DNA of 49,183 nt from Bdellovibrio sp. (GTDB lineage: Bacteria > Bdellovibrionota > Bdellovibrionia > Bdellovibrionales > Bdellovibrionaceae): contig JACMQO010000112.1 in the NCBI GenBank assembly GCA_014376935.1, positions 1 through 49,183 of the forward strand. Direction: 5' to 3'. Made by a program: the position numbers and the translations under genes. Positions 1-49,183 of this stretch are shown here, piece by piece (the stretch's first letter is position 1; each line of letters begins with the position of its first letter). Below the pieces are notes generated by a model that was given only the letters and a program-made list of their open reading frames with translations, did no database searches and was not told the DNA's origin.

Positions 1-38
1 GTATGTTGTACCAATTCTCTTGGAGACGTTGTCAGTAA
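1..38 (+). CDS. C-terminal end of a DUF4360-like secreted protein (partial)
   Basis: The reading frame that enters the window ends in a TAA stop at 36-38 and its last residues read LYQFSWRRCQ. The complete gene at 830-1426 ends in IYSFGFRRCQ, and the two genes share the 14-base end agacgttgtcagta. This is therefore most likely the tail of a paralogue of that gene, a secreted DUF4360-type protein. Only 11 codons are visible, so the family rests on the shared tail alone. Confidence 0.55.
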   Translation, partial: MLYQFSWRRCQ

Positions 39-90
39 AAGGTACCAGCTCACTTTTGGTAAAGCAGTGTGTTAAATGGTGTTGTAAGGA

Positions 91-119
91 AGGCCTGGTG
101 TGAACCGGGCCTTTTTTTT
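91..119 (+). terminator. Rho-independent terminator
   Basis: An 8-bp stem (AGGCCTGG with CCGGGCCT, one G-T pair) closes a 6-base loop and is followed by a run of eight T. It lies 53 bases after the stop of the partial gene at the left edge and should end its transcript. Confidence 0.85.
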
Positions 120-256
120 GACTGCGACGTTGAAGAAAAAAGATCAGTTTATTAAATTATTCTTATTCGTATCTGGTTTCAAAAACGATTGGGTTATGGA
201 CACGTTAATCCTAACGTGAAAGAATTAAAAATAACTTAAGTCTATTTTTTTCTATA

Positions 257-709
257 ATGACGTCGTTTTATTTGCAGGCCAGTCCAATACCTTGTTCATT
301 TGAAATTTGGGATCATGCCGAGAAGTCGCCCCGAAAATATGATATCGCAAAAGCCTATAAATCAGCTACGGTTGTTATTGTTGGCCAAGCCGATGAGTAT
401 ATCCTAGAAAAACCTCAGCGAGTTCAGATTATTAAGTTAATTAAAGGCAAGGTTGGCGGTGAGATCGACTTGGAAGGTTTTCATTCAGCAGGAACTGATC
501 CATTTGGAACTGCAATCACACCTAAGAAAAAGTTTTTGATGTTGTTATCAAAAGATTCAAAATACAAATGGGTTGATTCCGGAAGCGGTTGCCCAAACTC
601 ATTTGAAGTTCATGGCGACACTGTTACCATTGGAAAAGAAGGTATTCTTGTATCTCGTCTAAATCAATATTTCGAATCCAATCCAAAGCCATTTGTCATC
701 GAATACTAA
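257..709 (+). CDS. Hypothetical, probably exported, 150-aa protein
   Basis: The function is not recognised. The frame has good coding character, but the ATG at 257 has no ribosome binding site. The frame is open upstream back to about 215, and those codons would add a basic and then hydrophobic stretch (KNNLSLFFSI) running into the hydrophobic N-terminus, much like a signal peptide ending near the cysteine of PIPCSF. An upstream non-ATG start, or a lost start codon, is therefore possible. The pattern (Cys near the mature N-terminus, YKSATVVIVGQ, a second Cys in GSGCPNSF) loosely recalls TIMP/netrin-like secreted proteins, but that is a weak resemblance. It stands alone between two terminators. 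Confidence 0.6.
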   Translation: MTSFYLQASPIPCSFEIWDHAEKSPRKYDIAKAYKSATVVIVGQADEYILEKPQRVQIIKLIKGKVGGEIDLEGFHSAGTDPFGTAITPKKKFLMLLSKDSKYKWVDSGSGCPNSFEVHGDTVTIGKEGILVSRLNQYFESNPKPFVIEY

Positions 710-734
710 AAAGGTACCAGGCACCTTTTTTTTT
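708..734 (+). terminator. Rho-independent terminator overlapping the stop codon
   Basis: AAAAAGGT pairs with ACCTTTTT across a 7-base loop, followed by more T. The stem begins inside the stop codon of the preceding 150-aa gene. The core (aaaaggtaccag) also appears at 37-48 after the first partial gene, where the second arm is degraded. Confidence 0.75.
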
Positions 735-829
735 GCGAGTGCGAAAAATTTTCAAAGCGTGGCCAGCATATTGCTACACTTGGTATCAAGCCACGGAAGT
801 GGTGCGAATAATCCAAGGGGGGATTTTTT

Positions 830-1426
830 ATGAAGTCAGTACTAAGCGTTTTGGTTTTTTGTTTCTCTGTTTCATCGCTTGCACAGATGCAGCTTGGTCA
901 ACCCACTTACGGCGGCAACGGGTGCCCACAAGGAACGGCTTCGGTTTCTTTATCTGACGACTCTAAAACTATGTCAGTGTTATTTGATCAATTTTCGTCT
1001 GAGGCGGGTAGCACAACTGGACGTCGTGTTGATCGTGCTTCTTGTAATTTGCGTATTCCTGTTAAAGTTGCGCCAGGCTATAGTGTTTCAATTATTCATT
1101 CTGATTATCGTGGTTTTGTGGCGGTTCCGGGGCAAGGGGCTTACGCGACTTTTAATTCTGAATTCTTTTTTGCCGGTCAAGGTCGCGCCCCGAAAACGAC
1201 GAAAAAATTTGTAGGCCCAATGTCTGACTCTTACGTTATTTCTAATGATGTGGTGGCTCAAGCTTGGTCGCCTTGCGGACAAGACGTCATCTTATCTGTG
1301 AATACATCAGCGACTTCAATGTCAAACGCGGCGATGCAACAGACGATGATGGTTGTTGATTCGTTAGATTTATCAGCGCAAGACCTGGGTTTGATTTACT
1401 CTTTTGGTTTCAGACGTTGTCAGTAG
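830..1426 (+). CDS. DUF4360 family secreted protein
   Basis: A 198-aa protein with a clear signal peptide (cleavage expected near SLAQ, residues 16-19) and the DUF4360 pattern: an early YGGNGCPQGT motif, a serine-rich strand, a FDQF motif, and RASCNL followed by VDYRG-like SDYRGF. Four or more cysteines in the mature part suggest disulfides. The family is secreted and of unknown function, best known from fungi and some bacteria. The ATG at 830 is preceded by a strong purine-rich site (aagggggga). A paralogue ends just inside the left edge, so this is a tandem family. It runs into the convergent yciB gene with only two bases between the stop codons; a small hairpin (TCAGTA/TACTGA, 1420-1435) spans the stop. 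Confidence 0.8.
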   Translation: MKSVLSVLVFCFSVSSLAQMQLGQPTYGGNGCPQGTASVSLSDDSKTMSVLFDQFSSEAGSTTGRRVDRASCNLRIPVKVAPGYSVSIIHSDYRGFVAVPGQGAYATFNSEFFFAGQGRAPKTTKKFVGPMSDSYVISNDVVAQAWSPCGQDVILSVNTSATSMSNAAMQQTMMVVDSLDLSAQDLGLIYSFGFRRCQ

Positions 1427-1428
1427 TT

Positions 1429-2049
1429 TTACTGATCTGATTTTATATTCGGATCAATCACTATTTCCTTAGGGGTCTGCTTTCCTAAAACTAAGCGGGC
1501 CCAGAAAACTTCAGCGACCATATAGACGATCATGCTGACTGTTAATCCAACGCCTTTTAGTAATGCCCAAGCTTCCGATGACCATTTGAACGCCGCCCAC
1601 GTGGCTAAAATCGCGTGAGCTAAGAAAAAGAAACTTAATCGTAAAGTCATTCCGCTCATGCGTTGTTTTAGAAACTCAGGGGCCGTTGGATTTTGTTTTT
1701 CGATCATCATTTGCATGAATGGTTTTTTCATAACCCAGCTGCCTAGTAAGAAAATAAAAAATCCAAATTCTAAAATAGCGGGTTGAAGTTTGAACCAAAT
1801 GCCTTCACTAGAAACTAGCGAAATAGCACCAAGGCCCAGTAGCATTCCGTTACCGATCCAAGTGATGGTGCTGACTTTTTTGTATTTGATGATCTCGTAA
1901 ATAATTTCGCCAGCACCAAAAACCATACCGGCGATCAGCCCGGCGATGGTTCCGTATTTTTCTTCAATTAAAGTAAACGCGATGACGGGTAATAAACCAC
2001 CGAAAAATAAAGCTAAGGCTTGCGTCTTAGGCGTTGGTGTCGAAGTCAA
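1429..2049 (-). CDS. yciB: Septation protein A family inner-membrane protein (YciB/IspZ)
   Basis: A 206-aa protein with five or more hydrophobic segments, of the intracellular septation protein A family. Family hallmarks visible are an early GGLLPVIAF segment, an E-rich GAGEIIYEIIKYKK loop, and FLLGSWVMKKPFMQMM. In known members the protein is an inner-membrane factor tied to cell-envelope integrity and division. The start is a TTG at 2047-2049, preceded by a good site (aggggaag) with 23 bases of overlap into the end of pyrC, so the two are translationally coupled. No nearer ATG would keep the first membrane segment. Confidence 0.8.
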   Translation of the reverse strand: MTSTPTPKTQALALFFGGLLPVIAFTLIEEKYGTIAGLIAGMVFGAGEIIYEIIKYKKVSTITWIGNGMLLGLGAISLVSSEGIWFKLQPAILEFGFFIFLLGSWVMKKPFMQMMIEKQNPTAPEFLKQRMSGMTLRLSFFFLAHAILATWAAFKWSSEAWALLKGVGLTVSMIVYMVAEVFWARLVLGKQTPKEIVIDPNIKSDQ

Positions 2050-3373
2050 CGGCTTCCCCTTTGTGCGGAGTGATGATGACGTCGTCTTGCATCGCTAAGT
2101 TTCCTTTTAAGTAAACGCCAGTCGCCCAACCTTTTACTTTCATGCCATCGTAAGGAGTCCATCCGACTTTTGAAGCGATCCATTTATTTTGAATCGTTAC
2201 TTCTTTATTCATATCTACGATTGTGAAATCTGCATCGTAACCCACTTGGATACGACCTTTATTTTTTACACCTAAAAGTCGTCGTGGGTTTTCGGTGACC
2301 ATTTCGGTAAATCGTTCAAGCGATAATTTTTTGTTATTCACATGATTTAACATTAACGGCACAAGCGTCTGCACGCCAGGAACGCCCGACGGGGACTGTG
2401 GGTAAGGTTTACTTTTTTCTTCTAACGTGTGCGGGGCATGATCTGAACCGATCACGTCAACTGTGCCATCGTGAACGGCCTTCCATAAAAATTCCATGTG
2501 ACGTTGATCACGAATCGGTGGATTTTGCTGTGCTAAAGTTCCCAATCTTTCATAACATTCAGGGCTCGACAGCGTTAAGTACTGCGGTAAAATTTCGACC
2601 GAAACTAAATCTTTATGATTTTTTAAAAGCGCCATTTCTTCGCTGGATGACACATGTAGAATATGAATTGGGCGATTATATTTTTTAGAAAGACGAATCG
2701 CTTTTTCGGTCGAGATCAACGCGCTTTGCTCATCACGCCAAATGGGGTGGAATTTTGGATGACCGCCTTCGACGGCGATATGTTTTCTTTCATTTAAGCG
2801 CGCTTCATCTTCTGAGTGAATAATCACGCGACGTTTTCCATTTCTTAAAATATTTTCGAAGAGTGTATCGTTATCAACTAGTAATGGACCAAAAGAACTG
2901 CCTAAGAAAATTTTAACTCCCGCGCAATGCGGAAGGTTTTCAAGTTCGTTGAGCTGATTGAAATTTTGACTACCGCCACCAATGAAATAAGCGTAGTGGC
3001 AGTGGGCTCGGTTTTGACTGCGGTCTAATTTATGTTGAAAGGCTTCGGGAGTTGTTGTCGCTGGATTCGTGTTGGGCATTTCAAAGATACTAGTGACCCC
3101 ACCTAAAAGGGCGGCGCGCGTTCCGCTTTCGATATCTTCTTTGTGCGTAAAGCCGGGCTCACGAAAATGCACTTGCGAATCGATAACACCCGGTAAAACC
3201 GTTAGGCCTTTTAAATCTTTTTCGCTTTTGGCTCCGTTAATTTGGTTCGAAGAAATCTCAGAAATTTTTCCGTCGGTGATACCGATGTTGACGGTCGATT
3301 GGACTATCTTATTTTGATTTACATCAAAAACCAGTGAAGACGCGTTTTTTAGAACAAGATCGTGATTTTTCAT
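2027..3373 (-). CDS. pyrC: Dihydroorotase
   Basis: A 448-aa amidohydrolase that closes carbamoyl-aspartate to dihydroorotate in pyrimidine synthesis. Diagnostic motifs are the metal-binding VHFREPG, the EMPNTNP strand, a lysine in GVKIFLGSS at the bridging-lysine position, HILHVSS, and IGSDHAPHT with the catalytic aspartate. This is the type common in monofunctional bacterial PyrC and in PyrBC complexes. I chose the ATG at 3373, where the family normally begins (KNHDLVLKNA). An upstream GTG at 3457 is in frame but would add 28 atypical residues and has no binding site. It overlaps and probably shares a transcript with yciB. Confidence 0.93.
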   Translation of the reverse strand: MKNHDLVLKNASSLVFDVNQNKIVQSTVNIGITDGKISEISSNQINGAKSEKDLKGLTVLPGVIDSQVHFREPGFTHKEDIESGTRAALLGGVTSIFEMPNTNPATTTPEAFQHKLDRSQNRAHCHYAYFIGGGSQNFNQLNELENLPHCAGVKIFLGSSFGPLLVDNDTLFENILRNGKRRVIIHSEDEARLNERKHIAVEGGHPKFHPIWRDEQSALISTEKAIRLSKKYNRPIHILHVSSSEEMALLKNHKDLVSVEILPQYLTLSSPECYERLGTLAQQNPPIRDQRHMEFLWKAVHDGTVDVIGSDHAPHTLEEKSKPYPQSPSGVPGVQTLVPLMLNHVNNKKLSLERFTEMVTENPRRLLGVKNKGRIQVGYDADFTIVDMNKEVTIQNKWIASKVGWTPYDGMKVKGWATGVYLKGNLAMQDDVIITPHKGEAVDFDTNA

Positions 3374-3466
3374 AGATAAACTGTACTTTTTTTCTAGCTG
3401 TAAGTCTAGCCTGGGCACAGTGTCTGACTTGCCACATGGAAACGATTCTTGAGACACTAGGAAGAC

Positions 3467-4396
3467 ATGGAAAAAGCACTACAGTTTCTTGCGACATATA
3501 ATACTCAGATTATTAAGGGTGGCTTTGCCATCATTTTTTTATTGCTCATTATTTATGTGTACCGCATGTTTTTTGTGGTTACTCCGGCTAGTTCAGGCGA
3601 TGGATCGGCAACGAACGATGCGTTAGAGCAAAAGTTAAATCAACTTTTAGAAAATCAAAAAAATAAATCGGCTCCTGCTGGCGAAGCGGATGAGGCGACT
3701 CAAGGCGAAATCGATCGTTTAAAATTAGAAGTTTATGGATTGAAACAGCAATTGGTTGAAGCCGAGAAAAAAGCGGGCGATGCAACGGCCACGGTTGCGG
3801 CGCCGACTGACGCTGGCACGGGTGATCCGGTGGCCATGAAAGCTCAGGCTGAAAAAATTAAATCATTAGAATCAAGATTAGCTGAATACGAAATCATTGC
3901 GGAAGACATTGCAGAATTAAGTCAGTTAAGAACTGAAAATCAAAAATTGAAAGATCAATTAGCCGCGGCAAGTTCAGCACCCGTCGCCGCACCAGTGGCC
4001 GCGGTTGAAGAGCCAGTGGCGGCAGTCTTTGTTGAAGAGGCTGTCGCTTCTGAACCCGTTGTTGCCGTAGCCGAGCCTGTTGCGGTCGCCGAAGTGCCAG
4101 CGCCACCTGAAGAAAAGCCAGCAGTCGCTCAAGCTGAAAAACCAACTGCCGATGCGAACGAGCAAGCCATTCAAGATGCTTTAGCGCAAGCGGCTGTCGA
4201 CGAAGCCATTGCCGCAATGAATGAAGTAAAAAATACCTCGACGCCACTTACGGCGCAAAGTGCGCAAGATGCCACCGATAGTTTATTGGCTTCATTAGCC
4301 GCTGATGAAGAAGCGAAAGCTGCCTCTGCGCCGGTTTCTGAACAAGATCAAAAATTACTTGAAGAATTTGAACAAACAGTCGTGAAAAAAGGATAA
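3467..4396 (+). CDS. Membrane-anchored coiled-coil protein with Ala/Val/Pro-rich region
   Basis: A 309-aa protein without a recognisable family. One transmembrane segment lies at about residues 17-36, followed by a coiled coil with regular heptads (about 55-175), then a low-complexity stretch rich in A, V, P and E (about 175-240), and an acidic helical tail. The N-terminus is short, so the bulk could lie on either face of the membrane. A good site (aggaag) precedes the ATG. The secreted HEAT-repeat gene starts four bases after its stop, so the pair forms an operon. A structural or scaffolding envelope role is an inference only. Confidence 0.75.
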   Translation: MEKALQFLATYNTQIIKGGFAIIFLLLIIYVYRMFFVVTPASSGDGSATNDALEQKLNQLLENQKNKSAPAGEADEATQGEIDRLKLEVYGLKQQLVEAEKKAGDATATVAAPTDAGTGDPVAMKAQAEKIKSLESRLAEYEIIAEDIAELSQLRTENQKLKDQLAAASSAPVAAPVAAVEEPVAAVFVEEAVASEPVVAVAEPVAVAEVPAPPEEKPAVAQAEKPTADANEQAIQDALAQAAVDEAIAAMNEVKNTSTPLTAQSAQDATDSLLASLAADEEAKAASAPVSEQDQKLLEEFEQTVVKKG

Positions 4397-4400
4397 TTAA

Positions 4401-5036
4401 ATGAAAGCTTTCTTAGGTCTTATGCTAGTGACTTCTATAGCCTCGGTTAGCTTTGCGGCGATTCAAAAAGCAGACGACAAAAACTACAGCTCTCAAATGA
4501 AAATGGCGCAAAACACTTCGCTTCCGATGAGTGCACGTTGGCAATCATTGATTAAAGCGGCGGAACAAGCAGGGCCCCAACAAATTCCTGAAATCGCGGC
4601 TTTTGCAAAAAGTAACGACTGGTTTATGCGAAATGCGGCGTTAGTTGCTTTAGAAAAAATTAATGCGGGATATGCCATCGATCAAGCCAAAATCTTAGTT
4701 CAAGATAAAGCCCTAGTCGTACGCTCTGCGGCGGTTGATATGTTGGCTAAGAAAAATTCGTTAGAAATCAAACGTATCTTTGCGGAAGAGCTTTCGAAGC
4801 CTTACAATTTTAGCGGAAATCAAAGTCTATGGATTCGTCCGCAGATTATGAAGGTGCTTGCCGCAACCGCTTCGTCTGAGGATCGTCAGTTTATCGCAAG
4901 ACATTTATTTGATAGCGATAAAAAAGTAGCGGCTTTGTCGGCTTCGGCTTTAGAGAAAATCAGCGCGATTCGTTTTGAGGATAAAAATAAAGTTCAATCT
5001 TGGCAGAATTACGTTAAGAAAAATAGATGGTTATAA
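4401..5036 (+). CDS. Secreted HEAT-repeat protein
   Basis: A 211-aa protein with a signal peptide (cleavage expected near SFAA, residues 17-20). The mature part is a set of about 30-residue alpha-helical repeats with the HEAT-like cadence NAALVALEKI, VRSAAVDMLAK and VAALSASALEKI. HEAT repeats usually make a curved protein-binding surface, so this is probably a periplasmic adaptor. It follows the coiled-coil membrane protein by four bases and is closed by the terminator at 5042-5072; together they suggest a two-protein envelope unit of unknown function. Confidence 0.8.
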   Translation: MKAFLGLMLVTSIASVSFAAIQKADDKNYSSQMKMAQNTSLPMSARWQSLIKAAEQAGPQQIPEIAAFAKSNDWFMRNAALVALEKINAGYAIDQAKILVQDKALVVRSAAVDMLAKKNSLEIKRIFAEELSKPYNFSGNQSLWIRPQIMKVLAATASSEDRQFIARHLFDSDKKVAALSASALEKISAIRFEDKNKVQSWQNYVKKNRWL

Positions 5037-5041
5037 ATAAA

Positions 5042-5072
5042 AAAAAGCTGACGGTTTAAAGGTCAGCTTTTT
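5042..5072. terminator. Bidirectional terminator between convergent genes
   Basis: A perfect 11-bp stem, AAAAAGCTGAC with GTCAGCTTTTT, has a 9-base loop. With A on one side and T on the other it can serve both the HEAT-repeat gene and the lipoprotein genes that converge on it. Confidence 0.9.
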
Positions 5073-5081
5073 AAAAGACCG

Positions 5082-5609
5082 CTACTGATTCAGTGGCGGG
5101 ATATTCGCTTCAGCACTTTTTTTTAAAGCATTCGCGATAATAATTTCTCTTTCAATTCGGTAAAATAAAACACTTTCTTCTAAACCATCGCTCGGGACGA
5201 TTTGTTTTTCAGATATGAAATCTCTGAAAATTTCGATCTTTTTTTCGATCGTTAATCGTACGGGTTCACGGCCATCAACTTTTTTACCCTTAGCAAAAGT
5301 GAAAATTAATTTATATCTTCCACTTTTGTATTCAGGCTTGGTTTTATCGGGAGGAAGCCAACCGTCGACGGCTTTAACGTAGTCTGTTTCGATCACGCCG
5401 AAATCTTGGTTTTCTGAAGCGATCGTATATTTAATAGAAAGATGCGCCGCCTTCCAGACTAGGTCGTAAGGAGCATAAAATATTTTCTGTTTAGAGGCTT
5501 TTTGAATAATCTTATCGGCTGAATCTGGCTGCCTTTCGAATAAAGAGCAGCCAGTCAATGCACCTGCTAAAGTCAATCCAATGACGAAATTAGAAATCTT
5601 TTGAAGCAT
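5082..5609 (-). CDS. Hypothetical lipoprotein, BamC-like pattern
   Basis: A 175-aa lipoprotein with lipobox LTGC, the lipidated cysteine at residue 21. The mature domain shows the pattern YDLVWKAAH followed by a strand ending GVIETD and a later RYKLIFTF strand. That sequence of helix, buried strand and exchange strand is seen in BamC/NlpB and related lipoproteins, but similarity is too low for a family call. It overlaps the end of the larger lipoprotein gene upstream by 20 bases and has no separate binding site, so it is probably translated by coupling. The position after +1 is serine, which in Enterobacteria would favour outer-membrane sorting. Confidence 0.75.
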   Translation of the reverse strand: MLQKISNFVIGLTLAGALTGCSLFERQPDSADKIIQKASKQKIFYAPYDLVWKAAHLSIKYTIASENQDFGVIETDYVKAVDGWLPPDKTKPEYKSGRYKLIFTFAKGKKVDGREPVRLTIEKKIEIFRDFISEKQIVPSDGLEESVLFYRIEREIIIANALKKSAEANIPPLNQ

Positions 5610-7053
5610 GGGTCACGTGGGTCGCGGCTTGAATTAAAGAGTCATCAAGGGGTGTTGAAGTGTTTGTTGTGCTGCCGATGAAATTGATTTCAACTCGCTT
5701 TTTAGAAGCCATATTTTCAAGTGGCCAATTTGGTAATTGAATTTTTGCATTCCATCCTGCACCTAAAATTTCCCAACGACGATTTACGTTCGTAATTTTA
5801 TCAGTTCCATTTTGAACATCGACAAGATCTGAAATCGCGGCTGAAATCGCCAGTGGATTAATGCCTGCCGTGACCGGCGCTGCTGGTAGCGTGATTTCAA
5901 TTCCGTTTGCGGTTGTGATCGTTGGGCTTTCAACTAAAGGAAGTAACGTTGGTTTAATGTTATCGACATAAACTGAAATGGCCGCGGTTAGGCGGTCTGC
6001 ACCCGGCGTTGTCGCCATAAATTCTGCTTTTCTTTTTTTAACGCTGATAATGTAGGCCGGTTTATTTGACAGTGATGATAAATTTAAAGTAGCGCCTTGT
6101 TCTGGTTTTTTTATATCGGTTGGAATCAAAGAGCTGGCCACATCACTCGCGGCTAAGACTAGTAAAACTTCGTCTGCGGCGGCAACGGGTGCCTGAACTT
6201 TTAATGTTGATTTGAACTCAAGTTCGGTTCCCGGAATATCTAACGCCGTTGATGGGCCGGTTAAAGTGATGTCACGAATGCCACCACCTAAAATTGAAAA
6301 ATAATTAATCAATTCGTAAAATGGAGTTCCATTCTGTAGCTCTTTAACGACATCTTTAAATACGAAACGGCCACGAGCTGCGTAAACTCTTTTTGGTCCG
6401 TAAGTCGGCGTGTACATACGGTATTGTGGTTTACTTAATGTGACGCCGATGAAGTAGCTTTCTTTTTGTGTCGGTAATGAAACGTTACTAGGAATCGGAT
6501 TTGATTGCCCTACAGCCGTCAGCGTATCGCTGTAAGGGCTGATGACTGAATTCAAATCGAAATTCAATAAGTCACCACGAGACATTCCTGGCATCACCAG
6601 CGCAAAGTCGATCAATTTGTCGCCGTTCACTACCGGAAGTGAAGTGACCTCGCCTTTAACTTCAGCGCGTGTTGCTAAGTAGGTCGGATTTAATTTAATT
6701 GTTAAGTTCGCAGGATCTTGATTCAAAAGAGTTTGGCGGATGTAGCCATTTGCTTCGATTGTCACGTGCTGCGCCGATGTCCACTGTTTCGGAATGATGG
6801 CTACGCCGTCACTTGAAGTTTGAATAAAGTTTCCGGCGAATGGCACACCTTCACTTGATCCCACTAAAATTTTGGCTGCCAAAGGTTCGCCGTACTGATT
6901 AACAACCTTAATTTGCGCTTGACCGGTGATGCGCATTCTTTCGTTCAAAATTTGTGAATCTGTTTTTGGAGTTTCTGATTTATCTTGCGAACAACCCCAG
7001 AATAAAAGGGTCGAAGCTAAAACTACCGACGCTGAAACTAATTTAAATCGCAT
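5590..7053 (-). CDS. Large lipoprotein with carboxypeptidase-regulatory-like domain
   Basis: A 487-aa lipoprotein with lipobox FWGC (cysteine at residue 21) and a strong binding site (aaggaagg) before the ATG. Residues about 45-130 look like a carboxypeptidase-regulatory or SpaA-type beta-sandwich (IKVVNQYGEPLAAKILVG, followed by SSDGVAIIP and IEANGYIRQTL). The rest is beta-rich and not recognised. The 3' end overlaps the next lipoprotein gene by 20 bases, so both proteins are made together. The likely role is a cell-surface or periplasmic structural protein; no enzyme motif is seen. Confidence 0.8.
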   Translation of the reverse strand: MRFKLVSASVVLASTLLFWGCSQDKSETPKTDSQILNERMRITGQAQIKVVNQYGEPLAAKILVGSSEGVPFAGNFIQTSSDGVAIIPKQWTSAQHVTIEANGYIRQTLLNQDPANLTIKLNPTYLATRAEVKGEVTSLPVVNGDKLIDFALVMPGMSRGDLLNFDLNSVISPYSDTLTAVGQSNPIPSNVSLPTQKESYFIGVTLSKPQYRMYTPTYGPKRVYAARGRFVFKDVVKELQNGTPFYELINYFSILGGGIRDITLTGPSTALDIPGTELEFKSTLKVQAPVAAADEVLLVLAASDVASSLIPTDIKKPEQGATLNLSSLSNKPAYIISVKKRKAEFMATTPGADRLTAAISVYVDNIKPTLLPLVESPTITTANGIEITLPAAPVTAGINPLAISAAISDLVDVQNGTDKITNVNRRWEILGAGWNAKIQLPNWPLENMASKKRVEINFIGSTTNTSTPLDDSLIQAATHVTHASKDF

Positions 7054-7185
7054 AAAAGCCTTCCTTGCTATTGATTTACCTTATTGCATCGGCTGTATGG
7101 ACTTAGGTCAATCAGTTTACGCGGGTCATCAGCAGAACTACAGATAAATTAACTGCAGGTGCGTTCTGAGATCTCGCTGGCACGA

Positions 7186-8037
7186 TTATTTTTTTGAAAA
7201 GTTCGTATAGACAGTTAAATCACGATGAAAACGATCATCATCCAATAAGCTTTCGACCGTGGCTTTGTCTTGGCGCGCGCTATGCGAGCCAATGCTGGCT
7301 TGATAAATCACTAAATCATTGTCGTAGCGTTCAACAATGGCCACATGGCCGTATTTAACGCCGTCTTTATGCCAGTTCATGATAAATGGAGTGCTTGATG
7401 GAAAGCTCCAAAGGTACTGACGAAGGCGGTCTCTTTCGTTTTTAACGCTTTTAAAAGTTTGTTCTTTAAAACTAGAAAAATATTTTTCGGCGTAATTATC
7501 GAAGTCGTTCGCAATGAACGGAGCTTTTGCAAAGCCCGAGACTTCAAGCACGCGACGCAAAAAGAAATTGCACGGGGTTCCGATTTTTTTTCCTTCTTTG
7601 ACCATAACCCAAATCGCGTTTTTCACAAAGGTCGAAGCACGGTCATACAAACTATCTGGTTTGGTCGTTGGGGCTTGAACTATTGGCGGCGCAGTTTTCG
7701 GACTATTATTCGAAGGATTAGGCGTTACGACAACAGGTTTTACAGTTGCAGGAGACGCTGTCGTCGCCGGCTGGGCCCAGCTAGGGCCTTCTGTTTGCGC
7801 CGTCGTGGCTACTGCGGGCGTAGTTGGTTCCGTTTGCGGCTGGCTTGTGTCGACTTCGGGTAGGTTCAATAAATCGTAATCATCAGCGGGCGCATCCGAA
7901 GGCGTGCCGCGCGTTTCTTTTGGATTTTCGAACGAGCTTGGAATTAAGGTGACTTGGCTTTTTTGTCCGAAGATGTTTGAGCCGTTACAACCTGTCATAA
8001 GAAGACTGAATGTCGCGATATAGATCACGTTTTTCAT
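7186..8037 (-). CDS. Lipoprotein with NlpC/P60- or CHAP-like cysteine peptidase domain
   Basis: A 283-aa lipoprotein with lipobox MTGC (cysteine at residue 17). Residues about 50-140 are a Thr/Pro/Ala-rich linker of the kind that spans the cell wall. The C-terminal 150 residues hold a possible Cys/His active site: GTPCNFFLRRVLE for the cysteine and YGHVAIVERY for the histidine, the order found in CHAP and NlpC/P60 amidases and peptidases that cut peptidoglycan. The class is inferred from these two motifs. The gene stands alone, with a 186-base spacer before uup that shows no clear feature. Confidence 0.72.
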   Translation of the reverse strand: MKNVIYIATFSLLMTGCNGSNIFGQKSQVTLIPSSFENPKETRGTPSDAPADDYDLLNLPEVDTSQPQTEPTTPAVATTAQTEGPSWAQPATTASPATVKPVVVTPNPSNNSPKTAPPIVQAPTTKPDSLYDRASTFVKNAIWVMVKEGKKIGTPCNFFLRRVLEVSGFAKAPFIANDFDNYAEKYFSSFKEQTFKSVKNERDRLRQYLWSFPSSTPFIMNWHKDGVKYGHVAIVERYDNDLVIYQASIGSHSARQDKATVESLLDDDRFHRDLTVYTNFSKK

Positions 8038-8223
8038 AGCGTCGTTTTATCACGGATTTTTGAGCTTCGCGGTGGTTTTTTAAAAACAAAGTGGGTTTCG
8101 GAAAATTATCTAAGGGTGTACGTATTTTTGTCACTTTTAGAGGGTGATTTCGCAGGACAATCGATGTCAGAGAACAGCTTTCGCTTTAGTTGCGACCAGC
8201 TGCCCCCAAATCATCTGTTCATT

Positions 8224-10032
8224 TTAAGTCGTCTTTTGTGTTAGTTCACTCCAGCGTGCGAATAGCTTTTCAAGCTTGGATTCAGACTGACTGATCTTAG
8301 CTGTTAGATCTGACAGTTTGCTGTAATCCGAAGGGGACGCATTTGTTAGATCTTTTTGTAAGCTAGCTAGCAATGATTCTTCGTCGGCGATATTTTTTTC
8401 CATATTGTCTAACTCGAACTTTTCTTTGTTCGATAATTTTACTTTTGGTGCAGCTTTAGCTACTTCAGCTTTCGCTGCTTGTTTGGCGTTAGGCTTAATT
8501 AATTTATTTTGCTGATGCCATTCTTCCCATTGGAAAGTATCGGCGAATTTTTGGATGTGACCGTCGGCATCGCCGAATGACCAAATCACATTACAGTTTT
8601 GATCCATAAAATAGCGATCATGGCTGACGATAATGATGGCGCCCCGGTAATCTGATAATGTGTCTGATAAGGCATCTAGGGTTTCAACGTCTAAGTCATT
8701 TGTCGGCTCATCCAGAATTAAGACGTGCGATGACTGAAGCATTAGCTTAGCTAAAATTAAACGGCTCTGTTCTCCGCCCGATAATTTTCCGACCGGCATA
8801 TCGTGTTGCTCTGATCTGAAGTAGAAGCGGCTTAAGTATGACTTTGCAAAAACGGGTAAGCCTTGTAGATGAACGTAGTCTCCTTCAGGGCAAATAGTTT
8901 TAATGACGGATACATCCGGGTTTAAACTGTCTTTGCCTTGTTCGAAATAACAAACGCTAATGTCTTCGTTTAAAAAAGCGATGCCCGAATCAACTTGCGC
9001 TTTTCCGATTAAACATTTTAGTAATGTTGATTTTCCGCAGCCATTCGTTCCGATTAATCCGTAGCGGTGCCCCGGGCTAATCATGGCGTTAAAGTTTTGG
9101 AATAGAACGCGATCACCGTACGATTTTTTAATGTTTTCAGCTGCAATTAATTTTTTCGGAGACGAATCTGTTTTTCCAAAATCTAAATTTAATTTATTCG
9201 CGCGATTTTTATTTTCTAAATCAGAAACTTCTTCGATGATATCGTGGGCGCGGTCAATACGGGCTTTTTGTTTTGTTAGGCGGGCTTGTGGGCCGCGTGA
9301 TAACCAATCTTTTTCAATTTGCATCGTGTTGCGACGTTTTTCTTCTAGGCGTTTTAAACCTTGAAGAAGTTGCATCTTACTATCTAAGTGATCGGCATAA
9401 GCACCATTGGTTCTTAGAATACCATTCGGTAATCTTGGATCTAGGTCGAAGATCGCGCTTGAAGTGTTTTGTAAAAAACGGCGGTCATGCGTCACCGTCA
9501 GAAAGGCAATGCGCTTTTCTTTGTTCATGTAGTCTTCAAGCCATAAAATACTTTCTAGATCTAGATGATTCGTTGGCTCATCCAGTAAAAGTAAAGTCGG
9601 GCGTTTCATAAGTTCACGCGCTAGCGCTAATTTTTTTTGCCAGCCACCTGAAAGTTCAGACGTTAGTTTATGTTCGGCATCTGGAAATTGATCTAATTTA
9701 AAACGTGCAATCAATTCGTACGCTAAAGCGATATTTTCAGAATCATAAGGGTCATCGCAGGCTGACATCAACGCCATGTAAATGGTGTCGTCGCCTTCAA
9801 ATGTTGGTTTCTGTTTAAGGTAGCCTAAACGAAGACCGTTCGAGAAAGAAAGTTTTCCGCTATCGGGTGCTTGCTCGCGCGCGATCAGTGAAAGTAACGT
9901 CGATTTACCAGCCCCGTTAGGACCGATTAAACCAATATGTTCTGATTCATCGATCGCAAACGAAATGTTTTGGAATAACGTTTTTGTCGCAAAAGTTTTA
10001 GAAATTAAATGAGCTGATATTAGTGTTGCCAT
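8224..10032 (-). CDS. uup: ABC-F family ATPase, Uup type
   Basis: A 602-aa protein with two fused ATPase domains and no membrane segments. Walker A motifs are GPNGAGKST (about residue 37) and GTNGCGKST (about 330); signature motifs are LSGGWQKK and LSGGEQSR; both Walker B strands end LLLDEPTNHLD or LILDEPTNDLD. A linker rich in R/K and a C-terminal coiled coil (about 535-600) place it with Uup, a ribosome-associated ABC-F protein that also affects precise excision of transposons in E. coli. No strong binding site precedes the ATG. A perfect 7-bp inverted repeat lies 11 bases upstream of the start. Confidence 0.9.
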   Translation of the reverse strand: MATLISAHLISKTFATKTLFQNISFAIDESEHIGLIGPNGAGKSTLLSLIAREQAPDSGKLSFSNGLRLGYLKQKPTFEGDDTIYMALMSACDDPYDSENIALAYELIARFKLDQFPDAEHKLTSELSGGWQKKLALARELMKRPTLLLLDEPTNHLDLESILWLEDYMNKEKRIAFLTVTHDRRFLQNTSSAIFDLDPRLPNGILRTNGAYADHLDSKMQLLQGLKRLEEKRRNTMQIEKDWLSRGPQARLTKQKARIDRAHDIIEEVSDLENKNRANKLNLDFGKTDSSPKKLIAAENIKKSYGDRVLFQNFNAMISPGHRYGLIGTNGCGKSTLLKCLIGKAQVDSGIAFLNEDISVCYFEQGKDSLNPDVSVIKTICPEGDYVHLQGLPVFAKSYLSRFYFRSEQHDMPVGKLSGGEQSRLILAKLMLQSSHVLILDEPTNDLDVETLDALSDTLSDYRGAIIIVSHDRYFMDQNCNVIWSFGDADGHIQKFADTFQWEEWHQQNKLIKPNAKQAAKAEVAKAAPKVKLSNKEKFELDNMEKNIADEESLLASLQKDLTNASPSDYSKLSDLTAKISQSESKLEKLFARWSELTQKTT

Positions 10033-10042
10033 ATATTAAAGA

Positions 10043-10068
10043 CTTAAGAAGAGAAGTGAAATCTTAAG
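10043..10068 (-). promoter_or_regulatory. Inverted repeat in the uup leader
   Basis: CTTAAGA (10043-10049) and TCTTAAG (10062-10068) form a perfect 7-bp dyad just upstream of the uup start codon. It could be an operator or a leader hairpin. ABC-F genes are often attenuated, but nothing more specific can be seen. Confidence 0.3.
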
Positions 10069-10106
10069 AGCTTTATTATAACAAAAATTCAGTCAAATAC
10101 TAAGGA

Positions 10107-10391
10107 CTATTTGCCTTTTTTCTGCTGGTGAGCTTCACGTTTTGCTTTACAAGCGCTCACATCAGCTTTGTCGATAGAAACTTTGGTTACAGTTTGATCT
10201 TTCATCAGGGGTTGAAAGCAATCTTTGTAGATGCTCATCTTTCGGTTGGATGTTTTAGCCGCGTCAACGGCTTCTTTGCAGGCGTCCATCACTTTTTTGC
10301 AAGGGCCGTCTTGATGTTCTGCTGTTTCTTCAGAAAAAGCACTGAAGCTAAAAAGGGATATGAATAAGGCGCAAAGTAGAATTGATTTCAT
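10107..10391 (-). CDS. Small secreted four-cysteine protein
   Basis: A 94-aa protein with a signal peptide (cleavage expected near AFSE, residue 20) and a strong site (aaggag) before the ATG. The mature 74 residues carry four cysteines (GPCKKV, DACKEA, YKDCFQP, SACKAK) in a helical, charged sequence with a basic tail, so two disulfides are likely. The spacing is that of a small helical-hairpin periplasmic protein; no known family is recognised. It lies divergent from the Kef-type antiporter. Confidence 0.75.
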   Translation of the reverse strand: MKSILLCALFISLFSFSAFSEETAEHQDGPCKKVMDACKEAVDAAKTSNRKMSIYKDCFQPLMKDQTVTKVSIDKADVSACKAKREAHQQKKGK

Positions 10392-10552
10392 ATAACTCCT
10401 TCATTTCTGAAACATTTGTAACGATCTATAAATACGATAACTTGATTTGTTTAATTTTCAACCTAATTAAGCACAGCATAAGACTTTTAAACGACAGGCC
10501 GAGCGACTATCTTCTTCCTGTTTTTGTGATTTGTGTTTAATGTAACAATCAC

Positions 10553-12355
10553 ATGACAAATCAATTTCTATTCTTATTTTTAATCCTTTTAACGGCCGCA
10601 GTTTTAGCAGTTCCTTTGGCGCAAAAAATAGGATTAGGTTCAATTTTAGGTTACCTGATTGCTGGCGCCGTGATCGGCCCGTCGGGTGTTAAACTTTTTT
10701 CAAACGTATCCGGGTTGATGCATTTTTCAGAATTTGGCGTCGTCTTTTTGCTTTTTGTGATTGGCCTTGAGTTAAAACCGGCCCGGCTTTGGGTGATGCG
10801 AAAGGCCGTATTTGGTTTAGGTGGTGTGCAGGCTATCATCGGTACTCTTTTGTTTTCGGGTGTCGCGATGATGATGGGCGCCGATTTTCAATTAAGTTTA
10901 GTAATTGGTTTTACCTTGTCGTTGTCATCGACGGCTTTTGCATTGCAATATTTGGGTGAAAGAAATCAGCTTACCACTGATTATGGCCGATCTGCTTTTG
11001 CTATTTTATTATTTCAAGACGTCGCCGTGATTCCGATGTTGGCCGTTTTGCCGGTTTTATTTGTTGGATTAACGGCCGGTTCATCGGCGCCGCCGTGGGT
11101 CGGGATCGTTGTGGTCGGAGCCATTTTATTATTGGGGCGTCGAATCACTAGGCCTATTTTTAGAATGATCGCAGCCAGTCGTAGTCGCGAAGTTTTTACC
11201 GCAATCACTTTACTGATGGTTTTGGGTGTGGCGGCACTGATGCAAGCCGTTGGTTTGTCGATGGCCCTGGGCTCTTTTATCGTCGGAGTTCTTTTGTCTG
11301 ATAGTGAATACCGCCATGAATTAGAAACAGATATTGAACCTTTTAAAGGTTTGTTATTGGGTCTATTTTTTATGTCGGTCGGAATGATGATGAATACGGG
11401 ACTTATTCTTGAAAATCCACTTCAAGTTCTTGGTTATTTATCGGCGTACATGCTTTTGAAATTCGCAGCGTTATTTATTAGTGCGCGCCTGTTTAAACAT
11501 TCTAGAGAAAGTTCTAGGCATTTATCGTTTGCGATTATTCAGGGAAGCGAGTTTGCCTTCGTCATTATTAATTTGCTTCTGCAGGGTCGAGTTTTACCAC
11601 AGCAAACGGGCGACATTTTAATTTTAACGATTTCTTTGTCGATGGCGCTGACACCGCTATTAGGAATTATTGACGAGAAATTTTTCTGTAAACGTTTCGC
11701 GTCGCCGGCAAAGCCGTTTGATGATATTCCTGATGAAAATCCTGAAGTCATCATTGCGGGTTTGGGTCGTTTCGGTCAGATATTTAGTCGTGTTCTTCGC
11801 ATTAAAGATATTCAATTCACGGCGCTAGAACAAGATCCCGAACAGGTCGAAACGCTACGTCGGTTTGGCAGTAAAGTTTATTACGGTGATGCTTCGCGGG
11901 TGGATCTGCTTGAAAAAGCAGGTGCGGCTAAAGCTAGATATTTTGTCTTAGCCATTGATGATGTTGAATCTTCGGTGAAAACCGCCCAAGTTGTTCGTCA
12001 CGCTTATCCCCATTTAAAAATATTTGCACGCGCCCGCAATCGAAGTCATGCCTTTCGCTTACGAGATTTGGGTGTACAAAGTATTCAGCGTGAAACCTTT
12101 TGGTCTGGCGTTAAATTAACCAAAGAGCTTCTGGTCGATTGGGGTGAAGATCCAAACTCAGTGAACCAGATGATGGATATATTCGTGAAGCACGACTTAG
12201 AAATGCTTGAGGGTCAGTATGAACTTCAGCATGACCAAAATGAAATGATTACCTATTCTAAAAAAGCAGCCCAGCAATTGGTAGAGCTGATGAAAGAAGA
12301 TCGAAAGATCATCAAGGATTTACCCATCGCTCAAGGCACATTGCCTAAGACGTAA
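10553..12355 (+). CDS. Kef-type K+/H+ antiporter (CPA2) with RCK domain
   Basis: A 600-aa monovalent cation:proton antiporter-2 protein. Residues 1-380 form the Na+/H+ exchanger domain with about 12 membrane segments, including the family motifs GYLIAGAVIGPSG and FLLFVIGLEL. A cytosolic TrkA-N/RCK domain follows (about 395-515: IIAGLGRFGQIFSRVLR nucleotide-binding loop, then YYGDASR). The length matches KefB/KefC of E. coli (601/620 aa), which are glutathione-gated K+ efflux systems that acidify the cytosol after electrophile stress. No KefF/KefG ancillary gene is nearby, so the exact substrate is not certain. Confidence 0.88.
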   Translation: MTNQFLFLFLILLTAAVLAVPLAQKIGLGSILGYLIAGAVIGPSGVKLFSNVSGLMHFSEFGVVFLLFVIGLELKPARLWVMRKAVFGLGGVQAIIGTLLFSGVAMMMGADFQLSLVIGFTLSLSSTAFALQYLGERNQLTTDYGRSAFAILLFQDVAVIPMLAVLPVLFVGLTAGSSAPPWVGIVVVGAILLLGRRITRPIFRMIAASRSREVFTAITLLMVLGVAALMQAVGLSMALGSFIVGVLLSDSEYRHELETDIEPFKGLLLGLFFMSVGMMMNTGLILENPLQVLGYLSAYMLLKFAALFISARLFKHSRESSRHLSFAIIQGSEFAFVIINLLLQGRVLPQQTGDILILTISLSMALTPLLGIIDEKFFCKRFASPAKPFDDIPDENPEVIIAGLGRFGQIFSRVLRIKDIQFTALEQDPEQVETLRRFGSKVYYGDASRVDLLEKAGAAKARYFVLAIDDVESSVKTAQVVRHAYPHLKIFARARNRSHAFRLRDLGVQSIQRETFWSGVKLTKELLVDWGEDPNSVNQMMDIFVKHDLEMLEGQYELQHDQNEMITYSKKAAQQLVELMKEDRKIIKDLPIAQGTLPKT

Positions 12356-12412
12356 GTTGGTCTAGTTCGGAACTCAGTTTAAAAAAAATCTGATATCGGT
12401 TAACTTAAAGGA

Positions 12413-14185
12413 ATGAAAAAACATTTCTTTAAGTACGTTTTCAGTTTCACAACGGCCGCTGGTTTGATTGCGTGCACGACTCTGGTCAAGCGTCAGGTGG
12501 CTAGCACTTCAACTTCTTTTTATGATAGCGATAATTGCAGTCTAAATTCTTGTGCCGAAAAAAGATATGATTTAGTCAGTTCGGCCGATCGTGACGACTT
12601 AGAAAAAAACTTGAATAGGCTAATTGAAAAATCGACTTCGCTGAAAGACAGTCGTACGAATTCGTTAGATATGGATGAACTGATTAAGTTCAACTTAGGA
12701 GAAACAAGTATCGTTAAGGCGTCGACAGCGGCCATTCAAGTTTTAAATACCGATGATGCGGCGACGGCCTCGGTAAAAATAGATGAAATTTTTGCCGCAC
12801 TAAAAAATAATTTTAGACCGCCGTTAGATACTGAATTCCAGATTGTGAAACTTCCAATCGAATTTTTTAAAAGAGTTTACTATAACAAAGTTGATAAAAC
12901 GAATTTATCAGATGCCCCTTACCAGCAAGATCCTGCAGTTTCTAGCGTATGGAAGCCGGTGTCCGCAATAAAATCATTAGATGTCTACACAGGTTTTGGG
13001 CGGGCTGAAGCGAATGACTATTCGGATGTCGTTTGTGATTACGATAAGCCGAAGGCGGGTTGGGGCATGAACCCCGGGTTTCATATCAAGTGCGGCACTA
13101 AGAAATTTAAAATGAAAATCGGCAACGAAGTTTATTCGTCTCCTTTTAATACGCGTTTGTACTGGGCTTTGGGATATACAGTTCCGGTGATTGATTTTAT
13201 TGAAAGACCATTAATAAAATATGATAGAAATATTTTGACTCAGTTTAATAGCCGTCGCAATGAAAATTTTAAGCTCAAAATAGGCGATAAGGTTGTTAAA
13301 AAAATAGATCATAGTATTTATCACTCTCCATTTGATTACATCAAAGAAGTCGTTTTTAAAAATGAAACCGTGATGCCTGTTGAAGAATTCAAAAAACATC
13401 TTTTGAAAGATTTTGCCGACGGAGCTGAAGGAAAAGACGCTAATTACAATGTTGAATTTGAAAATCAAGTTAAGCTTATTCGATTTAAACCAGCCGCTTA
13501 TTTAGAAAAAAGTGAAGATGTTGAAATCGGTGCTTGGCGCTATGATCAGTTGGGTCACGAAAATCGACGTGAAATACGTGGGCTTCAAATTTTAGCCGCA
13601 TGGGTTGGAAACTTTGATATGCGTATGGATAACACGCGATTAGTCTATGATAAGCAAAATCCTTCTGTTCTTAAGCATGCCCTGGTTGATGTCGGGTCAG
13701 GCTTGGGAGAGTCCAGGTTGTTGCCATTTAAAACGTCGTCTGACGTTGAAAATATGCCGTGGATCGTAACAAAAACGTATCAAGATGCGGTCAGTGACGG
13801 CGAGAAAGTGGATCGATTGCAAATTATAGGGTTAATGAATATTGAAGTGAATAAGGCCTTTCAAAAAATGTCATTTCAAGATGGTGCCTGGATGGTGAAT
13901 AAATTATGCCAATTCACCAGTGACCAATTGAAATCAACACTGATCGCCGCTGGTTTAAATTCGGCCGAAGCACGTCTGGCTTACGAGAAATTATTAAGTC
14001 GCCGTAACCAAATGATTGCAGATTTTGAGTTAACCAAAGACCTTGCGTATTGTGTGAAGCCAGCGAATCAAAAGCTAAATTACACCGAAAGCAATAACGG
14101 TTACTTTACCGCGACATTGGCGAATGGGGTAATCATTCGTGCTAGAAACGGTTTGAACTACGTCGATAAAGGCCATTTACGTTAG
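12413..14185 (+). CDS. Lipoprotein with a possible kinase-like catalytic core
   Basis: A 590-aa protein with a lipobox-like LIAC (cysteine at residue 21). Its family is not recognised with certainty. The region from about residue 380 to 435 reads like the catalytic loop and metal loop of protein-kinase-like folds: an arginine-rich lead-in (RREIRGLQIL), WVGNFDMRMDNTR with an aspartate and an asparagine five residues apart, then ALVDVGSGLGES where LVD-VG would be the DFG-like aspartate. The order recalls CotH/Fam20-like and PI-kinase-like secreted kinases. That assignment is inference. The site aaagga sits directly against the ATG, which is unusually close. Confidence 0.7.
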   Translation: MKKHFFKYVFSFTTAAGLIACTTLVKRQVASTSTSFYDSDNCSLNSCAEKRYDLVSSADRDDLEKNLNRLIEKSTSLKDSRTNSLDMDELIKFNLGETSIVKASTAAIQVLNTDDAATASVKIDEIFAALKNNFRPPLDTEFQIVKLPIEFFKRVYYNKVDKTNLSDAPYQQDPAVSSVWKPVSAIKSLDVYTGFGRAEANDYSDVVCDYDKPKAGWGMNPGFHIKCGTKKFKMKIGNEVYSSPFNTRLYWALGYTVPVIDFIERPLIKYDRNILTQFNSRRNENFKLKIGDKVVKKIDHSIYHSPFDYIKEVVFKNETVMPVEEFKKHLLKDFADGAEGKDANYNVEFENQVKLIRFKPAAYLEKSEDVEIGAWRYDQLGHENRREIRGLQILAAWVGNFDMRMDNTRLVYDKQNPSVLKHALVDVGSGLGESRLLPFKTSSDVENMPWIVTKTYQDAVSDGEKVDRLQIIGLMNIEVNKAFQKMSFQDGAWMVNKLCQFTSDQLKSTLIAAGLNSAEARLAYEKLLSRRNQMIADFELTKDLAYCVKPANQKLNYTESNNGYFTATLANGVIIRARNGLNYVDKGHLR

Positions 14186-14186
14186 G

Positions 14187-15305
14187 TTAAAAGTTTTCTA
14201 AATTCCATTTCACTTTTTCGTACGTTTTGCCATTCACTTGAATTTGTAAGTATTGAATTCCCGGGTAATAGACCCGGGTGGTAATTTCTTTTAAGTGGTG
14301 ACTTTTTTTAAAGCTAACACTTTCTAACGCTTTTAATTCAAAATTTTTCAGTTTGAAAACTTTGGGTGCGGTTGTGCCGTTTGATTTCATAAAGTGAATG
14401 ACGTAATCAACAACCAGCTTTTGCGATTTTTTTGTTTCCGATTTAATTGCAAAAACAAATGCGATGCGATCATTCATTTTGTATGATTTTTTGCTCAATT
14501 TAAGAGGGCTCATTTTTATTTTCAGATTCTGAAAGGCGCCCACCAATTCTAAAGCTTTTGGATGGCCTTGTTTAATTAAAGTTCGTAGTGAACGATGAAT
14601 GATCCAGTTGATTTTAGCATCGTGCTGAGTTCCGGCTTTGGCTTGCCATTTCTTCAAAATTTCGATGACCATACCTGGATGATCTTTAGCCATGTCATTC
14701 AAATGGTTTGAAACGCTTTTTCGAACGTAAAGTTCATCATCAAATTTTAGATTTTCTAAAAGGGGAATCGTGGGCCTGTGATCTTTAGTAAAAGTTTCTA
14801 GGCGCTCTCCCCACGGTAGACGCGATCTAGATCCTTCAGACGCCCATCTGCGAATGTGAACGTTTGAATCTACGCTGCATTTTTTTAAAAAAGCTAAAGT
14901 TATCTTTGGGTGTTTTTTTATAAAAGGTCTTACGGCGAATTCGGCCGTAAAAAGCTGCGTCAGTTCGTACAAGGCATTCAAAGAAAGGGCCGGTTGATCT
15001 AAGCCATACGTTTGCACATATTCGGTGTAAGGCCACAGATCAAATCCAGATAAGTTTTTTGATTTCAATGAGGTCAGTAATATTTTTAAAGCTTTGGCGT
15101 AGTCAGGCGGCAGTTGATCTTTCAATTGATCGCGAATTCGAAGCACCCGTGGTTTTAGCTCGAGCGAATCAAGATCGTTAGCTATGGCGATGAATTGCTT
15201 AGAATCAAATGGTGGATAAACTTTCCGAATAGCCGCCGCCATTTTGATTAAAACGTCTTTGTTGATCGCATGTTTAAAGGCATTTGGATTTTCTCTTTTT
15301 TTCAT
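14187..15305 (-). CDS. alkC: DNA alkylation repair glycosylase, AlkC type
   Basis: A 372-aa protein of the AlkC/AlkD superfamily of HEAT-like DNA glycosylases, which remove alkylated bases without flipping them out. The hallmark NVHIRRWASEGSRSRLPW (about residues 150-170) is present, followed by further HEAT-like helices. The last 100 residues are beta-rich and fit the Ig-like C-terminal domain that separates AlkC from AlkD. Start: the ATG at 15303-15305 has aggatg six bases ahead; a TTG directly before it is less likely. It is convergent with the lipoprotein gene (one base between stops) and divergent from the stator operon. Confidence 0.85.
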   Translation of the reverse strand: MKKRENPNAFKHAINKDVLIKMAAAIRKVYPPFDSKQFIAIANDLDSLELKPRVLRIRDQLKDQLPPDYAKALKILLTSLKSKNLSGFDLWPYTEYVQTYGLDQPALSLNALYELTQLFTAEFAVRPFIKKHPKITLAFLKKCSVDSNVHIRRWASEGSRSRLPWGERLETFTKDHRPTIPLLENLKFDDELYVRKSVSNHLNDMAKDHPGMVIEILKKWQAKAGTQHDAKINWIIHRSLRTLIKQGHPKALELVGAFQNLKIKMSPLKLSKKSYKMNDRIAFVFAIKSETKKSQKLVVDYVIHFMKSNGTTAPKVFKLKNFELKALESVSFKKSHHLKEITTRVYYPGIQYLQIQVNGKTYEKVKWNLENF

Positions 15306-15392
15306 CAACTACATCCTATTGATTTCCTATCAATTTTTGCAGGCCCAAGGTCCAAAACCTAGACTTAGGGCTTTAGACCGAATGTCTAGAAA

Positions 15393-15428
15393 GTCACGTA
15401 ACATATTATGTTTTTCCTATTATGTGAC
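15393..15428 (+). promoter_or_regulatory. Inverted repeat upstream of the stator operon
   Basis: GTCACGTAA (15393-15401) and TTATGTGAC (15420-15428) form a dyad with eight of nine positions matched and an 18-base spacer. It lies 30 bases before the first start codon of the three-gene operon. A regulator binding site or a leader hairpin is possible; I cannot name the regulator. Confidence 0.35.
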
Positions 15429-15458
15429 GATAGCAAAGTGTGGAAGAAGAGGGTAAGC

Positions 15459-17297
15459 ATGTCATTAGGTTATAATAAAAATAGCAAGCATGAACAAAGC
15501 GAAAGTTTTTGGACATCCTATTCCGATTTATTCTTGGGATTGTCTTCAATTTTCTTAATGTTGTACGTCGTTGCCAGTTTACGAACTGGAACCAACGGAA
15601 TGCAAGCAACGGCTGAAAATCAAAAGCTTAAAATTCAAGTTCAAGATTTGAAGAATCAACTGCAAACGTATGAATCTGTTAAAGAGAATTACATGCAGAA
15701 CAAAGCCGCGAAAAGCGAACTTGAAGAGTACAACGAGTTAATGGATAAATTATCGTTACTTCAACAAGATGCTAAAGATGAAAAAGACAAGTTAACCCAG
15801 CAAGCCAAAGCCAATGGCCAAAAAGAGTTAGCGTTAAATAAATACCAACAAATGGTTCGTAACGTTATCAATTCAAGCAAGTTCTCTAAAGTTAAAATTG
15901 AAAATCGTAATGAAGTCATCACTGAAAAAGAAAACGTGATCGTCGAAAAGGATGTTGAAATCCAAGAGCAAGATTCAAAAATTACGACTTTGAATCAAGA
16001 CATCAACCAAAAGCAACGTACGATTGCACAAAAAGAAAGTCAAATTGCGCAAACCAACGATGCTTTAAATCAAAAGATGAAAGAGCTTAAATACTCATAT
16101 AATCACGCGAAGATGACGCAAAAAGCGTACAACAACCGTGTAAAAAAATTAAAAGAAGAAGCGCAAGAACAAGTGGAAGCGCTTAATGATCAAAAAATGC
16201 AAACTGTGACTCAGTTGCAGAATGCGAAAAAAGAGTTGGGTCAGTTGAACGGTCAGTTAACGCAAGTTAGCGGTCAGTTAGATCAAACGAAGGGTCAATT
16301 AAATACGACAAAAGGTCAGTTAGCAGCGAAAGCTCAAGAAGCAGCTAACTTGCAAGATAAATTAGGACAAAGCGAAATCGAAACGAAAGAGAAAGTCGCG
16401 CAGCTTAAAGGCGAATTTGAAGCCGGTCGTGGTCGCGAAAAAGCAGCTTTCGAAGCTGAACTTAAAAAACAAAAAGGTTTAGGCGCGGCTGAAATCGCAA
16501 GACGTGAAGGCGAATTTAGAAAAGCGGGCGAAGCGAAAGAGCGTGCGTTGGCCGGTCAAATTGCGGCCGCAAAAGCTGCGGGCGAAGCTAAAGAAAGAAT
16601 GTTAGCTGGGCAAGTTGAAGATGCAAAACGCGAAGGTGAAGCAAAAGCCAGTGCCTTATCGGGAAAAATCGCGGGACTTGCGGGTCAGTTAAAAGAAACC
16701 GAAGGCGAATTATCTAAGACACGCGCTGAATTAGCGGCTAGACAAAAAATTGCTGGTGATATCAAAAAAGGTTTCGATAAAGCGGGTATTAAAGCCGATA
16801 TCGACTTAAAATCAGGAGACGTCGTGATCGATTTCGGTCAAGCGTACTTTGATAACGATTCATCAGCTTTAAAGAAGCAAATGCGGGATGTGTTACAAAA
16901 AGCGATGCCTGTCTATTCGAAGTCATTATTTGGTAACAAAGATGTTTCTTCAAATATCTCTGCGGTCGAGGTTATCGGGTTCGCATCGCCTACGTACAAA
17001 GGTCGTTTCGTAGATCCAAGTTCGAATAAAAAAGAAGATATCGAAGCTTTAAAATATAATATGGATCTAAGTTATCGTCGTGCACGATCGATCTTTAATT
17101 ACATCTTGGATGAAGATCAAATTAAATTCCAATATCAGAACAATTTAGTTCCGATGTTAAAAGTATCAGGTCGGTCGTTCTTAGAGACGATGAAGATCAA
17201 CAGAAACGTGGCATCAGCTACTGATTTCTGTAAGCAAAATGATTGTAAGAAAACACAAAGAGTTATTATACGTTTTAATATGGACAAAAAGAAGTAG
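15459..17297 (+). CDS. MotB/OmpA-like stator protein with long coiled coil
   Basis: A 612-aa protein. Residues 17-42 form one membrane segment with the sequence pattern FWTSYSDLFLGL, where Asp23 is in the position of the proton-carrying aspartate of MotB, ZorB, TolR and ExbD. Residues about 48-430 are almost continuous coiled coil, with a repetitive Gln/Gly/Lys stretch (QLNGQLTQ, TKGQLNTTKGQL). From about 450 the sequence becomes OmpA-like (VVIDFGQAYFDNDSSALK, then GFASP, then NMDLSYRRARSIFNYIL), the module that binds peptidoglycan. I chose the ATG at 15459, with gaaga-ggg ahead, over the upstream in-frame ATG at 15408. The MotA-like gene follows after nine bases. Confidence 0.85.
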   Translation: MSLGYNKNSKHEQSESFWTSYSDLFLGLSSIFLMLYVVASLRTGTNGMQATAENQKLKIQVQDLKNQLQTYESVKENYMQNKAAKSELEEYNELMDKLSLLQQDAKDEKDKLTQQAKANGQKELALNKYQQMVRNVINSSKFSKVKIENRNEVITEKENVIVEKDVEIQEQDSKITTLNQDINQKQRTIAQKESQIAQTNDALNQKMKELKYSYNHAKMTQKAYNNRVKKLKEEAQEQVEALNDQKMQTVTQLQNAKKELGQLNGQLTQVSGQLDQTKGQLNTTKGQLAAKAQEAANLQDKLGQSEIETKEKVAQLKGEFEAGRGREKAAFEAELKKQKGLGAAEIARREGEFRKAGEAKERALAGQIAAAKAAGEAKERMLAGQVEDAKREGEAKASALSGKIAGLAGQLKETEGELSKTRAELAARQKIAGDIKKGFDKAGIKADIDLKSGDVVIDFGQAYFDNDSSALKKQMRDVLQKAMPVYSKSLFGNKDVSSNISAVEVIGFASPTYKGRFVDPSSNKKEDIEALKYNMDLSYRRARSIFNYILDEDQIKFQYQNNLVPMLKVSGRSFLETMKINRNVASATDFCKQNDCKKTQRVIIRFNMDKKK

Positions 17298-17306
17298 GAG
17301 CCCCCA

Positions 17307-18227
17307 ATGAAAGATATTTTTGACACACAGATGATGATTAGAAATTTTATCCAATTTTTACCCTACGTGATTGGCGGTACCTTTATGGCAGCCGTATTCT
17401 TTCGCTGGGCGATTTACTACACCGTTCGTCGTCATGAATGGTTTGCCCGTGAATTTGAAAAACGCGCGCATAAATTCTTAGACTCAGAAGTCGGCCGTAA
17501 AAGTTTAGATATTTCATTCTATAACTTAACGAAAAAAGTTTTAGAAAAAACCTACTATGAAGTTTTCGCGGTTCGTGATCGTGGATCACAAGGCGATAAC
17601 CAAAAAGTGATGGCTTTAAGTGACCGTGTATTCTTAATCAAACCAGGCTGCGCTTGGATGGTTAAAGACGTTTTAAAACAATTACGTTATTTAAAATGGT
17701 CTAAAGAAACACCTAAACTATTACACATCACGAAATCAAGTATTGACCAGAATCCTTGTTTCAATAAGGTTTTCGGAATCATCCCGATGTCAGCCATGAA
17801 TGACTTGATCGGAATGTTACCAGGGCTTTTCATCGTCACGGGTATCTTAGGAACATTCTTAGGTATCAAAGGTGGATTAGTTTCATTAGGCGGTATGGAT
17901 ATGTCAGACATGGAAGGTACGAAATCGATCATGGATAGTTTCTTACATGAAATTGGTTATGCGATGTCATCTTCGATCGTGGGTATTGCGTTCTCTTTAT
18001 TACTTCACTTAGTGAATGTCTCGCTTTCTCCGGAACGTGTATTTTCATCTTTATGTGACCGTTTCGAAAACACGATGGATTTATTATGGTACCGTTCAGA
18101 CAACAACCAAGTTGTAGAGACAAATCGTTTTGATGAAAACCGTGATCCTGTTGAAGCATTAGCCGAAGAGGCTCTGAACTTAGAAATTTCTAAGTCTGAA
18201 AAAACAATGACATTAAAAGCATCGTGA
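17307..18227 (+). CDS. MotA/TolQ/ExbB-like ion-channel protein
   Basis: A 306-aa inner-membrane protein with three membrane segments: about residues 16-36, 171-193 (PGLFIVTGILGTFLGIKGG) and 218-243 (SSSIVGIAFSLLLHL). A cytosolic domain of about 130 residues lies between the first two. The small-residue GT-LG motif in the second segment and the MSSSIVGI motif in the third are those of the MotA/TolQ/ExbB/ZorA proton-channel superfamily, where they line the channel opposite the aspartate of the B subunit. It starts nine bases after the MotB-like gene, with taggag ahead. It is much shorter than ZorA and has no long C-terminal tail. Confidence 0.83.
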   Translation: MKDIFDTQMMIRNFIQFLPYVIGGTFMAAVFFRWAIYYTVRRHEWFAREFEKRAHKFLDSEVGRKSLDISFYNLTKKVLEKTYYEVFAVRDRGSQGDNQKVMALSDRVFLIKPGCAWMVKDVLKQLRYLKWSKETPKLLHITKSSIDQNPCFNKVFGIIPMSAMNDLIGMLPGLFIVTGILGTFLGIKGGLVSLGGMDMSDMEGTKSIMDSFLHEIGYAMSSSIVGIAFSLLLHLVNVSLSPERVFSSLCDRFENTMDLLWYRSDNNQVVETNRFDENRDPVEALAEEALNLEISKSEKTMTLKAS

Positions 18228-18279
18228 TTAACAAATTTGTAATTTTAGAAAATAATTTAACTAGAATATAAAGTGAGCT

Positions 18280-20823
18280 ATGCCAGCAAATAAGTTAAGC
18301 GAAATGATAATTGAAGTTATCAAAGACGGTGAAACACTGACTTACGAAATAAGTAAGCCAGTGCTAACTATTGGTCGCTGGCATACGTGTGATATCCCAA
18401 TCAATGACATCAATATTTCACGCGAACATTTAAGAATCATCATTAATGAAAATAATGTTCAAATCCAAGATTTAAAATCATCAAATGGAACTTTATTAAA
18501 TGGGGCCCAGATTTCAAGTAAGCAAATTTATTTGTTAACTGAAAAAGACACGGTCACGTTTGGTAATAGCTTTGTAGCTGTTCGTGTAAAAACCAGACAG
18601 GCTCAGACCGTCGAAGCACCGATTGCACCTAAAGAACCAACAAAAGCGATTAAGACAGAAATAGTCAAAGAGCGTACCAAGGTTTCTCAAGATGTTGAGC
18701 TTCCTCCGCCGCCACCTTTATCAATTTCCGAATCGGCCGTGATGTTGTCTGAAAAAGAGGCCACGATCGCTATTTACGAAAAACAAGAAAGCGTCGTAGT
18801 TCAATCAGTCGTTGCACAGGTTGAAAAATTTGATACAAAAATGCAACGTTCAGTTGAAGAAGCGCAAAGTGCCATCTATCAAAAAGCAACAGAAGAAGCC
18901 GCAGCGGCATCAAAACCGTCTAACCAAGGATATAATTCAAAAGGCGAAGATTTTTCTAGCGACAGCAAATTATTGTCTGACGAGGCCATTGCCGAATCTG
19001 TTGATAAAATGAAGTTTACCAAAGAAGCTGCGTTTAATTTTAAAAACGTAGGTCTTGATTTACCTAAATATAAGAATTCAAACGAACACGCTAAAGAGAT
19101 TATTCGTGATGCCGAATTTATGAAACATTCGATTATCAAAAAGGGTGAAGCGCAAGCCATTCAGCTGATTGATAAAGCGAAAGTCAAAGCCCGCCAAGAG
19201 TCTGAGTTGATTCATCAACAATGTAAAGACATGGTCGAGCAGTTGTTAAATAATACGAAAACAAATTTAGAACGCGCCCGCATTGAATCTGAAAAGTTAA
19301 TGAGCGAAAAACGTCTGATGTTATCTGAAGAAATTCAGTTAAAGTGGGATGAACATGATGAACTCATGTTAAAAGAAAAAACGGGGCACATCGAGAAGAT
19401 TGAAAAAGAGCATCGCGTAAAGTTAGAGCTTAGTTTAGAAAAACTAAAAACTGATATGTTTATCGAACGCGATCAGTTAATTTCGAATGCTGAAAATGAA
19501 ATTTTAAATAAGAAGCGTAAATTTCAATTAGAAACTAGCCAAGAGCGTGAAGGCCACTTAGCAAAGTTACGTGAAATCAATATTTCAATTGAAGACCTAC
19601 GAGAACAAAAAGACAATCTTGTTGAAACGATTCAAAAAGTAAAAATTGAATTCGACAAGGCAGAACTTGATTTCATTACGGCAACTAGTAACTTAAAACA
19701 AATTTCAGATAAGTCGTTCGAAACGCAAACTGAATTAGATCGTAAAATTGCTGAATTCAATGAATTAGAATTAAAATCGAAAGACCTTATTGAGCTTCGT
19801 AATACGATGACTCAACAAGAAGCAACTTTAAAAAATAGCATCGAAGAATTAGGACGTAAATATTCTAATTTGGCTAAGAAAGCCCAAGATGAAGAAACAA
19901 AATTAGCGACATTATCTGAGCAATTAGAAAATAATAAAAAGGTCGGTAATGCACAAATCGAAGAAGAATTTAAGAAAACGCGCGATGCCGAAGAGAAAAA
20001 GTATCAAAACTTTAAGGCGTTAGAATTAAAGTCATTACAAAAAATTAAAGACGACCACGTTGAATCAATTAAAAAATACAGTTTAGAGCTATCTCAAGAG
20101 ATCGCTTCAAAACTAGAATTATTATCGAAAAAAAGCCAAACGCAAACTTTCGATTATACAAAAACTGTCGAGCTTGTTCACTCGGTCATTCAAGTGAAAT
20201 CATCTGATTCGGCTAATATCGATGCTAAACATGTCGAGCAGTTAGCAAGCTGGAAAAAGCGTCAGTCGACAGAAAAGTACAAATTGGTGGCGATGGGTTT
20301 TGCGGCCTGTTTCGTGGTCTTCTTCACGGGCAACTTAGTTTATAATAAGTTACGTATAGATCCATTTGAAGCCGAACGTAGAAAAATGGCTATGGATCGT
20401 AAACAATCTGAAGAAGAAAATCGATTCGTTCCGGTTAAAAGCGATATTTGGCGCACAAATTATGTTGAGCTAACTTTGAATACGGACCAATTCGTTGAAA
20501 CATATTTAGATGAACAGACCCACCAAAAATGGGTTACGTATATTTCTAAGTATTTCTTAAGCCAATGGAAAGTCAGTGAAGAAAAAGTCATTGCGGTTGT
20601 TTCATCATCAAAAGCTTTCGTACAAAGCATTGAAGAAGCAAGGCCCGAGTTGAAGAAAACTAAAATTAAGGCCGAGCTAGAAAAAATGAAGCAGGATGAA
20701 GAAGAATTAGTCGCGAAGAACTCGTTCTTACTAGGGTCGCAAGTTCGCTACGAAGCCTATAAAAAGAAAGAGCAAGAGTTCTTTCAAAATTTAGTGCGTA
20801 ACCGTGCGCCAGCTGGAAAATAG
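18280..20823 (+). CDS. FHA-domain protein with giant coiled coil and one membrane segment
   Basis: An 847-aa protein. Residues about 8-100 are a forkhead-associated domain with all usual binding positions: Gly32-Arg33, Ser47, His50, Asn69-Gly70 and Asn74. Such domains bind phosphothreonine peptides. A Pro/Val linker (125-160) precedes about 400 residues of coiled coil (240-650). One membrane segment lies at about 668-690 (MGFAACFVVFFTGNLV), then a basic or helical 150-residue C-terminal part that should be periplasmic if the FHA domain is cytosolic. It follows the MotA-like gene by 52 bases on the same strand. The architecture resembles the FHA/TM organisation of GltG-type motility proteins only in outline. 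Confidence 0.83.
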   Translation: MPANKLSEMIIEVIKDGETLTYEISKPVLTIGRWHTCDIPINDINISREHLRIIINENNVQIQDLKSSNGTLLNGAQISSKQIYLLTEKDTVTFGNSFVAVRVKTRQAQTVEAPIAPKEPTKAIKTEIVKERTKVSQDVELPPPPPLSISESAVMLSEKEATIAIYEKQESVVVQSVVAQVEKFDTKMQRSVEEAQSAIYQKATEEAAAASKPSNQGYNSKGEDFSSDSKLLSDEAIAESVDKMKFTKEAAFNFKNVGLDLPKYKNSNEHAKEIIRDAEFMKHSIIKKGEAQAIQLIDKAKVKARQESELIHQQCKDMVEQLLNNTKTNLERARIESEKLMSEKRLMLSEEIQLKWDEHDELMLKEKTGHIEKIEKEHRVKLELSLEKLKTDMFIERDQLISNAENEILNKKRKFQLETSQEREGHLAKLREINISIEDLREQKDNLVETIQKVKIEFDKAELDFITATSNLKQISDKSFETQTELDRKIAEFNELELKSKDLIELRNTMTQQEATLKNSIEELGRKYSNLAKKAQDEETKLATLSEQLENNKKVGNAQIEEEFKKTRDAEEKKYQNFKALELKSLQKIKDDHVESIKKYSLELSQEIASKLELLSKKSQTQTFDYTKTVELVHSVIQVKSSDSANIDAKHVEQLASWKKRQSTEKYKLVAMGFAACFVVFFTGNLVYNKLRIDPFEAERRKMAMDRKQSEEENRFVPVKSDIWRTNYVELTLNTDQFVETYLDEQTHQKWVTYISKYFLSQWKVSEEKVIAVVSSSKAFVQSIEEARPELKKTKIKAELEKMKQDEEELVAKNSFLLGSQVRYEAYKKKEQEFFQNLVRNRAPAGK

Positions 20824-20842
20824 TTGGCGTTAATTTTTTGCT

Positions 20843-22174
20843 TTAGTCTCCGAATATCAATTGCCAAATAAGCCAAATATTCGCCGCTGAAATCATTAAA
20901 AATAAAAGCCAAAAAATGAATTTAGACAAACCTTTGATTGCAAAGGTTTGCATCAGTCCTTTGTCAGATGCAAATCGTATCAGGGGGTAGATCACGAACG
21001 GTAACTGTAAACTTAAAACAACCTGAGATAATACTAAAAGTCGTCCGGTCGATTGGTCTCCTAATATTGAGACTCCGATCAGCGCGGGGATCAGCGCCAG
21101 CCCGCGCGTAATCAAGCGACGTTTCCAGCAAGGGATTTTTAAGTCGATAAAACCTTCCATGACGATTTGCCCGGCGATTGTTCCCGTAAATGTAGAGCTT
21201 TGGCCGGAAGCCAGTAAAGCGATACCGAATAAGACTCCCGCTATCGAAGTTCCAACGATCGGATCTAATAGATGAAACGCTTGATCAATGTCGACAACGG
21301 TTTTATGGCCGGTCGAATTAAAGGCGGCCGCCGCTAAAATTAAAATCGCCGAATTGACCAAAAACGCTAAAAATAAAGAGGTAATCGTATCAAAGTTATT
21401 CATCGAAATCGCCATGCGCTTAGCTTCGACCGTGTTAGAAACTTTGCGCGTTTGTACTATGGATGAATGCAAATATAGATTATGAGGCATTACCGTGGCC
21501 CCTAAAATACCGATGGCTAGATACAACGGTTCAGTTGCAGATATTTTTTCTATTGATGGAATGTAGCCAAGCCAGACGTCGGGCCAGTAGGGTTTGACCA
21601 GCCAAAGCTCGACAAAGTAACAAAGTCCGATCGTAAGTATTAATCCTAAGATGATCGCCTCGATCCGTCGAAATCCTTTTCCCTTTAATCCTAATATGAT
21701 CAGTGTATCAAGGGCCGTCAGTGCGATACCTTGTTTTAATGAGCAGCCGAAAAGTAATTTGAAAGCTAAGGCGCATCCCAAAACCTCGGCGATATCGGTG
21801 GCGATAATGGCTAGCTCGGCCATTATCCACAAAAATAAAGTCGTCGACCGTGAATACTTGGTTTTACATAACTGAGCAATGTCTTGTTCGGTCGCAAGAC
21901 CTACACGTAAGCTTAAACATTGTAAAAAAATGGCGGCGATGCTTGAAAGTAGAACCACGAAAAGTAATTGATAGCCGTACCGCGAACCGGCCTCGATCGA
22001 AGTCGCCCAGTTACCTGGATCCATGTATCCCACTGAAACTAAAAGGCCCGGGCCTAAGAATATGGAAAGCTTCTTCCAAAACGAGGCTTGTTCGGGAATC
22101 ACAATCGATCCGTGAACTTCAGAGGGGCAAAAAGGAGCGGTCGCAGTCTTTGGTAGATGTAGCCAAGATAACAT
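20843..22174 (-). CDS. mntH: Nramp family divalent metal transporter
   Basis: A 443-aa inner-membrane protein of the Nramp family, which imports Mn2+ (and Fe2+) with protons. Visible hallmarks are the metal-site DPGN in GYMDPGNWATSIEAG (first membrane segment) and MPHNLYLHSS in the sixth, plus about 11 hydrophobic segments and the transport motif GQSSTFTGTIAGQ. I placed the start at the ATG at 22174. The frame is open upstream to a GTG at 22246, but those residues are basic and atypical, and neither start has a clear binding site. It converges with the FHA gene and diverges from the DUF883 gene. No metal-regulator site can be named in the 100-base divergent spacer. Confidence 0.9.
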   Translation of the reverse strand: MLSWLHLPKTATAPFCPSEVHGSIVIPEQASFWKKLSIFLGPGLLVSVGYMDPGNWATSIEAGSRYGYQLLFVVLLSSIAAIFLQCLSLRVGLATEQDIAQLCKTKYSRSTTLFLWIMAELAIIATDIAEVLGCALAFKLLFGCSLKQGIALTALDTLIILGLKGKGFRRIEAIILGLILTIGLCYFVELWLVKPYWPDVWLGYIPSIEKISATEPLYLAIGILGATVMPHNLYLHSSIVQTRKVSNTVEAKRMAISMNNFDTITSLFLAFLVNSAILILAAAAFNSTGHKTVVDIDQAFHLLDPIVGTSIAGVLFGIALLASGQSSTFTGTIAGQIVMEGFIDLKIPCWKRRLITRGLALIPALIGVSILGDQSTGRLLVLSQVVLSLQLPFVIYPLIRFASDKGLMQTFAIKGLSKFIFWLLFLMISAANIWLIWQLIFGD

Positions 22175-22274
22175 ACGCTTAAGAATCGGATTTTTTGCCC
22201 CGAAGCGCAAACATTTTTTCACGTTACATTGACCTAGCCAGTTCACCAGCGTATTTTTTTCGAAGGAGACCGAT

Positions 22275-22481
22275 ATGGATAATAAATTTGAAGAGGCGGC
22301 AGATCAGATCAAAAAAACTTTTGAAAATTTTGATACTGAAGAAGAAATACAAGCCATCCAACAAACGGCCAAGGAAGCGGCCGATGTGGCAACTGATTTT
22401 ATTCGTAAATACCCCATTCAATCTGTACTCGGTGCGGCCGTGATTGGATTTCTTTTAGCCTCAGTCATGAAGAAGAAATAA
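22275..22481 (+). CDS. DUF883/ElaB-YqjD family membrane protein
   Basis: A 68-aa protein with a charged helical N-terminal part and a C-terminal membrane segment (residues about 47-64, SVLGAAVIGFLLASVM) ending in lysines. This is the ElaB/YqjD/DUF883 pattern. In E. coli such proteins are tail-anchored, RpoS-dependent and bind ribosomes in stationary phase. A strong site (aaggaga) precedes the ATG. The YqjE-like gene starts one base after the stop, the same pairing as yqjD-yqjE in enterobacteria. Confidence 0.82.
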   Translation: MDNKFEEAADQIKKTFENFDTEEEIQAIQQTAKEAADVATDFIRKYPIQSVLGAAVIGFLLASVMKKK

Positions 22482-22482
22482 T

Positions 22483-22962
22483 ATGTTTAAAATCATATCT
22501 TTCGTCGCTCAAGTTCTGATGTTGAAAAAAACCTTAACAAAGTCATCGTCAGCTTTAGATTACATCGAAAAAACCTCAGAACGTGTGCGCGGTTATTTTT
22601 TATTCTCGGTCGGTTGCGTGATCGCCGTTATTTTTTTGATGGTGGCCTTGATCGTTGCGATCATCGGGATCGGAACGCAAATTGAACAGCACGGTTTTGT
22701 CAGTTTTAACGGTTTGATGATTTCGGCTACGATTTTCTTAGTCATTTCGGTCGTGATATTTATCATCAGCGCGGTTCTATTATCGGTTCAGAAGCAAAGA
22801 ATGGCCGAACGTTTACGTTTGAAAGAAGAAATGGCCGCATCGTCATCAATGAAGCCTTTGATGGAAGAGATATTAAAACAAATATTGGTGAACTTAACGA
22901 CACCAAAACAGAAAGCTTCACAGTCAGACGCTGAAGAACATAAAAATAATCAAAAAGCATAG
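22483..22962 (+). CDS. YqjE/holin-like membrane protein
   Basis: A 159-aa protein with two membrane segments (about 37-60 and 78-105) and charged helices at both ends. It fits the YqjE / phage-holin superfamily III group. It is encoded directly after the DUF883 gene, as in enterobacterial yqjD-yqjE. No lysin or other phage gene is near, so a cellular membrane-stress role is more likely than phage lysis. Confidence 0.72.
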   Translation: MFKIISFVAQVLMLKKTLTKSSSALDYIEKTSERVRGYFLFSVGCVIAVIFLMVALIVAIIGIGTQIEQHGFVSFNGLMISATIFLVISVVIFIISAVLLSVQKQRMAERLRLKEEMAASSSMKPLMEEILKQILVNLTTPKQKASQSDAEEHKNNQKA

Positions 22963-23141
22963 AATAGTTCAAGGTGGTGTTCTTACACCACTTTAAAATG
23001 AGTCGTCCCGTTTTTGCCTCAAAAGTTTTCTTCGAATCGTTTAAAACGATATTAGCTCTGGTGTTTAACTTGCAATTATCAAAAGTATCGAACGGGCAAA
23101 AACGCCTTGTTCAAACTAATTGTTAATCACCAGGAGGTTCT

Positions 23142-23609
23142 ATGTTTCCAAGACGTTTCGCATTGATCATCGGTATTTTTATGCTAGCTGTGGGCGCGAT
23201 CTCTTTGATGCCCAATATGGTTGGCTACGCCGATGGTTTACCCTTATTAAAAAATGAAAATAGTTACGGTGCTTTTTTAGGTTTATTCCCGATGAATATT
23301 TTTAATAAAGTCGCGTTGACTGTTTTAGGTCTTGGCGGAATCATGGCGGCCAGCGCACGCTTCACAAGCTTACCGGCATCCATTCATTTTTCTAGGTTAT
23401 TATTTTTTGCGACGGGCGCGCTAGCTATTTTAGGCTTGTTCCCGCAGACGAATACTTTAAACGGATACTGGCCACTATTCGGTAACGAAATATGGGTGCA
23501 CGCAGCATTGGCCGTCTTAGGCGGATACTTCGGTTATGCATTAACAGCTAAAGTACCTGAACAAAAGACTGAACGTGATTTCAAAACCCCAGCTCACGGC
23601 CTTCGCTAA
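23142..23609 (+). CDS. DUF4383-like membrane protein
   Basis: A 155-aa protein with four membrane segments. The motif GLFPMNIFNKVALTVLGLGG, followed by SRLLFFATGALAILGLFP, agrees with the DUF4383 family of small membrane proteins of unknown function. A strong site (aggaggt) precedes the ATG. It lies inside a cluster of stress and dormancy genes. The 179 bases upstream carry no obvious gene and probably hold its promoter. Confidence 0.72.
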   Translation: MFPRRFALIIGIFMLAVGAISLMPNMVGYADGLPLLKNENSYGAFLGLFPMNIFNKVALTVLGLGGIMAASARFTSLPASIHFSRLLFFATGALAILGLFPQTNTLNGYWPLFGNEIWVHAALAVLGGYFGYALTAKVPEQKTERDFKTPAHGLR

Positions 23610-23695
23610 TTTGTGTTTTTTAGTTTCTAGATTTTAAATGGCCGAATCTTACAGGGTGTATTTTTCGGTCACTTTAACTTAAATAAGGATTATAT

Positions 23696-24034
23696 ATGCT
23701 ACTAGATAATATGTTAATTCGTTATGATGGTTTTCATCCTTCAACAGGGACCCAATCTGACATCGAATCAGCGGTCAAAGAAATCTTGATTGAAGCTCCG
23801 ACGGGTGCGTCGGCAGAAGCTACCTTCACAAGAAAAAATGATATTGTTAAAGGATTTGTTCACGTGCATTCTTCAGCAGGTCCATTTTTTGCCATCGCGA
23901 CCGCCGGCGAAGTTCATGAAGTTTGCCGTAAGCTTATTGGCGGTATGAGACGTCGCCTGAATAAATGGAAAACAAAAAGATTTTCACATAAAACGATTCA
24001 TGATCTTGACCCTATTTTCAGAAGCCAATTTTAA
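23696..24034 (+). CDS. HPF/RaiA-like ribosome hibernation protein
   Basis: A 112-aa protein of the sigma-54 modulation / HPF / RaiA family. The first strand (NMLIRYDGFHPS), the helix that follows, the strand pattern ASAEATFTRKNDIVKGFVHVHSSAGPFFAIATA, a helix with repeated hydrophobics, and a basic C-terminus (RRRLNKWKTKR) match this fold, which binds the 30S decoding region and holds ribosomes inactive. It is a short form without the dimerisation domain of long HPF. The binding site is aagga. It is closed by the terminator at 24051-24094. Confidence 0.75.
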   Translation: MLLDNMLIRYDGFHPSTGTQSDIESAVKEILIEAPTGASAEATFTRKNDIVKGFVHVHSSAGPFFAIATAGEVHEVCRKLIGGMRRRLNKWKTKRFSHKTIHDLDPIFRSQF

Positions 24035-24050
24035 TATTTTATTAAATTAT

Positions 24051-24094
24051 AAAAGAGACCGGGACCGTACGTAAGTGACGGTCTCTTTTTTTTT
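24051..24094 (+). terminator. Rho-independent terminator after the HPF-like gene
   Basis: AAAAGAGACCG pairs with CGGTCTCTTTT (24079-24089), an 11-bp stem with a 17-base loop that can itself fold, followed by T. Because both ends are A/T-rich it may also serve the converging CBS gene. Confidence 0.88.
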
Positions 24095-24096
24095 GC

Positions 24097-24588
24097 CTAT
24101 ATTCCAGCTTGACTGAAAAAGTTGGCGATTTCTCCAATGGGAGAATAGTAGCTTAGACGATCATCTTCGAATCCATCCGGATTTTGCGTGTGATCTAAAA
24201 GTGAAATCAATGCGCGAAGTAAATCATCCGAAGTTACAATACCGACGATCTCTTCATTTTCAACAACGACAAAGGCCGAGATTTTAAAGGCCATCATTCG
24301 GTGAGCGACTTCTTGCAAGCTGGCATCACTTGTAATTTGCTCAACCGGAGCTGTCATGTAATCACGAACTATCGGATTAAATTCGGGCGTTACAAAGTCG
24401 GTATGAGCCGATCTGCCACGTTGAACGTCACGTTCAGAAAGTAAGCCTAAAAGTAAGCCCTGATCATCGACAACGGGTAGGTGGCGAATATTCAGTCGGT
24501 GCATTTTTTGCGAAGCAAATTCAAGGGTGTCTGACCAGTGCACTGTGCTGATATCTTTGGTCATAATGTCTGCGGTTAAATTTTCCAT
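24097..24588 (-). CDS. CBS-domain pair protein
   Basis: A 163-aa protein consisting of two CBS repeats: the first about residues 7-60 (HRLNIRHLPVVDDQGLLLGLLSERDV), the second about 75-130 (MMAFKISAFVVVENEEIVGIVTSDDLLRAL). Such pairs bind adenine nucleotides and act as energy sensors. A strong site (caggaga) fixes the ATG at 24588; the open frame continues upstream to 24627 but lacks a site there. It follows the universal stress gene by 22 bases on the same strand, so both are likely co-transcribed. Confidence 0.85.
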   Translation of the reverse strand: MENLTADIMTKDISTVHWSDTLEFASQKMHRLNIRHLPVVDDQGLLLGLLSERDVQRGRSAHTDFVTPEFNPIVRDYMTAPVEQITSDASLQEVAHRMMAFKISAFVVVENEEIVGIVTSDDLLRALISLLDHTQNPDGFEDDRLSYYSPIGEIANFFSQAGI

Positions 24589-24610
24589 GGCAATCTCCTG
24601 ATTGTTTTGT

Positions 24611-25480
24611 TTAAGAACGTAAGACAAAAACGGGAATATGAGCGCTACGAATAAGTCGGCTGGTGGTGCTGCCTAGAAATAGGTTTCCGAGTGCGCCGGT
24701 CTTTGCGTGGGTCATAATTAAGTCGATCTCTTTTTTCTTTGCTGCTTTAAGAATAAGCTCGGCTGTCGACTGCCACTTGCTATCAACAAAAGTTTCTGAA
24801 TCGACACCTAGCTTTTTAACGGCGGTTAAAAGTAAACCTAATTTGCGATGAACATCTTTTCTATATTTAAAAGATTCTGAAGCTGTATCGTCAGATACGA
24901 CATTGTAATTTGGCTGCGGAACATGAAATAAACATAAAGTGGCTCCGGCCTTTTTTGCAACTTGGGCCGCCTTAATCACGGGCCCTAAAGATCCTTTTTC
25001 TAAATCGGTCGCAAATAAAATTCTTTTAATTTTTTTAACGGGTTTACATGCAGGACTTAAGATCATCATAGAAATTTTTGACTTATGGATAATAGTTTCG
25101 GCAAAGCTTCCGAGCAGAAAATTTTTAAATCCTTTTTTACCATGGGTCTGCAAAGCAATCACATCAATGTGATTCTTTTTCGCCTCGGTTAACGCGGCAT
25201 CGGCAATGCGCCCGAACGAGCTTGAATCCTCGAAAATAACTGAAGGCTTTATGATCAGGTCTTGATATTTATTTTCGGATAATTTGCGGTTTAATATTTT
25301 TTTAGATTGGGCGACGGCTTGATCTGCACGCGGTGCTAGATTCTCTTCACCGATATGGGCGACATAAGTGGATTGAACGCTATCGCTAGGGTTTAAGCCC
25401 AGGCTTTTTAACGTCGATACCATACGGGCGGTTTCAGTTTTGTCGTCATTAAAAATGTCGTACAGCCACATCACTTTCAT
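24611..25480 (-). CDS. Tandem universal stress protein (two UspA domains)
   Basis: A 289-aa protein with two UspA folds in tandem. The first has a GSFAETIIHKSKISMMIL segment (about 120-140). The second begins at KRILFATDLEKGSLG (about 152) and ends with LGNLFLGSTTSRLIRSAHIPVFVL, including the G-G(x9)-GS-type nucleotide loop. Tandem Usp proteins are induced by starvation and redox stress. The ATG at 25480 has gaggtg ahead. It heads a two-gene operon with the CBS protein and is divergent from the CBS-DUF2267 gene. Confidence 0.87.
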   Translation of the reverse strand: MKVMWLYDIFNDDKTETARMVSTLKSLGLNPSDSVQSTYVAHIGEENLAPRADQAVAQSKKILNRKLSENKYQDLIIKPSVIFEDSSSFGRIADAALTEAKKNHIDVIALQTHGKKGFKNFLLGSFAETIIHKSKISMMILSPACKPVKKIKRILFATDLEKGSLGPVIKAAQVAKKAGATLCLFHVPQPNYNVVSDDTASESFKYRKDVHRKLGLLLTAVKKLGVDSETFVDSKWQSTAELILKAAKKKEIDLIMTHAKTGALGNLFLGSTTSRLIRSAHIPVFVLRS

Positions 25481-25583
25481 ATTCACCTCATGGCTACGGC
25501 GTCGCAATTATCGTACCGCTACGGCATCGTTTTTAGGTGTCCACCTGTTCGTCCAGGAGACAAATAGTCCCGATGGATGGGAC

Positions 25584-25593
25584 GTTCCGGAAC
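25584..25593. promoter_or_regulatory. Palindrome in the divergent Usp / CBS-DUF2267 spacer
   Basis: GTTCCGGAAC is a perfect 10-base palindrome in the 230-base spacer between two divergent stress genes. The same spacer has an imperfect direct repeat, GCTACGGCGTCG (from 25493) and GCTACGGCATCG (about 30 bases later). Both could be binding sites that co-regulate the divergent genes. Confidence 0.35.
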
Positions 25594-25710
25594 ATGATCT
25601 GTTAAAAATTAATTAATGAATTGAGTCTTAAAGCACTATCAAGAGTTTAACCAGCAAAACAGATGGCTATTTAATTGCTGTATACGTCATCGTCACACGG
25701 GAAGGAAATT

Positions 25711-26619
25711 ATGCCGCCAAACTCTTTAGAGATTTTTATGAATAGAAATATCCTTGTTCTTAACAAACACACCTCGGTACGAACTGCGGCCAGAGCCTTG
25801 TTTGAAAGACAAACGTGTTGTGTGGTTGCTAGCGATGATCATGGCCACATTGTTGGTCTTGTGACCGATCGTGATTTAACGTGTTTAGTGCTTGGTTTTG
25901 AAATGCCTGATACGACACCGATCTCTGATGTTATGGCGACAGAAATCTTTACCGTCGAAAGAAAATCGCAAATTTATGACGTCGTGAAATTAATGGAAGA
26001 CAATGGGGTACGCCGTATTCCGGTTGTGGAAAAAATTAAAAATGGTCATCAGAAGTGTATTGGAATTTACACGTTAGATGATTTGATCGTTTCCGAAATT
26101 GTTCATCTAAAATTTTTAGCGCAAATTGTAAGAGCGCAAAAATCAAGTCGCAATTTATTAACAAACGCGTCGGCTATATATCAAAATGCACATGATCACG
26201 TGCTGAATCGGTTTTATAAAATAATGGCAGAAGCTATGAATTTACCGCGATCCACAGCTGAATTGGTTTCGATGAAGCTTTTAACGCGAATCGTGCAAAG
26301 GTTGCCGCAAGTGGTTTCGCTGCAGTTTATATCGCAGCTTCCGACGGACTTGCAAAAAGAGCTTGTTAAAATATCAAATGGACCTGATTCGAATATTGAT
26401 GAACACGTGATTTTAAGCGATTTAACACAAGGTTTTCAAATGCTTCATGCAGAATCTTTGCTCGTGACGAAAAAATTCTGGTTAGGATTAAATAAATTCT
26501 TAGATCCAAACGTCATGGCGCAGACTCTGCAACAAATGCCCGAATCGGTTGCTGAAATTTTTACGGGAACAGAATGGGGCGACGACGTCACAGTCGCAGA
26601 TAGTTTTGATTTAGATTAG
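25711..26619 (+). CDS. CBS-pair protein with DUF2267-like C-terminal domain
   Basis: A 302-aa protein. Two CBS repeats occupy about residues 10-130 (CCVVASDDHGHIVGLVTDRDLTC, then MEDNGVRRIPVVEKI). The C-terminal half is helical, with one segment NLPRSTAELVSMKLLTRIVQRLP that reads like DUF2267, a domain often seen next to CBS and stress genes. The ATG at 25711 has ggaagga ahead; the frame opens upstream at a TTG (25675) with no site. Inferred role: an energy-state sensor acting in the same stress response as its neighbours. Confidence 0.78.
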   Translation: MPPNSLEIFMNRNILVLNKHTSVRTAARALFERQTCCVVASDDHGHIVGLVTDRDLTCLVLGFEMPDTTPISDVMATEIFTVERKSQIYDVVKLMEDNGVRRIPVVEKIKNGHQKCIGIYTLDDLIVSEIVHLKFLAQIVRAQKSSRNLLTNASAIYQNAHDHVLNRFYKIMAEAMNLPRSTAELVSMKLLTRIVQRLPQVVSLQFISQLPTDLQKELVKISNGPDSNIDEHVILSDLTQGFQMLHAESLLVTKKFWLGLNKFLDPNVMAQTLQQMPESVAEIFTGTEWGDDVTVADSFDLD

Positions 26620-26687
26620 CTTAAAACTTATATGAAGTATTAAAAGTTTGAATTACTGAAATGACTTACATCTTGGTAGGAGTAAGG

Positions 26688-27194
26688 ATGCAGAAATTAA
26701 AAATGATTCAATTCGTTACCGGTGTTAGCATTCTTTTGGTTTCTACGTTTTCATTTTCTCAAGAAGTTCCGATGATCAGTCAAGATCCCGCCGTTGATCG
26801 CACGTTCGAACCGGCCATGTTTGACTTTGTGGCCACGACGTTATCGGGAAAATTAGCTTCGTTCATGGGGTGCTCGTTAAAAACAAAATTCAACCGCGAG
26901 ATTCGAACATTTTCCACGGGACCAGAGTGGGTCGAAACGCTGGCCATCGATTTTCGCTCGGGCAATAATCTTTGTCCCGGGATGTCTTTTAAATTTCCAA
27001 TAACGGCTAAATACGGCTTTCAAAAATCAGCAAACCACTGGTCTGGATTAGGCGAAGAGTTCAAAATTGAAGCGGGTGATGTCTATGGGCATTGGCTTAA
27101 ATTCACGCACGATGGGAAGGGGCATATCGTTCAATTAACTCTGGGGAATGACCTTCGCGTGTGTCCATGCCATCTGAAATCATCTGCCGACTAA
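26688..27194 (+). CDS. Secreted hypothetical protein
   Basis: A 168-aa protein with a signal peptide (cleavage expected near SFSQ, residue 25). The mature part is beta-rich, with cysteines at MGCSLK, NLCPG and RVCPCHLK, so disulfides are likely. No family is recognised. The ATG at 26688 has taggag ahead; an in-frame ATG at 26661 has none and would spoil the signal peptide. Confidence 0.7.
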   Translation: MQKLKMIQFVTGVSILLVSTFSFSQEVPMISQDPAVDRTFEPAMFDFVATTLSGKLASFMGCSLKTKFNREIRTFSTGPEWVETLAIDFRSGNNLCPGMSFKFPITAKYGFQKSANHWSGLGEEFKIEAGDVYGHWLKFTHDGKGHIVQLTLGNDLRVCPCHLKSSAD

Positions 27195-27256
27195 AATAAA
27201 ACAAGTTTTAATAAGGCTTGAGGTTCTAATAGATTCGCGGCTAAATTCATAAAACT

Positions 27257-29062
27257 ATGATATCTAAAAAGCGTTCTAATTGGGACACCGTAAAAAGTTT
27301 AAGCGATCACCTTTGGCCAAAAAATCATCCGGATCTAAAAATGCGCGTCGTTTTTGCGATGATTTTTTTATTGTTGGCAAAAGTCGTGAATGTTTACGTT
27401 CCATTCTTGTATAAAGCAGCGGTCGATGCGTTATCATTAAGTTCGGCGGTTGTGTTACCTGTTGCGATCATTATCAGTTACGGAATCGCGCGCGTCGCGC
27501 AGCAAACTTTTGGCGAGCTTCGCGATATGATTTTTGCGAAAGTTTCGCAGCACTCACAACGTACAATTGCGCTATCGACATTTTCTCATTTGCATAACTT
27601 ATCGTTAGCCTTTCATTTAGATCGCCAGACGGGTGGGCTTTCGCGCGTGATCGAACGTGGAACACGTGCAATTCAAACCGTCCTTAGTTTTATGTTGTTT
27701 AATATTATTCCGACTTTGTTAGAGATCGTTTTGGTAACGGCTATTTTATATAATAAATTTGGAATTAAATACGCGGCCATCACTTTTGGAACCGTAGGGC
27801 TGTACGTCTTTTTTACTTTTATCATTACAAATTGGCGTACGAAATTTCGTAAATCGATGAACGACCGCGACAGTGAGGCCAACACAAAAGCGATTGATTC
27901 ACTTTTAAATTACGAAACGGTTAAATACTTCGTCAACGAGCAACATGAATACAAGCGATACGATACCTCTTTAGAACAGTACCAAGTTGAAGCTTTAAAA
28001 AGCCAATCCAGTTTGTCGTTACTAAATATCGGGCAAGGTTTTATTATTGGTTTAGGATTAGTATCAATTATGTGGATGGCCTCAGAAGGAGTCGTCAATA
28101 AAGTTCTAACGGTAGGGGATTTTGTTTTAGTTAATACGATGTTGATTCAACTTTTTATTCCACTTGGATTTTTAGGTTTTGTGTACCGAGAGGTTAATCA
28201 AGGCTTAATCGACATGGAGAAAATGTTTGAGCTTCTGCATGTTAATGCTGAAATTAAAGATTTAACGAACGCCAAAAAACTACATCCGAAACAATGGTCG
28301 GTCGAGTTTAAAAATGTCAATTTTCAATATAATAGCGATCGTCAAATTTTAAAGGACGTTAGTTTTAAAATTCCTGCCGGAAAAACCTTAGCTATCGTGG
28401 GCCCAAGTGGCTCTGGAAAATCAACTTTAGCACGGCTGCTATTTCGATTCTACGATGTCACTTCGGGTTCGATTATTATAGGTGATGACGATATTCGTCA
28501 GGTCACGCAAACTTCATTACGTCATTCGATCGGAATCGTTCCGCAAGATACTGTTTTATTTAATGATAGTATTGGTTATAATATTCACTACGGAAGACCA
28601 ACGGCGTCTGACCAAGATGTACGGTCAGCGGCCAAGCTTGCGCAAATAGATTCATTCATTGAAAGCTTACCGAAAAAATATGACACGTCGGTCGGCGAGC
28701 GTGGTTTAAAATTGTCGGGTGGTGAAAAACAGCGTGTGGCGATTGCGCGAACGATTTTAAAAAATCCGCAAATTTTATTGTTTGACGAAGCGACATCGGC
28801 TTTAGATTCACACACCGAAAAAGAAATTCAGGCCTCTCTTTACGAGGTGTCAAAAAACAGAACCACTTTAATTATCGCGCATCGTTTGTCGACGGTGGTT
28901 GATGCGGATGAAATCTTAGTATTAAAGGCGGGAGTGATTGTCGAACGCGGCACGCATGCATTCTTGTTAGCCGCTGGCGGTGAATACGCGGCGATGTGGA
29001 AAAAACAGCAACAAGCCCGAGAGTATGAAACAAAATTGACAGAAGTGCTTGAAGAAAAATAA
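27257..29062 (+). CDS. Atm1-type ABC exporter (fused permease and ATPase)
   Basis: A 601-aa half-transporter. Residues 1-330 are a six-helix exporter membrane domain with the Atm1/HMT signature YETVKYFVNEQHEYKRYD and LSLLNIGQGFIIG. The ATPase domain has Walker A GPSGSGKST, signature LSGGEKQRVAIAR and Walker B LLFDEATSALD. Atm1 homologues export glutathione-based compounds or metal complexes and link to Fe-S and heavy-metal handling. It has no partner gene, as expected for a homodimer. The ATG at 27257 has no strong site. Confidence 0.88.
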   Translation: MISKKRSNWDTVKSLSDHLWPKNHPDLKMRVVFAMIFLLLAKVVNVYVPFLYKAAVDALSLSSAVVLPVAIIISYGIARVAQQTFGELRDMIFAKVSQHSQRTIALSTFSHLHNLSLAFHLDRQTGGLSRVIERGTRAIQTVLSFMLFNIIPTLLEIVLVTAILYNKFGIKYAAITFGTVGLYVFFTFIITNWRTKFRKSMNDRDSEANTKAIDSLLNYETVKYFVNEQHEYKRYDTSLEQYQVEALKSQSSLSLLNIGQGFIIGLGLVSIMWMASEGVVNKVLTVGDFVLVNTMLIQLFIPLGFLGFVYREVNQGLIDMEKMFELLHVNAEIKDLTNAKKLHPKQWSVEFKNVNFQYNSDRQILKDVSFKIPAGKTLAIVGPSGSGKSTLARLLFRFYDVTSGSIIIGDDDIRQVTQTSLRHSIGIVPQDTVLFNDSIGYNIHYGRPTASDQDVRSAAKLAQIDSFIESLPKKYDTSVGERGLKLSGGEKQRVAIARTILKNPQILLFDEATSALDSHTEKEIQASLYEVSKNRTTLIIAHRLSTVVDADEILVLKAGVIVERGTHAFLLAAGGEYAAMWKKQQQAREYETKLTEVLEEK

Positions 29063-29165
29063 CAAAATTTTAGCTTGGGTAAATTGCCTCGTCAGCGTCC
29101 CAAGCCTGGTCTTTCTGTAGGCCGTATGAGCTTTTCTTTCGTCATGACACTGGTCAGGAATATGC

Positions 29166-29193
29166 AACCTTAAGGTATTAAATAACCTTAAGG
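29166..29193 (+). promoter_or_regulatory. Repeated palindrome overlapping a ribosome binding site
   Basis: AACCTTAAGG occurs at 29166-29175 and again at 29184-29193. The second copy contains the first bases of the AAGGAGG site used by the 80-aa gene at 29201. The first copy can pair with the second (with a bulged A) and so hide that site, or both could be bound by a regulator. Confidence 0.4.
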
Positions 29194-29200
29194 AGGTTTT

Positions 29201-29443
29201 ATGAGCGTAAATTTAACAGATAGTTATATTATTCCGAAAGTCTTGTCGAAATTTAAGTTCAGATGGCTTGTTTACGGGGCTGTTGCCTACTACGGATTAA
29301 AGTTACTGAATGAAAAAGGGTATCTTCCGAAGCAAGCCAACGGCGCTTTAGACTTAGTCGATGAAGGCATCGAAATGGCGAAAGAAAAAATGGGAATAAG
29401 TCGAACCGAAAAAACAGAGCCGGTTCGAAACGCTCTTCATTAG
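29201..29443 (+). CDS. Small hypothetical membrane protein
   Basis: An 80-aa protein with one hydrophobic segment (about residues 22-38, WLVYGAVAYYGLKLL) and charged helices on either side. Its family is not recognised. The very strong AAGGAGG site 7 bases before the ATG is embedded in a repeated palindrome. It is monocistronic, closed by the terminator at 29475-29530. Confidence 0.65.
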   Translation: MSVNLTDSYIIPKVLSKFKFRWLVYGAVAYYGLKLLNEKGYLPKQANGALDLVDEGIEMAKEKMGISRTEKTEPVRNALH

Positions 29444-29474
29444 TTCATTTTTCAACATTTAGAGTATTCAAATT

Positions 29475-29530
29475 GACCGCGGGGATTTTTTCGACGCCAA
29501 CGTGTTTGGCGACTCCTCGCGGACTTTTTT
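29475..29530 (+). terminator. Two-tier hairpin terminator
   Basis: An outer stem, CCGCGGGGA (29477-29485) with TCCTCGCGG (29514-29522), encloses an inner stem, CGCCAA (29495-29500) with TTGGCG (29506-29511), and is followed by six T (29525-29530). It lies between the 80-aa gene and the converging chemoreceptor gene. Confidence 0.75.
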
Positions 29531-29557
29531 ACGATTGATACAAAACAGAGACGAACC

Positions 29558-31357
29558 TTAAATATCTTTAAATCCCGGGTTTGTGTGGGATGGGGTTGAA
29601 TTGTCGCCGACCGCTGATTTAACCGCGCTACGATGTGCTACCGCTTGCGGTGCTGCGGGTGCTGTAGGTTTCTTTTTTAACTGAAGCACTTTAGCCCTAG
29701 GTTCGGCATTGGATTCAGTTTTTGCAATTTTTTTAGTTTCGGTTTTTGCAGAATCCAAAGGTTGTTCATCATTTGAAATGCGACCCCCTTCAATATTGAC
29801 CACTAAACTATTGACGATTGATTTTAAAGTTGTGGCTTGGCCAGATAGGCTTTCGGCTGAATTCGCAGACTCTTCGCTGGTTGCGGCATTTTGCTGAGTC
29901 ATTTGATCAAGTTGCTGCATGGCTTTGGTAATTTCGGCGACACCTTGGGCCTGTTCGCGGCTGGCGGCGGCGATTTCTTCAGCCATCGATGCGACTCCTG
30001 AAACACTATTTACAATTTCATTTAAGACAACTGAACATTGATTGGCGACATCAGTTCCGGTTTGTACTTTTTCTTTTCCATCAGCGATTAATGTTTCAAC
30101 GCTGCGTTTAGTTTCATGAATGATGCGCTCAACTTTTTGAATGCTACCTTCTAATAGCTGAGTGATTTCTTTAGCGGCGTTACCACTCATTTGTGCTAAC
30201 TTACCAACTTCTTCAGCGACAACCGCAAAACCTTTTCCATTTTCGCCGGCGCGGGCGGCTTCGACCGAAGCATTGAACGATAAAAGTTTTGTTTGGAAAA
30301 CGATGTCGTTAATCACTTTTGTTTTTGTTCCTATTTCTTGGATAACGCGAACGATTCCTTCGATTTCACTGTTACTATGATTAATTTGATTCATAATATT
30401 ATTGTTACTGGCGTCGATCTCGCTCATAGACTGAATCATTTGCTCGACAACTTTTTTGCCTTTTTCGGCATTGTTTTTCGATGCTGTTGAAGAATCAGCG
30501 GCGCTTTTTGCATTTTCGGAACTTTTGCTAACCATTGAGCTCATCTCTTCAATGGCTGCGGCCGTTTGTTCTAACGCGGCGGCCTGTTGCGTTGTTGCTT
30601 GTGATAACTCTTGCGATGATGTTGCGATATCTGTTGATGCATTTCCGACACTTCCGCTGGCCTCGTTTAAAGAATTACTTAATAAGCGAAAAGTTTTTAC
30701 TAAGCTATTCGAAAGCATTAGGGCGAAAAGAAAGCCAAATACCAACGAACCAAAAATCAGTGATGAAATCCAAATTTTTCCTTCGGTGTTTGCTTTTTTC
30801 GCTTCTTTCGAAGACGTGTCTGCAATGTTTGCGTGGAATTCAATTAGTTTATTAAATGAATCACGTAGTTTTACTGAACGATTTAAAATTGGTCCCATGG
30901 CAAGTTGTAAAGCGGTTTCTTTTAGACGGGCATCGATGACCGACGGTTTTTCATCCAGTAAGTGAGCGGACTGATATTCTTTCTTAGCTCCATCCACTTG
31001 TTCGTACCAGGCATTATAAAGTTCATCTTCTCCGGGCTGAAAAGGCACTGCTAAATAAACCTTTACGGATTTATCCAGGTCATCCCAATTCGCTTTGATT
31101 TGCTTTAAAGAATCCTGGTCCTGAGCTGGCGTTGAATTCGGAATCGCCAGTTGAAGCAATTGCACACGTGCAAATCGGTACGAGCTAAAAGCTTCAAGGA
31201 GTGACCTTGTGTTTGGGAAGCTAACCTCATCGATTTTTGAATAAGAGCTTGAAATCTTGTTCTCCGACCAGAAGCTGATACCTCCGATGGTCATCGAGAA
31301 AATGATTAAAACACTTGAAAGAAAAAATAGTTTGGTTTGTAAGCTATATGTTTTCAT
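29558..31357 (-). CDS. Methyl-accepting chemotaxis protein
   Basis: A 599-aa chemoreceptor. Membrane segments lie at about residues 8-28 and 195-218, bounding a periplasmic four-helix-like domain of about 170 residues. A signalling domain follows, with the hairpin tip reading [24 protein letters not shown] (the usual NALLEAARAGE..GRGFAVVA form). A HAMP module is not evident between TM2 and the signalling domain. The C-terminus is Pro/Ala/Lys-rich and ends GFKDI, without a typical NWETF-like receptor tail. The ATG at 31357 is preferred; a TTG (31381) is also in frame, and neither has a strong site. A decayed paralogue lies directly upstream. Confidence 0.88.
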
Positions 31358-31494
31358 ATGTACTAGATCGTCAGAAATCAACAGTCGCTTAACCGCCAGA
31401 TCAAATACAATGTTTAAGAATTCTCAACAGTCTTTTTGTGAGACAGAATTTGAACTCCTTTTGAATGTGTTGACGATGAAAATTGTAACCCTAA

Positions 31495-32063
31495 TTAGAT
31501 ATCCTGGAAACCAGGGCTTGTGTGCGATGGAGTTGATCCGTCAATGACAGTGGGTTTTGCGACAGATTGATACGTCGTGTTTGGCTTTGGATTCGTTTTA
31601 CTTTTTATGGGTAAAACATTATTTGGCTTTTTTGTTAATTTCAGCAACACCCTGAGCTTGTTCGCGGCTAGCAGTAGCGATTTCGTCGGCCATGGATGCG
31701 ACTCCGCTGACATTCAAAGCGATCTCGTTTAACACATCCGAGCATTGCTGTGCGACTAAAGTTCCTGCTTCGACTTTTTGCCTTCCTTCGGCTACTAAAT
31801 TGCTGATGGTCATTTTGGTTTGATTCACTATTTGTTCGTACCACGCATCAAAAAGTTCTTTCTCTCCCGGTTCAAAAGGTACAGTTTGGTAAGCTTTTGG
31901 GGCCTCGTCCAGTTTTTCCCAATTGACCTCATCAATTTTTGCATAAGAGGCTGCAATTTTATCGGCGCTCCAAAAAGCTGACTCCACCAATTGCGGCAGA
32001 AAAAAGAATTAAGATACCCGATAGCAAGAAAAGTTTAGTTCGTAAGCTTGATGTTTTTGCTAT
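31495..32063 (-). pseudogene. Decayed methyl-accepting chemotaxis protein, tandem paralogue
   Basis: This is a shredded copy of the adjacent chemoreceptor on the same strand. The N-terminal segment (LRTKLFLLSG, IGGVSF) is readable upstream of 31976 but in another frame: an extra base in the A-run at 31972-31976 breaks it before WSADKIAASYAKIDEV. In the next frame the protein jumps from IDEV to NWEKLDE, and from AWYEQ to TKMTISNLVAEGRQKV, so the rest of the sensor, the second membrane segment and the first half of the signalling domain are gone. After [12 protein letters not shown] it breaks again; the tail TPSHTSPGFQDI ends at 31495, matching [12 protein letters not shown] of the intact gene. 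No ATG stands at the expected start. Confidence 0.88.
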
Positions 32064-32165
32064 AAGGCAAACATCGGATTTTTAAAATAGGCTCTAAATG
32101 AACAAATAACGAATAGATTAATTCTAGCCTAAACAGAAATGACTAAATAAATTAGAATACTATAA

Positions 32166-32666
32166 TTAATTATCTACCGGACGCGAATGACATGCCTGCA
32201 TCATGGCTTTATCATCAGACGAATTTGCCAATATGGCCGAGACCTGATTCGTTAAAGTTGTGCTGGCTGTTCCCGAAGCAAATGGGGCACCCGTACCACC
32301 ACTAGCCCCGGCAAATGCGCTGCCTCCAGTACTACGAAATGAAGAGCCCGTTACTTTTGTTGATGTTGCGTCGTGTCCACAAAAACCAACGCTGAGCCCT
32401 TTTTCTTTTAATGCATTTGCGGAGGTCGTTAAAACTCTTTTTTGTGATTCTTTATCTAGGGCCGAAAATTGAACAGAACAAACGGTTAAGGTTTTTGTTT
32501 CTAACCAGCAAGACTCAACTTCGCACCTATCTTCGCAACGCCCAGAGATGTCATCACTAATCAGATTCATAGTTTCACCCGAGATATCTGTTTTGTAAAC
32601 AGCGTGACTACAACCTAAGGAAACGAGCACAGATAATATCATTATAGCTATAAATAGAGGTTTCAT
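32166..32666 (-). CDS. Hypothetical lipoprotein
   Basis: A 166-aa protein with lipobox SLGC (cysteine at residue 19) after a hydrophobic leader. The first half holds paired cysteines (GRCEDRCEVESCWLET). A Gly/Ser/Ala/Thr-rich low-complexity stretch follows (about 110-145), then a short tail. Family not recognised. The ATG at 32666 fits the signal peptide; the frame continues upstream to 32705 but would hide it. It sits between two decayed genes but has no break of its own. Confidence 0.65.
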   Translation of the reverse strand: MKPLFIAIMILSVLVSLGCSHAVYKTDISGETMNLISDDISGRCEDRCEVESCWLETKTLTVCSVQFSALDKESQKRVLTTSANALKEKGLSVGFCGHDATSTKVTGSSFRSTGGSAFAGASGGTGAPFASGTASTTLTNQVSAILANSSDDKAMMQACHSRPVDN

Positions 32667-32729
32667 TAACAAATCATGAAATACGTCGCAAATAACTGCA
32701 AACAAAAAAATAGGTCCAGGTTGATTCTT

Positions 32730-32766
32730 CCATCATCAATCAAGCAGGTAACTTGAATGATGATGG
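32730..32766. repeat. Long inverted repeat in intergenic DNA
   Basis: CCATCATCAATCAAG (32730-32744) and CTTGAATGATGATGG (32752-32766) pair over 15 bases with one mismatch and a 7-base loop. No T-run follows on either strand, so it is not a classical terminator. It separates the lipoprotein gene from the decayed kinase. Confidence 0.55.
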
Positions 32767-32891
32767 TCTAGGTTGTTTTGAAATAAGACAGTCCAATATT
32801 AATGGGATTTCATCTTTTTAAAACGCCTATAAATCTTCAAGATATGGCGATGTTTGTGAAGCAGTAAAATAAAAAAGCCGATAAAAAACGG

Positions 32892-35868
32892 GTGAAAGTT
32901 TCACCGGCACATAACTACGTTAAGACTATTATTTTGCATTTTGCGATTGGAATTGTTTATCTTTTGGGTGGTCGCATCTGGATTTCTATAGCCATTGGTG
33001 CTTTTGCTGCCAACTTAATGACAGATGGTTCAATCGTAACAACGCTAGCTATTACTTGCGGAAACACATTAGAAGCTGTGGCTGGGGCCGCATTAATTCA
33101 TTGGATGCAAAGCCATAAAAAAATTAACGTACCATACCGACTCGGTCGCTTTTTCTTTAGCCCCACTTGTTGCGGGGACAATCAGTTTGGCTCACGTGGT
33201 GGGTTGGCGATGTGCTGGGCGGTTTAGTTCTAACCCCATTGTTAATTTATGCGCATAGCGATTCATTTCGTGTGCGAAGCTTTAAGCCTATCGTATATAT
33301 CGTCGGTCTGATAATCGCTGCCAGCTACGTTATTTTTGAACTTCCAAATGGTGGATCGTTGATTTTCGCCTTGCTTCCCATTTTACTTTACGCGGCTACA
33401 AAATTAAGTCGGATTCACGTTTTAATCATTTCATTCGTAATATGTCTGATTAGTATTTTATCGACGATCAATGGCAGCGGTCTGCTTCGATTAGGACAAC
33501 GCACGCTATTTGTTGGATTTAGAAAATCGGTTAATTTTGTGGTTGGCTTGCAGGCGTCAGAACAGCGCACCGGCGAACTAGCCAACGAGTTAACAAAAGA
33601 ACTTTCTGAATCACGCCAGAAATTTAAAGAAGGCGAACGTCGTTTATTGTTTGCGCTGGATGGATCGGACGGTGGTATTTGGGACTGGAATATTTTAAAG
33701 TCAGAATTTTACGTCAGTGATCAAATTTGTAAAACGTATGGCTGGCCACAAATTTCGTCGGCTAAAACGTTAGACGACATAAAAAAATATCCTCATCCCG
33801 AGGATTTACCGCTGATTGAAAAACGCTTAGCGCAGTATTTTGCCGGAGAAATTCCAACTTACGAAGTTGAAACCAGATATCAACGCCTAAATGGTGATTG
33901 GACTGGGGTTTTAACTCGCGGAAAAATCAGCGAGCGAAGCCCATGCGGCCATTGGATAAATCGAATCGCATCGTCATCGTGACGTTCTTGCCGAATGTTC
34001 TGAAAGGTCTGGTTAAAGGCTTCTATTTATTTATTCAAGATATCACTGATCTTAAAAAGGCAGAGATGACGGCGATTAAAGAACGGCAAGTGGCGATGCA
34101 GGCCGCTACGAATAAGTCGCAGTTCTTAGCGAACATGAGTCACGAAATACGAACACCAATCAATGGTATTATCGGTATGACAAATTTATTGAAAGCGACA
34201 CTGCTGGACGAACAACAAATACATTTTGCTGATTTGGTCAGTCGATCGTCTGAATCTTTACTTAATATTATTAATGATGTCCTTGATTTTTCTAAGATTG
34301 AGGCCGGAAAGTTAGAACTTGAAATTATTAACTTTGATCTTTACGAAATGGTCACGGATGTCATTCAGTCGATTTCTTTTTCTGCAGAGACAAGAAATGT
34401 CGCGTTAAACTTACAGTTTGAAGTCGATACTAAGGCCTATTATAAGTGGGATCCTGGTCGGTTTAGGCAAATTTACATCCACAGGATCTGTTTCTGTTCG
34501 TGTATTTTTATCCTCTAAGGTGATCGCAAAAAAAGATTCAATTCATGAGATCCAGTTCGAAGTCACCGATACCGGATTGGGTATTTCAGACGAAGCTTTG
34601 GGTCGTATGTTTCAGCTATTCTCTCAAGCGGACTCAAGCACAAGTCGGCGCTTTGGGGGAACAGGGTTAGGATTATCGATCTGTAAACAATTGGTCGAAC
34701 TCATGAATGGCCAAATCGGAGTTCGTAGCCAGCTAGGACAAAGCTCAACATTTTGGTTCCAGAAGATAATCGCGTGAATCAGCAGGTCGCCCTAGAAACT
34801 CTACGCAATATGGGCTACGAGCCGCAAGCAGTGGTCAGCGGACCGGAAGTTTTACAAGCCCTTAAAGAAACTCCATTTGATCTTATTTTAATGGATTGCC
34901 AGATGCCCTAAATGGATGGTTACGAAGCCACTGAAAGAATACTTTTAGACTCTAATTTAAAGATTCAAGCTATTCCAATTATCGCCATGACCGCGAACGT
35001 AATCGAGGGCGAACGCGATAAATGTCTGGCCGTTGAAAAATGGATTGTGCATCCCGAAGCAAAGCCATTAGAATCAGGCACATATATGGAAAAACCTGCA
35101 ATCGCTCCATTGGAGCCTGTCGATAAAGTTGCAAAAGCTCACATTCTTATTGTGGAAGACAACTCTATTAATCAAAAGGTCATGACCTTAACTTTAGAAA
35201 AATTGGGATACTCGTCTGAACTAGCGGCCAATGGTGTCGAAGCTTTAAAATTACTAGATAAAAAGAAGTACGATATTATTTTAATGGATTGCCAAATGCC
35301 CGAAATGGACGGGTACGAAACGACATCGAACATTAGAAAGTGGCCTAACGCTAAAATTGCGAATCTTCCGATCATTGCCGTCACGGCCAATGCATTTAGT
35401 GACGATAAAGATCGTTGCTTAGCCGTTGGTATGGATGACTTTATGGTTAAGCCGATCAACGCACAAAACTTGGCCCGTATGTTAGAAAAATGGAAAGACA
35501 AGCAGAAGGCTTCTACGGCGCTTGATCATTCGGTCATTGAAAACTTAAGAACATTAGAAAAACCCGGCAGCACGGAATTGGTGGATGGGTTGATTACTTT
35601 ATTTAACGATGTGTCTTCGCAAAGCATGGCACGCATTAAATTATACATCGAAGAAAATAATTTTAATGGTTTGGCGGAAGAGGCTCATAGTTTGAAGTCG
35701 AGTTCGGCCAATCTAGGAGCAATTGTATTCGCTGAACTTTGCGCCGAGATCGAGAAAATCGGTAATCACTTGATGTCTTCGACGCATTTAGAAGCCACTT
35801 TCAAAGAACTTGAAAAGGAACTTGTTACGGTGATTTTAGAGTTGTCTAAGTTTAAAGGGTCCAATTAG
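32892..35868 (+). pseudogene. Decayed hybrid histidine kinase (MASE1-PAS-kinase-REC-REC-HPt)
   Basis: One large gene is readable in pieces. MASE1-like membrane part: 32892-33500, frame change near 33150-33200 (WLTWWVGDVLGGLVLTPL is in the second frame). PAS domain: about 33640-33930 (FALDGSDGGIWDWN), frame change near 33900-34000. HisKA: H-box MSHEIRTPINGI at about 34134, intact. ATPase: FRQI joins directly to FTSTGSVSV near 34465, so the N-box with its catalytic Asn is deleted and the frame shifts; the G-box ([14 protein letters not shown]) remains. STFWF runs straight into EDNRVNQQ near 34762, losing the linker to the first receiver. A TAA at 34909-34911 replaces the Glu in CQMPEMDGYE. A second receiver (LMDCQMPEMDGYE) and an HPt domain (AHSLKSSSANLGA) are intact to 35868. 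Confidence 0.93.
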
Positions 35869-35897
35869 ATTTCGCATCTCAGTGAAGATCTGTTTTC

Positions 35898-36116
35898 CTA
35901 TTCTCTTGGTCTTACTTCGATCAGTTCGACGTGAAAGATTAGGTTTGAGTTTGGGGTTATGAATTTTCCGATTTGTCTTTCGCCGTAAGCTAAGTGGGCG
36001 GGGACGTTCAGGGTTCTTTTTCCGCCCTCTTTCATTCCCATGACTCCGATGTCCCAGCCTTGAATGACCCGTTTCGAACCAATGAGTGTGTCTGTGATTT
36101 TTAATTCTGTTATCAT
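35898..36116 (-). pseudogene. FKBP-type peptidyl-prolyl isomerase with internal deletion
   Basis: The 72 codons read as the extreme N-terminus of an FKBP (MITELKITDTLIG) joined directly to its second half (RVIQGWDIGVMGMKEGGKRTL, then PAHLAYGERQIGKF, and SNLIFHVELIEV). Family members have about 108-115 residues; the missing 40 include the strand VHYTG, FDSS and the loop that form much of the active-site pocket. Translation could still occur, but the fold cannot be complete. The deletion keeps the frame. The gene is last in the 31.5-36.1 kb decay zone. Confidence 0.8.
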
Positions 36117-36415
36117 TTTTTAATTATCCTAAGATTCATTTCACGTATTTTATTTTGTTTTAAAAGGCCAGTCTAATGTATTATGGTCTGTCGTGGTTGT
36201 GGCTAACTTGGTTTTAACCAGATGTGCAGATCCTCGGCCGGGGCGGGCGTGAAACTACTTAATAAAACAAAGCCCAAACTTTTGTTTTTCATCAAAATTT
36301 TCAATAGTCCTCCTTGATTGATTGAAACTGAGTCTTAGACAGGGCTACAGTCCAGTCGGGTTAATCAACAAAGGTCTAGTTTAATCTAGTTATTAAACGT
36401 AGTAGGGTGAAGTTT
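36117..36415. other. Intergenic stretch with no gene seen
   Basis: About 300 bases between the truncated FKBP gene and the DUF2945 gene. I see no open frame with coding character. Just before the DUF2945 gene there is a pair of imperfect repeats (gtctagttt and atctagtta, from about 36372) that may belong to its promoter. Confidence 0.4.
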
Positions 36416-36694
36416 ATGAAAACGGATAAGAAATCAAACAGCTATAAAGTCGGAACAGAAGTGCAGTGGAAATGGATGGGGCGTTTTATTATGGGTGTCG
36501 TATCCGAAGTTCATTTCGAATCGGTCTCAAAAAAAATAAAAGAAAAATTGATTAAAAGAAATGGAACGGCCGAAAACCCGGCGTATCTTGTTCAGTCAGC
36601 GGCTGGTAATTTTGCCTTGAAGTTACACTCAGAGGTTGAGGCGGTTGGAAAAAGTAAGTCAAAAGCCGTTAAGCCCACGCTATTTAGCCGCTAA
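36416..36694 (+). CDS. DUF2945 (Hva1-type Tudor-like) domain protein
   Basis: A 92-aa protein whose order of motifs (YKVGTEVQWKWMGRFIMGVVSEVH, then RNGTAENPAYLVQSAAG and ALKLHSEV) matches DUF2945, the small hypervirulence-associated Tudor-like barrel. Function unknown. The ATG at 36416 has agggtga ahead; a GTG 9 bases upstream is also in frame. It is a single gene. Confidence 0.75.
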   Translation: MKTDKKSNSYKVGTEVQWKWMGRFIMGVVSEVHFESVSKKIKEKLIKRNGTAENPAYLVQSAAGNFALKLHSEVEAVGKSKSKAVKPTLFSR

Positions 36695-36769
36695 CTTATT
36701 CACCCAATCGAACTGTTGTTGCCCAGTTGCCCTAAGCTAAACTATAGTCAGCGTAAATGAGGTACTTGA

Positions 36770-37045
36770 ATGAGCGCAGAGTGGAAAAAATTAAAAACAG
36801 AAATTAACGACCAAATCGAAAATTTAAAATCAAAATTAGGAACTGACTTCAATGCAAACCCTAAAAAAACTTTGACGTTAGTTTTAGTTAAAATCAAAGA
36901 CAACGCGAAAGAAGCCGTTGTGACGATCGCCCCCAAAGACAATCCAGAAGTAAAATCTGAACTGAGCATCAATTTACAAAACACGCAAAATTTAGCAAAA
37001 CGTTTTGAAAGTTTACTGTCAGACTATAAAGCAAAAAATAAATAG
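36770..37045 (+). CDS. Small hypothetical protein
   Basis: A 91-aa, lysine-rich soluble protein: an N-terminal helix (WKKLKTEINDQIENLKSKL), two or three strands (LTLVLVKI, EAVVTIAP, KSELSINL) and a C-terminal helix. No family recognised. A site (gaggt) precedes the ATG. The SDR gene starts 25 bases after its stop and may be co-transcribed. Confidence 0.65.
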   Translation: MSAEWKKLKTEINDQIENLKSKLGTDFNANPKKTLTLVLVKIKDNAKEAVVTIAPKDNPEVKSELSINLQNTQNLAKRFESLLSDYKAKNK

Positions 37046-37070
37046 TTAACTGTTCGTTAAAAGGAGATTT

Positions 37071-37856
37071 ATGAATATCAGTGGTAATACAATTTTAATT
37101 ACTGGCGGTGGTTCAGGAATCGGCCTTGCCTTAGCTGAAGAATTTAAAAAACTGGGTAACGAAGTCATTGTTGCCGGACGCACTCAAGCTAAACTTGAAG
37201 TTGCGGCTTCAAAAGGTTTACACACCTTAACGGTCGATATGACAGATTTAAATAGCATCGACTCTTTAGTCGAACAGGCCATCACGTTATTTCCGGCATT
37301 AAATGTTGTGATTCATAATGCAGGTGTGATGAAAAATGAAAAACTAATCGGGCAAAATAATTCACAGATCGCGGCCGAAACCATAGCTACAAATTTAACC
37401 GGCCCGATTCAATTAACAAACGCATTGATCCCGCACTTTTTAAAACAAAAAACTGCGGGTATTATCACGGTCACTTCGGGTTTAGCGTATGTTCCGCTAG
37501 CGATGACGCCAACCTATTCGGCGACAAAGGCTGCGATTCATTCGTACACGCAAAGTCTTCGCTACCAACTTCAAGATACGCATATCAAGGTGAAAGAACT
37601 AGTTCCTCCGTACGTCAGAACGGCGTTGATGGGGGCTCGGCAAGCTCAGGATGACAATGCGATGCCGCTTGAAGACTTCGTCTCTGAAGTGATGTCGATT
37701 CTACGTGATCAACCTACGACCGAACAAATTTTGGTGAAGCGCGTTCAGCCACAACGCTATTCAGCCAGTGAAGGTGAAGCCAAGTACAAAGAGTTTTTCA
37801 AGAAGCAAAATGACATGCTGATGAACGCCCGCAAAAAAGAGTGGGACGCTTTATGA
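37071..37856 (+). CDS. Short-chain dehydrogenase/reductase, DltE-like
   Basis: A 261-aa classical SDR. The cofactor loop is TGGGSGIGLALAEEF (residues about 9-23), NAG is at about 85, and the catalytic triad is represented by Ser (TVTSGLAYV) and Tyr-x3-Lys (YSATKAA). The C-terminal part (VKELVPPYVRTALMG) is of the DltE type. An oxidoreductase acting on an unknown alcohol or ketone; DltE is named for its place near dlt genes elsewhere but no dlt gene is here. A strong site (aaggagat) precedes the ATG. The stop overlaps the next start as ATGA. Confidence 0.85.
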   Translation: MNISGNTILITGGGSGIGLALAEEFKKLGNEVIVAGRTQAKLEVAASKGLHTLTVDMTDLNSIDSLVEQAITLFPALNVVIHNAGVMKNEKLIGQNNSQIAAETIATNLTGPIQLTNALIPHFLKQKTAGIITVTSGLAYVPLAMTPTYSATKAAIHSYTQSLRYQLQDTHIKVKELVPPYVRTALMGARQAQDDNAMPLEDFVSEVMSILRDQPTTEQILVKRVQPQRYSASEGEAKYKEFFKKQNDMLMNARKKEWDAL

Positions 37857-38254
37857 TGCCTATGAAAATAGAACTGCTAATTTTATTACTGACAGTCGGC
37901 CTAGGTTTCATTCAACTTTTGATTGCCAGTGCGGCCGCGACCAAAGTGCGCGGGAAAAACTATAATTTTAGTTCACGCGATGAACAGCAGCCTTCCTTAA
38001 AAGGAAAGCCTGCACGTTTAGACCGTGCCTTTAAAAATTTTCAAGAAACGTTTCCGTTTTTTTTGGCGGGCGTATTCATTGTTATGGCCAACGACAAAGC
38101 TGGAATGATCAGCGCTATTTCGGCGATCGTGTATCTGCTAGCTAGAATGATTTATGTATTTTTATACGTCTATGATGTTATCTATGTTCGTACTGCCGTT
38201 TGGATGATTTCTGTTTTGGGTATTCTGGGCCTTTATGCTCAAAATTTTTTATAA
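37853..38254 (+). CDS. MAPEG-like membrane protein
   Basis: A 133-aa protein with four membrane segments. The loop between the first and second (RLDRAFKNFQETFPFFLAGV) carries the R...NFxETFP pattern characteristic of MAPEG, the family of microsomal glutathione transferase-like proteins. The third and fourth segments (LLARMIYVFLYVYDV) fit as well. The start at 37853 overlaps the SDR stop by four bases (ATGA), so the two are coupled. Another ATG at 37862 is possible. Confidence 0.8.
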   Translation: MMPMKIELLILLLTVGLGFIQLLIASAAATKVRGKNYNFSSRDEQQPSLKGKPARLDRAFKNFQETFPFFLAGVFIVMANDKAGMISAISAIVYLLARMIYVFLYVYDVIYVRTAVWMISVLGILGLYAQNFL

Positions 38255-38263
38255 ATTGAGCTA

Positions 38264-38902
38264 TTAAATTTTTTGGCTCAGTGATTTTTGCGCTAATTTT
38301 TGCAGCCGATCAATGGATGAAGTGGCGAAATATTTTTGCAACGATCGTCCAAATAAGCGAAAACCTGTTCGGTTGAAGAAATTTGGAATGCGGTCCGGTT
38401 TTGAATAGGCGTTGATTTCAAAAAAAACTTCTCCGGATTTTAAATTTTTAAAAACTTCAAATCGAATCTCTCCGATTTCAAAATGGCCCGTCAAAGTCCG
38501 GTACGAATAGCCCCAAACTTGTATTTTCTGCTTCGATGAATCAGTTCTGACTTCATCGATCACGGCCGTGATGCGCACGCCGAATGTAAATGTGAACCCC
38601 GCGAATTTGGCCAGCATCAGCATGTCGCGACCATAGAGTTCACGATCTGGATCGAAAATCGCAGATATTAATCTAGGATCAGGAAACTGGTAAAGTCGCA
38701 ACGAATTTTGAACTGCTTTGAAGGCTCCATTGATAAGGGGAGGGCCGGGTGGTTCGATCGCCAGTAATGCTTGGTAGCGATCGATTTTCCAACCTTTTTT
38801 ATCTTCCGATGTCTGATAAACTTTTTCGTCGTAATTAAAATTAAGCTTTGCTAAATTTTGAATTTGGGGGCGATAAAAATCCCAATTTAAAGAGTTTGCC
38901 AC
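38264..38902 (-). CDS. DUF1990-like protein 1
   Basis: A 212-aa soluble protein. The sequence GYSYRTLTGHFEIGEIRFEVFKN, followed by NAYSKPD (usually SRP) and FGRSLQKYFATSS, matches DUF1990. It starts at a GTG at 38902 with gaggag about eight bases ahead, inside the end of the upstream DUF1990 gene (16 bases overlap). The enzyme role of the family is not known. Confidence 0.75.
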   Translation of the reverse strand: MANSLNWDFYRPQIQNLAKLNFNYDEKVYQTSEDKKGWKIDRYQALLAIEPPGPPLINGAFKAVQNSLRLYQFPDPRLISAIFDPDRELYGRDMLMLAKFAGFTFTFGVRITAVIDEVRTDSSKQKIQVWGYSYRTLTGHFEIGEIRFEVFKNLKSGEVFFEINAYSKPDRIPNFFNRTGFRLFGRSLQKYFATSSIDRLQKLAQKSLSQKI

Positions 38903-39465
38903 TGCTGCGACTCCTCATTATATTTTTCGGTCACCACTTGCACTTCGGGCACTTCTTCAAAACAGTTGGGGTCAGCTTCTAATGCGGCTTTGGCAAATTG
39001 TTCGCAAAACCCCTTCCACATTTCTGTTTGCGCCAGGCGAACAATTGGAATTTTGTCGTAAACAAGATCAACAAAGGCGTCGCGGCTTTTGGCTTTTGAT
39101 TCAATTTGAAAAAGATTTTCGTTAGGGCCCATGTTCTTCATTTCAAAAGTGATTTCACCCGCTTCTAGGTGACCTTCTAGGGTCGCCAGTTTGAATCTAT
39201 TTGGACCGACTTCCGTAACGCGTACAGGCCCATTCCAGGGTCCTGGAATATGAACGATAAATTCATCGCCCACGTGTAACGAGGTCTTCGAACCTTTTGT
39301 TTTTTCAAAGTGCGCTAGAATCTGTGGCGAAAATTGATCTGGGTTTTGCTGTAGCTGATCCATGCTGGCAGAAGCCGCTTTAGCACAAATCGGCAAACGA
39401 ACTGAATAGATACGATGAAACAGGTTTCCATATCCTTGATCTACTTTTTGTGTGTCTTGTTTCAT
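38887..39465 (-). CDS. DUF1990-like protein 2
   Basis: A 192-aa soluble protein with the same family marks as its neighbour: VTEVGPNRFKLATLEGHLEAGEITFEM, then SKAKSRDA. It overlaps the next gene by 16 bases, so the two probably arose by duplication and are translated together. The ATG at 39465 has taggat ahead. Confidence 0.72.
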   Translation of the reverse strand: MKQDTQKVDQGYGNLFHRIYSVRLPICAKAASASMDQLQQNPDQFSPQILAHFEKTKGSKTSLHVGDEFIVHIPGPWNGPVRVTEVGPNRFKLATLEGHLEAGEITFEMKNMGPNENLFQIESKAKSRDAFVDLVYDKIPIVRLAQTEMWKGFCEQFAKAALEADPNCFEEVPEVQVVTEKYNEESQQWQTL

Positions 39466-39679
39466 TACATCCTACCTTTTTGGGTACAGACGCTACAAAT
39501 TTCGTGCGCGATCCAAAAAGCATTAAAAAGAACTAGGGCGGTCAAAAATGGAGAAATCCGTTGGTAGCGTGGATTTTTTGGACTAAAAACGATGATACCC
39601 TCAGCATCATTTAAATCGACTCATGAAAGACTCCTTCGTATGTCAGATACTAAAGGTTTTAGATATAGTTATAATATAA

Positions 39680-39985
39680 TCCCAATTTTATCCGAAAGCT
39701 TGTCGGTCAGCTTCCAGCAGCGGGCCTGGTCGACTCCGTCAGAGGAAAAACGGGCGGAGTTCGCTTGGCCAAGAAAGCCAAAGAGATCAGCTTGATCAAA
39801 TTTATAAAGCGGTCAGCGATTCAGCATTAATGGCGATACCAACAAAATCACCCAATAAATCCTGTGCCATCAGCTGCGGCATGGGCGACATCTTATGCAA
39901 AATATCACAAGAGATCGAGCAGAACACACTAAATCAATTAGCCAAAAAAAACCTAAGCGATATTTTAAATCAGTTGAGCTCTTAA
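39680..39985 (+). pseudogene. Orphan open frame, probable gene remnant
   Basis: This frame is open for 101 codons, yet its first ATG is at 39830 with no binding site. The second half looks like a genuine C-terminus: DQLDQIYKAVSDSALMAIP, then a cysteine group (SCAISCGMGDILCKI) and a Leu/Asn-rich helix. No family is recognised. The upstream 200 bases (39480-39680) contain nothing I can support. I read it as the tail of a lost gene. Confidence 0.3.
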
Positions 39986-40084
39986 CAGAAGACAGTATCG
40001 AAAACCGGATTCAGTATTCCTGAGGCCCTTCTAGCTTTCTAGTCTAAATGACTTGAAAATTGCAATTAGCAATTTTTAGGCATA

Positions 40085-40113
40085 TTGACATGTACCCCAA
40101 TTTAGGGTACAAT
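40085..40113 (+). promoter_or_regulatory. Promoter and operator of the toxin-antitoxin locus
   Basis: TTGACA (40085-40090), a 17-base spacer and TACAAT (40108-40113) make a near-consensus sigma-70 promoter. A perfect dyad, GTACCC (40092-40097) and GGGTAC (40105-40110), fills the spacer and runs into the -10 box. An antitoxin bound there would block polymerase, the usual autoregulation of such loci. Confidence 0.85.
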
Positions 40114-40131
40114 TGGGAAAGATGTTTGTTT

Positions 40132-40417
40132 GTGAATAAAGTTGATCTTTCCAAAGTTGAGAAGCAACTTAAACGGATTCCTCAAGAGATTGTCTTTCGC
40201 TTAATGAGATGGGTTCGAACTATTGAAGAGTTTGGTCTTAATGAATCTCGAAAAGTTAAAGGCTATCACGACGAACCATTAAAAGGTGTAATGGCAAGGG
40301 CAAAGATCCGTTAGACTTGGTATTAAGTGGCGAGCCATTTATACCTATTCTAAATTAGGTGAATTAAATATCGGAAAGATTGAAGAGGTAACAGCGCATG
40401 ACTACCGGAAAGAATAA
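40132..40417 (+). pseudogene. HigB/RelE-like toxin gene with a one-base frameshift
   Basis: The frame from the GTG at 40132 reads like a RelE/HigB toxin (VEKQLKRIPQEIVFRLMRWV, ESRKVKGYHDEPLKG) but stops at 40314. The rest of the family pattern, RSVRLGIKWRAIYTY and VTAHDYRKE, continues in the next frame to TAA at 40415-40417, overlapping the antitoxin by 20 bases. Removing one A near 40293 would restore GQRSVRL, the normal motif. The start could also be a TTG a few codons upstream. The toxin is either inactivated, or the base is a sequencing error. Confidence 0.85.
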
Positions 40418-40715
40418 AAAAAATAAATATGGTTTGAAAGAGCTTGAAAAAGAATTTGGTTCTTTGACGTTTGGTCGGCTTCTTGAATCTCATCGCCTTG
40501 CTGAAGAAATATCGCAAACAGAGATGGCTAATAAATTAAAAATGAGTCGTCAAAAATTAAATGATTTTGAACATGGGCGAAGATTCCCAAGTCTTGGTGC
40601 TGCGGCTGAAATGGCCGAGACGCTCGGTGAGCATGCGGCCACGTGGGTTTCTGTTGTTATCGAAGAAATGTTACGAGCGGATAATTTGGATTACAAAGTG
40701 ACATTAGCAGGTTGA
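40398..40715 (+). CDS. HigA-like antitoxin with XRE helix-turn-helix
   Basis: A 105-aa protein. A helix-turn-helix of the Xre/HigA type lies at about residues 25-80 (FGRLLESHRLAEEISQTEMANKLKMSRQKLNDFEHGRRFPSL). It overlaps the toxin end by 20 bases, the usual toxin-first order of HigBA loci. The antitoxin would neutralise the toxin and repress the shared promoter at 40085-40113. Its frame is intact although the toxin's is not. Confidence 0.85.
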   Translation: MTTGKNKKNKYGLKELEKEFGSLTFGRLLESHRLAEEISQTEMANKLKMSRQKLNDFEHGRRFPSLGAAAEMAETLGEHAATWVSVVIEEMLRADNLDYKVTLAG

Positions 40716-40763
40716 ACTAGTCGTGTTTGATTTTGATAAATTTTAAGCCTTCGCTTACTTTTT

Positions 40764-40797
40764 GGCGGCACATAATTTTTAGCTATTATGTGCCGCC
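40764..40797. repeat. Perfect 13-bp hairpin between convergent genes
   Basis: GGCGGCACATAAT (40764-40776) pairs perfectly with ATTATGTGCCGCC (40785-40797) around an 8-base loop. It separates the antitoxin gene from the converging MerR-DnaE gene and probably stops transcripts from both sides, though neither strand has the usual T-run after the stem. Confidence 0.7.
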
Positions 40798-40805
40798 TAA
40801 TAACC

Positions 40806-42338
40806 TTACCCTTGATGCAACGAAACCCCATTGATTCGTATGCCGATATCATCCCACTTGAACCCGTGTTTCTGTTCAAACCTTTCAATTTGCTCAAAGT
40901 AAGCCGACTTGTGTAAAGTCTTAAGTACGGCCGTTTGTTTTGTAAACTTAGCGAACGCGATCGCGTGCGGCATGCAGAAAGCCAATTTACTTTCTTCGGC
41001 GACCAGATCAACAACTTGTGTGGGTGCTACTTTCTGAAATACAATCCAATCTAAATCTTGATCACGCTCAGTTACAGTTTTCATTGCGTAGGTTCTGCGA
41101 AGAGCATTGCTTCGACTCAGTTCCCAACCGGTGTATTCAGAAATTATTTTCATAATGTCTTCATGATAGATAACGACGCCGTGATTCGGTTGTAGCCACT
41201 TTTCAATTTTTTCTGAAAGAAAGCCGTAAGAAAATGTTTTTTTCTTAGCGTCACGATAAAGATCAATTCGATTGATCAGTTCTTGCGTATGGGGCCGCCA
41301 AAGAGCGGTAATATTTATGATATCTCTGAACGAAAATTCTGTTTGATCTTTGAAATGCTCTTCGATTTTTTTTAATCCTAAAAACTCTGGGAAAAACTTG
41401 TCATAGTTCATAACCAAAGCATCGGGTGAAAAATCAAATTGAAATATTTTTTCAAAATCACCATTCTTAAAAGGACTTAATACGATATCAGAGTCATCTT
41501 GAATAGTATCATAGTCTATAACTTGTCCCATCGCTTTATGGGTATTCTGAATAACATCAATCAACGGCATTTTAAATGCCTGAATTTCGCCGTAAGATAA
41601 TGTGCGATTCACATCGCGACAAAAATCGACGAACTCTTGACCTCGCTCGTATTCGACATCGATATGAAAAAATGGCTTTTGGGTCAATAGCCGCTCTGGA
41701 AGCATTTCGTATTTTAATGGATCAACGACCGAGAATCCAAGGCCGTAAAAAGACATGCTGGCCGGCGAACTTCCGCGAGCTGTTCCTAAAATAAGATTTT
41801 TTCTTTTCGCAAAATCAGTGCATTTCTTAACGGCGCTGATAAATTCGCCGACGCCCGGGTGGCTATCTAACCACGTGTCGCGTTTTAAATAAGCGACGGC
41901 TGAATCACTGATCTCGTGATAACGACTGCGTAGACCGCTGATGACCTCTTCTTTTAAGCTATCCATATACAGATTCCTTTCCGTTTCGGTGAGTATTTCA
42001 CCTGTTTCAATTTTGTTTGAAACGGAAAGAAGATTCTGCACACGCTGACGACGATCCGCGAGGTTTTCAATTTCGTGTTCTATTTGTAAAAGTCGCTCTT
42101 GCAAGTGAGTCTTCAATTCAGAATCTGAAAAGCTAATAATAATCTTGATGTCATCAAGACTAAAACCCAACCCTTGCAAATCTCGAATGCGATTCATCCG
42201 TTCAAGCAATTTTTCGCTATAGAAACGATAATTGTTTTCACCACGGTTAGACGTTGGCAAAAGACCAATAGATTCGTAATAGCGCACTGTACGCGCTGAA
42301 ACCTGAGCCTTATCTGCAAACTGTCCAATCGAAAGCAT
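40806..42338 (-). CDS. MerR-type regulator fused to a degenerate DnaE polymerase core
   Basis: A 510-aa protein. Residues 1-70 are a MerR winged helix-turn-helix (QFADKAQVSARTVRYYESIGLLP, NYRFYS, LGFSLDDIKIII), then a coiled coil (75-110). Residues about 185-480 follow family C polymerase (DnaE) motifs in order: TARGSSPAS (187, for GRGS), HIDVEY (225-230, for PDIDIDF), KMPLI (256-260, for KMDFLGL), GDFEKIFQF (293), FRDIINITALWRPH (337-350), GVVIYHEDIM (387), LRRTYAMK (413) and MPHAIAFAKF (456). Catalytic Asp 1 is His225, Asp 2 (Asp227) is kept, and Asp 3 is Pro258, so it should not polymerise. PHP, OB and tau-binding parts are absent. The ATG has ggaagga ahead. Confidence 0.88.
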   Translation of the reverse strand: MLSIGQFADKAQVSARTVRYYESIGLLPTSNRGENNYRFYSEKLLERMNRIRDLQGLGFSLDDIKIIISFSDSELKTHLQERLLQIEHEIENLADRRQRVQNLLSVSNKIETGEILTETERNLYMDSLKEEVISGLRSRYHEISDSAVAYLKRDTWLDSHPGVGEFISAVKKCTDFAKRKNLILGTARGSSPASMSFYGLGFSVVDPLKYEMLPERLLTQKPFFHIDVEYERGQEFVDFCRDVNRTLSYGEIQAFKMPLIDVIQNTHKAMGQVIDYDTIQDDSDIVLSPFKNGDFEKIFQFDFSPDALVMNYDKFFPEFLGLKKIEEHFKDQTEFSFRDIINITALWRPHTQELINRIDLYRDAKKKTFSYGFLSEKIEKWLQPNHGVVIYHEDIMKIISEYTGWELSRSNALRRTYAMKTVTERDQDLDWIVFQKVAPTQVVDLVAEESKLAFCMPHAIAFAKFTKQTAVLKTLHKSAYFEQIERFEQKHGFKWDDIGIRINGVSLHQG

Positions 42339-42356
42339 AGTCGAATTCCTTCCCGT

Positions 42357-42598
42357 TTAGTTCACCATAGGGTTTGACGTAACGGCAAGGTCAACAGGGT
42401 GAATGTAAAATAATGAAGATTTATTCAAATTAAGAAGCGCCTTATTACGGTTTGGGGTGCCGACAAGAAGTTCGCCAATACCGTAACGACCTTGAACGCG
42501 GGCAAAGACAGGTCCAATCGCTTCGTCACATGTTTTCGAATCACGCGCATGATCCATGATCGTGTGAACAGTGCCGCCGCTGACTTCGAAACATCAAC
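42357..42598 (-). pseudogene. Unrecognised gene fragment upstream of the MerR-DnaE gene
   Basis: On the minus strand the frame reads CFEVSGGTVHTIMDHARDSKTCDEA, continuing IGPVFARVQGRYGIGELLV and GTPNRNKALL to a stop at 42357. It looks like protein but has no start codon with a site, and further upstream another frame reads KCHCGAVRGVAVDV, as if one base were lost. Its last residues coincide with the MerR-type promoter, so the present DNA is probably regulatory and the fragment old debris. The remaining 42600-42770 shows no gene. Confidence 0.3.
42364..42394 (-). promoter_or_regulatory. MerR-type promoter with dyad operator
   Basis: On the minus strand, TTGACC (42394-42389), a 19-base spacer and TATGGT (42369-42364) precede the MerR-DnaE start by about 25 bases. 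TTGAC and GTCAA (42374-42378 and 42390-42394) form a dyad centred in the spacer. A long 18-20 base spacer with a centred dyad is the hallmark of promoters switched by MerR proteins. Confidence 0.7.
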
Positions 42599-42771
42599 AG
42601 CAACTCCACGAACAGCTCCACAATGACATTTTAATGAAACAGAAATATAAATACTTTATATCAAAAATTAGACGTTATTGAATAAAATAGCCTATGAATA
42701 GTTACTTTCGACGGCATCTGTGGCTAACGAATGGGCATAAAAAAATAATTGTTAAACATCGCAAAAAAAGT

Positions 42772-42800
42772 TTGACGGAAGTTAAAGTTTAATAGAAATT
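42772..42800 (+). promoter_or_regulatory. Possible promoter of the tRNA genes
   Basis: TTGACG (42772-42777) is a good -35 box about 45 bases before tRNA-Lys. The matching -10 box is poor: gaaatt at a 17-base spacing or TAGAAA at 15. I cannot decide between them. Confidence 0.35.
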
Positions 42801-42818
42801 GTCGATTCGATTCAAGAT

Positions 42819-42894
42819 GGTTCGCTAGCTCAGCTGGTAGAGCATTTCACTTTTAATGAAAGGGTCGATGGTTCGAATCCATCGCGAGCCACCA
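42819..42894 (+). tRNA. tRNA-Lys (anticodon TTT)
   Basis: A 76-base cloverleaf. The acceptor stem GGTTCGC pairs with GCGAGCC, the D arm is TAGCTCAGCTGGTAGAGC, the anticodon stem TTTCA/TGAAA closes CTTTTAA with anticodon TTT, the T arm is ATGGTTCGAATCCAT, and CCA is encoded. Confidence 0.97.
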
Positions 42895-42921
42895 TTCTTT
42901 GAATCGGATTTTTTTCTCAAC

Positions 42922-42997
42922 GTTCCCATCGTCTAGTGGCCTAGGACACCTCCCTTTCACGGAGGATACACGAGTTCGAATCTCGTTGGGAACGCCA
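42922..42997 (+). tRNA. tRNA-Glu (anticodon TTC)
   Basis: A 76-base cloverleaf. The acceptor stem GTTCCCA pairs with TGGGAAC, the anticodon stem CCTCC/GGAGG closes CTTTCAC with anticodon TTC, the T arm contains GTTCGAATC, and CCA is encoded. It lies 27 bases after tRNA-Lys and is probably co-transcribed. Confidence 0.97.
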
Positions 42998-43244
42998 ATT
43001 TCATCCAAGTATCTGACAAAACCTGACATTTATAAAGCGATTAAGCCAGCTTTGTTGGAATGTTGTTGGTATTGCTTTTCTATCCACCTTGAAACTTCAA
43101 GAGCTAGCGTTTGATTACTTACATGCGAACCAATTCTATATGTGCCTGATGTTCAAGTGAGCTTTCGGAAAAATACAAAAACTGCTATCGAGACCTGTAG
43201 ATTATCGCTAGATCAGATTCGGAAAATCAATTTCTTTTATTGTG

Positions 43245-43886
43245 TCACTGAACCACAGAGCCACTAAAACCTTTTGGGTCACAAATACCAGCAGATATTT
43301 TTGGAAGCACTTCGGCAACATATTTGTAAATATCTGGCGTGAAACTTTCTTTTTCATTTATACCAAGCGTGAAGTTGCCTTTGGCCGAACTATTATTAAA
43401 TACCACAAGGGCATACAAACCTGCTTTCAGCTTAAGACGTAACTTTCCACCAACCCAGTAATTTTGTTTCCCAAACTCTTCATAAAATTGAGGACGTTCG
43501 CCTGGTTTGTAACTTGATTCCACTTTGCCGAGAGACATTTTTTCAAGGCGGACTAAATAGTCAGCGTTGGTTTCTGCGTTATTCTTCCAAGGCAAATCAC
43601 CTTTTAGAATTAAGACACTAGGTTGAAATTCTTCGTAGATAGGCACTTGCTGACAAACTGGAGTTAAAATTTCAAATGAATTTTCTTGCTTACTTTTAAC
43701 AAAAAACTGAACTACGAAGTAATCCTGCGCCAGAGTCAGCTCCGAATATATAGCACGAGAAATATCTGCTTGCCCGATGAAATAAGAAGTCATTGGAGTC
43801 CCCTTGATTGGCAGCGCAAGAACTGGAATATGACCCCACGCTGTAAAGCAAGTACCTAAAATTAAATTAATTAACAATAAACGCAT
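43245..43886 (-). CDS. Secreted hypothetical protein
   Basis: A 213-aa protein with a signal peptide (cleavage expected near VLALP, residue 24) and a strong site (ggaggt) before the ATG. The mature part looks beta-rich (DYFVVQFFVKSKQ, SVLILKGDLPW, LRLKLKAGLYALVVFN, NFTLGINEK), a pattern like that of extracellular carbohydrate- or peptide-binding sandwiches, for example pre-peptidase domains. Family not recognised. The 247 bases between it and tRNA-Glu hold no supported gene. Confidence 0.65.
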   Translation of the reverse strand: MRLLLINLILGTCFTAWGHIPVLALPIKGTPMTSYFIGQADISRAIYSELTLAQDYFVVQFFVKSKQENSFEILTPVCQQVPIYEEFQPSVLILKGDLPWKNNAETNADYLVRLEKMSLGKVESSYKPGERPQFYEEFGKQNYWVGGKLRLKLKAGLYALVVFNNSSAKGNFTLGINEKESFTPDIYKYVAEVLPKISAGICDPKGFSGSVVQ

Positions 43887-44113
43887 AACTAACCTCCAAT
43901 CGAACCGTGTTGCAATACTTGAACCTTTTTAGACTCAAATGCCGTGAATATGATGTCAGCTTTGAGGTAAAATGACTTATTTACAGCCTTTTTTAGTACC
44001 TCGGTGTGGCGCACATAAGTAGTACCAAAAACGTAGGGAGCCAGATGTCACCGGGGTTGGGCGAGGTGAAAATAGAATTCGTCTGTATTTATAATTGATG
44101 CAAATTAGTAGGA

Positions 44114-44296
44114 GTGAGCATTGACCAATTCGTTAAATTGATTGAAGCGAAATAACTCCTGCGTTCTGGTCCTAGATTTACCCGATTGAAGTACCAACCT
44201 TACAATTATTTCGAATTGAACTCGGTTCAGATGAATGGCCATTCTTTCGACGAGATAGGACCCAAAATACATGTGCATTCTTTCAATCAGACTTAA
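44114..44296 (+). pseudogene. Short frame with an internal stop, probable remnant
   Basis: From GTG at 44114 the frame reads SIDQFVKLIEAK, meets TAA at 44153-44155, and then stays open in the same frame for 46 codons to TAA at 44294-44296 (LLRSGPRFTRLKYQPYNYF). It could be a small gene with a nonsense mutation. The rest of the 424-base gap (43887-44310) shows no gene. Confidence 0.25.
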
Positions 44297-44310
44297 ATCG
44301 ATTTGGATCG

Positions 44311-45177
44311 CTATCCCTTCAAAAGTAAATTTAGCATTGGATGCCGTTTTCCCTTTTGGCGGTACACCAAAAAGTAGCTCTGCTTAATTTTTTTAAATTC
44401 ATGAACTATGTGCAGCTCGCCTGCTTCAAGCTCTCGTCGGATGCCAATCTTAGGAATTGCGATTAAACAATCTGTTTCAAGTGCGAGCAGTCGCAAAAAT
44501 GCGATGTCGTCGATGAAACCTCGAATATACGGGATCTTTACCTCAGCTGAAACAAAATCCAAAAGTGCTGAAGTAATCGGACTGCTTTGCGCGGGTAGAT
44601 AAAGTCCCTTTGAAAGAAACGCAGGTAAAGTGTCAGAATCTACTTTTTTTGGCCTAATTCTACTCACTAGGCAGACCGCCTCTACGGCAATTTCAGTCTG
44701 CGTAAGTGGTTCCGCTGCCGAAGAAGGAATCGGAACATCAGACAGTACGGCGTCAAGTTTATAATTCACCAGTCGGTCTATCAAAACTGCGGCATCCCCA
44801 ACTTCAAGAGATAACTCCGTTTTGGAATCAGAAAGTACATTGCTAAGTATTTTTAACTGTAGATTTTTTGAGAGTCCTCCAAGGGCACCGACACGGAAAC
44901 TCGACTTCATCTTTCCCGACCTAAAATACTGAAGCAGATCATTTCCTTGGCGAAAAATTTCTTCTGCTTGTGCAAGAGTCACCTGTCCGGCTTCGGTCAA
45001 CTTGAAGCCTCTTGGTCCACGCTCCATTAGCTTCTCGCCAAGATGGTCTTCCAGTTTTGAAACTTGAAGACTGACAGCTGACTGCGCGATTCTCAGTTTG
45101 AGTGCGGCTTTTGAGAAACCACCTTCTTTACAGACGATCCAAAAATAGTACAGATGATGATAATTGAGCCATTCCAT
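44311..45177 (-). CDS. LysR-family regulator, NhaR-like
   Basis: A 288-aa LysR-type regulator. Residues 1-60 hold the helix-turn-helix in a form typical of NhaR (MEWLNYHHLYYFWIVCKEG, then AALKLRIAQSAVSLQVSKLE), followed by the linker helix and an effector domain. I chose the ATG at 45177; an upstream in-frame start (45186) has no advantage. It is divergent, 96 bases away, from the gene cluster leading to sbtA/sbtB and is the likely regulator. NhaR in E. coli senses Na+, which would suit a Na+-coupled bicarbonate carrier; that link is inference. Confidence 0.85.
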   Translation of the reverse strand: MEWLNYHHLYYFWIVCKEGGFSKAALKLRIAQSAVSLQVSKLEDHLGEKLMERGPRGFKLTEAGQVTLAQAEEIFRQGNDLLQYFRSGKMKSSFRVGALGGLSKNLQLKILSNVLSDSKTELSLEVGDAAVLIDRLVNYKLDAVLSDVPIPSSAAEPLTQTEIAVEAVCLVSRIRPKKVDSDTLPAFLSKGLYLPAQSSPITSALLDFVSAEVKIPYIRGFIDDIAFLRLLALETDCLIAIPKIGIRRELEAGELHIVHEFKKIKQSYFLVYRQKGKRHPMLNLLLKG

Positions 45178-45179
45178 AG

Positions 45180-45202
45180 ATCTCAATATCTAAAATAGAG
45201 AT
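45180..45202. promoter_or_regulatory. Possible LysR operator
   Basis: ATCTC (45180-45184) and GAGAT (45198-45202) form an inverted repeat next to the LysR start, in the spacer shared with the inorganic-carbon cluster. The 13-base spacing is close to that usual for LysR sites. Confidence 0.35.
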
Positions 45203-45273
45203 GACATTTGCAAGTTTTATATATTTCACAAAATCATATTAATTTTCGATAGTAGCCATGAAGAGGTAGGCAA

Positions 45274-46152
45274 GTGCAAAGCGACTCAATAGCAAATCCA
45301 CACGAAAAAATACATCCCTTCGCTGGCGAAACTGTCCTTTTTGCGACGAAGCATCAGAAGGAAGAAATCATCATTCCATTGCTGCGTGAATTGGGTATGG
45401 TTTGCGTCAAAGCAGAAGTCGATACCGACCAGTTCGGAACCTTCACAGGTGAAATTGAACGGACGGGATCAGTTCGAGAGACCCTCCGAAAGAAAATTAA
45501 AGCGGCATCTCTGAAATATCCAGATGGTCGTTTCATTTTGGCCAGTGAGGGTAGTTTTGGACCGCATCCTATTATTGGCTTCATGCAAATCGATCTAGAA
45601 TCACTATTACTTTGGGATCGAAAGTTGAAATTTGAAATTTACGCAGAGTTCTTGGATACAAATCCTGTTCACGGCGAACAAACTTTGGGGCCGCGAGATG
45701 ATTTCCGTACTGCGCTGAAAAATCTTGGTTTTCCGAACCATGGAGTTATTGTTCATCCCGAGAACTCCGTAATTCCTATTTTTAAAGGTCTTCACCGCGA
45801 ACACGACGTTGCGCAGGCAATGATTGATTCCTTCTGCGTTTCAACTAATGGACGTGTCGTCGTCGCAAATGATCTTCGTGCTTGCCACAATCCAACACGT
45901 CAGGCCGCCATCCTCGAGGCAGGTAAAGTGCTTTTAGAAAAGCTGAAGTCATTCTGTCCGTCGTGCTCTTATCCAGGATATGCAATCACTAAAAGTATAC
46001 CTGGTCTCCCATGTTCGGACTGCGGAGAAGTAAGTCAGATCGCAAAGACAGTCTTATTTGAATGCGTCAGCTGTAAATTTTCGGAAGAAAAGAAAAGACC
46101 TGATGGCAAAAAATCCATTGAACCTTCTGAATGTGAATTTTGTAACCCCTAA
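45274..46152 (+). CDS. DUF6671-like protein with zinc-ribbon C-terminus
   Basis: A 292-aa soluble protein. The first 220 residues contain a GETVLFATKHQKE start, GRFILASEGSFGPHP (about residue 90) and CHNPTRQAAI, which I associate from memory with DUF6671. The C-terminal 70 residues have two cysteine pairs and more (CPSC, CSDCG, CVSC, CEFC), that is zinc-ribbon motifs. It starts at a GTG with agaggt ahead. The sbtA ATG follows its stop with no gap. The role is unknown; being first in the sbtA operon suggests a partner in bicarbonate uptake or its control. Confidence 0.7.
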   Translation: MQSDSIANPHEKIHPFAGETVLFATKHQKEEIIIPLLRELGMVCVKAEVDTDQFGTFTGEIERTGSVRETLRKKIKAASLKYPDGRFILASEGSFGPHPIIGFMQIDLESLLLWDRKLKFEIYAEFLDTNPVHGEQTLGPRDDFRTALKNLGFPNHGVIVHPENSVIPIFKGLHREHDVAQAMIDSFCVSTNGRVVVANDLRACHNPTRQAAILEAGKVLLEKLKSFCPSCSYPGYAITKSIPGLPCSDCGEVSQIAKTVLFECVSCKFSEEKKRPDGKKSIEPSECEFCNP

Positions 46153-47163
46153 ATGAACGGAGATACGCCATTGGCAACACTTGACATCTTAAGAGCGAAC
46201 TTACTTTCACCTATCGTCCTCGCATTCGCGCTAGGGATCTTCGCAAGACTTATTCGCAGCGAACTTGCACTGCCAAAGGATTTATATGCTTCGCTTTCGA
46301 TTTACCTACTCCTGGCACTGGGACTAAAAGGCGGAGTTGAGCTTTCTGAAAGTTCGGTTCATGCGATCGCATGGCCAGCCCTTGCAACGCTTTTCCTTGG
46401 CTGCTTAACACCTGTATCAGCCTATTTCCTGCTGAGACGGCTTGGACGATTTAACTCAATAGATGCCGCAGGCATGGCTGCACACTACGGGTCAGTATCA
46501 GCAGTGACATTCATAGCTGCGCAACAGTTCACCGCGAATATGGGCGCGACGGCTGAAGGCTTCATGCCAACGCTCCTAACTCTTCTTGAAAGTCCAGGCA
46601 TCCATATTGCCTTGGCTATTGGAGCCTTGAAACGTGCTAAACTTCAAACAGGTAATTCAGAAACTCCGGCTAAAAGCAAGGGCACAATTCTTCACGAGAT
46701 CCTTACGGCCCGTTCAATGATCCTGCTTGTTGGTGGATTGGTTATTGGTCTTTTGATGGGCGTGAAGGGCTATGAGCCGATTAAGCCATTCTTTGAAACA
46801 GGCTTCAAAGGTGCGCTCGTGTTGTTCATCCTTGAAATGGGTATCGTTGCCGCCACGAGGTTTCAAGATTTGCGCAAGGTTGGATTCAGGCTGATTGGCT
46901 TAGGTATCCTCCTACCGATTCTTCATGGCGCATTGGGTGTCTTACTTGGTCACTGGGCTGGTTTGTCAATTGGCGGTGCCACAGTTCTAGGTACCATGGC
47001 TGCCAGTGCATCCTACATTGCGGCACCCCCTGCTGTGCGAATGACACTCCCAGAAGCGAACCCCGCATACTATTTAACGGCAAGTCTTGCGGTCACCTTC
47101 CCATTTAACTTGGTTATTGGAATTCCTCTTTACTATCAAATTGCGCTTTGGCTTCAAGGTTAG
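46153..47163 (+). CDS. sbtA: Sodium-dependent bicarbonate transporter SbtA
   Basis: A 336-aa inner-membrane protein of the SbtA family with about ten membrane segments. Family motifs are PIVLAFALGIFARLIRSELALP, then SIYLLLALGLKGGVEL, AAHYGSVSAVTF and GTMAASASYIAAPPAVRM. SbtA takes up HCO3- with Na+ in cyanobacteria and other bacteria. It is fused head to tail with the DUF6671-like gene (start directly after its stop) and followed by sbtB. The G+C- and C-ending codons of this cluster differ from the A/T-rich neighbours, which suggests acquisition from elsewhere. Confidence 0.92.
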   Translation: MNGDTPLATLDILRANLLSPIVLAFALGIFARLIRSELALPKDLYASLSIYLLLALGLKGGVELSESSVHAIAWPALATLFLGCLTPVSAYFLLRRLGRFNSIDAAGMAAHYGSVSAVTFIAAQQFTANMGATAEGFMPTLLTLLESPGIHIALAIGALKRAKLQTGNSETPAKSKGTILHEILTARSMILLVGGLVIGLLMGVKGYEPIKPFFETGFKGALVLFILEMGIVAATRFQDLRKVGFRLIGLGILLPILHGALGVLLGHWAGLSIGGATVLGTMAASASYIAAPPAVRMTLPEANPAYYLTASLAVTFPFNLVIGIPLYYQIALWLQG

Positions 47164-47172
47164 GAGATAAAT

Positions 47173-47472
47173 ATGGCAAACATAAATTTTAAACTCGTCA
47201 CAATTATTAGCGAACCAGTGCTTTCAAGTAGCTTGGTGACAACGATCCGCTCGTTAGGGGCTACGGGTTTCACGATCAGCGATGTTTATGGTGAAGGATC
47301 TGGAGAAAAAAGTATCGGCGAAGTACCAAATGAAAAAGTAAAGATTGAAGTGGTCGCGGACGCCGATCTAGCAAAGGAGATAATGGCCGAAATAGCTAAG
47401 AACTACTTTGCGAACTATTCTCTGATTGTCTACGCCAGCGACATTCAAGTCATTCGCCACGAAAAATTTTGA
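47173..47472 (+). CDS. sbtB: PII-like regulator SbtB
   Basis: A 99-aa protein of the PII-like SbtB family that binds adenine nucleotides and controls SbtA. The pattern is FKLVTIISEPVLSSSLVTTIRSLGATGFTI, then the T-loop region (YGEGSGEKSIGEV) and VKIEVVADADLAKEIM. It follows sbtA after nine bases with taggaga ahead, the same order as in cyanobacteria. Confidence 0.88.
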   Translation: MANINFKLVTIISEPVLSSSLVTTIRSLGATGFTISDVYGEGSGEKSIGEVPNEKVKIEVVADADLAKEIMAEIAKNYFANYSLIVYASDIQVIRHEKF

Positions 47473-47501
47473 ATCAACAATAAAATAAAGAAGGAGAACA
47501 T

Positions 47502-48153
47502 ATGAAGAAAATAATTTTTAAAAAATCAATTCTTGCAGCGACGCTTACGATTGCAATGACCGGCTTTGCTAATCTGGCTTTCGCAAAAGCAAATGAGACA
47601 AAGTCTCAAACACTAGCTTCACTGGACCCCGATTCTGCGTTTAAAGAACTCAAAGCAGGAAACCAAAGGTTTTTAAAAGGAGACGTTCGCAAGGACGGTC
47701 AGGCAGTTGCTGATATAAGCAGGCTTTCAAAGGGTCAGTCTCCAAACTCAATCGTCCTTTCGTGCAGTGACAGTCGCGTTCCACCAGAGGCAGTTTTTGA
47801 CCAAAAGCTCGGGGAAATGTTTACCGTTCGTTCGGCTGGTAGCGATAATTTGGTTAAACTAGTCAGCGACATTCATCCCAGAATCAAGTCAAAATTCGAC
47901 GAAAAACATCCATCTAAAGATTTAAAAACCGAATCTTGATTAAACGCCAAGGGTGTCGCAAAGGATTTACGCAACAGATCATCACTAATTTCCAATGCAG
48001 TGGATTCAGGCATGGTGAAGATTCAAGTGGGTCTTTACAACGTCCCTGAAACAGGGGGGTGTCATGATTTACAAAGATGGCGCAACGCGACCGGCTCTTT
48101 ACCAGAAAGTGCCTGGCTCAAAAGAGGGTGATGGCGAAGACGAAGAAATCTAA
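47502..48153 (+). pseudogene. Beta-carbonic anhydrase, inactivated
   Basis: A periplasmic beta-class carbonic anhydrase in pieces. The signal peptide (GFANLAFAKA) and the first zinc-site motif, SCSDSRVPPEAVFDQKLGEMFTVRSAG, are intact. The middle part with SIEYA and the second zinc motif GHxxCGAV is deleted: RSAGSDN runs directly into LVKLVSDIHPRIK. The open frame ends at TGA 47937-47939, but the same frame continues LNAKGVAKDLRNRSSLI to GLYNVPETG. There a run of six G (about 48053) shifts it by one base; with five G it would continue VMIYKDGATRPALYQ and end at 48153. Three lesions make it a certain null. A good site (aaggag) precedes the ATG. Confidence 0.9.
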
Positions 48154-48334
48154 CAACGCATCAGATCGGTTATTCCCGCAGCGAACGCCGATCATAAAAG
48201 GCGTCATCACCAAATCGTTAATTCTGATCAATTTTAACATAGATAAACAATCGATAGATCTTTAGTCTGCGAAATAGCTCTTTAAATTTTTAAGAAATTC
48301 ATCAAAACATTTTTAGCTGATAAAAAATGATGAA

Positions 48335-48366
48335 GCTGTAAAACCCCTTTAACCAGGTTTTACAGC
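48335..48366 (-). terminator. Hairpin after purA
   Basis: GCTGTAAAACC (48335-48345) pairs with GGTTTTACAGC (48356-48366), a perfect 11-bp stem just downstream of the purA stop on the minus strand. The T-run that follows on that strand is interrupted. Confidence 0.75.
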
Positions 48367-48380
48367 ATTCAGAATAAATA

Positions 48381-49183
48381 CTAGTCGTTAAAAACCGGCT
48401 TCACCCAAAGTGTCTGTTCACGGTCAGGTCCAACAGAAATAATATCGATCGGGCAGCCCACTTGAGCCGAAACGAAATTGATATAATCCATCGCCTTACG
48501 CGGCAAATCCTTTAAAGTTTTAATTTGTGTCAGGTCTTCTTTCCATCCCGGAAGATATTCGATGACCGGCTCAACCTTGCTGACTAAATCAGTGGCGGTC
48601 GGGAAGTCGTGAATGATTTCTCCATTTAGTTTGTACGATGTACAAATTCCGATTTGGTCGTGTCCAGTTAAAACGTCAATTTTCATCATCGCTAGTGACG
48701 TAATACCGTTCAAACGGATGGCGTGTTTCAACGCAACTAAGTCTAACCAGCCGCAACGACGCGCACGTCCTGTTGTCGAACCGAACTCGTGACCATCTTT
48801 TTGAATTTTTGCGCCGACATCGTCATGTAATTCAGTCGGGAAGGGGCCGGAACCCACGCGCGTGCAGTACGCTTTGAACACGCCCACGATTTTTTGAAGT
48901 AAGTGCGGGCCAATACCAACACTAGTCGCGGCAGAGCCTGATAAAGTCGACGAGCTTGTCACGAACGGGTACGTACCGTGCTGAATGTCTAATAGCGTGC
49001 CCTGGGCGCCTTCAAATAGAACGCGGCGGCCTTGCTTTAGCTTTGCGGCAACGATCAATCCTACGTCTGTTGTGCGGTAATGGCTAAGCTCTTCAACCAC
49101 CGTTTGAATTTGGTCGAAGATGTCTTTCGCGCTGATCGCTTCAGCGTCGTACATTTTTGTTAATAAAACGTTTTTCTCTTTTA
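48381..49183 (-). CDS. purA: Adenylosuccinate synthetase, C-terminal part (start outside window)
   Basis: About 265 codons are in the window, ending at 48381; the frame is still open at the right edge (KEKNVLLTK before MYDAEA), so the gene starts beyond it. Motifs of PurA include EGAQGTLLDIQHGTYPFVTSS, GIGPHLLQKIVGVFKAYCTRVGSGPFPTEL, EFGSTTGRARRCGWLDLVAL and SVGPDREQT. The enzyme joins IMP and aspartate with GTP, the first step from IMP to AMP. No frameshift is seen. Confidence 0.95.
   Translation of the reverse strand, partial: KEKNVLLTKMYDAEAISAKDIFDQIQTVVEELSHYRTTDVGLIVAAKLKQGRRVLFEGAQGTLLDIQHGTYPFVTSSSTLSGSAATSVGIGPHLLQKIVGVFKAYCTRVGSGPFPTELHDDVGAKIQKDGHEFGSTTGRARRCGWLDLVALKHAIRLNGITSLAMMKIDVLTGHDQIGICTSYKLNGEIIHDFPTATDLVSKVEPVIEYLPGWKEDLTQIKTLKDLPRKAMDYINFVSAQVGCPIDIISVGPDREQTLWVKPVFND

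Follow-up and report, generated by a model that had tools for sequence, protein, structure and literature searches.

TipA-class regulators have been described as minimal, autoregulated systems of multidrug resistance; they bind antibiotics and sequester them (PMC7762955, PMC6078987). MerR promoters are known for a strong palindrome within a spacer of 19-20 bp (PMC1526738). In family C DNA polymerases the catalytic aspartates, D401, D403 and D555 in E. coli DnaE, are absolutely conserved, as recorded in a census of ~2000 genomes, and D405 is a further conserved aspartate of DnaE that is separate from these three (PMC3919608). Proteins that have lost such activities are known from ImuB and ImuA, which are inactive polymerase and RecA homologues (PMC3919608). 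Here we describe a Bdellovibrio gene in which a MerR DNA-binding domain with its dimer helix (residues 1-114) is fused to DnaE palm and fingers (residues ~120-494). The window, i.e., the whole stretch of DNA that was analysed, comprises 49,183 nucleotides and carries the gene with the following parts:

40806..42338, (-) strand: MerR-DnaE fusion gene, 510 aa, ATG at 42338 (ORF list, Pfam, homologues)
42129..42338, (-) strand: winged-helix DNA-binding domain of MerR, residues 1-70 (Pfam MerR_1 and VIA-align)
42003..42125, (-) strand: long predicted dimerisation helix of MerR type, residues 72-112 (AlphaFold2 helix and PF09278)
40857..41981, (-) strand: DnaE palm and fingers, catalytically dead and thumb-less, residues 120-494 (VIA-align, hhalign)

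Architecture of the fusion and state of its active site

Pfam placed MerR_1 (PF13411) at residues 3-68 (E 1.3e-17, above the curated cut-off); the N-terminus also matched PF00376 (1.6e-15), and PF09278 was found at residues 45-102 (E 1.1e-5). For the remainder of the protein, DNA_pol3_alpha was recovered at residues 128-260 (8.7e-9) and DNA_pol3_finger at residues 336-425 (3.6e-15), both above their curated cut-offs. NCBIfam models of Pol III alpha matched at 8.9e-28, and a phmmer search of the PDB recovered the Pol III alpha of E. coli at ~2e-11. A homologue with only 26% identity (P0007) gave independent Pfam matches to MerR_1, DNA_pol3_alpha and DNA_pol3_finger. Comparison of a profile of 17 fusions with a profile of 10 DnaE proteins in hhalign yielded a probability of 99.9 and an E-value of 5e-34. 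The AlphaFold2 model (pLDDT 84.8, pTM 0.74) had Pol III alpha as its top Foldseek matches (4e-12). Using VIA-align, model residues 119-495 superimposed on residues 284-800 of E. coli Pol III alpha (2hnh) with a Z-score of 31.1 over 345 residues and an rmsd of 3.4 A, and residues 2-114 matched the MerR proteins CadR, SoxR and BmrR with Z ~12 (CadR 12.6). In the model, a single long helix (72-112) follows the winged helix. The fusion and its fold are hence established computationally. The first-pass annotation had read the 510-aa gene as a MerR winged helix followed by a DnaE segment, which Pfam, profile-profile comparison and AlphaFold/VIA-align bear out; the structure prediction and Foldseek search that it proposed as a check recovered palm and fingers, with Pol III alpha as the best match.

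The DnaE-derived part is strongly reduced. The protein starts with MerR instead of PHP and its C-terminal end lies just past the fingers; it therefore lacks the beta-binding, OB and tau-binding regions. Since only ~31 residues separate the equivalents of D405 and D555, compared to 150 in E. coli, the thumb has been lost as well. The annotation had already listed PHP, OB and tau-binding parts as missing; thumb, which it did not mention, and beta-binding region have to be added. Three codons describe the former active site:

41664..41666, (-) strand: codon of H225, equivalent of catalytic D403 (H in 11/17 members, W in 6/17, D in 0/17)
41658..41660, (-) strand: codon of D227, equivalent of the non-catalytic D405, invariant (alignments and PMC3919608)
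41565..41567, (-) strand: codon of P258, most likely the equivalent of catalytic D555 (P in 17/17 members; in the model, a strand at 251-257 precedes the helix 258-270)

E. coli D401, D403 and D405 align without gaps to F223, H225 and D227, and HMMER, hhalign and the MAFFT merge all agree on this. The position of D401, F223 in the window's protein, is an aspartate in 3/17 members. The AFKxP(L/F)(L/I)D motif of the fusions forms a strand (251-257) that leads into a helix, like LVKFDFLG in DnaE; judged from this motif and the predicted secondary structure, P258 most likely corresponds to D555. We word this equivalence with caution because automatic sequence alignments set the short stretch around P258 in another register. 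Read from the sequence, all three catalytic aspartates are lost, and whichever register P258 takes, the fusion should be unable to hold the two catalytic metals. The earlier count of two replaced aspartates out of three stands for H225 (D403) and, most likely, P258 (D555). It fails for D227, which had been named as the only remaining metal ligand and is the non-catalytic D405 in all three alignments, so that the loss extends to all three. Loss of catalytic residues is thus a computational result as well, and we regard architecture and dead active site, taken together, as practically certain.

Distribution, conservation and genomic surroundings

The fusion was found in 15/66 genomes of the host family, 16/141 of the order and 22/369 of the phylum. 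These counts refer to 369 Bdellovibrionota genomes; an additional contig scan reached close relatives only, and the named genome contigs with a full fusion are from Bdellovibrio and Bdellovibrionales MAGs. All fusions have 495-520 aa, the same architecture and a single copy per genome, and their carriers include single-contig chromosomes. The search for the same MerR plus DnaE-palm architecture in other genomes, suggested in the first-pass annotation, was therefore positive, and this recurrence supports its view that DnaE palm and fingers stand where the effector domain of a MerR protein normally sits. The fusion tree splits into two subfamilies. In the one that includes the window's fusion, members from genera g1 and g6 and from families f10, f12 and f20 are intermingled, and g6 is represented in both subfamilies; this pattern suggests horizontal transfer. 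Such a patchy, taxonomy-discordant spread is as expected for accessory resistance or defence genes. Viral contigs contained no relative of the fusion in single-protein or family-profile searches, and among phage and plasmid records there was none with one place covering 80% of the protein. We rejected an origin from a mobile element or phage, the annotated phage and plasmid matches being ordinary DnaE genes. In one genome (G155, locus L049) a stop disrupts the fusion gene, so that its MerR and DnaE-like portions form separate pieces of the frame.

Conservation is likewise established computationally. R188 (E. coli R362; 17/17) and G189 are invariant in the family, and E393, D394, H458 (H760), K467, A470, W495 and G499 are further conserved residues. 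D394, K467, W495 and G499 are not invariants of DnaE, an argument for a new conserved function. Of the basic residues in the active site of DnaE, only some are retained; equivalents of R709 and R710 are kept in 12/17 and 10/17 fusions. The DnaE-like part is under purifying selection, with dN/dS values of 0.06-0.12 in close pairs with unsaturated dS, the only pairs used.

An all-against-all comparison of the 22 neighbourhoods revealed no gene conserved across distant members and no resistance gene that consistently adjoins the fusion. A DEAD-box helicase gene adjoins three fusions in differing orientations; we took this as coincidence and rejected it as a partner. PADLOC reported only mad1, matched via the MerR DNA-binding part, and no defence-system membership; a SIR2 match of 0.006 in one distant member was taken as chance. 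In the window, a toxin-antitoxin-like pair (40060-40715, helix-turn-helix antitoxin at 40398-40715) is oriented convergently to the fusion gene. This pair also adjoins the fusion in G003 and lies ~3 kb off in G302, and the window's toxin ORF may be broken since it has 84 aa compared to 114 aa in the G003 homologue. Further along, a gene for a DUF6671 protein (45274-46152; 1.4e-44) adjoins a divergent LysR gene (44311-45186).

Promoter, operator and sister genes

Upstream of the ATG we identified the following elements:

42374..42394, (-) strand: predicted operator dyad TTGACCTTGCCGTTACGTCAA, the only match at <=3 mismatches in the window's genome
42364..42394, (-) strand: MerR-type promoter with -35 TTGACC, 19-bp spacer and -10 TATGGT (hexamer-pair scoring)
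42347..42354, (-) strand: ribosome-binding-site-like GGGAAGGA, preceding the ATG (seen in the upstream sequence)

The dyad spans the -35 hexamer and most of the 19-bp spacer, with the arms TTGAC...GTCAA. A 19-bp spacer occurred in the best-scoring hexamer pair of 17/21 members compared to 23/200 neighbouring genes (11.5%), the former count overstating independence since the members are related. Allowing up to 3 mismatches, the operator was found beside the fusion in 7/7 tested carriers, five of them without any other match and two with one weaker match, and was absent from 5/5 non-carriers of the same genus. The second subfamily has a motif of its own at its own gene, of the type CTGCCC-19-TATATT; one additional weak site was present in each of two carriers, and the motif was absent from 5/5 non-carriers. 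Weak second copies of the operator-like motif of this subfamily (B), with 3 mismatches, were seen at C1:3197021 in G071 (L075) and at C1:3009065 in G073 (L076). The L075 motif is probably due to chance because it lies inside a membrane-protein gene. Promoter form and operator uniqueness are established by computation, the latter within the limit of 3 mismatches; more diverged operators, and hence a wider regulon, lie beyond the reach of this search. Since the operator is nearly unique and located at the fusion's own gene, and the neighbours are not conserved, the simplest reading of the sequence is that the main or only target of the fusion would be its own gene. We consider such self-regulation quite probable.

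In one carrier (G063), the second operator site precedes a further MerR gene (L074:1542-2627, (+) strand). The C-terminal part of this gene product is a Lon substrate-binding domain (PF02190, 3.2e-24), and a MerR-type dyad, TTGACCTTTACGTTAGGTCAA, is found immediately upstream of the gene. A third set of MerR genes (L012:1489-2484, L013, L014, L015, L110, L112 and L114:4012-4986) encodes proteins of ~330 aa with the same cassette and linker. Their C-terminal domain matched MurC, MurT and MurE in Foldseek, using a low-confidence model (pLDDT 61), and its sequence gave chance matches only when compared to the PDB. Dyads of the TTGACCTT type were present immediately upstream of the third-set genes that we looked at, and in several Bdellovibrio genomes a third-set gene is located ~12 kb into the chromosome record. 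Together, the Lon and Mur-like sisters suggest that parts of several housekeeping enzymes have been attached to one MerR cassette. MerR proteins of ~213-222 aa whose C-terminal domain is unassigned are encoded at L107:570-1235 and L108:544-1182, with the similar upstream dyad TTGACCTTCACG...CGTGAA.

Candidate functions and comparison with known systems

We favour the reading that the fusion is an autoregulated, TipA-like switch in which a dead mimic of the target would serve as sensor, possibly sensing and also sequestering an inhibitor directed against DnaE, and we give it a probability of roughly 0.35. This reading is preferred because the protein has the layout of the TipA class and its sensor derives from an antibiotic target. 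We infer the following course of events. Dimers of the fusion would sit on the dyad inside the over-long 19-bp spacer of their own promoter; binding of a ligand in the palm-fingers cleft would distort the promoter DNA, and the promoter would fire. The output of the switch would be the fusion protein itself, since its own promoter is almost the only operator in the genome and a conserved partner gene is lacking. The newly made protein might then mop up the ligand as a decoy, in the way that antibiotics are captured by TipA and AlbA. As class of ligand, agents against the active site of the real DnaE would be likeliest, either polymerase inhibitors among natural products or inhibitory proteins. 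One such natural product is nargenicin, which binds the fingers and active site of DnaE only together with DNA and contacts Gln638, Arg667 and His787 in the M. tuberculosis enzyme (PMC8922275). By our own mapping of M. tuberculosis to E. coli numbers, His787 corresponds to the family-invariant H458, and the equivalents of Gln638 and Arg667 are not conserved across the fusions. As only the histidine contact is invariant, nargenicin serves here as an example and not as a prediction. Against a nargenicin-like ligand speaks that DNA is needed for its binding, yet a module without thumb may be unable to bind DNA.

The first-pass annotation had proposed dNTPs or primer-template ends as ligand, and a palm-fingers module that binds dNTPs or 3' ends could report replication state or dNTP supply, e.g., from digested prey. 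The retained palm/fingers fold, the invariant R188 (R362) and G189, and the R709/R710 equivalents in most members would fit such a sensor. The catalytic metal ligands, however, are gone in all members together with the thumb, the arginine pair is not universal, and the distribution is patchy. Furthermore, a nucleotide sensor should control other genes, but the operator was found essentially only at the fusion's own gene. Because metal site and thumb are lost and the operator was found at no nucleotide gene, we favour this sensor less and regard it as unlikely; with the metal-holding residues and the thumb gone and only some basic residues kept, the proposed ligands are not supported. The single operator at the self-promoter and the Lon- and Mur-like sisters speak for a target-mimic switch more than for a regulator of the nucleotide pool. 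Equally unlikely in our estimate is an integrated decoy, in which the DnaE-like part would serve as bait for a replicase-attacking protein from a phage or rival, and its binding would induce a response. A single, patchy and horizontally moving gene would suit this role, and the Lon- and Mur-derived sister parts fit a series of baits, but there is no conserved effector gene nearby and the sole PADLOC hit, mad1, stems from the MerR DNA-binding part.

A dead polymerase module might, in principle, act in a dominant-negative manner and brake replication by competing with DnaE at primed DNA or inside the replisome. We consider this highly improbable: the module has neither thumb nor PHP, beta-binding, OB or tau-binding parts, and the MerR half and a MerR-type promoter are conserved alongside. 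A chance fusion, decaying pseudogene or assembly artefact would account for the one stop-broken member (G155), but not for one architecture in 22 genomes, single-contig chromosomes included, for dN/dS values of 0.06-0.12 or for the new invariant residues P258, D394, K467, W495 and G499. Recurrence, selection and new invariants refute it as a general explanation, and its residual probability is negligible.

Returning to the TipA-like switch, it is conceivable, albeit somewhat doubtful, that Bdellovibrionota possess a modular class of self-controlled MerR proteins in which one conserved DNA-binding cassette is coupled to dead or partial copies of various essential enzymes (DnaE palm/fingers, Lon substrate-binding domain, Mur-ligase-like domain), each of which would sense and sequester agents against the real enzyme. 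If true, this class would be a bacterial counterpart of integrated-decoy immune receptors. The DnaE, Lon and Mur-like cases suggest that pieces of housekeeping enzymes have been recruited as sensors. Should DnaE inhibitors indeed be sensed, the fusion would represent a new type of resistance gene and a ready biosensor for replication-targeting antibiotics.

Like the TipA class (TipAL, SkgA, Mta, AlbA), the fusion combines a MerR N-terminus with a C-terminal sensor domain. Unlike in this class, the sensor is a DnaE-derived pseudo-polymerase and not the TipAS fold, and TipAS had no Pfam match in the fusion at E up to 1. BmrR/EcmrR, CadR and CueR share the winged helix, the dimer helix and the promoter form with 19-bp spacer; in the fusion, however, a DnaE effector domain of ~390 residues replaces the GyrI-like or metal-binding domain, and there is no adjacent conserved pump gene. 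With DnaE it has in common the palm/fingers fold, the motif order, the RG loop (R362-G363) and equivalents of E688 and H760, but it lacks D401, D403, D555, PHP, thumb, beta-binding, OB and tau parts and is fused to MerR. It resembles ImuB and ImuA as a catalytically inactive relative of replication or repair enzymes that has been given a new role, although those proteins are mutasome parts derived from the Y family and RecA and not transcription regulators. The literature that we searched contained no paper joining MerR with DnaE, in line with the initial remark that no such regulator had been described. Judged by this literature, no transcription regulator whose sensor stems from a replicative DNA polymerase appears to have been known before, nor any dead polymerase of family C.
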